From positions 1 through 46,416 of the forward strand of contig ONCF01000047.1 in the NCBI GenBank assembly GCA_900316275.1: a stretch of 46,416 nucleotides of DNA, read 5' to 3'. The notes under the pieces are model-generated. The model worked only from the letters and a program-made list of their open reading frames with translations. It ran no database searches and had not been told where the DNA came from. This document shows, piece after piece, positions 1-46,416 of the stretch. Each line of letters begins with the position of its first letter. The stretch's first letter is position 1. The position numbers and the translations under genes were made by a program. Origin of the DNA: an uncultured Veillonellaceae bacterium (GTDB taxonomy: Bacteria; Bacillota; Negativicutes; Selenomonadales; Selenomonadaceae).

Positions 1-129
1 GCTTTTTTGTGTTTTCCTTTAAAAGTTTATGATTTACCTAAAAATGTTCTCTACGAGAAAATGAGAAAAAATGCTACCATAAGTACTGTAAAGAGCTGGA
101 GAAACAAGAGAAAGAGGGTCACACTTGCA

Positions 130-1629
130 ATGGAGTTCACATGGAACCAGAAACTCTATGATGAAATCATAAGCTGCACCGAGCCACTCGCCAAGCGGCC
201 GGAGCAGAAAAATTATGATATTACAGCTGCCCGGTATGACGATCTCGTGACGGTGGAGGAGGAGGAATACTTCACCCACCCGCTGGGACCGTACCAGGGC
301 ATGAAACAGGAGCTGAAAAAGGACAAAGCCTACACGAGCCAGAAGCTCATCCGCCATACGCGGCAGGTACCTTTTTCCGGGCGGGCCATTCAGCAGGCCA
401 TCGATGACGCAGCCGAGGCTGGCGGCGGCACCGTGGTCATCCCCGAGGGCATCTTCTACACGGGTGCGCTCGAGCTGAAGAGCAACGTCGAGCTCCACCT
501 CGCCTACGGCGCGCAGCTCTGCTTCATGCGGAACAAGACGAACCACTACTATCCGGTGCGGTTCAGCCGCTGGGAGGGCGTGGAATGCATGAATTTCTCG
601 CCGTTCATTTATGCGAACGGCGCAGAAAATATTGCGGTGACAGGAACCGGTACACTCGATGGTTGTGCCGATGAGTTCAACTGGATGCCGTGGAAGTTCG
701 GCTACTTTGGGGAAACGGATCAGGAAGAACAGCGCCAGCGGCTATTCCGCATGAGCGCCGGCAACAAGGAACCCGAGACCCGGGTCTTCGATGATACGGT
801 TTCCACGCTGCGGCCGCCTTTCCTCCAGTTCTATCGCTGCAAGAACGTACTGGTACAGGATGTCGAGATTGCCAATTCCCCGTTCTGGGAAATCAACCCG
901 GTCCTCTGCGAGAACGTGCTCATCAAGGGCGTACACGTCGAAACTAACCTCTACAATAACGACGGTGTCGACCCGGAGAGCTCGAAGAACCTGCTTATTG
1001 AGGATTGCTATTTCCAGACGGGCGATGACTGCATCGCCATCAAGTCCGGCCGCAACGACGACGGACGCCGTATCGGCGTACCTTGCGAGAACCTGGTTAT
1101 CCGCAATAATACCTTCAGCAATGGGCATGGCGGCATTACCATTGGCAGTGAGATTTCGGGCGGCGTCAAAAACGTCTTTGCGGAGCACAACAGCTTCGAC
1201 AGCCCAAATCTCGACTACCCGGTGCGTTTCAAGACCAATGCTCAGCGCGGGGGCCGCTTGGAGAACATCTACGTACGCGACAGCGTGGTCAACAAATCGC
1301 GCCTCGCCGTCGTACATTGCGACTTCTTCTATGAGGAAGGGGAGCACGGCCCCTACATGCCGCTTCTGCGCAATGTGACCGTGGACGGTTTCCAGACGCA
1401 GCCCGGCGGCTCTATCGACGCGGAACATGCGTTCTACCTGCGCGGTTTCAAGCAGGCACCCATCGAGAACGTCACGTTCCGCAACATGGAGCTCAACGGC
1501 GTTCGCGGCGAGGCAGTGCTGGAGAATATCCAGCATCTGCGCTTCGAGAACGTCACTATCAACGGTATCCGCCAGAAGGATGAGACGGTGGATATCGGCG
1601 AACAGGCCGCTGCCGAGGAGGCAGTGTAA
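130..1629 (+). CDS. GH28 family polygalacturonase-type glycoside hydrolase
   Basis: Predicted 499-aa glycoside hydrolase of family 28, which hydrolyses alpha-1,4 links between galacturonic acid units in pectin. The parallel beta-helix active-site motifs are visible: NNDGVDP (Asp278), TGDDCIAIKSG (Asp299-Asp300), GHGGITIGSE (His333) and the substrate-binding RFKTN. The frame is open upstream to position 7, but ATG 130 is preferred: it follows an AGAGGG stretch, and the region before it is AT-rich and Lys/Arg-rich without family similarity. No signal peptide is seen, unlike most secreted pectinases, so it probably acts in the cytoplasm on imported oligogalacturonides, perhaps as an exo-enzyme. 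It leads a tight operon with a sugar symporter and a GH105 hydrolase. Family is secure; exact substrate is inferred. Confidence 0.9.
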   Translation: MEFTWNQKLYDEIISCTEPLAKRPEQKNYDITAARYDDLVTVEEEEYFTHPLGPYQGMKQELKKDKAYTSQKLIRHTRQVPFSGRAIQQAIDDAAEAGGGTVVIPEGIFYTGALELKSNVELHLAYGAQLCFMRNKTNHYYPVRFSRWEGVECMNFSPFIYANGAENIAVTGTGTLDGCADEFNWMPWKFGYFGETDQEEQRQRLFRMSAGNKEPETRVFDDTVSTLRPPFLQFYRCKNVLVQDVEIANSPFWEINPVLCENVLIKGVHVETNLYNNDGVDPESSKNLLIEDCYFQTGDDCIAIKSGRNDDGRRIGVPCENLVIRNNTFSNGHGGITIGSEISGGVKNVFAEHNSFDSPNLDYPVRFKTNAQRGGRLENIYVRDSVVNKSRLAVVHCDFFYEEGEHGPYMPLLRNVTVDGFQTQPGGSIDAEHAFYLRGFKQAPIENVTFRNMELNGVRGEAVLENIQHLRFENVTINGIRQKDETVDIGEQAAAEEAV

Positions 1630-1683
1630 ACCACATATTATCTGTTCATTCCGTAACGTGTCAACTTGGGGAGGAGAAATACC

Positions 1684-3222
1684 ATGAAAGCACGTAAAGT
1701 CACCTGGTGGAATGTTCTGGGCTATGCCTGCCTGAACTTCCTCGGCGGCGGCACCCAGGCGCTGTCGTCCGCATTCCTGATGTTCTTCTATACATCAGCT
1801 TGCGATATTCCTGCCGTACAGGCCGGTCTTATCTTTACTATCGCCCGTTTGATTGATGCGGTCGCCAACCCGGTTTGGGGCTTCATCAGCGATAACTTTG
1901 GCCGTACGAAGCTCGGTAAGCGCTTCGGCCGCCGCCACTTCTTCATTTTGCTCGGCGCACCGCTGGTGCTCGTATCCTATCCGCTCCTGTGGACGCCGGG
2001 TCATTCGTTCACGTTCTATCTGTGCGCGAACATGTTCTATGAGATGATTTTCACCTCCGTCATGGTGCCAGGCCCGACGCTGCCGGCCGAGATGACGCAG
2101 AAGGCCTCCGAGAAAACGACGCTGGTTTCGGCCAAACAGTACTGCGGTACGTTCGCTTCGACGATTGCCCTGCTGTTCCCGGCTTACTTCTTCCAGCGGC
2201 TCGGTGAAGGCAGCGTGGATGCTTACTTCTATACCGGCCTTTCCTACGCTATCGTGACCTCCCTGTCCCTGCTCGCGGTGTACTTCCTCACGTTCGAGCG
2301 TGCACCGGAGGATATCCACTACACGGATAAAATGGGCAGCATTCATCACGTATTGCTCAAGCTCATCAACGACGTCGGTGCCTCCATGCACATCCGCGCT
2401 TTCCGCCTGCATGCCGGCATGATGCTCTTCATCGGTATCTACAAGAACCTCGCCGCAGGCGTGTTCACCTACTACGTCATCTATGCCCTGGGCCTCACGA
2501 AGAGTGCCACGTCCATCATCACTTCTGTGGGTACGCTCGTTTCCTTCGTCGCCCTGGCCATCTTCATCACGCTGTGCTACCGCTATGGCGGCCCGTTCGC
2601 CTTCAAGATTGTCGGCGTGATTGTCACGGTTTCCCTCGTCGGTTACTATGTCCTCTTTGTCGGCCGTGTCGGCATGGAGGAGCACATGGTTATCGTTTGG
2701 CTGACCATTCTCGCCATTGTCAACAATATCGGTAAGGCGGGCGCGGATTACATACCAGTCTTCCAGCTGCCGTTCATGGCTGATATCGATGAGGCCGTCA
2801 CGATGGAGCGTCGTGAGGGCATCTACACGGGCGTCAACGGCCTGCTGTCCAAAGTCGCTTCCGCTATGGAGGGCTTCCTCCTCGGCGTCGGCCTCGCGGC
2901 CTTCGGCTTCGAGAAAGGTGCCGGCACGCAGACGGCCAGCGCTATCGACGGCGTGCTCGTCATGACCATCGTTGTACCTATCCTGCTCTGCGTCGTCATC
3001 TACTTCATCAGCCGTAACCTCACGCTGACGAAAGAGAACCACAAGCTCCTCGTCGACGAGGTGCATCGTATCCGCGCCGGCGGCAGCATGGCTGACGTCA
3101 CGCCGGAGACGCGCAAGGCTGTCGAGTCCCTGACGGGCTGGAAATATGAGCAGTGCTTCGGTCACAACCACCTGCTGCATCACGACAGTGACGTTGCCCC
3201 GGCTGCGTCCGCGAATTCGTAA
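1684..3222 (+). CDS. GPH-type sugar:cation symporter (MFS)
   Basis: Membrane transporter of 512 aa with about twelve hydrophobic segments, resembling the glycoside-pentoside-hexuronide:cation symporter group (MelB-like) of the major facilitator superfamily. The early segment LIDAVANPVWGFISDNFG followed by a basic RTKLGKRFGRR loop is the typical loop 2-3 signature of this group. ATG 1684 has a strong GGGGAGGAG ribosome site just upstream; an in-frame start 18 bases earlier would lie over that site. It sits between two pectin-oligosaccharide hydrolases with 54- and 21-base gaps, so the likely cargo is an oligogalacturonide or (unsaturated) uronate disaccharide. That cargo is inference from context. 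Confidence 0.88.
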   Translation: MKARKVTWWNVLGYACLNFLGGGTQALSSAFLMFFYTSACDIPAVQAGLIFTIARLIDAVANPVWGFISDNFGRTKLGKRFGRRHFFILLGAPLVLVSYPLLWTPGHSFTFYLCANMFYEMIFTSVMVPGPTLPAEMTQKASEKTTLVSAKQYCGTFASTIALLFPAYFFQRLGEGSVDAYFYTGLSYAIVTSLSLLAVYFLTFERAPEDIHYTDKMGSIHHVLLKLINDVGASMHIRAFRLHAGMMLFIGIYKNLAAGVFTYYVIYALGLTKSATSIITSVGTLVSFVALAIFITLCYRYGGPFAFKIVGVIVTVSLVGYYVLFVGRVGMEEHMVIVWLTILAIVNNIGKAGADYIPVFQLPFMADIDEAVTMERREGIYTGVNGLLSKVASAMEGFLLGVGLAAFGFEKGAGTQTASAIDGVLVMTIVVPILLCVVIYFISRNLTLTKENHKLLVDEVHRIRAGGSMADVTPETRKAVESLTGWKYEQCFGHNHLLHHDSDVAPAASANS

Positions 3223-3243
3223 GCGGATAGGAGAACCATAAAC

Positions 3244-4356
3244 ATGTCTGAAAAACGCAGTTATTCCCAGTGGATGGCGGACTCCGTCATCGCCCGCAAG
3301 ACGGACCTTACGAGCTATTGGGCCTATGAGTTCGGCTTGACGCTGGATGGCATCGCCGAGGTCTGGAAACGGACCGGCGAGCAGAAATATTTCGACTATG
3401 TGAAGTCCTGCACCGATACGTTCGTGCAGCCGGATGGCACGATCCGCGGTTACAGTGTGGACGAGTACAATATCGACCACCTGAACAACGGTAAAATCCT
3501 GCTGACGGTTTACCAGGAGACTAAAGACCCCGCCTATAAAAAGGCGCTGGACCTCCTGCGCAGCCAGATTGAGCATCATCCGCGCACGAAAGAGGGCGTG
3601 TTCTGGCACAAGGCCATCTATCCCGAGCAGATCTGGCTCGACGGCCTGTACATGGGCGCGACGTTCTATGCGAAATACGTCAGCGAGTTCACGCAGGATC
3701 CCAAAGAATATGATGACATCGCGCATCAGTTCCTCATCGCCCGCAAGCACACGCTGAACAAGGATAACGGCCTGCTGTATCACGCCTACGACGACGCGCG
3801 TAAACAGCCGTGGGCCGACCCGGTGACGGGTCTCTCCAAGCACTTCTGGAGCCGCTCCATGGGCTGGTACTGCATGGCCATCGTCGATACGCTGGAGCAG
3901 CTGCCCGACAGCACCCCGGCGAAAAAGGAACTTATTCAGAACTTCCAGGATACGATGGAAGCGCTGATGAAAGTGGCTGACCCGGTACATCACGTCTGGT
4001 ATCAGGTGCTGGAGTGCGGCGACCGCAAGGGCAACTACCTCGAGGCCTCGGGCTCCTGCATGATTGCCTACGCCCTGTTCAAGGGCGTGCGCCTCGGGTA
4101 CCTCCCCGAGCGCATGCGCGATTTCGCGAAGCTCAGCTATCAGGGCCTGCTGGACGAGTTCATCACGGAAACGCCGATGCACACCATCTGCCTGAACAAA
4201 ATCTGCTTCGTCGCCGGTCTCGGTGGCAAGCCGACGAAGGCGTATGGTGAGCGCGATGGTTCCTTCGCCTACTACGTCAGCGAACCGATTGTCACGAACG
4301 AACCGAAGGGCCTCGGACCATTTATCCTGGCCGCGGCGGAGTACGAACGTCTGTAA
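3244..4356 (+). CDS. GH105 unsaturated rhamnogalacturonyl/galacturonyl hydrolase
   Basis: Protein of 370 aa, the usual length of family GH105 (YteR/YesR), alpha/alpha-barrel enzymes that remove the terminal 4,5-unsaturated uronic acid left by pectin lyases. Visible signatures are NIDHLNNGK (Asp79), QIWLDGLYMG (Asp133, the presumed catalytic acid/base) and HFWSRSMGWYC. No signal peptide is present, so it should act in the cytoplasm. It is the last gene of the GH28-symporter-GH105 operon. Together they suggest uptake of partly degraded pectin fragments made by other members of a gut or rumen community. Whether the preferred substrate is the rhamnose-linked or galacturonate-linked disaccharide cannot be read from sequence alone. 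Confidence 0.9.
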   Translation: MSEKRSYSQWMADSVIARKTDLTSYWAYEFGLTLDGIAEVWKRTGEQKYFDYVKSCTDTFVQPDGTIRGYSVDEYNIDHLNNGKILLTVYQETKDPAYKKALDLLRSQIEHHPRTKEGVFWHKAIYPEQIWLDGLYMGATFYAKYVSEFTQDPKEYDDIAHQFLIARKHTLNKDNGLLYHAYDDARKQPWADPVTGLSKHFWSRSMGWYCMAIVDTLEQLPDSTPAKKELIQNFQDTMEALMKVADPVHHVWYQVLECGDRKGNYLEASGSCMIAYALFKGVRLGYLPERMRDFAKLSYQGLLDEFITETPMHTICLNKICFVAGLGGKPTKAYGERDGSFAYYVSEPIVTNEPKGLGPFILAAAEYERL

Positions 4357-4379
4357 ATTACAGTTGTACGAAGCCGTCA

Positions 4380-4501
4380 CAGCATCTTTTCGGATGCTGG
4401 CTCTCAGTTCTCTTAGTTTCTCTTTTATAAGGAAACCCCGATTAAATTGTCAACTCAATTAATCATTGTTTCCTTGGGAGACTTCATTTCCCGTAGTCTC
4501 C
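4380..4501 (+). other. Row of three RNA-type hairpins after the pectin operon
   Basis: The 312 bases between GH105 and carD hold no gene. Three inverted repeats come first: CAGCATC/GATGCTG (4380-4386 and 4393-4399); AAGGAAAC/GTTTCCTT (4429-4436 and 4468-4475) enclosing GATTAAATTG/CAATTAATC; and GGAGACT/AGTCTCC (4477-4483 and 4495-4501). A classical terminator follows at 4512. The series suggests 3'-end stabilisation or staged termination, but function is not shown. Confidence 0.55.
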
Positions 4502-4511
4502 GGTTTCCCAA

Positions 4512-4550
4512 ACGCCGCAGCATTGCCCCAAGATGCTGCGGCGTTTTCTT
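4512..4550 (+). terminator. Rho-independent terminator of the pectin operon
   Basis: A 12-bp perfect stem, ACGCCGCAGCAT (4512-4523) with ATGCTGCGGCGT (4532-4543), an 8-base loop and a T-rich tail TTTTCTT. It closes the GH28-symporter-GH105 unit. Confidence 0.85.
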
Positions 4551-4561
4551 ATACACATTCC

Positions 4562-4590
4562 TTGACTAATCATATAGAGCGTGCTATACT
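4562..4590 (+). promoter_or_regulatory. Sigma-70-type promoter P1 of carD
   Basis: TTGACT (4562-4567), a 17-base spacer and TATACT (4585-4590). One of two tandem promoters in front of the CarD-family gene. Confidence 0.7.
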
Positions 4591-4599
4591 ATATAAATT

Positions 4600-4628
4600 T
4601 TGCATTCTTTTGGTTTTCGTGTTATAAT
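4600..4628 (+). promoter_or_regulatory. Sigma-70-type promoter P2 of carD
   Basis: TTGCAT (4600-4605), a 17-base spacer and a consensus TATAAT (4623-4628), 41 bases from the chosen TTG start. With P1 it makes a tandem promoter region. Confidence 0.7.
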
Positions 4629-4668
4629 AAATCTCGAACAAGCGTGAAATTACCAAGGGGGTGTGTGT

Positions 4669-5163
4669 TTGCTGCAAGTAGGCGATAAAGTAGTGTATCC
4701 CATGCACGGGGCCGGTGTCATCGCGGGCATCGAGAATTGCCAGGTGCTGGGCGAGGACAAGACGTATTATGTGCTGCAGATGCCGCTGGGCAATATGAAG
4801 GTCATGATACCCACCGATAATGTGGATAATATCGGGCTGCGGGATGTCATACCTGCGTCTGAGGTCGAGAGCGTGCAGGCCGTGTTGCAGGACAAGCCAG
4901 AGCGGGCGCTGGGCAGCTGGAACAAGCGGTTCCACGCCAGCCTCGACCGCATGAAGAGCGGTGATATCTGCGATGTGGCGGCCGTGGCGCGCAATCTGAT
5001 TTTACAGGACCGGCGGCACAAGGTCTCGAGCGGCGAGCGGCGGCTCATGGATCTCGCGAAACAGATTCTCGTGAGTGAGCTCGTCTACGCCTGTGACAAG
5101 ACGCCGGAGCAGGTGGAGCACTGGCTCAACGGCGTGCTCAACAACAATACGTTCAAACATTGA
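4669..5163 (+). CDS. CarD/CdnL-family transcription regulator
   Basis: Protein of 164 aa with an N-terminal RNA-polymerase-interacting module (GDKVVYPMHGAGVI near residue 4, as in CarD, CdnL and the TRCF interaction domain) and a helical C-terminal half. Family members bind the RNA polymerase beta subunit and stabilise the open promoter complex, often at rRNA promoters. The start is taken as TTG 4669, seven bases after AAGGGG; a GTG six bases upstream would overlap that site. It stands alone between terminators and has two tandem promoters, which suits a constitutive global regulator. Next comes a PIN/TRAM gene, a neighbour order common in Firmicutes. Confidence 0.82.
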   Translation: MLQVGDKVVYPMHGAGVIAGIENCQVLGEDKTYYVLQMPLGNMKVMIPTDNVDNIGLRDVIPASEVESVQAVLQDKPERALGSWNKRFHASLDRMKSGDICDVAAVARNLILQDRRHKVSSGERRLMDLAKQILVSELVYACDKTPEQVEHWLNGVLNNNTFKH

Positions 5164-5177
5164 AGCAAAATGTAGAA

Positions 5178-5205
5178 AGAGGACCTTATGCGGGTCCTTT
5201 TTTTC
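5178..5205 (+). terminator. Terminator after carD
   Basis: Short stem AGGACC (5180-5185) with GGTCCT (5193-5198), followed by a run of seven or more T. Confidence 0.75.
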
Positions 5206-5247
5206 TTGGCTTTCTTACCTGGAACGGGTGTATGGGTGGACAAGGTA

Positions 5248-5256
5248 TGTTATAAT
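5248..5256 (+). promoter_or_regulatory. Extended -10 promoter of the PIN/TRAM gene
   Basis: TGTTATAAT: consensus TATAAT at 5251-5256 with the TG extension. No good -35 element is seen at the usual distance, which fits an extended -10 promoter. Confidence 0.55.
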
Positions 5257-5301
5257 AACTCGTAGCACTCATTTTTATCATTATTTAGGAGGTGAAGAAC
5301 A

Positions 5302-6468
5302 ATGATGATGGATCGCGTCCTGCGGTTCTTTATTACTTTGTTCCTCGCAATCGCTGGCGGCGCGCTGCTGTACCTGGCCTCGCCGCTCGTGACCGAACTT
5401 ATCAATGCCGAATTGTTTCATTGGGAGATGGGGATTTTCAACATCACGGCGGCCAGCCTGCTCTGTATGCTCATAGGCGCGCTGCTCGGCGGTATTATTG
5501 GTTTTATCGTTTCCCCGTATCTCATCCGCAAACTGAAAAACTTCTCCATCTGGGTGGAGAGCGCCGTGGCCAAGATGCCCGTGCACGATGTCGTGGCGGG
5601 GGCCGTGGGTCTCGTCATCGGCCTGCTCATCGCGAGTCTGCTTGGCTACACGTTCGGTAAAATCCCCATCGTCGGCGATTACATCCCCGTGATTTTCAGC
5701 ATCGTGTTCGGCTATCTCGGCATCCGCCTCGCTTTGCGGAAACGGCAGGAGTTCGCCGAGATGATGGATGTGGTGACGAAGGCGTTCAAGGAACTCGCGC
5801 GCGGACGCGAGGCACGCCAGGCGGCGCACCAGCAGGCAACGGCGGCCAAGCCGGCGGCGGGGGAGAGCACGGGCAAACTGTACAAGCTGCTCGACACGAG
5901 CGTGATTATCGACGGCCGCATTGCGGATATCTGCGACACGGGCTTTATCGAGGGCACGCTGCTCATCCCGGTCTTTGTGCTGGAGGAGCTGCAGCATATC
6001 GCGGATTCCGCCGACGCGCTGAAGCGCACGCGCGGCCGCCGTGGCCTCGACATCCTGCAGCAGATACGGCAGGAAAAGAAGCTCAAGGTCGAAATCACTA
6101 ATCAGGACTACGACGATATCGCCGAGGTCGACTCCAAACTCGTGCGCCTCGCGCAGGACGTCCAGGGCAAGATTATCACGAATGATTTCAATCTGAATAA
6201 GGTGGCGCAGCTGCGCGGCGTCGAGGTGCTGAATATCAACGCGCTCTCAAACGCCGTGAAGCCGGTCGTCGTGCCCGGTGAGAGCATGACGGTGAACATC
6301 GTCAAGCCGGGCAAGGAGCCGGGGCAGGGTGTGGCCTATCTCGACGACGGCACGATGATTGTCATCGAGAGCGGCTATCGCCATGTGGGCGAGACGCGGC
6401 AGGTCGAAGTCACGTCGGCACTGCAGACGGCGGCCGGCCGCATGATTTTCGCCAAGCTGAAAGACTAA
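5302..6468 (+). CDS. Membrane PIN/TRAM domain protein (YacL-like)
   Basis: Protein of 388 aa. The N-terminal 140 residues hold about four hydrophobic segments. A PIN nuclease domain follows, with the acidic residues expected for metal binding (KLLDTSVIIDGRIADI, an EEL segment, and ITNDFNLNKVA), and then a C-terminal TRAM domain, a putative RNA-binding fold. This is the layout of Bacillus YacL-type proteins, which lie beside ispD/ispF and cysS in many Firmicutes. The predicted role is a membrane-anchored RNA endonuclease; the biological target is not established from sequence. ATG 5302 follows AGGAGGTG. ispD begins 12 bases after the stop, so the two are probably co-transcribed. Confidence 0.88.
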   Translation: MMMDRVLRFFITLFLAIAGGALLYLASPLVTELINAELFHWEMGIFNITAASLLCMLIGALLGGIIGFIVSPYLIRKLKNFSIWVESAVAKMPVHDVVAGAVGLVIGLLIASLLGYTFGKIPIVGDYIPVIFSIVFGYLGIRLALRKRQEFAEMMDVVTKAFKELARGREARQAAHQQATAAKPAAGESTGKLYKLLDTSVIIDGRIADICDTGFIEGTLLIPVFVLEELQHIADSADALKRTRGRRGLDILQQIRQEKKLKVEITNQDYDDIAEVDSKLVRLAQDVQGKIITNDFNLNKVAQLRGVEVLNINALSNAVKPVVVPGESMTVNIVKPGKEPGQGVAYLDDGTMIVIESGYRHVGETRQVEVTSALQTAAGRMIFAKLKD

Positions 6469-6480
6469 GAGGTGACAGGC

Positions 6481-7167
6481 ATGGTTTCAGTCATCTTCCC
6501 CGCAGCGGGGCAGGGCCGGCGCATGCAGGCGGGCAAAAACAAGGTCCTGCTCGAGCTCGCGGGCCAGCCCATTTTCCTGCGCACGCTCTTGCGTTTCTCG
6601 GCCGTGCCGCGCGTCGACGAGCTCATCGTCGTGACGGGCGCGGACGAAATGGCGTATATGCAGCAGGTACTGGAGCGTACGCCGGGCCTCAAGCCGTGGC
6701 GCATCGTCGCGGGCGGCAGCGAGCGGCAGTACTCCGTGGCCAACGGCCTCGCGGCGGCCGACGCGCAGGCAGATATCATCCTCGTGCACGATGCGGCGCG
6801 GCCGCTCGTGAGCCAGGCGACCATCGAGGCCGTCATCGAGGGCGCGTGTACCTACGGTGCGGCCATTGCGGCCGTACCGGCCAAAGATACGATAAAGGTC
6901 GTGGACAGTGAGGGCATCGTGCAGTCGACGCCGCCGCGCCGCACGCTCTGGCTCGTGCAGACACCGCAGGGGTTCCAGCGGGACATCCTGCTGCGGGCCA
7001 ACGAGCAGGCGGCGCAGGACGGTTTTCTCGGCACGGACGACGCGAGCCTCGTCGAGCGTCTCGGCGTGCCTGTGCATGTTGTGTCGGGCGGCTATGAGAA
7101 CATCAAGCTGACGACGCCCGAGGATATGCGCGTGGCCGCGGCGCTGCTGCAGGATAAAACTGACTGA
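6481..7167 (+). CDS. ispD: 2-C-methyl-D-erythritol 4-phosphate cytidylyltransferase
   Basis: Third enzyme of the MEP isoprenoid pathway: it joins MEP and CTP to give CDP-methylerythritol. The 228-aa protein shows the nucleotide-binding start [19 protein letters not shown], the HDAARPLV segment and TPQGF. ATG 6481 is used because GAGGTG lies six bases before it; the GTG at 6472 is inside that ribosome site. ispF, which acts two steps later in the same pathway, is the next gene. Confidence 0.95.
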
Positions 7168-7222
7168 AAGTTTCGACCGTCGGCTCGCCATGAACAGCGG
7201 CGGGCGCAGAAAGGTGATACAT

Positions 7223-7702
7223 ATGACGAGATTTGGCATGGGCTACGATGTGCACCGCCTCGTAGAGGGGCGCAAACTCATCATCGGCGGCGTGGAGATA
7301 CCGCATACGCTGGGGCTGCTGGGGCATTCGGACGCAGACGTGCTGCTGCACGCCATTGCAGACGCCCTGCTGGGTGCGGCGGCGCTCGGCGATATCGGAC
7401 GCCATTTCCCTGATACGGACCCTAAATACGAGGGCGCCGACAGCCTGCAGCTGCTCGCGCACGTGATGGCGCTCCTGCAGGAAAAAGGCTACGTCGTGGG
7501 CAACGTCGACGCGACGATTGTGGCGCAGCGGCCGAAGATGAAGGACTATATCCCGCAGATGCAGGCCAATATCGCGCGCGTGCTCGGCGTAGAGCCGGGG
7601 CAGGTCAATGTCAAGGCCACGACCGAGGAAAAGCTGGGCTTTACCGGCACGGAGCAGGGCATTTCTGCCTACGCCGTGGCGGGCATTGAGCGCCAGCCGT
7701 GA
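7223..7702 (+). CDS. ispF: 2-C-methyl-D-erythritol 2,4-cyclodiphosphate synthase
   Basis: Protein of 159 aa, full family length. It cyclises CDP-methylerythritol phosphate to methylerythritol cyclodiphosphate in the MEP pathway. Zinc ligands and substrate motifs are present: GYDVHRL near the start, [18 protein letters not shown], and [10 protein letters not shown] near the end. ATG 7223 follows AAAGGTGAT; upstream in-frame codons lack a ribosome site. ispE, which acts between IspD and IspF, is not in this window. Confidence 0.96.
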
Positions 7703-7740
7703 GCTGGCCTGCGGGCCAGCCCGGAAAGGCATAAAAACTT

Positions 7741-8502
7741 ATGAAATTTTTTTCTACCCTGCGCAAGGACATCCGCGTGGTGTTCGAGCGTGACCCGGCC
7801 GCGAAAAACGTGCTGGAGGTCGTGCTCTGCTACCCGGGGCTGCACGCCATCTGGGCGCACCGCCTCTCGCATGCGCTGTACCGGCGCGGCTGGGTACTCA
7901 TCCCGCGACTCATTTCCGATGTCGCGCGTTTCCTGACGGGTATCGAGATACATCCCGGCGCCACGATTGGCGAAGGACTCTTTATCGACCACGGCACGGG
8001 CATCGTCATCGGCGAGACGGCGGAGCTCGGCCGTAACGTGACGCTCTATCAGGGCGTGACGCTCGGCGGCACGGGCAAGGAGACGGGCAAGCGCCACCCG
8101 ACGCTCGGTGACAACGTCGTCGTGGCCTCGGGCGCGAAGGTGCTCGGCTCGTTCACCGTGGGCAGTCACGCGAAAATTGGCGCGGGTGCCGTCGTGCTGA
8201 AGCCGGTGCCCGCGTACTCGACCGTCGTGGGCGTGCCGGGACGCATCGTGGTCATGCACGGCCAGCGCGTGCGCACGGCGGCCGATGTGCGCCGCGCCAT
8301 GCAGACGCACCTCGTCGACGCGGAGGACCGCATGGCGGACATTGAGGACGAAATGGACGTGGATTTGGACCACGACCTGCTGCCGGATCCGGATGAGGAA
8401 ATGCGTGAGTGCATGCTCAAACAGATTCAGGTTTTGGAAAAGAAGGTACAGGCACTGGAGCAGCGGCTCAATGCCGAGGAGGATAAAAAAGCAACATGCT
8501 GA
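7741..8502 (+). CDS. cysE: Serine O-acetyltransferase
   Basis: Acetylates L-serine with acetyl-CoA to O-acetylserine, the first committed step of cysteine synthesis. The 253-aa protein has an N-terminal helical part followed by left-handed beta-helix hexapeptide repeats, with the catalytic-region segments [15 protein letters not shown] and [19 protein letters not shown]. The C-terminus carries a long acidic, coiled-coil-like extension (about residues 190-253) beyond the catalytic core. The gene overlaps cysS by seven bases, coupling cysteine synthesis to cysteinyl-tRNA synthetase, a common Firmicutes arrangement. A short GC-rich hairpin lies between ispF and its start. Confidence 0.93.
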
Positions 8503-9923
8503 AAGTCTATAATACGCTGACACGGCGCAAAGAGGAATTTAAACCGCTGAAACCGGGCGAGGTGAGCATTTACTGCTGCGGTGTCACGCCGTACAATCAC
8601 CCGCATATCGGCAATGCACGGCCCTTCGTGACTTGGGACGTCATCCGCCGTTTCTTTGCGCGGCAGGGCTATAAAGTCCGCTACATCCAGAATTTCACGG
8701 ATGTGGACGATAAAATCATCAAGGCCGCCAATGCGGAGCACGTGACGTGGAAGGATATCTCCGACCGCTACATTCAGTCCTATTTCGCCTCCATGGATGC
8801 GCTGAACGTGCGCCATGCCGACGTCTACCCGCGCGTGAGTGAGACCATCCCTGAGATTATCAAAATGGTGCAGACGCTCGTCGACAAGGGCTATGCCTAT
8901 CCCGTGGATGGTGACGTTTACTACAGTGTGGAGAAGTTCGCCGAGTATGGCAAGCTCAGCGGGCGCAAGCTCGAGGATATGCAGGCCGGTGCGCGCATCG
9001 AGGTGGATGAGCGCAAGCACCACCCGATGGATTTTGCGCTCTGGAAGGCCGCGAAACCGGGTGAGCCGTCCTGGGACAGCCCATGGGGCAAGGGCCGCCC
9101 CGGCTGGCATATCGAGTGCTCGGCCATGTCGCTGAAGTATCTCGGTGAGAAATTTGACATCCATGGCGGCGGCAGCGACCTCATTTTCCCGCACCACGAG
9201 AACGAGATTGCGCAGTCGCAGGCCTGCCTCGGCGATACGCACAGCTTTGCGCAGTACTGGATGCACAACGGCTTCATCACCATTCACGACGAGAAGATGT
9301 CGAAGTCGAAAAACAACTTCTTCACGGTGAAGGAAATCCTCGAGAAATACGACGGTGAGGTCGTGCGTTTCTTTATCCTGCAGACGCATTACCGCAGTCC
9401 GCTGGACTTCAGCGACGAGCGCCTGCAGGAGGCGAAGACGAGCCTCGGCCGCCTGCAGAACACGCAGGCCTACGTGCAGGAGCTCGCGGACAGGCAGGGC
9501 ACGGCCTCCACGGCGGCCGCGCTGGCCGACAAGGCCGAGGCGTTCGTCAAGGAATTCGACGCCGCGATGGAGGACGACTTCAACACGGCGCTCGCCATCA
9601 GCCAGCTCTTTGCCCTTTCTAAAGAAATCAATATCTACTATCAGCAGGTGACGGCCGAGGGCCAGCCTTTCGACGCGACAAACTTCGCGCGCGCCCAAAA
9701 GGCGTGGGAGCTCATGGCAGGTGTCATCGGCCTGTTCGAGCAAAAGGCGCAGGCTGCGGATGACGGCCTCACGGACAAACTCATGCAGCTCATCATCGGC
9801 ATCCGTCAGGACGCACGCGCGGCAAAGAACTGGGCCGTGGCCGACAAAATCCGCGACGAGCTCAAGGCGGCGGGCATCGTGCTCGAGGATACGCCGCAGG
9901 GCGTGAGGTGGAAACGCGCATGA
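8496..9923 (+). CDS. cysS: Cysteinyl-tRNA synthetase
   Basis: Class I aminoacyl-tRNA synthetase that charges tRNA-Cys; 475 aa, the normal length. The HIGH-type motif appears in [12 protein letters not shown] and the KMSKS motif in EKMSKSKNN; zinc ligands typical of CysRS include the Cys in IYCCGVTPY and the HIECSAM segment. Its ATG overlaps the 3' end of cysE and its TGA overlaps the ATG of mrnC (ATGA), so the three genes are translationally coupled. Confidence 0.97.
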
Positions 9924-10408
9924 AGTTTTCCCGTTTACAGAGCCTCGTGCGCATGATGTTTGAGCCGGACGGTGCGGGCGGCATTCGTGAGCACTACACG
10001 GCAACGGATACGCAGCAGATGAGCCCGCTCGTGCTCGCCTACGTGGGCGACGCGTATTTTCATCTCTTCGTGCGCACGCGGCTGCTCAGCTACGAGCAGT
10101 CCCAGGTGCAGGCGCTGCACCAGTTTTCGGCGCAGATAGTCTCAGCCGTCTGGCAGCACAAAGCCTACCTTGGCATCGAGCCCCTGCTCACGGAGCGTGA
10201 AAAGGGCATCTACCGCCGCGGCCGCAACGCCAAAAGCCACGCACCACGCAGCGCCAGCGTCGCCGAGTACCACTCGAGTACCGGCTTCGAGGCCCTGCTG
10301 GGCACGCTGTACCTGTGCGGCGAAAACGCCCGCCTGCAGGAACTATGCGAAGCTTCCTTCCAGATTGTCGCACAAGCGATGATGAAAGAAATCAACCCCC
10401 AAGATTAA
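9920..10408 (+). CDS. mrnC: Mini-ribonuclease 3
   Basis: Protein of 162 aa with an RNase III catalytic domain but no double-stranded-RNA binding domain, the hallmark of Mini-III, which matures 23S rRNA ends in Firmicutes. Visible catalytic segments are LAYVGDAYFHLFVR and STGFEALLGTLYL. The start is ATG 9920, which overlaps the cysS stop and has GAGGTGG upstream; a GTG 12 bases earlier overlaps that site. The cysS-mrnC-rlmB neighbourhood is conserved in Firmicutes. Confidence 0.92.
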   Translation: MKFSRLQSLVRMMFEPDGAGGIREHYTATDTQQMSPLVLAYVGDAYFHLFVRTRLLSYEQSQVQALHQFSAQIVSAVWQHKAYLGIEPLLTEREKGIYRRGRNAKSHAPRSASVAEYHSSTGFEALLGTLYLCGENARLQELCEASFQIVAQAMMKEINPQD

Positions 10409-10475
10409 GTAATACCTAGCATTCTCCCGCAAGGGCCGGAGAGGGTCGTCACACTCTTTCCTACAAAGGAGTAAT

Positions 10476-11165
10476 ATGTTAAAAGTCACTCTGTTAGAAT
10501 ACACCCCCGACCCCGAGCGCGTCGTCGCCATGGCCGCACGCCTCTGCTACTCGGCGAGCGGGGCGGCGAAGCTGGCCGAACGGCTTAGCGACGCCAAAGT
10601 AAAAGAAATGGTGCAGAAAATCGTGGCTATGGGCCACGCCTCCTGCCTGGAGCATGCCTCGTTCACGTTCGGCATCGAGGGCGTGAGCCGTGTGCTCACG
10701 CACCAGCTCGTGCGGCACCGCATCGCCTCCTACGACCAGCAGTCGCAGCGCTATGTGGCCGCGCACGGTTTCCAGTACATTACGCCGCCGACGATTGCGG
10801 CGCAGCCGGAGGCCCAGGCGAAATACGATGCGCTCATGCAGCAGATTCGCGAGACCTACGATGAGCTTACAGCCATGGGCGTGCCGAAGGAAGACGCGCG
10901 CTACGTGCTCGCGAATGCGGCCGAGACGAAAATCCTCGTGACCATGAACGCGCGCACGCTGCTGCATTTCTTTAACCTGCGCTGCTGCAACCGTGCGCAG
11001 TGGGAAATCCGCGCCATGGCCTACGAAATGCTGCGCCTCGTGAAGCAGGTTGCGCCGACGCTGTTCCACAACGCGGGCGCGAGCTGCGTGAACACGGGCC
11101 GCTGCCCCGAGGGCAGTATGACCTGCGGCAAATTCGCCGAGATGCAGAAATTGCGCGAGGACTAA
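10476..11165 (+). CDS. thyX: FAD-dependent thymidylate synthase
   Basis: Flavin-dependent synthesis of dTMP from dUMP using methylene-tetrahydrofolate. The 229-aa protein contains the ThyX signature [14 protein letters not shown], and further conserved residues in [21 protein letters not shown] precedes the ATG. It lies between mrnC and rlmB, as in several Firmicutes. Classical thyA is not in the window, so whether this is the only thymidylate synthase cannot be judged. Confidence 0.95.
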
Positions 11166-11171
11166 GGCACT

Positions 11172-12074
11172 ATGGAAAAGAAACATCAGCAGAATAAACA
11201 GCGCGGCGCTCGGCCGGAGCGTCGTACTGCCCAGCAGCGTCCGATTACGCCTAAAAACGGCGGCGCAAAAACACGTCCGGCAGCGCAGGAACAGATTATG
11301 GCCGAGCGTATTCCACGGCCTTTGCCCGACGATGTGCTCATCGGACGCAACGCTGTGACGGAGGCGTTGCGGGCGGGGCGCGGCATCAACCGCGTCTGCC
11401 TGGCCGAGGGAGACCACTCCGGCTCTATCCCCGAGATTGAGGCGCTGGCGCGCGCGCAGGGCATCCCCGTGCAGTACGTGGCGCGCAGTAAAATCGAAGC
11501 CATCGCGAGCGGCCACCGCCATCAGGGCGTGCTCGCCTACGTGGCGCCCGTGGCCTATGTGGAGCTCGAGGACATCCTGCAGGCGGCGGAGGCCAAGGGC
11601 GAGCCGCCGTTCCTGCTGCTGCTCGACGAGCTGGAGGATCCGCATAACCTCGGTGCACTGCTGCGCACGGCGGACGCCACGGGAGTGCACGGTGTGCTCA
11701 TCCCGCGCCGCCGCAGCGTGCCGCTCACGGCAACTGTGGCCAAGACGTCGGCCGGGGCCGTCGAGTACGTGCCCGTGGCGCGCATCGGCAATATCGCGCA
11801 GACGCTCAAGGCGCTGAAGGCGAAAGGCTTCTGGGTGGCCGGCGCCGATATGGACGGCAGCCAGCAGTACTGGGAGGCCGACCTCACGGGCCCACTCGTG
11901 CTCGTCGTCGGCAGCGAGGGGCACGGCATGAGCCGCCTCACGAAGGAGCACTGCGACTTTATCGTGCAGATGCCCATGGTGGGGCACATCAACTCGCTCA
12001 ACGCCTCCGTGGCGGGCTCCATCCTCATGTACGAGTCTCTGCGGCAGCGGCTGGTGAAAGCAAAGAATTTGTAA
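11172..12074 (+). CDS. rlmB: 23S rRNA (guanosine-2'-O)-methyltransferase, SpoU family
   Basis: SpoU/TrmH-type knotted methyltransferase of 300 aa, most like RlmB, which methylates G2251 of 23S rRNA using S-adenosylmethionine. A basic N-terminal extension of about 45 residues rich in Lys, Arg and Gln precedes the substrate-binding domain. The three SPOUT motifs are present: DPHNLGALLRTADATG, VVGSEGHGMS and INSLNASVAGSILMYE. Six bases separate it from thyX. The exact target base is inferred from family and gene neighbourhood. Confidence 0.92.
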   Translation: MEKKHQQNKQRGARPERRTAQQRPITPKNGGAKTRPAAQEQIMAERIPRPLPDDVLIGRNAVTEALRAGRGINRVCLAEGDHSGSIPEIEALARAQGIPVQYVARSKIEAIASGHRHQGVLAYVAPVAYVELEDILQAAEAKGEPPFLLLLDELEDPHNLGALLRTADATGVHGVLIPRRRSVPLTATVAKTSAGAVEYVPVARIGNIAQTLKALKAKGFWVAGADMDGSQQYWEADLTGPLVLVVGSEGHGMSRLTKEHCDFIVQMPMVGHINSLNASVAGSILMYESLRQRLVKAKNL

Positions 12075-12091
12075 AAATTGCCAGGTCGAAA

Positions 12092-12107
12092 TAGGCCATA
12101 TGGCCTA
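12092..12107. promoter_or_regulatory. 16-bp perfect palindrome upstream of sigH
   Basis: TAGGCCATATGGCCTA is a perfect 16-bp palindrome ending five bases before the -35 box of the sigH promoter. The position suits a dimeric regulator binding site. It lies just past the rlmB stop, but no T-run follows, so a terminator is unlikely. Confidence 0.5.
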
Positions 12108-12112
12108 AACAC

Positions 12113-12141
12113 TTGACGATTGCAACAATTCGGGGTATAAT
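12113..12141 (+). promoter_or_regulatory. Sigma-70-type promoter of sigH
   Basis: TTGACG (12113-12118), a 17-base spacer and consensus TATAAT (12136-12141). Confidence 0.8.
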
Positions 12142-12204
12142 GCGTATGTGTGTAAAGATTAAATGAGTATAAGAGAAGACAACAACCAGAAGGGGCATGT
12201 TTCC

Positions 12205-12963
12205 ATGGAAGCAGAATCGACGCTCAGAAATGTTCGCCTAGAGGAAGACCCGGCATTTGCCGCTTTGACGGACGAGGAAATCCTCCTGGAAATCAAAGAA
12301 AAAAATAATAAAGCTGCGCAGAACTACCTCATCGGCAAGTACCGCAATTTCGTGCGCGCCAAGGCCCGCTCGTATTTCCTTATCGGGGCAGACCGCGAGG
12401 ACATCATTCAGGAGGGCATGATTGGCTTTTACAAGGCTATCCGGGACTTCCGCAATGACAAACTCTCCTCGTTCCGCGCCTTTGCCGAGCTCTGCGTGAC
12501 GCGCCAGATTATCACGGCTATCAAGACGGCGACGCGGCAGAAACACATCCCGCTGAACTCCTATGTCTCGCTCAACAAGCCCATCTACGACGAGGACTCC
12601 GACCGCACGCTTTTAGATGTGCTCTCGGGCGCCAAGGCTTCTGACCCGGAGGAACTGGTCATCAGCCAGGAGGAGTTCGGCGAGATTGAGCACAAGATGG
12701 AGGAGATACTCTCCGGCCTCGAGTGGCAGGTGCTCATGAGTTATTTGGACGGCAAGTCCTATCAGGAAATCGCGCACGACCTCGGTCGGCACGTGAAATC
12801 CATCGACAACGCGCTGCAGCGCGTGAAGCGCAAGCTGGAGAAATACATGGAGAACCGCGGCGAGGATATCGACATCAACACGATTTATCGCGGCCTCTCG
12901 TCCATCAACCGCCGTCTGCGCGCCTGCGAGGAGTATACGCACGACGATTACACGGATGACTAA
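12205..12963 (+). CDS. sigH: RNA polymerase sigma factor of the SigH family
   Basis: Sigma-70-family factor of 252 aa closest in pattern to sporulation/stationary-phase sigma-H. Region 2 is seen in DREDIIQEGMIGFYKAIRDF and the following FRAFAELCVTRQIITAI. Region 4 contains a helix-turn-helix, SYQEIAHDLGRHVKSIDNAL. ATG 12205 follows AGAAGGGG. The in-frame ATG at 12163 has no ribosome site and lies only about 22 bases beyond the -10 box. rlmB followed by sigH is the usual Firmicutes order. The C-terminal 35 residues after region 4 form an extra basic/acidic tail. In non-sporulating Negativicutes its regulon may concern competence or stationary phase; that is inference. Confidence 0.9.
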   Translation: MEAESTLRNVRLEEDPAFAALTDEEILLEIKEKNNKAAQNYLIGKYRNFVRAKARSYFLIGADREDIIQEGMIGFYKAIRDFRNDKLSSFRAFAELCVTRQIITAIKTATRQKHIPLNSYVSLNKPIYDEDSDRTLLDVLSGAKASDPEELVISQEEFGEIEHKMEEILSGLEWQVLMSYLDGKSYQEIAHDLGRHVKSIDNALQRVKRKLEKYMENRGEDIDINTIYRGLSSINRRLRACEEYTHDDYTDD

Positions 12964-12985
12964 TTGCATACGGATATTATACAGG

Positions 12986-13020
12986 CAGCTGCCGCACAAA
13001 GCGGTGGCTGTATTTTTTTT
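12986..13020 (+). terminator. Terminator after sigH
   Basis: A 10-bp stem, CAGCTGCCGC (12986-12995) with GCGGTGGCTG (13001-13010), includes two G-U pairs and a five-base loop. A run of nine T follows. Confidence 0.85.
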
Positions 13021-13111
13021 ATCACATTCTGCAAAAAAGTTGGTGCTAACAGATGAGCTATCATAACATTAATTTAACTTATCCGGCGTGCTTGTACGTG
13101 TTTTTGAACGT

Positions 13112-13140
13112 TTGCCACCTAAGCGAAAGTCGGGTATAAT
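13112..13140 (+). promoter_or_regulatory. Sigma-70-type promoter of fdhD
   Basis: TTGCCA (13112-13117), a 17-base spacer and TATAAT (13135-13140). It implies a leader of about 175 nucleotides before the fdhD start. Confidence 0.7.
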
Positions 13141-13146
13141 AAGCAT

Positions 13147-13318
13147 ATCAGTCCAAGCACGCCATACCAGGCACAAACACTGGCAAATTTGTGATAAATC
13201 GCCCAGATAACCCCGTCGGGGGCTTACACAGGCGCACCTGGTCTGATAAGATAAACGTAGTACTTACGGAAACACTGCTTAATATGATGCTGTAAGCAGC
13301 GCTGCCGTAAAGGGAGGC
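13147..13318 (+). promoter_or_regulatory. Structured 5' leader of fdhD (possible cis-regulatory RNA)
   Basis: The leader contains several possible helices: CCAG/CTGG (13167-13170, 13180-13183), a CCCC/GGGG hairpin near 13211-13221, and a two-part hairpin at its 3' end, TTACGG/CCGTAA (13264-13269, 13305-13310) enclosing CTGCTT/AAGCAG (13275-13280, 13294-13299). The last helix ends exactly at the AGGGAGG ribosome site of fdhD, so translational control is plausible. I do not recognise a known riboswitch class in it. This is inference from base pairing in one sequence only. Confidence 0.4.
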
Positions 13319-13324
13319 TCTGTT

Positions 13325-14140
13325 ATGCAGGCACGCGAGAATGAATTGGTTGATTATCCGGTAGTGCGCTATGTGGCGGCCGAGGATGCGTTCGAGCCCC
13401 AGCATAAATACACCTCGATGGAGTGCTACCTCGATATCGTGCTCAACGGGCAGTCGCTGACGACGGCGTTCTGTTCGCCCGGCGACCACGCGGACCTCGT
13501 CGTGGGCATCCTCGCGCAAATGGGCAAAATCCGCACCTTCGCGGACGTCACGCGCCTGGACATCGATGAGGAGGCGCTGCGGGCGACCGTGGAGACAACA
13601 CCGGAGGCGCAAGTCTTTGCGGCGCAGGCAGCCACGGACCCGCGTTACTACCGCGCGCGGCAGATACTGGACTGCGACCCGGAGCAAATTTTTGAGCGGC
13701 CGCGCGATGTGCGCTTTGTAGCGCGGGATATCCTCGCCACGGCGGACCACCTGCTCGCCGAACTTGCGGCCACGCATGAAAAGACGAACGGCGTGCACAG
13801 CGGCGTCCTCTACGACCAGCGGGCGCGGCAAATCCTCGTGTTCCGCGAGGACATCGGCCGCCACAACGTCTTTGACAAGCTCTACGGCTGGAGCCTGCGC
13901 CACGGCGTGGACATCACGGATAAAATCATCGTGTTCAGCGGGCGCTGCTCGTCGGAAATGATGTTGAAGCTCGGACGCATGGGTATCGCCGCCGTAGCCG
14001 CGAAATCCGTGCCTACGACGCTCTCGCTGGCGCTGGCCGAGAAGCTTGGCATCACGCTCTGCGCGCGCATGGCGCCCGGCAGTTTCTGCGTCTACACGCA
14101 TCCCGAGCGCATCGTGCTCGACTTGCCGACTGAGCAGTAA
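13325..14140 (+). CDS. fdhD: Formate dehydrogenase accessory protein FdhD, atypical
   Basis: Protein of 271 aa in the FdhD family, whose members pass sulfur from a cysteine desulfurase to the molybdenum/tungsten cofactor of formate dehydrogenase. Family segments are clear: FCSPGDHADLVVGIL (residues 49-63), NGVHSGVLYD, FREDIGRHNVFDKLYGW, IIVFSGRCSSEM and the C-terminal SFCVYTHPERI. The family's usual CxxC sulfur-relay motif is not found; only a lone Cys117 (ILDCDPEQIF) lies in the expected region. Either one Cys is enough here or the mechanism differs. Formate dehydrogenase genes follow 107 bases downstream, supporting the role. AGGGAGG precedes ATG 13325. Confidence 0.82.
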   Translation: MQARENELVDYPVVRYVAAEDAFEPQHKYTSMECYLDIVLNGQSLTTAFCSPGDHADLVVGILAQMGKIRTFADVTRLDIDEEALRATVETTPEAQVFAAQAATDPRYYRARQILDCDPEQIFERPRDVRFVARDILATADHLLAELAATHEKTNGVHSGVLYDQRARQILVFREDIGRHNVFDKLYGWSLRHGVDITDKIIVFSGRCSSEMMLKLGRMGIAAVAAKSVPTTLSLALAEKLGITLCARMAPGSFCVYTHPERIVLDLPTEQ

Positions 14141-14247
14141 AATTTTAATATACTTTTTTTCAATCGGTTTTATAAACGAAAGTTATCAGGCAGAACCCAG
14201 CGTAGCGCTGGTTCATATATAGTGTATTTTTTAAGGAGGAGAAATTG

Positions 14248-17200
14248 ATGGAATTAAGCAGACGTGACTTCCTCAAGGCCTCTGGTCTCGCCAGCATCGG
14301 CGCGGCTCTGGCCAGCCTCGGCATCGACATGCCGAAAGTCAAGGCGGCTGCCAAAGAGTTCAAACTCAAAGGCGCCAAGGAATTTACCTCTATCTGCCAT
14401 TTCTGTGCCTGCGGCTGTGGTGTCGTCGGCTCGGTCAAGGATGGCAAGCTCATCAATCTCGAGGGCGATCCCGACAGCCCGATCAACCGCGGCGCGCTCT
14501 GCAGCAAGGGCCTAGGCTATGGCCAGGTGCCGAACTCCAAAGAGCGCGGCACGAAACCCCTGTACCGTGCGCCGGGCAGCGACCATTGGGAGGAAATCTC
14601 CTGGGACGAGGCTATCGACAAGGCCGCCCATGCGTTCAAACGGGCACGTGACAACAACTGGCGCGCCACGGAGAACATCGACGGCCGCGAAGTGCGCACG
14701 AACCGCACGGACGCCATCGGTTTCATCGGCGGCTCGCAGGTCAACAACGAGGAGTGCTATCAGCTCATCAAGATGACGCGCGGCCTCGGTGCGGTCTACA
14801 CGGACAACCAGACGCGTGTCTGCCATGCGACGACGCCGCCCGCGATGGGTGCTGCTTTCGGCCGTGGCGCCATGACGGGCTCCTGGATGAACATCAAGGA
14901 TGCGAAACTCATCTGGGTCGAGGGCTCGAACCTCGCCGAGTGCCATCCGATGGGCCTCAAGAACGTCATGAAAGCCAAGGAGAACGGCGCGAAAATCGTG
15001 CACGTCGACATGCGCTTTACGCGTACCTCCAAAATTGCCGATAAATTCCTGCAGATTCGTCCCGGTACGGATATCGTCTTCCTCGGAGCAATCATCAACT
15101 ATATCATCCAGAACAAGAAATTTGACGAGGACTATCTGCGCCGCAACACGAATGCGTTCTGCCTGCTGCGTCCGGACTTCGGTTTCCAGGACGGCCTGTT
15201 CTCGGGCTACAACGAGGCGACGCGTTCCTACGACATGACGACCTGGGGCTACGACCTCGGTCCGGACACGAAGCCGCAGAAGGCCAGCGATATCTTCGCG
15301 CCGCACACGGTCATGAGTGTCATGAAGGAGCACTACAGTCGCTATACATTCGAGATGGCCGAGAACATCACGGGCATCCCGGCGGCGGAAATCAAGGCGG
15401 CGGCAGAGCTGTTCAGCAGCGTGCGCCCGGCCATCTTCATGTATGCGCTCGGCATGACGCAGCACACGGTCGGCGTGGAGAACATCCGCTGCTTTACCAT
15501 CCTGCAGCTGCTCATGGGCAACGTGGGCCGTGCGGGCACGGGTATAGACGCCATGCGCGGGCAGCCGAACGTGCAGGCCTCGACGGACTTCGCCATCGAG
15601 TTCAACTGCCTGCCTGGCTACCTTGACTATCCAACGGAAAAGACGGATACGTTCAAGAAATGGGAGGAAAAGAGCGGCACGTTCCGTTCGAAGTTCCTGC
15701 GCAACACGTTGCTCGCGTGGTACGGTGAGCATGCGACGGCCGAGAACGACTACGGCATGAAGTTCCTGCCCATTCGCAACAGCCATCACAACGACTCCAT
15801 TTACGGCCTGTTCGATGAGGCGAACCTCGGCACGGTGAAGTGCATCTACGTGACGGGCCAGAACCCGGCGGTCACGAATGCGAACCTCACGCTCGTGCAG
15901 AACGGCCTCAAGAAAATCGACTCGCTCATTTGCCAGGATATCTTCATCAACGAGACGGCAGAGTTCTGGAACAAGCCGGGCGAGAACCCGAAAGACATCC
16001 AGACCGAGGTTATCTACCTGCCGGCCTGCTCGTACCTCGAGCGTCGCGGCTCCATCACGAACTCCATGCGCCTCGTGCAGTGGCGGCAGGAGGGCCCGGC
16101 CCCGCTCGGCGACTCCAAACCTGACTACTGGATTTGCAACCAGATCTGGCGCCGCATCGTGGAACTCTACAAGGACTCCACGGACCCGAAGGATGACCCG
16201 ATTAAGTTCATGACTTGGAACTACTCTGATGACCACACGGTCGAGGATATCCTCAAAGAGGTTAACGGCTACGACCTGACGACGGGCAAGCTCTTAAACG
16301 GCATCCGTGAGATCAAGGCGGACGGCACGACGAATAGCGGCATGTGGATCTACGCCGGTGTCTACGGTGGCGGGCAGTCTCTGCCGCAGCGCCGTGAGCA
16401 GGACGACGAGGGCGACCGCGGCATTTATCCGCACTACGCCTGGTGCTGGCCGGACAACATCCACATGCTCTACAACCGCGCTTCGTGCGATGAAAAGGGT
16501 CAGCCGATTGACCCGGACAAGAAGCTCGTCTGGTGGGATGCCGCCAAGGGCGAGTGGGACGGCTACGATGTGCCGGATGTCGGCAACCGCAAGGCCGGCC
16601 CGGATACGCCGGACGGCCAGAAGCCTTTCCGCATGAACGGCGAGGGCATCGGCCGCCTGTTCGCTGCGAACTACACGGACAAGAACCCCGACGGCACGTC
16701 GCGAGACCACTCCAGCACGCCGGTCGATGGTCCGCTGCCCGAGTTCTACGAGCCGGTCGAGAGCCCGACGCAGAATGCGCTGCATAGCAATAAAGACGCC
16801 CAGTACAATCCGTGCTGCATTTATCCGCGTGTACCCGAGCTGCAGCCGAAAGTCGGCACGCCGGACGAGTTCCCGTATGTGCTCACGAGCTCCGGTATCG
16901 CTGAGCACTGGTGCTCCGGTACGGTCACGCGCAATATCCCCTGGCTGAACGAACTCGTCAAGGAGCCGTTTGTCGAGATGAGCGAGCCGCTCGCCAAGCA
17001 ACTCGGCGTCAAGGGTGGCGACAAGGTGAAGGTCCGTTCTGCGCGTGGCGAGGTACAGGTCAAGGCCATGGTCACGAAGCGCATCAACCCGCTGAAAATC
17101 AACGGCAAGGAGACGCATATGGTCTGGATGCCGTACAGCTGGGGCTTCAAGGGCCTGTCCAAGGGCCCGTCCACGAACTACCTGACCATCGACGCGCTAG

Positions 17201-17259
17201 ACCCGAACGTGCAGGAGCAGGAGTTCAAAGCCTGCCTCGTCGATATCAAGAAGGCCTGA
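14248..17259 (+). CDS. fdnG: Formate dehydrogenase alpha subunit, Cys form, Tat-exported
   Basis: Catalytic subunit of 1003 aa, close in length to E. coli FdnG, oxidising formate at a bis-molybdopterin-guanine-dinucleotide Mo or W centre. The N-terminus carries a twin-arginine signal, SRRDFLKASG at residue 4, so the enzyme should face outside the inner membrane. A [4Fe-4S] site follows: Cys50, Cys53, Cys57 and a fourth Cys in ALCSKG. At the active-site position, NQTRVCHATTPP, codon TGC (14821-14823) encodes Cys192, where FdnG-type enzymes often have selenocysteine followed by His. Start: ATG 14248 after AAGGAGGAG; a TTG three bases earlier is too close. It heads an operon with fdhE, beta and gamma genes. 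Mo versus W use cannot be settled from sequence. Confidence 0.94.
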   Translation: MELSRRDFLKASGLASIGAALASLGIDMPKVKAAAKEFKLKGAKEFTSICHFCACGCGVVGSVKDGKLINLEGDPDSPINRGALCSKGLGYGQVPNSKERGTKPLYRAPGSDHWEEISWDEAIDKAAHAFKRARDNNWRATENIDGREVRTNRTDAIGFIGGSQVNNEECYQLIKMTRGLGAVYTDNQTRVCHATTPPAMGAAFGRGAMTGSWMNIKDAKLIWVEGSNLAECHPMGLKNVMKAKENGAKIVHVDMRFTRTSKIADKFLQIRPGTDIVFLGAIINYIIQNKKFDEDYLRRNTNAFCLLRPDFGFQDGLFSGYNEATRSYDMTTWGYDLGPDTKPQKASDIFAPHTVMSVMKEHYSRYTFEMAENITGIPAAEIKAAAELFSSVRPAIFMYALGMTQHTVGVENIRCFTILQLLMGNVGRAGTGIDAMRGQPNVQASTDFAIEFNCLPGYLDYPTEKTDTFKKWEEKSGTFRSKFLRNTLLAWYGEHATAENDYGMKFLPIRNSHHNDSIYGLFDEANLGTVKCIYVTGQNPAVTNANLTLVQNGLKKIDSLICQDIFINETAEFWNKPGENPKDIQTEVIYLPACSYLERRGSITNSMRLVQWRQEGPAPLGDSKPDYWICNQIWRRIVELYKDSTDPKDDPIKFMTWNYSDDHTVEDILKEVNGYDLTTGKLLNGIREIKADGTTNSGMWIYAGVYGGGQSLPQRREQDDEGDRGIYPHYAWCWPDNIHMLYNRASCDEKGQPIDPDKKLVWWDAAKGEWDGYDVPDVGNRKAGPDTPDGQKPFRMNGEGIGRLFAANYTDKNPDGTSRDHSSTPVDGPLPEFYEPVESPTQNALHSNKDAQYNPCCIYPRVPELQPKVGTPDEFPYVLTSSGIAEHWCSGTVTRNIPWLNELVKEPFVEMSEPLAKQLGVKGGDKVKVRSARGEVQVKAMVTKRINPLKINGKETHMVWMPYSWGFKGLSKGPSTNYLTIDALDPNVQEQEFKACLVDIKKA

Positions 17260-17308
17260 GTGGCGCAGCGCATTAGCGCGTAAAGCTTAGGAGAAGAAGG
17301 AGAGTCTT

Positions 17309-18172
17309 ATGCAAACGAAGCCCGAAGCCATGCTCGCTGAACATCTGCAAGCCCATCCGTTCCTGCAGGAGACCGCCGAGCTCTACACGGAACTGACGGC
17401 GGCCGTACAGGCGGCCGTCGTGCCGGCGGCCCTGCCGGAGGCGGAGGCGTGCGCGGCCCTGGTCCAGGACGGCGTGCCCCTGCTGCAAAATAAAGAGCTG
17501 CAGGCTACGTTCGTCAAGGTCGCAGCCGCGGCGCTGCCCGAGGTGCTGGCTGCCTGCCAAAAGCGGGAACTGCCAGAGGCGGTGCATAAAGCCGTGGCCG
17601 ACTGGGCCATTTGGTCGGACGAGGCTGGCCGCAAAGAGGTGCAGCATTTCTTCCAGCTGCTCCTGCAGCAGCAGGACGCGGAGGTGGCACTCTTTGCGGC
17701 GCAGGCGAAGCTGCCGGTGACGGTGCTGCGGCTCGTGGGCTGGGACATCGTCGAGGCGCTAGTGCCCGGCGAGCTCAAGCAGGCCGCGTTCTGGACGGAG
17801 CACGGCTGGCAAAAGAACTATTGCCCCGTCTGCGGCCGCCAGCCGGTCATGGCGCAGCTGAAAAAGGAGAGCGAGGCCAACGGTGCCGAGCGTTTCCTCA
17901 GCTGCGGCGGCTGCCATACGCAGTGGCATTTCACGCGTATCGGCTGCGTCTACTGCGGCAACAAGGACACGGAGCAGCTGCCCATTTTTATCCCCGATGA
18001 CGGGCAGGTGCGCCTCGATACCTGCAACAAGTGCCGCAGCTACATCAAGACGTATGTGGGCCACGGCCAGGAGCAGGTGCTGCTGCAGGACTGGGCGACG
18101 CTGCATCTCGACGTACTCGCCGAGGAAAAGGGACTCTCGAAACACGGCAATGTAATCGTAGCGCAGGAGTGA
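17309..18172 (+). CDS. fdhE: Formate dehydrogenase accessory protein FdhE
   Basis: Protein of 287 aa. The C-terminal half has the rubredoxin-like zinc/iron-binding cysteines of FdhE: CPVCGRQP, CGGCHTQW, CVYCGNKD and CNKCRSY. FdhE is needed for maturation of respiratory formate dehydrogenase in enterobacteria, probably in checking or loading the exported alpha subunit. It lies between the alpha and beta genes, an uncommon but logical place. The N-terminal 150 residues are helical and Ala-rich with weaker family similarity. AGGAGAAGAAGGAG lies before the ATG. Confidence 0.9.
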   Translation: MQTKPEAMLAEHLQAHPFLQETAELYTELTAAVQAAVVPAALPEAEACAALVQDGVPLLQNKELQATFVKVAAAALPEVLAACQKRELPEAVHKAVADWAIWSDEAGRKEVQHFFQLLLQQQDAEVALFAAQAKLPVTVLRLVGWDIVEALVPGELKQAAFWTEHGWQKNYCPVCGRQPVMAQLKKESEANGAERFLSCGGCHTQWHFTRIGCVYCGNKDTEQLPIFIPDDGQVRLDTCNKCRSYIKTYVGHGQEQVLLQDWATLHLDVLAEEKGLSKHGNVIVAQE

Positions 18173-18203
18173 ACAGTACTCCAGCGCGAAAGGAGATAGA
18201 ATC

Positions 18204-19007
18204 ATGGCAAAAGAAATGGCTATGCTGCACGACATTTCCCGCTGCAGCGGCTGCCGCGCCTGCATGGTCGCCTGCAAACAGTGGCACGACCTGCCGGCCG
18301 ACATGAGCACGCCCTTCAACGGGCAGTATCAGTCCCATGATGACCTGACGCCGACGACGCTGAACCTCGTGAAGTTCAACGAGACGACGGATGACCAGGG
18401 CAAGTTCCGCTGGGATATCATCAAGGTGCAGTGCATGCACTGCGGTGACCCGGCCTGCCGCAACGGCTGCCCGGAGAACGCGATTGCGAAACTGGACAGC
18501 GGTGCGGTCGTTATCAACGAAGACCAGTGCGTCGGCTGCGGCTACTGTGCGAAGAACTGCCCGTTCGGCGTGCCGAAAATCGACGGCATCACGCACAAGT
18601 CCAAGAAGTGCGACCTCTGCTTTGACCGCATCCAGGAGGGCCTCGTGCCCTCGTGCGCCAAGACGTGCACAGCGGACGCCATCAGCTTCGGCACGAAAGA
18701 GGAGATGGAGAAGCTCGCCCAGGAGCGTCTCGAGGTCGTGAAGCAGTCGTTCCCGAACGCCCAGCTCTACGGTGTGGGCGACAACAAGGTCGGCGGCAAC
18801 CACATGATGTACGTCCTCACGGACAAGCCGGAGAAGTTCGGCCTGCCTGCCGACCCGGCGAATCCGAGTTCTATCAATATGTGGAAGGATGTCGTGCGTC
18901 CGGTCGGCCAGCTCGCCGGCATCGGCGCTGTCGCGGGCATCGTCGGTATGGCGGCCGTCGCGAAGTTCCGCAAGGACCGCATGGATAAAAACAAAAAGGA
19001 GGGCTGA
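18204..19007 (+). CDS. fdnH: Formate dehydrogenase beta subunit, [4Fe-4S] ferredoxin type
   Basis: Electron-transfer subunit of 267 aa. Cysteine groups for four iron-sulfur clusters are visible: CSGCRACMVACKQW, CMHCGDPACRNGCPENA, CVGCGYCAKNCPFG and CDLCFDRI with CAKTC. A hydrophobic helix near the C-terminus (about residues 232-252) is followed by a basic tail, the single membrane anchor seen in FdnH-like subunits. It passes electrons from the alpha subunit to the cytochrome b subunit encoded two bases downstream. Confidence 0.93.
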   Translation: MAKEMAMLHDISRCSGCRACMVACKQWHDLPADMSTPFNGQYQSHDDLTPTTLNLVKFNETTDDQGKFRWDIIKVQCMHCGDPACRNGCPENAIAKLDSGAVVINEDQCVGCGYCAKNCPFGVPKIDGITHKSKKCDLCFDRIQEGLVPSCAKTCTADAISFGTKEEMEKLAQERLEVVKQSFPNAQLYGVGDNKVGGNHMMYVLTDKPEKFGLPADPANPSSINMWKDVVRPVGQLAGIGAVAGIVGMAAVAKFRKDRMDKNKKEG

Positions 19008-19009
19008 CG

Positions 19010-19675
19010 ATGGCAAAGCTCAAATATTTGCCGCGTCACAAGAAGGGCTTTATCATCTGCCACTGGCTGAATGGTATTTCTTTTCTCATGCTCTTCCTGA
19101 CGGCTCTGCCGCTCTACGTGCCGAGCCTCAGCGGCTTTTATCACGCCGTCGGTCCCCACGCGTTCCAGCTCGCGCACCGCTTCTTTGCCTGCGTGTTCAT
19201 CGCGACGCCGCTTATCGGTCTCTTTATCGCCCGTGAGGGCTACGCCACGCTGTTCCGCGAGGCGACGCATTTCACGAAGGATGATATGGAGTTCCAAAAG
19301 AAGTTCCCGGCGGAGCTCATTGGCGGCGAGCCGGATCTGCCGCCGCAGGGCTTCTACAATGGCGGCGAGAAGATGAACATCCTGCTGCAGGTGGGCCTCT
19401 GGTGCGTACTCGTGGCGTCTGGCCTTGTGCTCTGGCTGGGCACGGATCTGCCGCAGTCGCTGCAGGCCTGGGCTATCCCCATCCACAGCATCGCGGGCGG
19501 CTGCGGTTTCGCGGCGGCGCTCGGCCACATTTACCTGGCGCTCGGTGTGAACCCGGATTCGTTCCAGGGCATGAAGGACGGCACGGTAAAGACGGAGTAT
19601 GCGGTGCATCATCACGGCAAGTGGGTGGACGAGCTCGTCGCCGCGGGCAAGGTCGACCGCAAGGACATCGAGTGA
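19010..19675 (+). CDS. fdnI: Formate dehydrogenase gamma subunit, cytochrome b
   Basis: Membrane cytochrome b of 221 aa with about four hydrophobic segments. Histidines suited to bind two b hemes are His18 (ICHWLNG), His56, His159 and His173; the last pair keeps the 14-residue spacing of E. coli FdnI. It would accept electrons from the beta subunit and reduce menaquinone. It closes the alpha-fdhE-beta-gamma operon. No clear terminator follows before the next promoter, so some read-through into the cofactor riboswitch region is possible. Confidence 0.92.
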   Translation: MAKLKYLPRHKKGFIICHWLNGISFLMLFLTALPLYVPSLSGFYHAVGPHAFQLAHRFFACVFIATPLIGLFIAREGYATLFREATHFTKDDMEFQKKFPAELIGGEPDLPPQGFYNGGEKMNILLQVGLWCVLVASGLVLWLGTDLPQSLQAWAIPIHSIAGGCGFAAALGHIYLALGVNPDSFQGMKDGTVKTEYAVHHHGKWVDELVAAGKVDRKDIE

Positions 19676-19691
19676 TGTGTGACGAATGTTA

Positions 19692-19720
19692 TCGACAAAA
19701 CAATAAAAACATGATACAAT
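19692..19720 (+). promoter_or_regulatory. Promoter of the Mo/W cofactor operon
   Basis: TCGACA (19692-19697), a 17-base spacer and TACAAT (19715-19720) with a TG extension before the -10 box. Transcription would start about 19727, just before the riboswitch. Confidence 0.65.
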
Positions 19721-19737
19721 AAGAACCAAGAAAAGCG

Positions 19738-19853
19738 ACTCCGAGCAAAGATGTGCTAAGGTTTCAGTACTACGCCATCGCGCCGGGGAGGTGGGGGAAA
19801 CGCCGCCTCCTTCCATGTTGAAAAGGGGCTGCTGGATAGGGAAAGACTATCTG
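19738..19853 (+). promoter_or_regulatory. Moco/Tuco-type molybdenum (tungsten) cofactor riboswitch
   Basis: The leader carries features I recognise from the Moco RNA motif: CTCCGAGC near the 5' side, GCCATCGCGCC, a strong helix GGAGGTG/CGCCTCC closed by a GGGGGAAACGC loop region, and a final GAAAAGGGGC. A 9-position outer helix can form between AGCGACTCC (5' side) and GGGGCTGCT (3' side) with one mismatch. The segment between CTCCGAGC and GCCATC is short, which fits the compact form without the P3 stem proposed to sense the tungsten cofactor (Tuco). The downstream genes make and import exactly this cofactor or its metal. Class is fairly secure; Tuco subtype is tentative. Confidence 0.75.
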
Positions 19854-19854
19854 G

Positions 19855-19900
19855 AAGACTGTCCTTTTGCGTGCGTCGCAGAAGGGCAGTCTTTTCTTTT
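19855..19900 (+). terminator. Riboswitch-controlled terminator of the cofactor operon
   Basis: A 17-bp stem, AAGACTGTCCTTTTGCG (19855-19871) with CGCAGAAGGGCAGTCTT (19877-19893), has a five-base loop and a TTTTCTTTT tail. It follows the aptamer directly, which suggests transcriptional attenuation when cofactor is plentiful. AAGACT also occurs 12 bases before the left arm, a possible competing pairing partner. Confidence 0.8.
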
Positions 19901-19910
19901 GCGGTACTCC

Positions 19911-20099
19911 GCCGCTGGGGTGTCCCCCGACTACGCTAAGTAAATTTGCTACGGCAAAAATTTTTCCGGGAATTAATCCTTAAAAACGACTTAAACGCGC
20001 TGCGCTTGAACGAAAGTCATTTTTAGAGGAAGCTAGTCGGAAAAATTTTTGCCGCTTAACGCAAATTTCCAACGCTTCGTCGGGGGACACCCCAGCGGC
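19911..20099. repeat. Long quasi-palindrome, copy A1 (subfamily II)
   Basis: A 189-bp inverted repeat. The outer arms, 21 bp each and perfect (19911-19931 and 20079-20099; left arm begins GCCGCTGGGGTG), are unrelated to those of other copies. Inside are the shared core pieces GCAAATTT, AAAAATTTTTCCG, GGATTAATTCC and a loop containing CGTTCAAGCG (read on the reverse strand). The inner stem CGGCAAAAATTTTTCCG pairs perfectly with its partner. It lies in the leader of the cofactor operon after the riboswitch terminator, so it is also present as RNA when the operon is on. Confidence 0.85.
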
Positions 20100-20119
20100 T
20101 CCGAGGTAAGCGCGCCGCA

Positions 20120-20295
20120 GGGGAAAGGCTGAACGTAGCGTTGAAGATTTCCGTTAAGAAAGAAAATTTTTTCTACTAGAACCCTCGTAAAAGTAGTTTC
20201 GTTCAAGCGAAGCGCGTTTAACTACTTTTACAGGATTAATTAAAAGAAAAAATTTTCTTTTAGGAAATCTTCTCAGCGGAGTTCAGCCTTTCCCC
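20120..20295. repeat. Long quasi-palindrome, copy A2 (subfamily I)
   Basis: A 176-bp inverted repeat with 15-bp perfect outer arms (GGGGAAAGGCTGAAC at 20120-20134; complement at 20281-20295). The core carries CTAGAACCCTCGTAAAAG, a perfect middle stem GTAAAAGTAGTT/AACTACTTTTAC and the loop CGTTCAAGCGAAGCGCG. It is 20 bp from A1 and in the opposite orientation as judged by its loop. It ends 35 bases before the chosen start of the first cofactor gene. Confidence 0.85.
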
Positions 20296-20330
20296 GGAGG
20301 CCTGTGAGTTATATGCTGGGGGATGACCAT

Positions 20331-21362
20331 ATGAAAGAAATGAAAACCGTCGACGCAGTGGGACAGATTTTGTGCCACGACATCACGCAGATTATTAAGG
20401 GTGTGACGAAGGACGCGCGGTTCCGCAAGGGGCATGTGATTACGTCGGAGGATGTGCCGGTGCTGCTCTCGCTGGGCAAGGACCACATCTTTATCTGGGA
20501 GAACGACGAGACGATGCTGCACGAGGATGAGGCGGCGGCGGTGTTGCGCGATTTATGCATCGGTGAGCATATGGAGGCGTCGGCACCAAAGGAGGGCAAG
20601 ATTGAGCTCCGGGCGACGTGTGACGGCGTGTTCCAGGTGGATGAGGCGCGCTTTGATGCGGTAAATGCGCTGGATGAGGTGACGATTGCGACGCTGCCGC
20701 AGAATTTCCCCGTGAAGAAGGGGCAGAAGCTCGCGGGCATGCGCGTCATTCCGCTGGTGATTAAGAAGGATAAGATGGCGGAGGTGCAGCGCGTGGCGGG
20801 GCAGGGGCCTTTGCTGCGGCTGCGGCCGTACCGTACGGACCTGAAGGTTGGCGTGGTGACGACGGGCACGGAGGTGTACCTCGGGCGTATCAAGGATACG
20901 TTCACGCCGGTGATTGAGGGCAAGCTGAAGCGCTTCGGGCTCACGATTAACGAGCACCGCCTGTCGGACGATGTGAAGGAGCACACGGAGGCAAATATCC
21001 GCGAGCTGCTGGAACTCGGCATGGACCTTATCCTCTGCACGGGCGGCATGAGTGTGGACCCGGACGACCGCACACCGGCCGCGATTCGCGATGCGGGGGC
21101 GGAGATTGTGACGTACGGCGCGCCGGTGCTGCCGGGCGCGATGTTCCTGCTGGGGTATTTTCAGCGCGACGGGCGCACGGTGCCGGTCATGGGCCTGCCG
21201 GGCTGCGTGATGTATGCGCAGGCGACGGTGTTTGACATGGCCCTGCCGCGCATTCTCACGGGCGAGCGCCTCACGCGCCAGGAGATCCGCCACTGGGGCA
21301 TCGGCGGTCTCTGCCAGGGCTGCCCGACCTGCCACTACCCCGTCTGCGGTTTCCAACATTGA
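20331..21362 (+). CDS. MoeA-like molybdopterin-binding protein
   Basis: Protein of 343 aa with a molybdopterin-binding (MoCF) fold: VGVVTTGTEVYLGR, LILCTGGMSVDPDDRTPAAI and MGLPGCVMY. It starts with DAVGQILCHDITQIIKG, as in clostridial MoeA-like proteins found with molybdenum hydroxylases. The C-terminus has a conserved-looking cysteine cluster, LCQGCPTCHYPVCGF. ATG 20331 follows GGGGGATGA and matches the family N-terminus; a GTG at 20304 and ATG at 20313 lie upstream in frame. True moeA is next, so this is a distinct paralogue, probably acting in cofactor handling or metal insertion. First gene after the riboswitch and two palindromes. Confidence 0.85.
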   Translation: MKEMKTVDAVGQILCHDITQIIKGVTKDARFRKGHVITSEDVPVLLSLGKDHIFIWENDETMLHEDEAAAVLRDLCIGEHMEASAPKEGKIELRATCDGVFQVDEARFDAVNALDEVTIATLPQNFPVKKGQKLAGMRVIPLVIKKDKMAEVQRVAGQGPLLRLRPYRTDLKVGVVTTGTEVYLGRIKDTFTPVIEGKLKRFGLTINEHRLSDDVKEHTEANIRELLELGMDLILCTGGMSVDPDDRTPAAIRDAGAEIVTYGAPVLPGAMFLLGYFQRDGRTVPVMGLPGCVMYAQATVFDMALPRILTGERLTRQEIRHWGIGGLCQGCPTCHYPVCGFQH

Positions 21363-21378
21363 GTGAGAGTATCCTCTT

Positions 21379-21427
21379 GGCCCCCTCCGCAGAGGGGGCT
21401 GTCGCCGACAGGCGACTGGGGGTGTCC
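21379..21427 (+). repeat. Small double-hairpin GC-rich repeat-like element
   Basis: Two adjacent hairpins, GCCCCCTC/GAGGGGGC (21380-21387, 21392-21399) and GTCGCC/GGCGAC (21401-21406, 21411-21416), then TGGGGGTGTCC. This looks like an intergenic repeat type seen in many anaerobic Firmicutes genomes, as I recall. It sits between two cofactor genes just before the moeA ribosome site. TGGGGTGTCC also occurs in the arm of copy A1. Confidence 0.5.
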
Positions 21428-21442
21428 TTGAGGAGATATGTT

Positions 21443-22648
21443 ATGCAAGATTTATCTTTAGAAAAGGCCCGCGAGGTCATACTCGCGCACGCGCCGCAGC
21501 TCACGGCGACGGAGCAGGTGCCGCTCTTGGACGCGCTCGGGCGCGTACTGGCGGTGGATGTCACGGCGGCGTTTGACAATCCGCCTTTTGATCGTTCGCC
21601 GCTCGATGGCTACACGTTCCACTATGCGGCGACGGCGGGGGCGAGTGCGGCGCAGCCGGCCGTGCTGGATGTTATCGGCGAGGAGTGCGCGGGCGACTAC
21701 TACGCGCAGGCCGTGCCCGCGGGTAAAGCCGTGCGCATCATGACGGGCGGTGCCATCCCGCAGGGCTGCGACTGCGTCGTGCGGCAGGAGAGCGTGCAGG
21801 TGGAGGGCGACAAACTTTTCGTACCGTTCGAGACGCACGCACACGAAAATTACTGCTTTGCGGGCGAGGATGTGGCTAAAGGCACGGTCATCGCCCACGC
21901 GGGCGAGTGCCTGACAGCGGCGCATCTCGGCGTCATCGCGAGCATGGGCTACGCGGCCGTGACGTGTTACCGCCCGCTGCGTATCGCGCTCGCGAGCACG
22001 GGCGACGAGCTGCTCGCACCGGGCGAGCCCTTGCGCCCCGGCAAAATCTACAACAGCAATCTCTACATTCTCGCGGGACGCCTGCGGGAAATGGGGTTCC
22101 AGTCACAGCTGCTGGGCATTTTACCAGATGATGTGGATGCGGCGGCCACCGTGGTGGCGGAGAAAGCGAAAACTGTCGACCTGTTCCTCACGACGGGCGG
22201 CGTGTCCGTCGGCAAAAAGGACATCCTGCACGGCGTGGTGCAGGCGGTCGGCGAGCGCCTGTTTTGGCGCGTCTGCATGAAGCCGGGCGGCCCGGCCATC
22301 GCCTACACGGTGGGCAACACGCTGGGGATTGCGCTCTCGGGCAATCCGTTTGCGAGCTATGCGACGTTCGAGTTGCTCGCGCGCCCCGCCATGGCCCGGA
22401 TGAGCCGGCGCACGGACCTCGCGCTTACGCAGCGCACGGTCACGCTCGCCGATGCCTTCCCGAAGGTCAGCCGCGGGCGGCGTTTTATCCGCGCCCGCGT
22501 GACGCCGGACGGTCAGGCGCATCTGCCGCAGCAGCATGCCTCGGGCAGTCTGGCCTCCGTCGTCGGCTGCAACGCATTCCTCGACATCCCAGCTGGCAGC
22601 GACCCGCTGCCTGTGGGGAGTCAGGCCACCGCAGTGATGCTTTTTTAA
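21443..22648 (+). CDS. moeA: Molybdopterin molybdenumtransferase
   Basis: MoeA of 401 aa inserts molybdate or tungstate into adenylylated molybdopterin. Visible segments are FDRSPLDGYTFH near the N-terminus (normally PFDNSAMDGYA), IMTGGAIPQGCDCVVRQE, STGDELLAPGEPLRPGKIYNSN, TTGGVSVGKKD and the C-terminal domain with LSGNPFAS. ATG 21443 follows GAGGAGAT; the open frame extends 84 bases upstream through the double-hairpin repeat, which is unlikely to be coding. moaA follows 12 bases downstream. Confidence 0.93.
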   Translation: MQDLSLEKAREVILAHAPQLTATEQVPLLDALGRVLAVDVTAAFDNPPFDRSPLDGYTFHYAATAGASAAQPAVLDVIGEECAGDYYAQAVPAGKAVRIMTGGAIPQGCDCVVRQESVQVEGDKLFVPFETHAHENYCFAGEDVAKGTVIAHAGECLTAAHLGVIASMGYAAVTCYRPLRIALASTGDELLAPGEPLRPGKIYNSNLYILAGRLREMGFQSQLLGILPDDVDAAATVVAEKAKTVDLFLTTGGVSVGKKDILHGVVQAVGERLFWRVCMKPGGPAIAYTVGNTLGIALSGNPFASYATFELLARPAMARMSRRTDLALTQRTVTLADAFPKVSRGRRFIRARVTPDGQAHLPQQHASGSLASVVGCNAFLDIPAGSDPLPVGSQATAVMLF

Positions 22649-22660
22649 GAAGGTGAGCAT

Positions 22661-23650
22661 ATGTTAGACCGCGCACAACGCAAAATCGAGTACTTGCGCC
22701 TCTCGCTGACTGACCGCTGCAATCTGCGCTGTCAGTATTGCATGCCGGCGGCGGGCGTGGAGAAATTGCGCCACGAGGACATCCTCACGTTTGACGAAAT
22801 CCTGCGCGTCGTGCGGGCACTCGCGGAGCTCGGCGTGCGCAAAGTGCGCCTCACGGGCGGCGAGCCGCTGGTGCGGCGCGGCCTCGTGGGTCTCGTACGC
22901 GACATCAAAGCCGTGCCGGGCATCGAGCAGGTCGTGCTGACGACGAACGGCGTGCAGCTGGGGAGCATGGCCGCAGACCTCGCAGCGGCGGGCCTCAACG
23001 GCATCAACCTCAGCCTCGACACGCTCGACGCGGCCACGTTCCACCGTCTCACACGCGTGGGCGAGCTCGCGGACGTGCTGGCGGGCATCGAGGCGGTGCA
23101 GGCGGCGGGCCTGCGGCTGAAAATCAACTGCGTGCCGTTGCGCGGTATCAACGAGGCCGATATCCCGCGTCTCGTGGCACTCGCGCGGCAGGACGACGTG
23201 CAGGTGCGCTTTATCGAGCTCATGCCCATCGGCTGTGCGCGTACGGCGGGTCTCACGGGCATCCCCATGGCCGAGGTGCGCAGCCGCATCGAGCAGCATT
23301 TTGGCCTCGCGCTGCAGCTCGTGGGGCGGCCGGCGGGCAGCCTGAACGGCCCCGCCGTCTGCTACCGCTTGCCGGGCTTTACAGGGCAGGTCGGTTTCAT
23401 CGACGCCATCGAGCATAAATTCTGCACGGAGTGCAACCGCGTGCGCCTCACGGCCGAGGGCTTTTTGAAACTCTGTCTCAATGCGAAGGATGGGCTCGAC
23501 CTGCGCACGCTGCTGCGCGAGGGCATCAGCGACGACAATCTGCGCCTCGCCCTGCGCCAGAGCATCTGGCACAAGCCGCTCGAGCACCATTTCACCGACG
23601 CGCACGACCTAAATCGCGATAGACGGGCTATGTATCAGGTAGGAGGTTAA
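22661..23650 (+). CDS. moaA: GTP 3',8-cyclase, radical SAM
   Basis: MoaA of 329 aa starts molybdopterin synthesis by rearranging GTP to 3',8-cyclo-dihydro-GTP. The radical-SAM [4Fe-4S] motif CNLRCQYC is at about residues 20-27, and the second cluster's cysteines are near the C-terminus (CTECNRVRLTAEGFLKLCL). RLTGGEPLVRRGL binds S-adenosylmethionine. The protein ends in Gly-Gly, as functional MoaA does. MoaC, MoaD and MoaE are not in this window. Confidence 0.96.
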   Translation: MLDRAQRKIEYLRLSLTDRCNLRCQYCMPAAGVEKLRHEDILTFDEILRVVRALAELGVRKVRLTGGEPLVRRGLVGLVRDIKAVPGIEQVVLTTNGVQLGSMAADLAAAGLNGINLSLDTLDAATFHRLTRVGELADVLAGIEAVQAAGLRLKINCVPLRGINEADIPRLVALARQDDVQVRFIELMPIGCARTAGLTGIPMAEVRSRIEQHFGLALQLVGRPAGSLNGPAVCYRLPGFTGQVGFIDAIEHKFCTECNRVRLTAEGFLKLCLNAKDGLDLRTLLREGISDDNLRLALRQSIWHKPLEHHFTDAHDLNRDRRAMYQVGG

Positions 23651-23653
23651 CCT

Positions 23654-24589
23654 ATGAATACGCAGGGAATTATCAAAGCACTTTGCACGAGCGAGAAGAA
23701 GGGGACACTAAAGCAGCCGGTGGACGAGGCCTTTTTCGTCACGGAGTACGGCGTGCGCGGCGATGCGCATGCGGGCAAATGGCACCGCCAGGTCAGCCTG
23801 CTTGGCGAGCAGGAGATTATCGACTTCCGCAAAAAGGGCGTCGATGTGAAGTTCGGCGCTTTTGGCGAAAATATCGTGGCCGACGGTTTCCATTTCCGCG
23901 ACCTGCCCATCGGCACGCGCCTGCGCGCCGGTGATGTCGTGCTCGAGATCACGCAGATCGGCAAGGAATGCCACAAGAGCTGCGCTATCCGCACGCAGGT
24001 CGGCGACTGCATCATGCCACGCGAGGGTGTCTTTGCCCGCGTGCTGCACGGCGGCACACTGCGTCCGGGCATGGAGCTCGCGGTCACGACGGAGCCTATC
24101 ATCATGGACGCGGCCGTTATCACGGCCAGCGACAAGGGCAGCCGCGGCGAGCGCGAGGACAAGAGCGGCCCCGAGGCCGCGCGCATCCTGCAGGAGGCGG
24201 GCTACACGGTCGTCGACAGTTGCATCCTGCCCGACGAAAAAGACGTGCTCGCGGCCCAGATGTGCGCCTACGCCGACCTTGGCATCGGCCTCATCGTCAC
24301 GACGGGCGGCACGGGCTTCTCTGTGCGCGACGTGACGCCTGAGGCCACGCAGGAGGTCTGCGAGCGCATGGCCCCCGGTATCGCCGAGGCCATGCGCAGC
24401 CTCTCCATGCAGGTCACGCACCGCGCCATGCTCAGCCGCGCCACGGCCGGCCTCACGCGCCGCTCGCTCATCGTCAACCTCCCCGGCAGTCCGAAAGCCG
24501 TCGCCGAATGCCTCGGCTTCATCCTGCCCGAGCTCGCCCACGGCCTGCAAATCCTGCGCGGCGACACCGCCGAGTGCGCCCGCAAATAA
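23654..24589 (+). CDS. MOSC domain-MogA/MoaB fusion protein
   Basis: Protein of 311 aa with two domains. Residues 1 to about 150 form a MOSC domain: YGVRGDAHAGKWHRQVSLL, FGAFGENI and GKECHKSCAI with a possible sulfur-carrying Cys. Residues about 153-311 form a MogA/MoaB molybdopterin adenylyltransferase: AAVITASDKGSRGERED, TTGGTGFSVRDVTPEAT and NLPGSPKAV. MogA adenylylates molybdopterin so that MoeA can insert the metal; MOSC domains handle sulfur or bind cofactor. Such fusions are known in anaerobic Firmicutes. It begins three bases after moaA with AGGAGG upstream. Confidence 0.92.
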   Translation: MNTQGIIKALCTSEKKGTLKQPVDEAFFVTEYGVRGDAHAGKWHRQVSLLGEQEIIDFRKKGVDVKFGAFGENIVADGFHFRDLPIGTRLRAGDVVLEITQIGKECHKSCAIRTQVGDCIMPREGVFARVLHGGTLRPGMELAVTTEPIIMDAAVITASDKGSRGEREDKSGPEAARILQEAGYTVVDSCILPDEKDVLAAQMCAYADLGIGLIVTTGGTGFSVRDVTPEATQEVCERMAPGIAEAMRSLSMQVTHRAMLSRATAGLTRRSLIVNLPGSPKAVAECLGFILPELAHGLQILRGDTAECARK

Positions 24590-24668
24590 AAGTTCCCCAC
24601 AAGCAGGCAGGAGCCCTGCTTTGCACGCACACGGACGTGCGGCCTATAGTGTCGAAAGGAAGATGTAC

Positions 24669-25490
24669 ATGTTCAACCTGCACCGCAAACTCACGACCGC
24701 TGCGCTCCTTACGGGCGTGCTCCTCATGCTCGCCGGCTGCGGCGGCCAGTCCGCCACGACCAGCAGCTCCTCGTCCTCCTCGGGGGCGGGCGAGCAGAAA
24801 GTCCTGCACGTCTCGGCGGCGGCCAGCCTCACGAACGTCATGCAGGACATCGCGGCCGACTACGAAAAGCAGCATCCTGACGTGAAAGTTGAATTCAACT
24901 TCGGCAGCTCCGGTGCCCTGCAGCAGGCCATTGAGAATGGCGGCAACACCGACGTCTTCGTCTCGGCCGCGCAGAAACAGATGAACGCGCTGGAAAAGGC
25001 GGGCCTGCTCGCCGATGGCACGCGCGCTGACCTGCTCGTCAACGACGTCGTGCTCATCGTGCCGCAAGACAGTAAAAAGAACATCGCCAGCTTTGAAGAC
25101 CTGAAGAGCGACGCCGTGCAGCACCTCGCACTCGGCGAGCCGAAGGGCGTCCCAGTCGGCCAGTACTCCGAGGAAATCTTCACGAAGATGAACATGCTCG
25201 ACGCCATGAAGGCCAAGGCCGTCTACGGCTCCGACGTGCGCCAGGTCCTCGCCTGGGTCGAGGGCGGTGAGGCCGACGCCGGCCTCGTCTACGCCACGGA
25301 TGCCGCCATCACCGACGGTGTCAAGGTCGTCGCCAAGGCCCCGGCCAACACGCACAAGCCCATCATCTACCCAGCCGCAGTGCTCAAAGACTCCAAGCAG
25401 CTTGAACTGGCAAAAGACTTCGAGCAGTTCCTCAAGAATGATACGAGCAAAGCCTTGTTCGAGAAGTATGGTTTCACGATGGCTAAGTAA
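24669..25490 (+). CDS. modA: Molybdate/tungstate-binding lipoprotein ModA
   Basis: Solute-binding protein of the ABC importer, 273 aa. It has a lipoprotein signal with lipobox LAGC (Cys24), a Ser-rich linker of about 20 residues, then the ModA fold: LHVSAAASLTNVMQDIA, FNFGSSGALQQQ-like GSSGALQQAI and DVFVSAAQKQMNAL. Binding residues expected from family are Ser in AAASL and Ser in GSSG. ATG 24669 is preferred (eight bases after AAGGA); ATG 24663 is too close to the site. Separation from modB by 479 bases of palindromes is unusual. Confidence 0.94.
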   Translation: MFNLHRKLTTAALLTGVLLMLAGCGGQSATTSSSSSSSGAGEQKVLHVSAAASLTNVMQDIAADYEKQHPDVKVEFNFGSSGALQQAIENGGNTDVFVSAAQKQMNALEKAGLLADGTRADLLVNDVVLIVPQDSKKNIASFEDLKSDAVQHLALGEPKGVPVGQYSEEIFTKMNMLDAMKAKAVYGSDVRQVLAWVEGGEADAGLVYATDAAITDGVKVVAKAPANTHKPIIYPAAVLKDSKQLELAKDFEQFLKNDTSKALFEKYGFTMAK

Positions 25491-25506
25491 CATAGATAGC
25501 TAGTCC

Positions 25507-25710
25507 GAGGCAGGGCAGGCGGCGAGGGCAACTGCATTCCGCTGAGTAAATTTGCTACAGGAAAAATTTTTCCGGGAATTAATCCTTAAAAAAGACTTAA
25601 ACGCGCTTCGCTTGAACGAAAGTCATTTTTAGAGGAAGCTAGTCGGAAAAATTTTTCCTGCTTAACGCAAATTTCCAACGCTGCATGCAGTCACCCTCGC
25701 CGCCTGCCTC
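25507..25710. repeat. Long quasi-palindrome, copy B1 (subfamily II)
   Basis: An inverted repeat of about 204 bp directly after modA. Outer arms of 23 bp (25515-25537 and 25685-25707) match with two differences, and GAGGCAG/CTGCCTC lies beyond them. The core is nearly identical to A1, but the inner stem is CAGGAAAAA/TTTTTCCTG instead of CGGCAAAAA/TTTTTGCCG: both sides changed together. Loop sequence CGCGCTTCGCTTGAACG. Confidence 0.83.
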
Positions 25711-25747
25711 TACGTTTGTGGCAATTTACGCCGCTAGCTTTTAGGGA

Positions 25748-25942
25748 GGCCGCAGGGGTGGGCAACATAAGCGAAGCGTTGAAATTTTGCGTTAAGAAAG
25801 AAATTTTTTCCTACTAGAACCCTCGTAAAAGTTTCAACCGTTCAAGCGCAGCGCGTTTTGGAACTTTTACAGGATTAATTCTTGGAAAAATTTTCTTTTA
25901 GCAAAATTTCTCAGCGTAGCGTTGTTGCCCACCCCTGCGGCC
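25748..25942. repeat. Long quasi-palindrome, copy B2 (subfamily I)
   Basis: A 195-bp inverted repeat with 19-bp perfect outer arms (GGCCGCAGGGGTGGGCAAC at 25748-25766; complement at 25924-25942). The core matches A2 and C: AAGCGAAGCGTTGAAA, CTAGAACCCTCGTAAAAG, ACTTTTACAGGATTAATT. It lies 37 bp after B1, again in opposite orientation, and ends 27 bases before the modB start. Confidence 0.85.
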
Positions 25943-25969
25943 GGGGCTGGTACTCAAGAGGGAGGTCAT

Positions 25970-26647
25970 ATGGATATTTCACCATTGTTGATATCGTTGA
26001 AAACTGCGCTGGCGGCGACGGCGATTACGTTTTTTGCGGGGATTGGCCTCGCGTTGCTTGTGGCGCGGCTGCGGCGGGGGCAGGGGCTCGCGGACGCCAT
26101 TATCACGCTGCCGCTCGTGCTGCCGCCGACCGTCGTGGGCTACTTTCTGCTGCTCACCTTCGGCCGCCGCAGCGCCATCGGGCAGTTTTTGTTGCAGACG
26201 TTTGACGTGAGCATCGTCTTCAGCTGGCCCGCCGCCGTCATCGCAGCCGTCGTCGTCTCCCTGCCGCTCATGTACCGCACGGCGCGCGGCGCCTTTGAAC
26301 AGCTCAATCCCGACATCATCGCCGCCGCGCGCACGCTCGGCGTCTCTGACTGGCGCATTTTCTGGCACATCCTCATCCCGAACACGCGCGCGGGTATCCT
26401 CGCGGGGCTCGTGCTCGCCTTTACGCGCGCGCTCGGCGAATTCGGCGCCACCATCATGTTCGCCGGCAACATCCCCGGTGTCACGCAGACCATGAGCACA
26501 GCCATCTACGCTGCCGTGCAGGCCAACGACTACGACCTCGCGGGGCAGTGGGCCCTCATTATCGTGGCGTTTTCCTTCTTCTTTGTCGGTCTCATGAACT
26601 GGTGGACGGCGCGTCTGAACCACGGTGTACGGCAGGGGGTGCTCTGA
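25970..26647 (+). CDS. modB: Molybdate ABC transporter permease ModB
   Basis: Membrane permease of 225 aa with about five hydrophobic segments. The EAA-type loop that contacts the ATPase is seen in ARTLGVSDWRIFWHILIP, and the ModB-typical LPLVLPPTVVGYFLL lies near the N-terminus. ATG 25970 has GAGGGAGGT upstream; the open frame reaches back into palindrome B2 but that part is not coding-like. modC follows with one base between stop and start. Confidence 0.94.
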   Translation: MDISPLLISLKTALAATAITFFAGIGLALLVARLRRGQGLADAIITLPLVLPPTVVGYFLLLTFGRRSAIGQFLLQTFDVSIVFSWPAAVIAAVVVSLPLMYRTARGAFEQLNPDIIAAARTLGVSDWRIFWHILIPNTRAGILAGLVLAFTRALGEFGATIMFAGNIPGVTQTMSTAIYAAVQANDYDLAGQWALIIVAFSFFFVGLMNWWTARLNHGVRQGVL

Positions 26648-26648
26648 C

Positions 26649-27890
26649 ATGCAGCTGAAAGTTGACATCACGAAAAAACTGCGCAACTTCACCCTGCACG
26701 CCAATTTCACCATGCAGGACGAGGTCTTCGCCCTGCTCGGCGCCTCAGGCTGCGGCAAAAGTATGACGCTGAAATGTATAGCGGGCCTCGCGACACCCGA
26801 TAGCGGCCACATCGAGCTCGACGGCCAAGTGCTCTACGACAGCGCTCAGGGCATCGACCTGCCGCCGCAGGCGCGCCACATCGGTTACCTGTTCCAGTCC
26901 TATGCGCTGTTCCCCAACATGACCATCCGCGAAAATATCCGCTTCGTGGCCGTGGGGACGCCGGAGGAAAAGGAGCAGAAAATCGCGGCCGGTTTGCGCC
27001 GCTTCCACCTCGAGGAGTTGGCGGACGCCTATCCCGCTGAACTCTCGGGCGGCCAGCAGCAGCGCGCGGCGCTCGCACGCATCCTTGCGGCCGACGCGAA
27101 ACTGCTGCTGCTAGACGAGCCGTTCTCCGCGCTCGACAACTACCTGAAATGGCAGCTCGAGCTCGAGCTGCTCGACGTGCTGCAGGCCTACAACGGCGCG
27201 GCCATCTTTGTCTCACATGACCGCGGCGAGGTCTACCGCCTCGCCGACCGCGCGGCCGTCATCTCCCGCGGGCAGATGGAGGCCCCGCGCCGCCGCCAGG
27301 AGCTCTTTCACAATCCCGGCACGCTCGCGGCCACTGTGCTCACAGGCTGTAAAAACGTCTCGGCGGCACAGGTCACAGACCAAAGCAATGCGGTGGTAAC
27401 CACCGCAGAATTCTCGTCAACTGCCAGCTCGGCGGTGGAGAATATTGGTCAGCAGTCAGGCGGCATGTCGCAGGTGGAGGCCACGGACTGGCAACTTATG
27501 TTGCAGGTGGAAACAGTGCCACGATTTGTGCGTTATGTAGGTGTCCGTGCGCATTTCCTCGCTTTCTGCGCGTCGGGTGACGTCACACAGGTCGAGGCCG
27601 CGCAGACCTATCGTAATGCGCTGGCACAGGGCGGGGGAGACGAGGCAGCAGCGGACGCTGTACAACGGCCTATCGTACCAGCCAACATCCAGCGCCTGCA
27701 GGTCACGCGCGTCATCGAGGACGTCTTTTCCTACCTCGTCATGGTGCGCCGCGCGGGCGCCCCCGAGGCGCGCCCGCTGCGCTGGGAACTGCCCAAGGCC
27801 GACTGGCACCATATCGCTCCCACGCTGCCCGCCGACCAGACCCTCTGGCTCTACTTTCCGCCCGACAAAATCATGCTGATGGAGCAGTGA
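26649..27890 (+). CDS. modC: Molybdate ABC transporter ATPase ModC, unusual C-terminus
   Basis: ATPase of 413 aa, longer than the usual 350 or so. The ATP-binding domain is complete: Walker A GASGCGKSMTLK, signature LSGGQQQRAALARI, Walker B LLLLDEPFSALD and switch His in FVSHDRGEVY. After about residue 235 comes a Ser/Thr/Gln-rich segment (about 240-280) with lower GC than its surroundings, and then a divergent region in place of a clear molybdate-binding MOP/TOBE domain; VTRVIEDVFSYLVMVRR and TLWLYFPPDKIML resemble TOBE strands. Metal sensing by this part may be altered. Last gene of the mod operon. Confidence 0.9.
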   Translation: MQLKVDITKKLRNFTLHANFTMQDEVFALLGASGCGKSMTLKCIAGLATPDSGHIELDGQVLYDSAQGIDLPPQARHIGYLFQSYALFPNMTIRENIRFVAVGTPEEKEQKIAAGLRRFHLEELADAYPAELSGGQQQRAALARILAADAKLLLLDEPFSALDNYLKWQLELELLDVLQAYNGAAIFVSHDRGEVYRLADRAAVISRGQMEAPRRRQELFHNPGTLAATVLTGCKNVSAAQVTDQSNAVVTTAEFSSTASSAVENIGQQSGGMSQVEATDWQLMLQVETVPRFVRYVGVRAHFLAFCASGDVTQVEAAQTYRNALAQGGGDEAAADAVQRPIVPANIQRLQVTRVIEDVFSYLVMVRRAGAPEARPLRWELPKADWHHIAPTLPADQTLWLYFPPDKIMLMEQ

Positions 27891-27918
27891 TTTAGTCACG
27901 TAAGTGAATCTGGGATTG

Positions 27919-27927
27919 TGGTATACT
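27919..27927 (+). promoter_or_regulatory. Extended -10 promoter before the TSCPD gene
   Basis: TGGTATACT: TATACT at 27922-27927 with a TG extension. The -35 region is weak. Confidence 0.45.
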
Positions 27928-27993
27928 GTCAGGCAGTATGGTGACAGGGAACGGCGATGAAGCCTTTACCGATTGTGTTTGAGGAGAGAGACC

Positions 27994-28254
27994 ATGACGA
28001 AAACTTATTCCTACACGCCGCAGGGCGTGTGCTCGAAACAGATTGATTTTGAAATTTCGGACGGCAAATTGCATAACGTGCGCTTTACGGGTGGTTGTGA
28101 CGGCAACCTCAAGGCTATCGGACGGCTCGTGGAGGGCGCGGAGCCGCAGGCGATTGCGGCTTTGCTCGCAGGCAACGACTGCCGCGGGCGCGGCACGTCC
28201 TGCGCCGACCAGCTGGCGAAAGGGCTGCAGGCGGCGCTGGCTGAGGCGAAATAA
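27994..28254 (+). CDS. TSCPD domain small protein
   Basis: Protein of 86 aa with a TSCPD domain (RGTSCADQLAKGLQ near the C-terminus and RFTGGCDGNLKAIGRLVEG in the middle). The domain occurs alone in many Firmicutes and at the end of vitamin-B12-dependent ribonucleotide reductases; it is thought to bind metal through its cysteines. Cys13, the Cys in GGCDG, and two in NDCRGRGTSC are candidates. Function unknown. ATG 27994 has GGAGAGAGA upstream. It is not obviously part of the mod operon since a promoter lies between. Confidence 0.85.
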   Translation: MTKTYSYTPQGVCSKQIDFEISDGKLHNVRFTGGCDGNLKAIGRLVEGAEPQAIAALLAGNDCRGRGTSCADQLAKGLQAALAEAK

Positions 28255-28416
28255 ATAACAGAGCAATTCGACAGCCCGTGTACAGTACTGTGAACGCCTG
28301 TGTGGTGAACCTGACACTATGGGGACAGCTATGTGGTATTAGCAGCAGAAAGTTTCGCTGTCGGGCTTATGTTTTCCCGCAGCGCTGACGATATAACAGG
28401 CGAGGAGGGATGCGTC

Positions 28417-28599
28417 ATGGATATGAGCATTGCGGCCCTGTCGGTGGGGATGCACGCCGCTCAGGCGAGCCAGGACCTCGGTACGGCCGTGCTGAAAATG
28501 GCCATGGACACTGCCACGGAGGGCACCAGCGAGCTGCTGGAGGGCCTGGAGGCCAGCATCGACCCGAATCTGGGACAGAACATCGACATTATGGCCTGA
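28417..28599 (+). CDS. YjfB-like small putative motility protein
   Basis: A 60-aa protein resembling the YjfB family (putative motility protein) of Firmicutes: it begins MDMSIAALSVGMHAAQ and ends PNLGQNIDIMA, the family's usual closing motif. Family members often lie in flagellar regulons. ATG 28417 follows GGAGGGA; the frame extends upstream without a ribosome site. It stands alone with its own terminator. A flagellin gene is found 16 kb downstream, so the organism is probably flagellate. Role unknown. The 162 bases before it hold no gene; only a 10-bp palindrome, ACAGTACTGT at 28282, stands out. Confidence 0.8.
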   Translation: MDMSIAALSVGMHAAQASQDLGTAVLKMAMDTATEGTSELLEGLEASIDPNLGQNIDIMA

Positions 28600-28618
28600 G
28601 TCAGGCTGTTTGTCATGG

Positions 28619-28654
28619 ACACCTGCGTGTTTTTGCGCGCAGGTGTTTTCTTTT
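28619..28654 (+). terminator. Terminator after the YjfB-like gene
   Basis: Perfect 9-bp stem ACACCTGCG (28619-28627) with CGCAGGTGT (28638-28646) and a TTTTCTTTT tail. Confidence 0.85.
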
Positions 28655-28664
28655 GCGCGGAAGT

Positions 28665-28673
28665 TGTTATAAT
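28665..28673 (+). promoter_or_regulatory. Extended -10 promoter of the MATE gene
   Basis: TGTTATAAT with consensus TATAAT at 28668-28673; it implies a leader of about 115 bases before ATG 28796. Confidence 0.5.
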
Positions 28674-28795
28674 AGGTGATATCGCATTTTCATCAATGTG
28701 CCTGCAGCAACGTGCATGGCTGTTCATGGTACCCATGGCTTGGCACTTCAGACAGAGGAGATGCGTGGACAGGCACAGAAGAGGGGAGGTTGCGG

Positions 28796-30151
28796 ATGTT
28801 TTTCCGTAAAGATATCGATATGCTGCACGGGCCGCTGCTGGGGCCACTCACGGCGTTTGCGCTGCCGCTGGCCTTTACGGCGGTGCTGCAGCAGCTCTTC
28901 AACACGGCGGACGTCTTTATCCTCGGCCAGTACGTGGGCAGCAACGCCATTGCGGCCGTGGGCAACAACCTGCCGATTATCAGCCTGTTCGTGACGCTGT
29001 TCGTGGGCATCTCGCTCGGCGCGAACGTCGTCATCGCGCGCTGCATCGGTGGGCACCGGCTGAAAGAAACCATGGAGGCCGTGCACACGGCATTCCTGCT
29101 CGCGCTCATCCTCGGCGTCGTGCTCACCGTCATCGGCGAGCTCTCAGCGCGCTGGCTGCTCGTGGCACTCGACGTGCCGGGACCCGTCATGGGCAGTGCG
29201 GAGCTCTATCTGCGCATCTACATGCTCGGCATGCCGGCCATCGGCCTCTACAACTTCGAGGCCGCCATCTTCCGCAGCCGTGGCAACACGCAGACGCCGC
29301 TCTACGCGCTCGCCATCGCCAGCGCGCTGAACATCGCGCTGAATGTGTTCTCCGTCACGGCGGTCAACTGGGGCATCGCTGGCGTGGCCGCGGCCACGGT
29401 CATTGCGAACTACGTGGCCGCCTGGGTGTTGTTCCGCGCGCTCTGTCAGGCGCACGGCACTATCCACCTCGAGCCGGCCGCACTGCACTGGCATTCCAGC
29501 TACGTGCGCGAAATCCTGCAAATCGGCCTGCCGGCGGGCATTCAGGGCATGGTATTCTGCCTCTCGAACCTCGTCATCCAGGCGGCCATCAACAGCCTGG
29601 GACCAACCGTCATGGCCGCCTCGTCAGCTGCCTTTATTGTAGAAATCAACATTTACTGCTTCATGATGTCCTTCGGGCAGGCCGTGACCACCTTTGTCGG
29701 GCAGAACTACGGCGCCGCGAACATCCCGCGCTGCCGCGACGTGTTCAAAGCGGGCCTCAAGCTCATGACCACGTTCACCATCGTCGTGCCCGCGCTGGCC
29801 TGCCTTTTCGCGCCGCAGCTCGTGGCCATTTTCGACGCGCATCCCGAGGTTATCGCCATCGCCTGCATCCGCATCTACTACGTCGTCGGCTTCTACCTGC
29901 TCGACGGCACCATCGAGCTCATCTCCGGCGCGCTGCGCGGCTACGGCTGCTCCCTGCCGCCCGCACTCATCACGCTCGTCGCCATCTGCGGCGTGCGCGT
30001 GCTCTGGATCTATACCGCCTTCGTCGCCTGGCCGACGTTCGATACCGTCATGATGTCCTACCCCGTGAGCTGGTTCCCCACCGTCTTCCTGCTCGGCGCG
30101 CTCTACCGCTTCTACACGCGCAACGTGAAAGTCACGCAGACGCTGGCCTGA
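28796..30151 (+). CDS. MATE family efflux transporter
   Basis: Membrane protein of 451 aa with about twelve hydrophobic segments in two similar halves, as in multidrug and toxin extrusion pumps driven by Na+ or H+. Typical segments are PLAFTAVLQQLFNTADVFILG in shortened form LQQLFNTADVFILG, then GISLGANVVIAR and, in the second half, SFGQAVTTFVGQNYGA. ATG 28796 has GGGAGG upstream and starts the family-like sequence; the open frame reaches 120 bases further but is Cys/Trp-rich and unlike the family. Substrate cannot be told. Confidence 0.92.
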   Translation: MFFRKDIDMLHGPLLGPLTAFALPLAFTAVLQQLFNTADVFILGQYVGSNAIAAVGNNLPIISLFVTLFVGISLGANVVIARCIGGHRLKETMEAVHTAFLLALILGVVLTVIGELSARWLLVALDVPGPVMGSAELYLRIYMLGMPAIGLYNFEAAIFRSRGNTQTPLYALAIASALNIALNVFSVTAVNWGIAGVAAATVIANYVAAWVLFRALCQAHGTIHLEPAALHWHSSYVREILQIGLPAGIQGMVFCLSNLVIQAAINSLGPTVMAASSAAFIVEINIYCFMMSFGQAVTTFVGQNYGAANIPRCRDVFKAGLKLMTTFTIVVPALACLFAPQLVAIFDAHPEVIAIACIRIYYVVGFYLLDGTIELISGALRGYGCSLPPALITLVAICGVRVLWIYTAFVAWPTFDTVMMSYPVSWFPTVFLLGALYRFYTRNVKVTQTLA

Positions 30152-30204
30152 CATGGGCTTTGGCAGATATGATTGTTAAGATACGACACTGGTGGAAGTT
30201 ATAG

Positions 30205-30252
30205 AAAGCCGTGGGCATTGTACGTGCGATACAGTGTCCACGGCTTTAGTGC
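30205..30252. terminator. Hairpin between converging MATE and PAP2 genes
   Basis: A 10-bp stem AAAGCCGTGG (30205-30214) with CCACGGCTTT (30238-30247). It sits between the two 3' ends and could serve both strands, though T-runs are short. Confidence 0.55.
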
Positions 30253-30255
30253 GTG

Positions 30256-30984
30256 TTATTTGACGATTTTGTCGAGCAGGCGGCTGCCATGCTGGGCGAA
30301 GTAGTGGATGACGGTGTCGGCGGCGGGGGTGAGGAGGTACCAGCTCATGAGGATGCTGATGGCGCTCACGGAGCCTACGGCGACGTCGGTGAACCAGTGC
30401 GCGCCCGACATGATGCGCGGCAGGGAAAAGACGATAAAGACGGCGAGCGCCGCGAGGCCGGCGCGGCGGCCCAGGTAGCGCGCGGCAAAGCAGACAAAGA
30501 TGAGCAGGAACATGCCGTGGTCGCCGGGAAAGCTGCTCGAGGACCAGTCCTTGCATGGCCAGCCCGAGAGCTCCGAGACGCGGCTCACGTCCCAGCCAGC
30601 AGCCGTCAGATACTTCGTGGCGCTCGCACGCTCGAGGCCCAGCACATGCGAGAGCGTCTCCGTAAAGACCTTGTCAAACACCGCGCCCACGAGCATCGCA
30701 GCGCCCATGCACAGCAGCCATCTCCGCCCCGCCGTATCCAGTTTGCGGTAGTGGTACACATAGATGCCCAGCATTGCGAGAAAAGCCACCGCGTCGAACG
30801 GTCGCAAGTTAGTGAAAGCAACAAGATAGAGAAATGCTTGGCTTTGTGTAAGCAGGTGGTTGAAGAACATAAAGATGTTGCTATCTACGGTAAACCAGAA
30901 GTCACGTCCTATAGGCAGATACCACCAGGAAAAGAGGGCAATGCCAAAGACGTTGCATAGTAAAATAGCAGGTAAATTATGCAA
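30256..30984 (-). CDS. PAP2-family membrane phosphatase
   Basis: Membrane protein of 242 aa with about six hydrophobic segments. Two PAP2 active-site motifs are recognisable: SSSSFPGDHGMF (motif 2, normally SxxPSGH; here Asp-His) and SGAHWFTDVAVGS (motif 3, His and Asp nucleophile pair). Motif 1 (KxxxxxxRP) is not clear. Related enzymes act on undecaprenyl-, phosphatidate- or lipid-A-linked phosphate at the outer face of the membrane; a diderm host makes lipid A a possible substrate. The start is TTG 30984, six bases after AAAGGAG on the reverse strand. Element C lies just upstream. Confidence 0.82.
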   Translation of the reverse strand: MHNLPAILLCNVFGIALFSWWYLPIGRDFWFTVDSNIFMFFNHLLTQSQAFLYLVAFTNLRPFDAVAFLAMLGIYVYHYRKLDTAGRRWLLCMGAAMLVGAVFDKVFTETLSHVLGLERASATKYLTAAGWDVSRVSELSGWPCKDWSSSSFPGDHGMFLLIFVCFAARYLGRRAGLAALAVFIVFSLPRIMSGAHWFTDVAVGSVSAISILMSWYLLTPAADTVIHYFAQHGSRLLDKIVK

Positions 30985-31061
30985 AGGAAGCTCCTTTCGT
31001 AGAGATGAAATTATGGGGAGAGTTTGAGGGAACCCACGTACAAGAACGCCGATTTGTGGCA

Positions 31062-31322
31062 GGCAACTGGCGGTATAGCATAAGCGAAGCGTTGAAAATT
31101 TGCGTTAAGCAAGAAAAAATTTTCCGACTAGAACCCTCGTAAAAGTTTCAACCGTTCAAGCGAAGCGCGTTTTTACTGACCTGTCCAAGAATGCGAGCGT
31201 CAGCGAAGCATGATTGGCTAACAGGTCGTATGCACCGCTGGAACTTTTACAGGATTAATTCCCGGAAAAATTTTTCTTGTAGCAAATTTTCTCAGCGTAG
31301 CGTTGCTATACCGCCAGTTGCC
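31062..31322. repeat. Long quasi-palindrome, copy C (subfamily I) with a loop insertion
   Basis: A 261-bp inverted repeat in the 444-base gap between the PAP2 and symporter genes. Outer arms of 19 bp are perfect (GGCAACTGGCGGTATAGCA at 31062-31080; complement at 31304-31322). The core matches B2 closely. About 65 bp are inserted in the loop (roughly 31175-31239), bounded inside by GACCTGT (31178-31184) and ACAGGTC (31221-31227), a smaller inverted repeat. The inner stem has CAAG/CTTG where other copies have CAGG/CCTG or CGGC/GCCG. The rest of the gap shows only the symporter terminator. Confidence 0.85.
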
Positions 31323-31377
31323 GTTGCGGAGCCCTATCGGATATGAGGTATTATATCACTTTATGTAAAGTTTTTGT

Positions 31378-31415
31378 AAAATAAAAAACAGGCCACCCGT
31401 GTGTGGGTAGCCTGT
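31378..31415 (-). terminator. Terminator of the symporter gene
   Basis: On the reverse strand, ACAGGCTACCC pairs with GGGTGGCCTGT (plus-strand positions 31405-31415 and 31388-31398), followed by a T-rich tail TTTTTATTTT. Confidence 0.85.
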
Positions 31416-31428
31416 GGGGATCCGAGAC

Positions 31429-32763
31429 TTAGTTGTTGAACAACGGCTCGCCCTCGTCGCTGGTGGGGGCGGGGCCGAGCTTGCCCTGGAGGTCGTGGTC
31501 GGTCATGGCGCATACGCTCGAGTCGGACCAGACGTTCTCGGCCGTCTCAATCATATCGATAATCGTGTAGATAGGCAGGATGATACCTAAGAGGCCGATG
31601 GGGGCGCCGATGGACGACATGAGCGACAGCGTGAGGAAATAGCAACCCATGGGCACGCCCGCGTTGCCGATGGCCGCGAGCACAGCGATGAACAGCCAGC
31701 TGATCATCGTGCCCAGCGAGAGCTCAAAGCCCGCATTCTGCATGACGAACAGTGACGTGACGAGGATAAAGGCCGCGCAGCCGTTCATGTTGATGGTCGT
31801 GCAGATAGGCAGTACGAAACGCGAGACGCGGCGGTCGACTTTGAGGTTGTTCTCGGCCGAGGCCAGCGTCACGGGCAGCGTGCCCGCTGAGCTCTTGGTA
31901 AAGAGCGCCACGGCGATAGCCGGAGCCATTTTGCGGAATACATACAGCGGGTTCAGGCCACGTACGAGCAGGAACAGTGGCAGCACGACGAAGAACTGGA
32001 TAAAGTTGCCGCCGAGCACCACGGCCGTGTATTTGCCGAGCGCGCCGACGATGACGCCGGCCTCAATCTGCGCCGAGAGCTGGCCCGCAAAGGCGAGGAT
32101 GCCGACGGGCAGGATAAACAGCAGGGCGCGGATGAGCGTAAACAGCAGCTCCTGCGCCCCGTAGAGCACCTTCAGCAGCGCGGCGCGGTTCTCCGTCTTT
32201 GGCATGAAGGCGAGCGCGAGGCCCGTGGCCGCCGCGATGAGCATGACGGAGAGCACGTTGCCCGCCACGAACGGCTGCACGAAGTTGTTCGGGATGACGG
32301 AGAGGAAATGGTCGTAGTAGGAAAGCGAGCCCAGCTTCTGCACGGGCACGTCAGCCGTCGCCGCGCCGATGGCCTCGGCGGGCAGATTGTCCGGCGCAAT
32401 CCAGAGGTAGAGCACGAGGCCAATAGCCGCGGCCGCGATGGTCGTCAGCAGCGTGTAGACGACGGCATGGCCAAAGATGCGGCCCGTGTTCTCCTTGGCG
32501 CCGAGCGCGGAGAGCGTCGTGATGACTGCGAGCGCGATGGTCGGCACCGCGATGAACTGGAACAGGCGTGTGAACACCGTCGCGATAAAGTTGAACAAAT
32601 CGTTGAGCGGCTGAATGCCGAGCCAGCCGAGCACGCCACCGAGGATGAGCGCACCGAACCAGAGGACGAACTGGCGCTGATGGTGCTGCTCCTGGCGGCT
32701 GCGGCGGATGGCCGCGTCAGCCTGCTCCTGCACCGTCTGCGCGTGCTTGTCAGTTTCTGCCAT
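31429..32763 (-). CDS. Dicarboxylate/amino acid:cation symporter (DAACS)
   Basis: Membrane protein of 444 aa of the GltP/DctA/SstT family, which couple uptake of glutamate, aspartate, serine or C4-dicarboxylates to Na+ or H+. The two hairpin-region motifs are SSAGTLPVTLASAE and INMNGCAAF; the second differs from the classical NMDGT (Asn for Asp, Cys for Thr), so cation or substrate preference may differ. A charged N-terminal stretch of about 35 residues, rich in Gln and Arg, precedes the first membrane segment. ATG 32763 follows AGAAGGATT on the reverse strand and is chosen over an in-frame start 69 bases upstream. It has its own consensus promoter and terminator. Confidence 0.9.
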   Translation of the reverse strand: MAETDKHAQTVQEQADAAIRRSRQEQHHQRQFVLWFGALILGGVLGWLGIQPLNDLFNFIATVFTRLFQFIAVPTIALAVITTLSALGAKENTGRIFGHAVVYTLLTTIAAAAIGLVLYLWIAPDNLPAEAIGAATADVPVQKLGSLSYYDHFLSVIPNNFVQPFVAGNVLSVMLIAAATGLALAFMPKTENRAALLKVLYGAQELLFTLIRALLFILPVGILAFAGQLSAQIEAGVIVGALGKYTAVVLGGNFIQFFVVLPLFLLVRGLNPLYVFRKMAPAIAVALFTKSSAGTLPVTLASAENNLKVDRRVSRFVLPICTTINMNGCAAFILVTSLFVMQNAGFELSLGTMISWLFIAVLAAIGNAGVPMGCYFLTLSLMSSIGAPIGLLGIILPIYTIIDMIETAENVWSDSSVCAMTDHDLQGKLGPAPTSDEGEPLFNN

Positions 32764-32836
32764 AATGAATCCTTCTTTCTCACTAAAAAAGATAAATGCG
32801 GCAACGTGATGATTCTGAAATAAATCATACATGTTT

Positions 32837-32884
32837 AATATGGTTTACATTATAGCGACTGTATAGCCACTTGTCAACCATATT
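32837..32884 (-). promoter_or_regulatory. Consensus promoter of the symporter, bracketed by an inverted repeat
   Basis: On the reverse strand: TTGACA (32877-32872), 17 bases, TATAAT (32854-32849). A 9-bp perfect inverted repeat, AATATGGTT (32837-32845) and AACCATATT (32876-32884), encloses the whole promoter, a likely operator pair. Confidence 0.75.
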
Positions 32885-32968
32885 TTGTTGCAGGCTGTCC
32901 ATAAATCCGTCCGCAGGCAGGAGGATAGCGTGCACCACACGACGCGGCTGGCATTTGTGGGCCGCAGA

Positions 32969-32997
32969 TTGACAATTACGGTCGGTTTTGCTATAAT
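32969..32997 (+). promoter_or_regulatory. Full-consensus promoter of tRNA-Arg
   Basis: TTGACA (32969-32974), a 17-base spacer and TATAAT (32992-32997): an exact sigma-70 consensus, as usual for tRNA genes. Confidence 0.88.
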
Positions 32998-33032
32998 ATT
33001 TCGTGTTGTCAAGGCAACTATTTATATGATGT

Positions 33033-33107
33033 GCGCTCGTAGTCCAGTGGATAGGACGTGGGCCTCCGGAGCCTGAGGCGGGAGTTCGACTCTCCCCGAG
33101 CGCACCA
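33033..33107 (+). tRNA. tRNA-Arg (anticodon CCG)
   Basis: A complete cloverleaf of 75 bases: acceptor GCGCTCG with CGAGCGC, D-stem GTCC/GGAC, anticodon loop CTCCGGA with anticodon CCG (reads CGG), T-arm GGGAG-TTCGACT-CTCCC, discriminator A and an encoded CCA. It has its own promoter and terminator and stands alone. Confidence 0.95.
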
Positions 33108-33115
33108 GCGAATTC

Positions 33116-33139
33116 AAACCGCTAGAGTGAGCGGTTTTT
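33116..33139 (+). terminator. Terminator after tRNA-Arg
   Basis: Stem AAACCGCT (33116-33123) with AGCGGTTT (33130-33137) and a T-run. Confidence 0.85.
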
Positions 33140-33224
33140 ATATGAAGAGGGCAGTCTGCGGTGCAGGCTGCCTTTTTCGTTTGTAGGACTAGTTTCCTAT
33201 AGACGTATTTTAATGCGAATGGAT

Positions 33225-33253
33225 TTGACACTCTCATGTCTATGCTATAGAAT
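33225..33253 (+). promoter_or_regulatory. Promoter of the outer-membrane protein gene
   Basis: TTGACA (33225-33230), a 17-base spacer and TAGAAT (33248-33253). Confidence 0.65.
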
Positions 33254-33312
33254 ATAACGCGATTGGGGAACCGTTAATATAGTTCCAAGTTATTCTAGGA
33301 GGGTTTTACACG

Positions 33313-33819
33313 ATGAAAAAGACTTTGGCTATCGCCGCGGCTATTATGACGCTGGGCAGCGCGTCCGTCATGGCGGCGCCGGTGAATCAGATGGCAGCCA
33401 ACGAGACGGCTATCGGCGCGGGCTCGAAGGAGCAGTACCTCGAGCACAAGATTACGAATAAAGCTACGCTCGGCTATGAGCATGCCGACCGCGACGAGTA
33501 CGGCAAGGACACGCAGGATGTGTACCTGCAGTACGACGTCGTGGGTTCGCAGGTGAAACTCATCGGCGGCTACCGCTGGAAAATGCCCGGCGACAACGAC
33601 AACGCGTTCGGCGGCGTCGCGGTGAGCACGCCGCGCGTCATGGGTCTCGATGCCTATGCCTCCTATGTGGCGGGCAAGGACTTCAACGAGGTGCAGGTCG
33701 GTCTGAACAAGAACATCCTGTTCAACGTGGACCTCAACGTCAACTATCACAACACGAAGCTCGACGGCCTCGACCACCACGAGCACGGCGTAGGTGCCGG
33801 CCTCACGGTGAAGTTCTGA
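33313..33819 (+). CDS. Small secreted beta-barrel-like outer-membrane protein
   Basis: Protein of 168 aa with a clear signal peptide (basic MKK start, hydrophobic stretch, cleavage probably after VMA at residue 22). The mature part alternates polar and hydrophobic residues in short strands (ATLGYEHADRD, VYLQYDVVG, VKLIGGYRW, VNYHNTKLDG) and ends in GVGAGLTVKF with a terminal Phe, like the recognition signal for outer-membrane barrel assembly. About eight strands are possible. I do not recognise a named family; small proteins of this kind occur in Negativicutes. Monocistronic with its own promoter and terminator; TAGGAGGG precedes the ATG. Confidence 0.75.
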   Translation: MKKTLAIAAAIMTLGSASVMAAPVNQMAANETAIGAGSKEQYLEHKITNKATLGYEHADRDEYGKDTQDVYLQYDVVGSQVKLIGGYRWKMPGDNDNAFGGVAVSTPRVMGLDAYASYVAGKDFNEVQVGLNKNILFNVDLNVNYHNTKLDGLDHHEHGVGAGLTVKF

Positions 33820-33845
33820 TAGCAGCCAGCAAAATATAGTTACAT

Positions 33846-33895
33846 AAAAAGGCCAGCGGCCCGGACGGTTCTTCCGTCAGGCAGCTGGCCTTTTT
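33846..33895. terminator. Bidirectional terminator
   Basis: A 12-bp perfect stem AAAAAGGCCAGC (33846-33857) with GCTGGCCTTTTT (33884-33895); T-runs on both strands. It can stop the outer-membrane protein transcript and the converging lrp-aminotransferase transcript. Confidence 0.85.
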
Positions 33896-33984
33896 GCAGT
33901 GTATATGCTGTGCCGATGCGGCTCGGCCAACCTGCAACTGTTACAAGATACAATGTATGGTCGGCGGGAGCGCAGACGCAACCC

Positions 33985-35172
33985 TTATTTGCGGTGATGT
34001 CGCAGGAAGTTCTCGATGCGCGCGAGCGCTTCGGCGATTTTGTCGATGGATGTGGCGTAGGAGCAGCGCACGTGGCCCTCGCCACAGGCGCCGAACGCCG
34101 TGCCCGGCACGAGTGCGACGTGCTCGGCCTGCAGCAGCTCCTCGGCGAACTCGTCGGACGTGTAGCCCGTGCTCGTGATGTCGGGGAAGATGTAGAACGC
34201 GCCCTTCGGCTCGAAGCAGTTCAGACCCATCTTCATGAAGCCGTCGTAGATGAGCCGGCGGCGGCGGTCATACTCCGCGAGCATCTTCTTGCGCGCCTTT
34301 TCGCCGTGGCGCAGGGCCTCGATAGCGCCGCACTGAGCCGTCACGGGCGCGCAGAGCATCGTGTACTGGTGGATTTTCGTCATGGCCGCGATGATGGTCG
34401 GGTTGCCCATGGCGTAGCCGATGCGCCAGCCCGTCATGGCATAGGCCTTCGAGAAGCCATTGAGCAGCACCGTGCGCTCCTGCATGCGCGGCAGGCTGGC
34501 AAAGCAGGCGTGCTCCTCGCCGCCGTACGTGAGGGCACCGTAGATTGCGTCGGAAATGACGATGAGGTCGTATTTCTCGGCGAAGTCCGCGATTTCCTCG
34601 AGGTCTTTGCGCGTCATAATGGCACCCGTCGGATTGTTCGGGTAGCCGATGAGCAGCACTTTCGTTTTCGGCGTCACATGCTCCTCCAGCTCGGCGGCCG
34701 TGATGCGGAACTCGTGCTCGAGCTTCGCGGGCACGGGCACGGGCACGCCGCCCGCGAGCGTCGTGCAGGCCGCATAGGAGACGTAGCAGGGCTCGGGGAT
34801 AAGCACCTCGTCGCCCGGATGCAGCAGCGCGCGCATGGCGAGGTCCATGGCCTCGCTGACGCCGACGGTCACGAGGATATCCGTGCCCGCGTCGTAGTGC
34901 ACATCGTAGCGCGTGGCGTACATCTTGGCGATTTCCTGGCGCAGCTCCATGAGGCCGCGGTTCGCCGTGTAGGACGTGTAGCCCTGCTCGAGGCCGTAGA
35001 TGCAGGCCTCGCGGATGGGCCAGGGCGTGACGAAATCCGGCTCGCCGACGCCGAGTGAGATGACGTCCTCCATCTGCGCCGCGATATCGAAAAATTTGCG
35101 GATGCCCGAGGGGGCAATGGCGTTGACCGTCGGCGACAGGCGGTCATGCCAGTCTGAGCGCGATTCCAGCAT
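33985..35172 (-). CDS. PLP-dependent class I aminotransferase
   Basis: Fold-type I aminotransferase of 395 aa, in the aspartate/aromatic aminotransferase group. It shows YPNNPTGAIM, SDAIYGALTYGG and the pyridoxal-phosphate lysine in NGFSKAYAMTGWRIGYA. Its ATG overlaps the stop of the Lrp-type regulator upstream by one base, so the two are translationally coupled and the regulator probably responds to an amino acid connected with this enzyme. The actual substrate is not readable from sequence. Confidence 0.9.
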   Translation of the reverse strand: MLESRSDWHDRLSPTVNAIAPSGIRKFFDIAAQMEDVISLGVGEPDFVTPWPIREACIYGLEQGYTSYTANRGLMELRQEIAKMYATRYDVHYDAGTDILVTVGVSEAMDLAMRALLHPGDEVLIPEPCYVSYAACTTLAGGVPVPVPAKLEHEFRITAAELEEHVTPKTKVLLIGYPNNPTGAIMTRKDLEEIADFAEKYDLIVISDAIYGALTYGGEEHACFASLPRMQERTVLLNGFSKAYAMTGWRIGYAMGNPTIIAAMTKIHQYTMLCAPVTAQCGAIEALRHGEKARKKMLAEYDRRRRLIYDGFMKMGLNCFEPKGAFYIFPDITSTGYTSDEFAEELLQAEHVALVPGTAFGACGEGHVRCSYATSIDKIAEALARIENFLRHHRK

Positions 35173-35651
35173 CAGGGGGACACCACCAATCTGCGGTCAC
35201 GTTCCTCGTCGTTGACGATGACGCCATCCTTTTTGTACGGTTTCAGCATGAAATGGCTGCGCGTCGCCGTGACGCCCTCGATGGTGGCGAGGCGCTTCGC
35301 GACGAAATTCGCGACTTCTTTCAGCGACTTGCCCTCGATGATGACCATGAGGTCGAAACTGCCGCTCATGAGGTAGACCGTGCGTACCTCGTCGAAACGG
35401 TAAATGCGCTCCGCGATGGCGTCGAAGCCGACCTCGCGCTGCGGCGTGAGATTGACCTCAATCATGGCCGTCACGACATCATCACCGAACTTTTCCCAGT
35501 CGATGAGCGTGTTGTAGGCGAGGATGACATGGTCCTTTTCCAGCTTCTTGATGTCCTGCTCGACTTCGTATTCGCTCTTTTTGAGTATCGGTGCCAGCTC
35601 GCTCACTGGGCGGCGGGCATCCTGCTCGAGGAGCTCGAGGAGTTCACGCAT
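35172..35651 (-). CDS. Lrp/AsnC-family transcription regulator
   Basis: Regulator of 159 aa: an N-terminal helix-turn-helix region (LLELLEQDARRPVSELAPIL then SEYEVEQDIKKLEKD) and a C-terminal RAM/ACT-like ligand domain (VRTVYLMSGSFDLMVIIEG). Such proteins sense amino acids and form octamers or dimers of dimers. ATG 35651 follows AAAGGGGG on the reverse strand; the frame is open much further upstream but without family similarity. It is co-transcribed with the aminotransferase. Confidence 0.9.
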   Translation of the reverse strand: MRELLELLEQDARRPVSELAPILKKSEYEVEQDIKKLEKDHVILAYNTLIDWEKFGDDVVTAMIEVNLTPQREVGFDAIAERIYRFDEVRTVYLMSGSFDLMVIIEGKSLKEVANFVAKRLATIEGVTATRSHFMLKPYKKDGVIVNDEERDRRLVVSP

Positions 35652-35668
35652 AAAAAATCCCCCTTTAT

Positions 35669-35680
35669 TTTGTATACAAA
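35669..35680. promoter_or_regulatory. 12-bp palindrome in the lrp promoter/leader region
   Basis: TTTGTATACAAA is a perfect palindrome 17 bases upstream of the lrp start and would overlap a -10-like TATACA. It is a candidate autoregulatory site for the Lrp-type protein; this is inference. The rest of the 297-base divergent gap holds the promoter of the yhcH-like gene. Confidence 0.45.
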
Positions 35681-35817
35681 TTAACACCTTAAGAGTAGCA
35701 TAAAAAAGGCGCCCAATGCAATAGCTAACGGGCTTTGTTTGGTACATTAATGACAATTTTCTGCCAATTTTACGCGAAAAGGACGCCTGACCAGCGGAAA
35801 GAAGATGGATGTTCTTC

Positions 35818-35846
35818 TTGCATAAACGCGTAGTTTTCGGTACAAT
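35818..35846 (+). promoter_or_regulatory. Promoter of the YhcH-like gene
   Basis: TTGCAT (35818-35823), a 17-base spacer and TACAAT (35841-35846). An inverted repeat CCACA/TGTGG (35859-35870) falls just after the expected transcription start and could be an operator. Confidence 0.6.
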
Positions 35847-35948
35847 AGAAGAAGTTGACCACAGATGTGGCCAGCGGGGGAACTTTACAATTTCAGACGG
35901 GAAAACAGTTACGATGTTTTTTATTGATAGAAAGGTAAGGTAAGGCTC

Positions 35949-36419
35949 ATGTTTATTGGCACAGTCGACACGCTGGAAAAGACGCATGTCGAGTATCCCG
36001 AGGCTATTCTCAATGCCCTGCGCTATCTGCGCGACCACGATTTCACCCAGATGGCGGACGGTGCGTACACCATCGCGGAGGGCATCAAGGCCAACGTGCA
36101 GCGCTACACGACGAAGCCCGTGGCTGAGTGCCGTCCCGAGGCGCACGAGAAATTCGTGGACATCCAGTACATCGTCGAGGGCGAGGAGTACATGGGCTGG
36201 TGCCCGCTGAGCCCGGACCTGCAGGTCTCCGAGGCCTATGATGCCCAGAAAGACGTGGGCTTTTACGCGCGCCTCGTCCCGGACAGCGACATCGTGCTGA
36301 CGCCGGGCGCCTTTGCTGTGCTCTATCCCGAGGACGTACACCGCCCAAAAGGAGCCGTAGAGGATGAGCCGTGCCACGTGACGAAAGTCGTCGTCAAAGT
36401 GCCGGTTGATATGTTATAA
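35949..36419 (+). CDS. YhcH/YjgK/YiaL family protein
   Basis: Protein of 156 aa of the YhcH/YjgK/YiaL (DUF386) family, cupin-like beta-barrels linked to sialic acid or other sugar catabolism in several bacteria. Visible are HEKFVDIQYIVEGEEYMGW and PEDVHRPKGA, whose His and Glu residues would bind metal. It is monocistronic here, with no sugar genes next to it, so its substrate is unknown. AGGTAAGG precedes the ATG. Confidence 0.88.
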   Translation: MFIGTVDTLEKTHVEYPEAILNALRYLRDHDFTQMADGAYTIAEGIKANVQRYTTKPVAECRPEAHEKFVDIQYIVEGEEYMGWCPLSPDLQVSEAYDAQKDVGFYARLVPDSDIVLTPGAFAVLYPEDVHRPKGAVEDEPCHVTKVVVKVPVDML

Positions 36420-36428
36420 CGCAATAAG

Positions 36429-36480
36429 CAGGCATGGCTGCAGGGGAAAAGGCAGCTATGCCTGTTTCTGTATATTTTTT
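36429..36480 (+). terminator. Terminator after the YhcH-like gene
   Basis: A 13-bp stem CAGGCATGGCTGC (36429-36441) with GCAGCTATGCCTG (36452-36464), one G-U pair, and a T-rich tail. Confidence 0.75.
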
Positions 36481-36517
36481 GCTTTATGTTCACTGGTTTT
36501 GGAGGCAGAGAGTACCC

Positions 36518-39500
36518 ATGAGTGTAAGAAGAATTTTTGTCGAGAAACGTCAGGGCTTTTTTGACATCCCGGCGCAGCAGCTGAAGGACGACCTCATCGA
36601 GACGTTCCGGCTCACGGGCCTGACGGCGGTGCGCGTCATCAACCGCTACGACATCGAGGGCCTGAGCGACGCGGAGTATGCGCAGGTGAAATCCGTCGTG
36701 TTCTCCGAGCCGACTGTCGACGTCGTCTACGAGGAGAAACTGCCGCATTTCCCGAACTCGCGCATCTTTGCCATCGAGTACCTGCCCGGCCAGTTCGACC
36801 AGCGCGCCGATTCTGCGGCGCAGTGCGTGCAGCTCGTCACGCAGAAGGAGCGTCCGCAGATTGCCACGGCGCGCGTCATCATCATCGTGGGCAACGTGAG
36901 CCAGGAGGACTTCGCGAAAATCAAGGCCTACTGCATCAACGCCGTGGAGAGCCGTGAGGCTTCGCTGGACAAGCCCGAGTCGCTCGATATGCACTATAAA
37001 GAGCCGGCGGACGTCGCCGTGCTCGAGGACTTCAACACCTTGGACGACGCGGGTCTGCATGCCTTTATGGATAAATGCGGCTTTGCCATGAGCTTTGAGG
37101 ACCTCCAGTTCTGCCAGGGCTATTTCCGCGACACGGAGCACCGCGCGCCGACCATCACGGAGCTGCGCGTCATCGATACGTACTGGTCCGACCACTGCCG
37201 CCACACGACGTTCACGACGGCCATCGACATGGTGGACATCGAGGAGGGCTATTTCTCGCCCGCGCTCACGGCGGCCTACAAACAGTACCTCGCCGACCGC
37301 GAGGCCTGCTACGGCAGTCAGCTGCGCGACGTCACGCTCATGGACCTCGCCGTCATCGGCATGAAGGCGCTGCGCCGGCAGGGCAAGCTGGCGGACCTCG
37401 ATAAATCCGAGGAAATCAACGCCTGCAGCATCGTCGTGCACGTGGATGTGGACGGCAAGGACGAGGAATGGCTCGTCATGTTCAAAAACGAGACGCACAA
37501 CCACCCGACGGAAATCGAGCCGTTCGGCGGTGCGGCCACCTGCCTCGGCGGCGCCATCCGCGACCCGCTTTCCGGCCGCTCCTACGTCTATCAGGCCATG
37601 CGCGTGACCGGCGCGGCCGACCCGCGCCGCCCGTTCAAAGAGACGCTGCCCGGCAAGCTGCCGCAGAAGAAAATCACGCTCGGTGCGGCGGCCGGCTACA
37701 GCTCCTACGGCAACCAGATCGGCCTCGCGACGGGCCAGGTGCGCGAGGTCTACCACGAGGGCTACATGGCGAAGCGCATGGAAATCGGCGCCGTCATCGC
37801 GGCTGCGCCGAAAGTCAACGTCGTGCGCGAGCGCCCGCAGCCGGGCGACATCATCGTGCTGCTCGGTGGCCGCACGGGCCGCGACGGCATCGGCGGCGCC
37901 ACGGGCTCGTCAAAAGAGCACACGGAGGAGTCGCTGCACACCTGCGGCGCCGAGGTGCAGAAGGGCAACGCGCCCACGGAGCGCAAAATCCAGCGCCTGT
38001 TCCGCAACCCGGCCGTGAGCCGCATGATCAAGCGCTGCAACGACTTCGGTGCGGGCGGCGTGGCCGTGGCCATCGGCGAGCTCGCGGACGGCCTCATCAT
38101 TGCGCTCGACGCGGTGAAAAAGAAATACGCCGGCCTCGACGGCACGGAACTTGCCATCTCCGAGTCGCAGGAGCGCATGGCCGTTGTCATCGACCCGGCG
38201 AATTTGCAGGCATTCCAGCAGTACGCGGACGCGGAAAACCTGGAGTCGACGCAGGTCGCCGTCGTGACGGAGGAGCCGCGCCTCATCATGCAGTGGCGCG
38301 GACACGCCATCGTGCAGCTGAACCGCGCGTTCCTCGATACGAACGGCGTGCGCCAGCACGTCATGGCGACGGTCACGCAGCCGGACGCGGAGCACCGCTA
38401 TCTGCATGAGATTCCCGCGACCGTGGAGGCACAGCGCCAGAACTTTAACGCGGCCTGGCTCGCGAATCTGCAGCAGCTGAACGTCTGCAGTCAGAAGGGA
38501 CTTGCGGAGCGCTTTGATTCGACCATCGGCGGCAACACGGTGCTTATGCCGTTTGGCGGCCGCCGTCAGCTCACGCCGGCCGAGGGCATGGTCGCAAAAA
38601 TCCCCGTGCAGGGTGCGGAGACGAATACGGCCACGGCCATGACGTTCGGCCTCGACCCCGACTTTATGACCTGGAGCCCGTTCCACGGCGCACTCTACGC
38701 CGTCGTGGCTGCGGCCGCGAAGATGGTCGCGCTCGGCGGCCACGCGGAGAGCATCCGCCTGACGTTCCAGGAGTATTTCGAGAGCCTGGGCAAAGATGCG
38801 AAAAAGTGGGGCAAGCCGTTCGCGGCCCTGCTCGGCGCGCTCTGGGCGCAGCACGAGCTGGAGATCCCGGCCATCGGCGGCAAGGACTCCATGTCCGGCA
38901 CGTTCGAGGATATTCACGTACCGCCGACACTCGCCGCGTTTGCCGTCGACGTGCTGCCGGCCGACCACGCCATCTCGCCGGAGTTCAAATACGCGGGCAA
39001 CAAAGTTTGGCTCGTGCCCTGCCGCAAGGACACGCAGGACCTGCCTATCTTCAAGGCTCTGCGGCTGAATTTCACGAAAATCGAGGCTATGACGGCAAAA
39101 CGCCAGGTCTTTGCGGCGCAGAGCGTCGGCGTGGGCGGTATCGCGGCCGCCATCACGAAGATGACGCTCGGCAACCGCATCGGTTTCAAATTCACACACT
39201 TCCTCAAGCGCGCCGAGCTATTTGCGCCGGACTACGGCACCATCCTGCTCGAGGTCGCGCCCAATACGAAAATGGCCGAGCTGCTCGCGGGCACGGGTGC
39301 CTATGAACTCGGTGAGACGACGGACGTGCCGAGCATCGTGTTCGACAAAGAGGCCGTGACGCTCGCCGAGGCCGAGACGGCCTACACGACGCCGCTGGAG
39401 AAAATCTTCCCCACGCAGGTCAAACAGTCGGCGAAGCAGCGCGCGAGCTGGGGCCCGTACACGGCCGGCAACAAGCTGAAGGGGCGTGTGGCCCCCGTGG

Positions 39501-40300
39501 CGCAGCCGCACGTCTTTATCCCCGTGTTCCCCGGCACGAACTGCGAGTACGACTCGGCCCGTGCCTGGGAGCGGGCGGGGGCGACGACGGAGACGCTCGT
39601 CGTGCGCAACCTCACGCCGCAGGCCGTCGAGGAGACCGTGGAGGCCATCGTGCAGGGCATCCGCCGCTCGCAGATTGTGATGCTGCCCGGCGGTTTCTCC
39701 GGTGGTGACGAGCCGGACGGCTCCGGCAAATTCATCGCGGCCATGTTCCGCAACCCGCGCATCGCCGAGGAGGTCATGCGCCTGCTGCAGCACCGCGACG
39801 GCCTCATGCTCGGCGTCTGCAACGGTTTCCAGGCACTCATCAAGCTCGGCCTTGTGCCGTACGGCGAGATCCGCGACCTCACGCCCGACGCGCCGACGCT
39901 CACGCACAACACGCTCGGCCGTCACGTCTCCTGCATGGTGCGCACGAAAGTCGCCTCGAACCTCTCACCGTGGTTCAACAACGTCAAGGTCGGCGACGTG
40001 CACACCATCGCGGTCTCGCACGGCGAGGGCCGCTTCGTGGCCTCGCCGGAACTCGTCGCGAAACTGCGCCAGCGCGGCCAGCTCGCCACGCAGTACGTCG
40101 ACGACCAGGGCCAGCCCTCCATGCTCATCCCGTGGAACCCGAACGGCTCCGTCAACGCCATCGAGGGCATCACGAGCCCCGACGGCCGCGTGCTGGGCAA
40201 AATGGGCCACAGCGAGCGCATCGGCGCCAGCGTCGCCCGCAATATCCCGGGCGAGAAGGACCAGCAGCTGTTTGAGGCTGGGGTCAGGTACTACAAATAA
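36518..40300 (+). CDS. purL: Phosphoribosylformylglycinamidine synthase, single chain
   Basis: Fourth step of purine synthesis: FGAR to FGAM using ATP and glutamine. At 1260 aa it joins the PurL synthetase and PurQ glutaminase in one chain, the type known from clostridia and Negativicutes. Segments seen: DTYWSDHCRHTTF, FKNETHNHPTEIEPFGGAA, a second half-repeat with IGGKDSMSG, and a C-terminal class I glutaminase with catalytic Cys in GVCNGFQAL and His in SHGEGRF. ATG 36518 matches the family start (VRRIFVEKRQGFFD); GGAGG lies about 12 bases upstream. No other pur genes adjoin, and no purine riboswitch was recognised in the short leader. Confidence 0.96.
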   Translation: MSVRRIFVEKRQGFFDIPAQQLKDDLIETFRLTGLTAVRVINRYDIEGLSDAEYAQVKSVVFSEPTVDVVYEEKLPHFPNSRIFAIEYLPGQFDQRADSAAQCVQLVTQKERPQIATARVIIIVGNVSQEDFAKIKAYCINAVESREASLDKPESLDMHYKEPADVAVLEDFNTLDDAGLHAFMDKCGFAMSFEDLQFCQGYFRDTEHRAPTITELRVIDTYWSDHCRHTTFTTAIDMVDIEEGYFSPALTAAYKQYLADREACYGSQLRDVTLMDLAVIGMKALRRQGKLADLDKSEEINACSIVVHVDVDGKDEEWLVMFKNETHNHPTEIEPFGGAATCLGGAIRDPLSGRSYVYQAMRVTGAADPRRPFKETLPGKLPQKKITLGAAAGYSSYGNQIGLATGQVREVYHEGYMAKRMEIGAVIAAAPKVNVVRERPQPGDIIVLLGGRTGRDGIGGATGSSKEHTEESLHTCGAEVQKGNAPTERKIQRLFRNPAVSRMIKRCNDFGAGGVAVAIGELADGLIIALDAVKKKYAGLDGTELAISESQERMAVVIDPANLQAFQQYADAENLESTQVAVVTEEPRLIMQWRGHAIVQLNRAFLDTNGVRQHVMATVTQPDAEHRYLHEIPATVEAQRQNFNAAWLANLQQLNVCSQKGLAERFDSTIGGNTVLMPFGGRRQLTPAEGMVAKIPVQGAETNTATAMTFGLDPDFMTWSPFHGALYAVVAAAAKMVALGGHAESIRLTFQEYFESLGKDAKKWGKPFAALLGALWAQHELEIPAIGGKDSMSGTFEDIHVPPTLAAFAVDVLPADHAISPEFKYAGNKVWLVPCRKDTQDLPIFKALRLNFTKIEAMTAKRQVFAAQSVGVGGIAAAITKMTLGNRIGFKFTHFLKRAELFAPDYGTILLEVAPNTKMAELLAGTGAYELGETTDVPSIVFDKEAVTLAEAETAYTTPLEKIFPTQVKQSAKQRASWGPYTAGNKLKGRVAPVAQPHVFIPVFPGTNCEYDSARAWERAGATTETLVVRNLTPQAVEETVEAIVQGIRRSQIVMLPGGFSGGDEPDGSGKFIAAMFRNPRIAEEVMRLLQHRDGLMLGVCNGFQALIKLGLVPYGEIRDLTPDAPTLTHNTLGRHVSCMVRTKVASNLSPWFNNVKVGDVHTIAVSHGEGRFVASPELVAKLRQRGQLATQYVDDQGQPSMLIPWNPNGSVNAIEGITSPDGRVLGKMGHSERIGASVARNIPGEKDQQLFEAGVRYYK

Positions 40301-40357
40301 GCAAGACTACGTGGCAGTCCCGGAGGTTGCGGCGTGATGTTTTTAGAGTTGAGAGTG

Positions 40358-40436
40358 AAGAGTTGAGAGTTGAGATAGTCGTGGCCCCACAAGGCTGCGG
40401 TCAATCCACTCCCAACTCCCAACTCTCAACTCTTTT
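40358..40436 (+). terminator. Terminator of purL built from GAGTTGA repeats
   Basis: AAGAGTTGAGAGTTG (40358-40372) pairs with CAACTCTCAACTCTT (40419-40433), 15 bp, followed by TTTT. Both arms are made of short repeated units (GAGTTGA on the left from 40346, AACTCCC/AACTCTC on the right), giving several sliding pairings. Confidence 0.75.
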
Positions 40437-40489
40437 TTGGCTCTCTGTTGCGCATTGTGATTTTGTCACTCTGTGGGCTTTGACATCTC

Positions 40490-40498
40490 TGCTATAAT
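40490..40498 (+). promoter_or_regulatory. Extended -10 promoter of the DUF2156 gene
   Basis: TGCTATAAT with TATAAT at 40493-40498. A TTGACA lies only 8 bases upstream, too near to act with this -10 box. Confidence 0.5.
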
Positions 40499-40539
40499 GA
40501 AATAAACTAAGTTTAGCTTTGTGACCTTTTGGAGGCATG

Positions 40540-41451
40540 ATGAACATAGAATTGCACGCACTGACCAAGGCAGACAAGCCCCTTTTGGACCGCTATCTGC
40601 ACAGCCGTTACTACGAAAATGCGCATTTCAGCTTTACGAATTTCTTCATGTGGCGCGAGCCGTTCCATCTCCAGGTGGGGGAGCAGGACGGCGTGCTCTA
40701 CCTCGGCTGCGCCGACGGGCAAAAGGCCTGGTTCCTGCAGACGTTCACGTCCGAGGAAAAGTGGCCTGAGGCCGTAGCAAACATCGTCGCGCACTGCCGC
40801 GCCGCGGGACGCGAGGTCCACTTCATGGGCCTCGAAAAAGACTTCGCCGACTGGCTGGCCGCGCGGGAGGACTACCATTTCACCATCGCGGGCAACCGCG
40901 ACGAGTCCGACTACGTCTACCTCGCGGAAAAGCTTGCCACCCTCTCCGGGCGCAAGCTGCACGCGAAAAAGAACCATCTCAACGCGTTCCACAAACTCTA
41001 CCCGCAGGCCGAATACCTGCCCATCACCGAGGAGCTCATCCCCGCGTGCAAACAGGAACTCGACAGCTGGTACCGCCTGCGCACGGCCACGACCGAGCAG
41101 GACAACCCCTTCATCGCAGCCGAGCGGCGCGGCATCCTCGAGGTGCTCGACGACTACGCCTTCTTCGGCCTCGAGGGCGGCGCCATCCGCGTCGACGGGC
41201 GCATCATCGCCTTCACCTTCGGCGAGCAGCTCAATACTGACACCGCCGTCGTGCACGTGGAAAAAGCCGACCCCAATATGCGCGGCGTCTTTACGGCCAT
41301 CAACCAGGCCTACGTCGCTAACGTCTGGCAGGATAGAGTGACCTACATCAACCGCGAAGAAGACATGGGCCTCGAAGGCCTGCGCCACGCCAAAGAGTCT
41401 TACAAGCCCGTCAAAATGATTGAAAAATTCACGGCCCAGCTCGTAGACTAA
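40540..41451 (+). CDS. DUF2156 domain protein (GNAT-fold, LPG-synthase-like)
   Basis: Protein of 303 aa of the DUF2156 group, which has the paired acyltransferase fold also found in the aminoacyl-transfer part of lysyl-phosphatidylglycerol synthases. Typical segments are SFTNFFMWRE near the N-terminus, KLATLSGRKLHAKKNHLNAF in the middle and YINREEDMGLEGLRHAKESY near the end. No membrane segments are present. ATG 40540 rather than ATG 40537 is likely, as GGAGG is too close to the latter. Function unproven; aminoacyl or acyl transfer is plausible from the fold. Confidence 0.85.
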   Translation: MNIELHALTKADKPLLDRYLHSRYYENAHFSFTNFFMWREPFHLQVGEQDGVLYLGCADGQKAWFLQTFTSEEKWPEAVANIVAHCRAAGREVHFMGLEKDFADWLAAREDYHFTIAGNRDESDYVYLAEKLATLSGRKLHAKKNHLNAFHKLYPQAEYLPITEELIPACKQELDSWYRLRTATTEQDNPFIAAERRGILEVLDDYAFFGLEGGAIRVDGRIIAFTFGEQLNTDTAVVHVEKADPNMRGVFTAINQAYVANVWQDRVTYINREEDMGLEGLRHAKESYKPVKMIEKFTAQLVD

Positions 41452-41538
41452 AGTGAGCTCATGGGCGTGCCAAAAATAAGCCAGCCGGCCGACTGGCGGC
41501 TATGCAAATACCTCGGCCATACTTTATAGAAAGAGCAG

Positions 41539-42531
41539 GTGACAGCTCTGCAACAGACCGCAGAACAACAAATCGACTTCGCCGACCACCAGGAGGCCTA
41601 CGCGCTGCTCGGCGAACACGACGCCTTTTTACAGGTGCTGCGCGAGGCCTATGACTGCCAGTTCACGAGCCGCGGCAGCGCGCTGAGCATCTTCGGCGAG
41701 GCACAGCAGGTCCGGCAGGCCGCCCAGGTCCTCGCCGAGCTGCAGTACCTCTACCGTCAGGGCACGGCCCTCACCGTGCACGAAGTCCGCTACGCCATCC
41801 GCCTCGTGCAGGCGGGGCAGGGGGAGGCCCTGCACGGCCTCTTCGGCGACGCCATCCTCGTCACGGCCCGCGGCCGCCAGGTGCGCCCCAAGACCCTCGG
41901 CCAGCGCCGCTACCTCGAGCAGATTAAACACCACGCCATCACGTTCGGGATTGGCCCCGCCGGCACCGGCAAAACCTACCTCGCCGTCGTCATGGCCGTC
42001 GCCGCCCTGCGGGGCAAAGACGTGCGCCGCATCATCCTCACGCGTCCCGCCGTCGAGGCCGGCGAACGCCTCGGCTTCCTGCCCGGCGACCTGCAAGACA
42101 AAGTCGACCCCTACCTGCGCCCACTCTACGACGCATTGGAGGACATCCTCGGCCTCGACACCTACAGGAAATTCCTCGCCAAAGGCATCATCGAAATCGC
42201 CCCGCTCGCCTACATGCGCGGCCGCACCCTCGAAGACGCCTTCGTCATCCTCGATGAAGCCCAGAACACGACCGAAAAGCAGATGAAAATGTTTCTCACC
42301 CGCCTCGGCTTTGGCTCGAAAATGGTCGTCACCGGCGACCTCGGCCAGGTCGACCTCCCCCGAGGCGTCCAGTCCGGCCTGCGCCAGGCTGCAGAAATAT
42401 TGAGAGATGTCAAGGGAATAGCTATCACCAGACTGGCACCAGCTGATGTGATTAGACATGATGTGGTTACGAGAATTGTAGAGGCTTATGGTAAGTGGGA
42501 AGAGAAGAAAAAGTTGAAAGAAAGCCACTAG
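41539..42531 (+). CDS. phoH: PhoH-like ATPase
   Basis: Protein of 330 aa with an N-terminal KH-like region (about residues 40-100) and a PhoH ATPase domain: Walker A GPAGTGKTYLA, Walker B FVILDEAQNT and VTGDLGQVDLPRG. These proteins are linked with RNA metabolism and ribosome maturation and lie beside ybeY in most bacteria, as here. The start is a GTG at 41539 with a weak GAAAGAGCAG ribosome site; other starts nearby cannot be excluded. A 188-bp palindrome separates it from ybeY. Confidence 0.92.
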   Translation: MTALQQTAEQQIDFADHQEAYALLGEHDAFLQVLREAYDCQFTSRGSALSIFGEAQQVRQAAQVLAELQYLYRQGTALTVHEVRYAIRLVQAGQGEALHGLFGDAILVTARGRQVRPKTLGQRRYLEQIKHHAITFGIGPAGTGKTYLAVVMAVAALRGKDVRRIILTRPAVEAGERLGFLPGDLQDKVDPYLRPLYDALEDILGLDTYRKFLAKGIIEIAPLAYMRGRTLEDAFVILDEAQNTTEKQMKMFLTRLGFGSKMVVTGDLGQVDLPRGVQSGLRQAAEILRDVKGIAITRLAPADVIRHDVVTRIVEAYGKWEEKKKLKESH

Positions 42532-42536
42532 CCAAA

Positions 42537-42724
42537 GCCGGGAGGTGGGGGCTGCAGCGTAGCGGAACATTGCAACCGGCGCAGCCGGCGGCCCGCCAAA
42601 CAAGCCCCTGAAACGGCCTCGCTGATACACGTGTCGCGGCTTGCCCGACACACAGTTTAATCGATATACCAAAGCCCCAAGGCGGGTCGTTTGTGGAGCG
42701 GAGCTGCAGCCCCCACCTCCCGGC
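42537..42724. repeat. 188-bp palindromic element between phoH and ybeY (second type)
   Basis: Perfect 22-bp outer arms (42537-42558 and 42703-42724; left arm begins GCCGGGAGGTGGGGG). Inside are GGCCCGCC/GGCGGGTC and a central hairpin GTGTCG/CGACAC (42631-42636, 42646-42651). Its core differs from the five copies at 19.9-31.3 kb, but the plan is the same: long perfect arms around a structured middle. It fills most of the 226-base gap and ends 33 bases before ybeY. Confidence 0.8.
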
Positions 42725-42757
42725 GGGTCAGCCTCGAACCCAAAAAGGAAGCAAACT

Positions 42758-43222
42758 ATGAACGTAATCATTAGCAACTACCCCGAGGACCTGACTTTCC
42801 CGCAGGAAATCATCGACAACGTCACCACGGCCGCCGAGACCGTCGGCCACCTCTACGGCGTCGAGAACGGCGAGGTCAGCATCACCCTCACGAACAACGC
42901 CTACATCCACGAGCTCAACCGCGACTATCGCGGCATCGACCGCCCGACCGACGTGCTCTCCTTCGCCCTCAACGAAAGCGAAGAGCCCGACATCGCGGAC
43001 GGCCCCGACGTGAACATTCTCGGCGACCTCATCATCTCCGTCGAGCGCGCCGAGGAACAAGCCGCCGACTACGGCCACAGCGTGCGCCGCGAAATGGCCT
43101 TTCTCACCGTGCACGGCATGCTGCACCTCCTCGGCTACGACCACATGGAGGAGGCCGACCGCCTCGAAATGGAGGCCGAGCAGCGCTTCGTTATGGAAAA
43201 ATTAGGAATCCCAAGGGAGTAA
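42758..43222 (+). CDS. ybeY: Endoribonuclease YbeY
   Basis: Zinc-dependent endoribonuclease of 154 aa involved in 16S rRNA 3' processing and ribosome quality control. The metal site [11 protein letters not shown] (His-x3-His-x5-His) is intact, as is [13 protein letters not shown] 42758 is preceded by AAAAAGGAAG; the open frame extends back into the palindrome, which is not coding. era follows five bases downstream. Confidence 0.95.
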
Positions 43223-43227
43223 AACAT

Positions 43228-44124
43228 ATGGCAGAACACAAATCCGGCTTTATCGCCGTTATCGGGCGGCCCAACGTGGGCAAATCCACCCTCATCAACA
43301 CCCTCATCGGGCAAAAAATCGCCATCATGAGCGACAAACCGCAGACCACGCGCAACCGCATCCTCTGCATCCTCACGCAGCCCGACGCGCAAATCATCTT
43401 CCTCGACACCCCCGGCATCCATAAACCGCGCCACAAACTCGGCGAATACATGGTGCGGGCCGCCGAGGGCACGCTCAAGGAGGTCGACGCCATCCTCTTC
43501 GTCGTCGACGCCACCGAGAAAATGGGCCCCGGCGAATACTACATCCTCGAGCGCCTGCAGGCCACGCGCCGGCCCGTCATCCTCGTCGTGAACAAACTCG
43601 ACCTCATTGAAAAAGAGCAGGTCCTGCCCATCATCTCGCACTACACCGAGAAATATCCCTTCGCCGGCGTCGTGCCCATCTCGGCCAAAGACGAGACCAA
43701 CCTCGACAGCCTGCTCACGGAGGTCAAAAAATACCTGCCCGAGGGCCCGCAGTACTACCCCGAGGACATGGTCACCGACCAGCCCGAGCGCCTCATCGTC
43801 GCCGAGCTCATCCGCGAAAAATGCCTGCAGCTCACGCGCGACGAGGTGCCGCACGCCATCGCCGTCGACACGGACGAGATGACCACGCGCGACAACGGCG
43901 ACGTCTACATCCGCGCCACCATCTACGTCGAGCGCGACTCGCAGAAGGGCATCATCATCGGCGCGAAAGGCGCCATGCTCAAGCAGATCGGTGCCCTCGC
44001 GCGCGCGGACATCGAGACGCTGCTCGGCAACCGCGTCTACCTCGACCTCTGGGTCAAGGTCAAAAAAGACTGGCGTGACCGCGACGGCGTGCTGAAAAAC
44101 TTCGGCTTCGGCCAGGAAAAATAA
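43228..44124 (+). CDS. era: GTPase Era
   Basis: Ribosome-assembly GTPase of 298 aa. G motifs are present: G1 GRPNVGKST, G3 DTPG, G4 NKLD, and SAK. A C-terminal KH domain binds the 3' end of 16S rRNA (SQKGIIIGAKGAMLKQIG). It sits between ybeY and recO with 5- and 3-base gaps. Confidence 0.97.
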   Translation: MAEHKSGFIAVIGRPNVGKSTLINTLIGQKIAIMSDKPQTTRNRILCILTQPDAQIIFLDTPGIHKPRHKLGEYMVRAAEGTLKEVDAILFVVDATEKMGPGEYYILERLQATRRPVILVVNKLDLIEKEQVLPIISHYTEKYPFAGVVPISAKDETNLDSLLTEVKKYLPEGPQYYPEDMVTDQPERLIVAELIREKCLQLTRDEVPHAIAVDTDEMTTRDNGDVYIRATIYVERDSQKGIIIGAKGAMLKQIGALARADIETLLGNRVYLDLWVKVKKDWRDRDGVLKNFGFGQEK

Positions 44125-44127
44125 GCC

Positions 44128-44862
44128 ATGGCGCTCTATACGACGGAGGCCATCGTGCTCGGCGCCAAAAACTGGGGCGAGGCCGACAAAATCATGACGT
44201 TCTTTACCCGCGAGCGCGGCCTCGTGCGCGCCACGGCCTTTGGCTGTCGGCGGCCGCGCAGTCAGCTCGCGGGCGCCATGCAGCTCTTCAGTGAGCTCGA
44301 GGTCCAGCTCGCCGAGGGCCAGCGCCTCGACACCGTGCGCACGGCTACGACACAGCGGCATTATAAACGGCTGGGGGAGGACCTCACCTGCATGGCCTAC
44401 GGCGCCTTTGTCGCCGAATTCCTGCGCGAGACCCTGCCCGAGGGCCAGCCCGAGCCCGAGATGTATGCGCGTCTGCAGGCCATTCTCGCGGCCTTTGAGA
44501 CACGCAACCCGCGCGTGACGGCACTCGCGGCTGTCTACCAGTTGCTGGAGTACACGGGGCTCGAGCTGCACTACGAGCGCTGCGTGCACTGCGCGGCCGA
44601 GCTACAGGGCGACGCCTTTTTCGCTATTAACGAGGGCGGGGCGCTCTGTCCGCACTGCCGCACGGCGCAGGCCGTGCCCTATCCCGCCAGCGTGCGCGAG
44701 CTCATCGTCGCCCTGCGCGACCTCGACTGGGGCAGCGCCGCGCAGCTGCGGATTCATGGCCACGACCTCGTGGCCGCCGAGAGCATCATGCTCGCCTATC
44801 TGCCGACCATCATCGGCCATCCGCTGCGCTCACTGGCCTTCATCCAGCAGGTGACGGCCTGA
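44128..44862 (+). CDS. recO: DNA repair protein RecO
   Basis: Protein of 244 aa: N-terminal OB-fold (TTEAIVLGAKNWGEADKIM), helical middle part, and a zinc-binding site CVHC...CPHC at about residues 152-180. RecO helps load RecA onto single-stranded DNA in the RecFOR pathway. It closes the ybeY-era-recO operon. No clear terminator follows. Confidence 0.94.
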   Translation: MALYTTEAIVLGAKNWGEADKIMTFFTRERGLVRATAFGCRRPRSQLAGAMQLFSELEVQLAEGQRLDTVRTATTQRHYKRLGEDLTCMAYGAFVAEFLRETLPEGQPEPEMYARLQAILAAFETRNPRVTALAAVYQLLEYTGLELHYERCVHCAAELQGDAFFAINEGGALCPHCRTAQAVPYPASVRELIVALRDLDWGSAAQLRIHGHDLVAAESIMLAYLPTIIGHPLRSLAFIQQVTA

Positions 44863-45000
44863 AAACGGGGCGTTTAGCCCCTACGCACACGGTTTAGCAA
44901 AATTTTAACCAAAACCCCTTTCTTTTTGCACGCGTTTCGTATACTATATAGCTAGGAAGATGTCAAGCAGGACTTCTCCTGCCAGAAAGGAAGGATAAAT

Positions 45001-45861
45001 ATGAGTATCGGCAGCATTATGAACGGAATCAACAGCTCGCTGCGCAACCATCAGGTTGCAAATACCCAACATAACCAAAGTATCCAGAAAATTGCCTCTG
45101 GGTCCAAATATCCCAGCGCCTCGTACGGGCCTGCGGCCTATGCCATCATCCAGCGCACGTATGCCAACATCGGCGCGACGGAGCAGGCGAACACGAACGC
45201 GCAGAACACGAACGCCATGCTCTCCACGGCCTCCGGCGCGGCGGGCAACGCCGTGAGCATGCTCTCCAGCCTGCGCTCGAGCATCCTCGAGGCCGCGAAC
45301 GACACGAACGGCACGACGGATCTCGCCGCGTTGCAGGGCACGGTCAACCAGACCATCTCCGGCCTGAACGACAACGTGGACTCCGCTACGTACAATGGCA
45401 TGCGCCTCGTCGACGGCAGCAAGACCGTCGCCGTGCAGGGGGCCTATGGCTACACGAACGTGCAGCTCGGCAACCTCACGTCCCAGGGCCTCGGCCTCAT
45501 GGACAGCGAGGGCAACAGCACGATTAATCTCACGGACAAATCCTCGCTCGCCAGTGCGCTCGACACGGTGGACAGCGCGCTGAACAGCGCCCTCGACCAG
45601 GCCACGACCATCGGCGCCGCGCAGCAGGGCCTCGGCTACCAGTCGGCGAACCTCACGACGCAGGCCGAGAACCTCTACAACACCGTGAGCACCGAGGGCG
45701 ACACGGACATCGCGGCCGAGGCCACGAAGCTCGCGAGCTCGAACACGCAGGACCAGATGGCTCTCTGGGCTATCAAGCAGGGTATGGCGAGCCTCAGCCA
45801 GCAGACGCTCGGCGCACTGAACAACCACAGCCGCGGCGCCGCCCTCAGCCTGCTCAGCTAA
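45001..45861 (+). CDS. Flagellin
   Basis: Protein of 286 aa with flagellin-type ends: a coiled-coil N-terminal part (SIQKIASGSKYPSASYGPAA, with ISSG-like pattern) and a helical C-terminal part ending in GAALSLLS. The middle is short, Asn/Thr/Ser-rich, without large extra domains. It stands alone between recO and glyQ rather than in a flagellar cluster, and the first residues MSIGSIMNGINSSL differ from common FliC (MxINxNxxAL), so it may be a secondary or minor flagellin. GAAAGGAAGG precedes the ATG. A TATACT box lies at 44940-44945; no convincing sigma-28 promoter was found. Confidence 0.85.
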   Translation: MSIGSIMNGINSSLRNHQVANTQHNQSIQKIASGSKYPSASYGPAAYAIIQRTYANIGATEQANTNAQNTNAMLSTASGAAGNAVSMLSSLRSSILEAANDTNGTTDLAALQGTVNQTISGLNDNVDSATYNGMRLVDGSKTVAVQGAYGYTNVQLGNLTSQGLGLMDSEGNSTINLTDKSSLASALDTVDSALNSALDQATTIGAAQQGLGYQSANLTTQAENLYNTVSTEGDTDIAAEATKLASSNTQDQMALWAIKQGMASLSQQTLGALNNHSRGAALSLLS

Positions 45862-45862
45862 T

Positions 45863-45891
45863 TTGACATTAACGCTTACTTTTGCTACACT
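45863..45891 (+). promoter_or_regulatory. Promoter of glyQ
   Basis: TTGACA (45863-45868), a 17-base spacer and TACACT (45886-45891) with a TG extension. It begins two bases after the flagellin stop. Confidence 0.7.
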
Positions 45892-45892
45892 C

Positions 45893-45935
45893 GTCTCTGT
45901 AACATGTTATTGTGTTGCAGGGACGTTTTTCTTTT
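45893..45935 (+). terminator. Terminator of the flagellin gene, overlapping the glyQ start region
   Basis: A 12-bp stem GTCTCTGTAACA (45893-45904) with TGTTGCAGGGAC (45913-45924), two G-U pairs, then GTTTTTCTTTT. The glyQ transcript should start near 45898, inside the left arm, so it would form only a shortened hairpin. CCCCTGTAACA at 45937-45947 can also pair with the right arm. Confidence 0.75.
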
Positions 45936-45969
45936 GCCCCTGTAACACCACTTTAAAGGAGTTTTTTCA

Positions 45970-46416
45970 ATGAACTATCAGGAAATTGTCCTGGCCCTGC
46001 AGCAGTTTTGGGCGGAGCAGGGCTGCATCCTGGCGGAGGCCTACGATGTGGAAAAGGGCGCCGGCACGATGAACCCGTCGACCTTCCTGCGCGTGCTCGG
46101 CCCGGAGCCTTGGCATGTCGCCTACGTGGAGCCGAGCCGCCGCCCGGCCGACGGCCGCTACGGTGACAACCCGAACCGTCTCTACCAGCACCACCAGTTC
46201 CAGGTCATCATGAAGCCGTCGCCGAACAACATTCAGGAGCTCTACCTCGCCTCGCTCGAGCGTCTCGGTATCAATCTGCAGGAGCACGACGTGCGCTTCG
46301 TCGAGGACAACTGGGAGTCGCCGACACTCGGTGCCTGGGGCCTCGGCTGGGAGGTCTGGCTCGACGGCATGGAGATCACGCAGTTCACGTATTTCCAGCA
46401 GGTCGGCTCGCAGGAC
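45970..46416 (+). CDS. glyQ: Glycyl-tRNA synthetase alpha subunit (partial)
   Basis: The first 149 residues of the alpha chain of bacterial tetrameric glycyl-tRNA synthetase; the gene runs off the window end. Class II synthetase sequence is clear: [57 protein letters not shown] and [20 protein letters not shown] precedes the ATG. No T-box leader is present in the short space upstream. glyS is expected next, outside the window. Confidence 0.96.

Follow-up and report, generated by a model that had tools for sequence, protein, structure and literature searches.

The window, that is, the whole stretch of 46,416 nucleotides analysed here, stems from an uncultured member of the Selenomonadaceae and carries a formate dehydrogenase (fdh) gene cluster, a structured leader and a seven-gene operon for molybdenum cofactor (Moco) synthesis and molybdate uptake (Table 1). 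The fdhA product falls in TIGR01553 and its catalytic position reads RVCHATT, which makes it the Cys type that a first-pass annotation of this DNA had recognised next to the leader. That annotation had also described a complete cofactor and metal uptake operon downstream; the operon is there and includes modABC, but it is not complete, MoaC and MoaD/E being absent from its seven genes. MobA/MobB are encoded on another contig of the genome. The open reading frame listed for the first operon gene starts at a GTG (20304), and the ATG given in Table 1 has GGGGGA upstream and agrees with the start in another genome of the genus (G003).

Table 1. Features of the leader and its flanking genes, in window coordinates
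Feature	Position	Strand	Basis
fdhD, fdhA (Cys-type, TIGR01553), fdhE, fdhB, fdhC; upstream context, outside the leader's control	13325-19675	+	
Predicted sigma-70-type promoter, TCGACA-17-TACAAT, TG before the -10 hexamer	19692-19720	+	10/12 consensus matches
Moco-motif aptamer, P3-less	19727-19844	+	RF01055 match; covariation among 24 distinct P3-less relatives
P1 5' strand (AGCG.CUCC), partner 19825-19833	19734-19742	+	RF01055 alignment, folding
P2 arm, 19750-19756 with 19774-19779; CUAAGG...UACG receptor-like internal loop	19750-19779	+	folding; covariation
GCGCC junction straight into P4; expected site of P3, P3 absent	19780-19784	+	alignment, junction classification
P4 hairpin, GAAA tetraloop 19797-19800	19785-19812	+	folding; covariation
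Predicted antiterminator, 19822-19829 with 19861-19868, around hairpin 19832-19839/19847-19854	19822-19868	+	folding; recurrence in relatives
P1 3' strand; shares positions with antiterminator 5' strand	19825-19833	+	folding
Predicted intrinsic terminator, 17 bp (19855-19871 with 19877-19893) and T tract	19855-19900	+	stem search, RNA folding
Long foldback repeat element A in leader; genomic repeat family, no part of the switch	19911-20099	.	
Long foldback repeat element B in leader	20114-20301	.	
MoCF-domain molybdopterin-binding protein; operon gene 1	20331-21362	+	PF00994 6e-23
moeA; ORF from TTG 21359, likely start ATG 21443	21359-22648	+	
moaA	22661-23650	+	TIGR02666 369 bits, cut-off 284
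MOSC-MogA fusion	23654-24589	+	profile matches
modA	24621-25490	+	TIGR01256 199 bits, cut-off 62.5
modB	25922-26647	+	TIGR02141 234 bits, cut-off 183
modC-type ATPase	26625-27890	+	TIGR02142 186 bits, below cut-off 285; position

The foldback elements belong to a family that also occurs in the window at about 25510-25920 and about 31060-31330, in about 20 places of the genome altogether (44 match rows, both strands) and in the sister species G001. Their core of about 150 nt is 70-95% alike between copies, and their arms of 15-25 nt are copy-specific, unrelated between copies and near-perfectly complementary within a copy (for example GCAGGGGCCGACAGACCACAC/GTGTGGTCTGTCGGCCCCTGC at L139). Two pairs lie within the operon, one in the 5' leader and one between modA and modB.

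A search of the 46 kb on both strands with all of Rfam returned a match to the Moco motif (RF01055) of 43.4 bits (E 3.5e-7), above the curated gathering score of 36 bits and the only match to this model in the 2.19-Mb genome. The Moco-type riboswitch proposed in the first-pass annotation is therefore present within the span given for it, except that the motif begins some 10 nucleotides before the start assigned (19738); the landmarks named there lie at 19739-19746 (CTCCGAGC) and 19774-19779 (GCCATC). The absence of stem P3, proposed at the same time, is borne out by the alignment, in which the model's P3 columns have no counterpart. The remaining anatomy is that of the Moco motif, with a GAAA tetraloop of the GNRA type on P4 and its receptor in P2, which is one base off the usual UAUG (UAC versus UAU). 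Among 24 distinct P3-less moeA-type leaders, 88% of pair cells hold standard pairs and 54 cells are changed on both sides, compared to 17.3 +/- 3.4 in shuffles, of which 0/500 reached 54; slid controls gave at most 16 both-sided changes, and shifting the partner by one column lowered pairing to 49%. The signal sits in P2 (helix 2, 5/6 pairs changed on both sides) and P4 (helix 3, 6/11 pairs), with P1 nearly invariant, so that covariation in P1 is neutral as to class membership. The junction and the core nucleotides of P1, P4 and P5 do not vary across 25 leaders, and each of the four genomes of the genus carries exactly one P3-less RNA, before the orthologous operon. The window RNA is a genuine member of the Moco class, with P3 missing and a covarying fold, and lies, as is typical of that class, upstream of Moco synthesis and molybdate transport genes. 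In a genome of another genus (G060, locus L163), a P3-less RNA, cofactor genes, mobA, fdhD and an fdh operon form one run, with fdh on the downstream side of the riboswitch; in the window fdh comes first, and the leader separates it from the cofactor genes.

Several elements point to a switch acting on transcription. The promoter-like site between fdhC and the aptamer, with 10 of 12 positions matching where shuffles average 0.3 such sites, might allow the leader to be transcribed on its own, apart from the fdh operon. The 17-bp terminator that the first-pass annotation had placed right after the aptamer, as an indication of transcriptional control, was recovered both by a dedicated stem search and by RNA folding and is directly followed by TTTTCTTTT; a simple consensus scanner did not report the 19855-19893 stem. 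That it belongs to the upstream fdh operon was considered and rejected, because the stem sits 3' of the riboswitch and has a 5' arm that complements the P1 strand, and because the predicted promoter separates fdhC from the aptamer. As the nascent transcript grows, its predicted fold changes from a P1 type to the antiterminator at 138-160 nt and finally to the terminator. For the 156-nt transcript, antiterminator pairing beats the best P1-containing fold by 10 kcal/mol, and in the full-length leader the terminator fold is the most stable. Taken for the window leader by itself, the antiterminator match exceeds chance only modestly (p of about 0.04 in one shuffle test), so that the argument is borne by its recurrence in relatives. 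A terminator was detected in 21 P3-less moeA-type leaders, and 17 of these have an equivalent pairing, as AAAGGGGC/GUCCUUUU and AAAGGGGUA/UAUCCUUUU; one pair differs on both sides between the window's genus (GGGGC/GUCC) and genus g16 (GGGGUA/UAUCC). In the G003 leader the antiterminator is weak in folding.

By prediction, the leader as such combines an intrinsic terminator with an antiterminator that overlaps P1, the defining parts of a terminating riboswitch, and the pairings are predicted to be mutually exclusive. Without ligand, the P1 3' strand region would pair with the 5' arm of the terminator and transcription would read on; with ligand, P1 would be kept closed, the terminator would fold and transcription would end before the first gene. 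The window leader would hence be an OFF switch, acting via transcription termination, for the cofactor-synthesis and molybdate-uptake operon, a direction suggested by the leader anatomy and by analogy with the E. coli result (Regulski 2008, PMC2408646). A different layout is seen in P3-less RNAs linked to AOR genes (L055, L059, L061, L062, L066), where the P1 3' strand (AAAGGAAGUCC) is itself the terminator 5' arm, so that ligand binding would block termination; judged from these sequences, they would be ON switches for tungstoenzymes, opposite to the OFF design of the window.

The first-pass annotation had suggested that the RNA is perhaps the tungsten cofactor (Tuco) form. In the accessible text of Regulski 2008 (PMC2408646), P3-less RNAs are tied to the tungsten cofactor by the presence of tungsten-indicating genes, mainly tupA/tupB or wtpA, in 17 of 19 carrier organisms, and, within that text, a response to Tuco over Moco is directly demonstrated for no P3-less RNA. 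The same text reports that the P3-containing RNA of E. coli ignores tungstate and that deletion of P3 abolished its regulation, which implies that RNAs lacking P3 must depart from it in some other respect as well, possibly specificity. A review (PMC9971707) names the P3-less variants WCo, and later reviews carry a separate tungsten-cofactor riboswitch, citing the 2008 work (PMC2408646).

As tungsten markers we took those of Regulski 2008, tupA/tupB or wtpA, and added AOR; TupB was called at E <= 1e-20 rather than at the NCBIfam cut-off, because TupB matches fall below that cut-off even beside AOR and tupA. Neither AOR (PF01314) nor TupB or WtpA was found in the window's genome or its genus (G000-G003). 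The transporter of the window operon consists of ModA and ModB, both above their NCBIfam cut-offs, and the genome encodes NarGHJI, with NarJ, and NapA, the latter assigned from its best NCBIfam match, below that model's cut-off. NarG and NapA are molybdenum enzymes. ModABC transporters can carry tungstate as well, so that missing Tup, Wtp and AOR are no proof that tungsten is not used; formate dehydrogenase can use tungsten too, and the Cys-type enzyme, fitting either metal, does not decide between them. An in-frame TAG near position 1591 interrupts the narG gene (L156, G000:C32, 2-3778), where sister species G001 has an open frame; misassembly or a recent mutation could explain it. Compared to the published Tuco assignment, which asks for P3 absence, for linkage to molybdopterin (MPT) synthesis genes or Tuco enzymes and for tungsten markers, the window RNA lacks P3 and is linked to MPT synthesis genes together with modABC, with no known tungstoenzyme in its linkage and no markers in its genome.

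Outside the family, a class-level sample contains eight genomes with P3-less RNAs; AOR and/or TupB are present in seven of them, and the RNAs often lie ahead of AOR or tupA. With 7/8 for P3-less versus 0/2 (Fisher p 0.067) this small sample agrees with the published rule and says no more. Within the family the situation is different. Among 189 Selenomonadaceae genomes, 81 contain the 132 classified RF01055 matches, whose P3 state was called from the junction before P4; 47 are P3-less, located before the MoCF-moeA operon (27), modA (19) or tupA (1). Of the 47 family genomes with P3-less RNAs, 46 were free of AOR, TupB and WtpA, while the outside-family sample has 1 such genome among 8 (Fisher p 3e-7, a value overstated because the genomes are related). 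Incompleteness does not explain the missing markers, since 25 of the 47 family genomes reach a completeness of 91% or more. AOR and TupB occur together in only 2/189 family genomes and WtpA in 0/189; of those two, G025 has a single P3-less RNA, located before tupA (NF041772), and G026 has a P3-containing one.

The two forms coexist in 19 genomes. In genus g16 the P3-containing RNA precedes modABC and the P3-less RNA the moeA operon, whereas in genus g13 the 19 P3-less RNAs precede modA and P3 is present in both RNAs ahead of the moeA operon (G042 and G140, the latter 81% complete with 5% contamination, which makes the single-genome case for the g13 swap weaker there). Four modA leaders of g13 keep P3 and are otherwise alike (G144 versus G149), near-identical flanks enclosing GACGUUGAGCC[P3]GGG versus GACGUUGAGCCGGGG. 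P3 presence thus does not track gene role and is nearly swapped between the two genera, so that a fixed Mo/W split by P3 would need the cofactors to trade roles between them. In the aptamer-core tree (79 columns), the distances place 41 of the 42 distinct P3-less sequences of the family closer to P3-containing RNAs of the family than to the AOR/tupA-linked group; only the G025 RNA, a differing form with a GACCAAUGGG junction, comes closest to the Tuco group. The moeA-type P3-less leaders, including that of the window, form a clade (97% SH-aLRT), and the AU test leaves a single P3-less clade unrejected (p 0.75), which limits the claim to closeness to the P3-containing RNAs. A separate loss of P3 within the Selenomonadaceae is likely, not proven, from these trees.

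Taken together, we read the window leader as a P3-less Moco sensor and transcriptional OFF switch for the cofactor-synthesis and modABC operon, with a probability of roughly 0.6. The Tuco proposal is not supported, because the one testable element of the published assignment, the tungsten markers, is missing. We infer that the molybdenum cofactor is the most likely ligand, that the loss of P3 is here no sign of tungsten sensing and that the RNA lacks selectivity for tungsten; it is probably not tungsten-sensing, though it may still respond to tungsten, since ModABC can carry tungstate.

A less likely alternative, which nonetheless belongs with the best readings of the leader, is a pyranopterin-cofactor sensor indifferent to the metal, which would recognise the Mo or the W form and for which P3 would be a dispensable peripheral stabiliser. 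It would account for both RNA forms at orthologous modA and moeA leaders in one family, for both at the same modA leader in g13 and for the lack of a consistent gene role of P3; however, the E. coli P3-containing RNA, according to Regulski 2008 (PMC2408646), ignores tungstate and needs P3, which means that the class can discriminate metals and that P3 can matter. Quite improbable is a true Tuco riboswitch in which P3 loss shifts selectivity and the tungsten cofactor represses the operon: the missing stem, the 17/19 correlation of Regulski 2008 (PMC2408646), the outside-family marker count and the RNAs before AOR or tupA speak for it, but the markers are missing from genome, genus and nearly all P3-less family genomes, NapA and NarGHJI are encoded, and the tupA-linked G025 RNA differs while the other 41 distinct cores side with the P3-containing family RNAs. 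A decayed or constitutive leader, with an aptamer that binds nothing and a terminator that fixes low expression, is hardly credible, as its score among the weaker above-cut-off matches in the family, the UAC receptor and the two foldback elements inserted between terminator and gene are outweighed by the invariant junction and core, the strong covariation and the switch pairing kept in relatives.

The riboswitch class itself is known, and the window RNA is a new member of it; its family context is of greater interest than this one RNA. The split into P3-containing (Mo) and P3-less (W) RNAs is a correlation from 2008 based on 19 organisms with P3-less RNAs, and it appears to fail in the Selenomonadaceae, given P3-less RNAs without tungsten markers in dozens of relatives. 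On balance we consider a missing P3 an unreliable sign of the tungsten cofactor, the family having lost (or regained) P3 in molybdenum-type leaders, so that metal discrimination, if any, would sit elsewhere in the aptamer. This suggests that annotators should not deduce tungsten metabolism from an absent P3. The 46 marker-free P3-less RNAs, the near-identical pairs with and without P3 and the 19 two-form genomes constitute a natural test set, which makes Mo versus W discrimination by Moco RNAs directly testable.

Moco RNAs were also found at unexpected genes. In genus g9 (L052, L053, L060, L224, L235, L265, L271, L272, L276, L279) they lie directly upstream of [NiFe] hydrogenase genes (TIGR00391 hydA, 405 bits, at L053), with a long P3; P5 is elongated in most of them. 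Hydrogenase is no Mo/W enzyme, and these RNAs may represent a variant that senses a different ligand, or the link may be indirect. At L203 a Moco RNA lies upstream of a TonB-dependent receptor gene (PF00593 and PF07715, looked up for L203 alone), possibly an outer-membrane uptake route for a metal or cofactor precursor; L190, L194, L209 and L241 group with L203 by RNA similarity.

Compared to the Moco motif (RF01055; Regulski 2008, PMC2408646), the window RNA shares P1, P2, P4, P5, the GAAA tetraloop and the junction, as well as the position upstream of moeA, moaA and modABC, and terminator-type platforms have already been described for the class. It differs in having no P3, with at most 2 nucleotides in its place between GCC and GGG, and an unpaired lower P2 (AAA against GCG), the latter also found in the P3-containing RNAs of the family. 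With the Tuco/WCo variants (PMC2408646, PMC9971707) it has the missing P3 in common; those sampled are mostly associated with AOR or tup genes in marker-containing genomes, unlike the window's genome, and usually have a fully paired P2 and UGCAAAG where window-type RNAs have UUGAAAAGG, so that the window core resembles the P3-containing RNAs of its own family rather than these variants. With transcription-terminating riboswitches the leader shares three overlapping pairings, the terminator 5' arm being common to the antiterminator, and it is unusual only in the extra hairpin (19832-19854) within the antiterminator loop.
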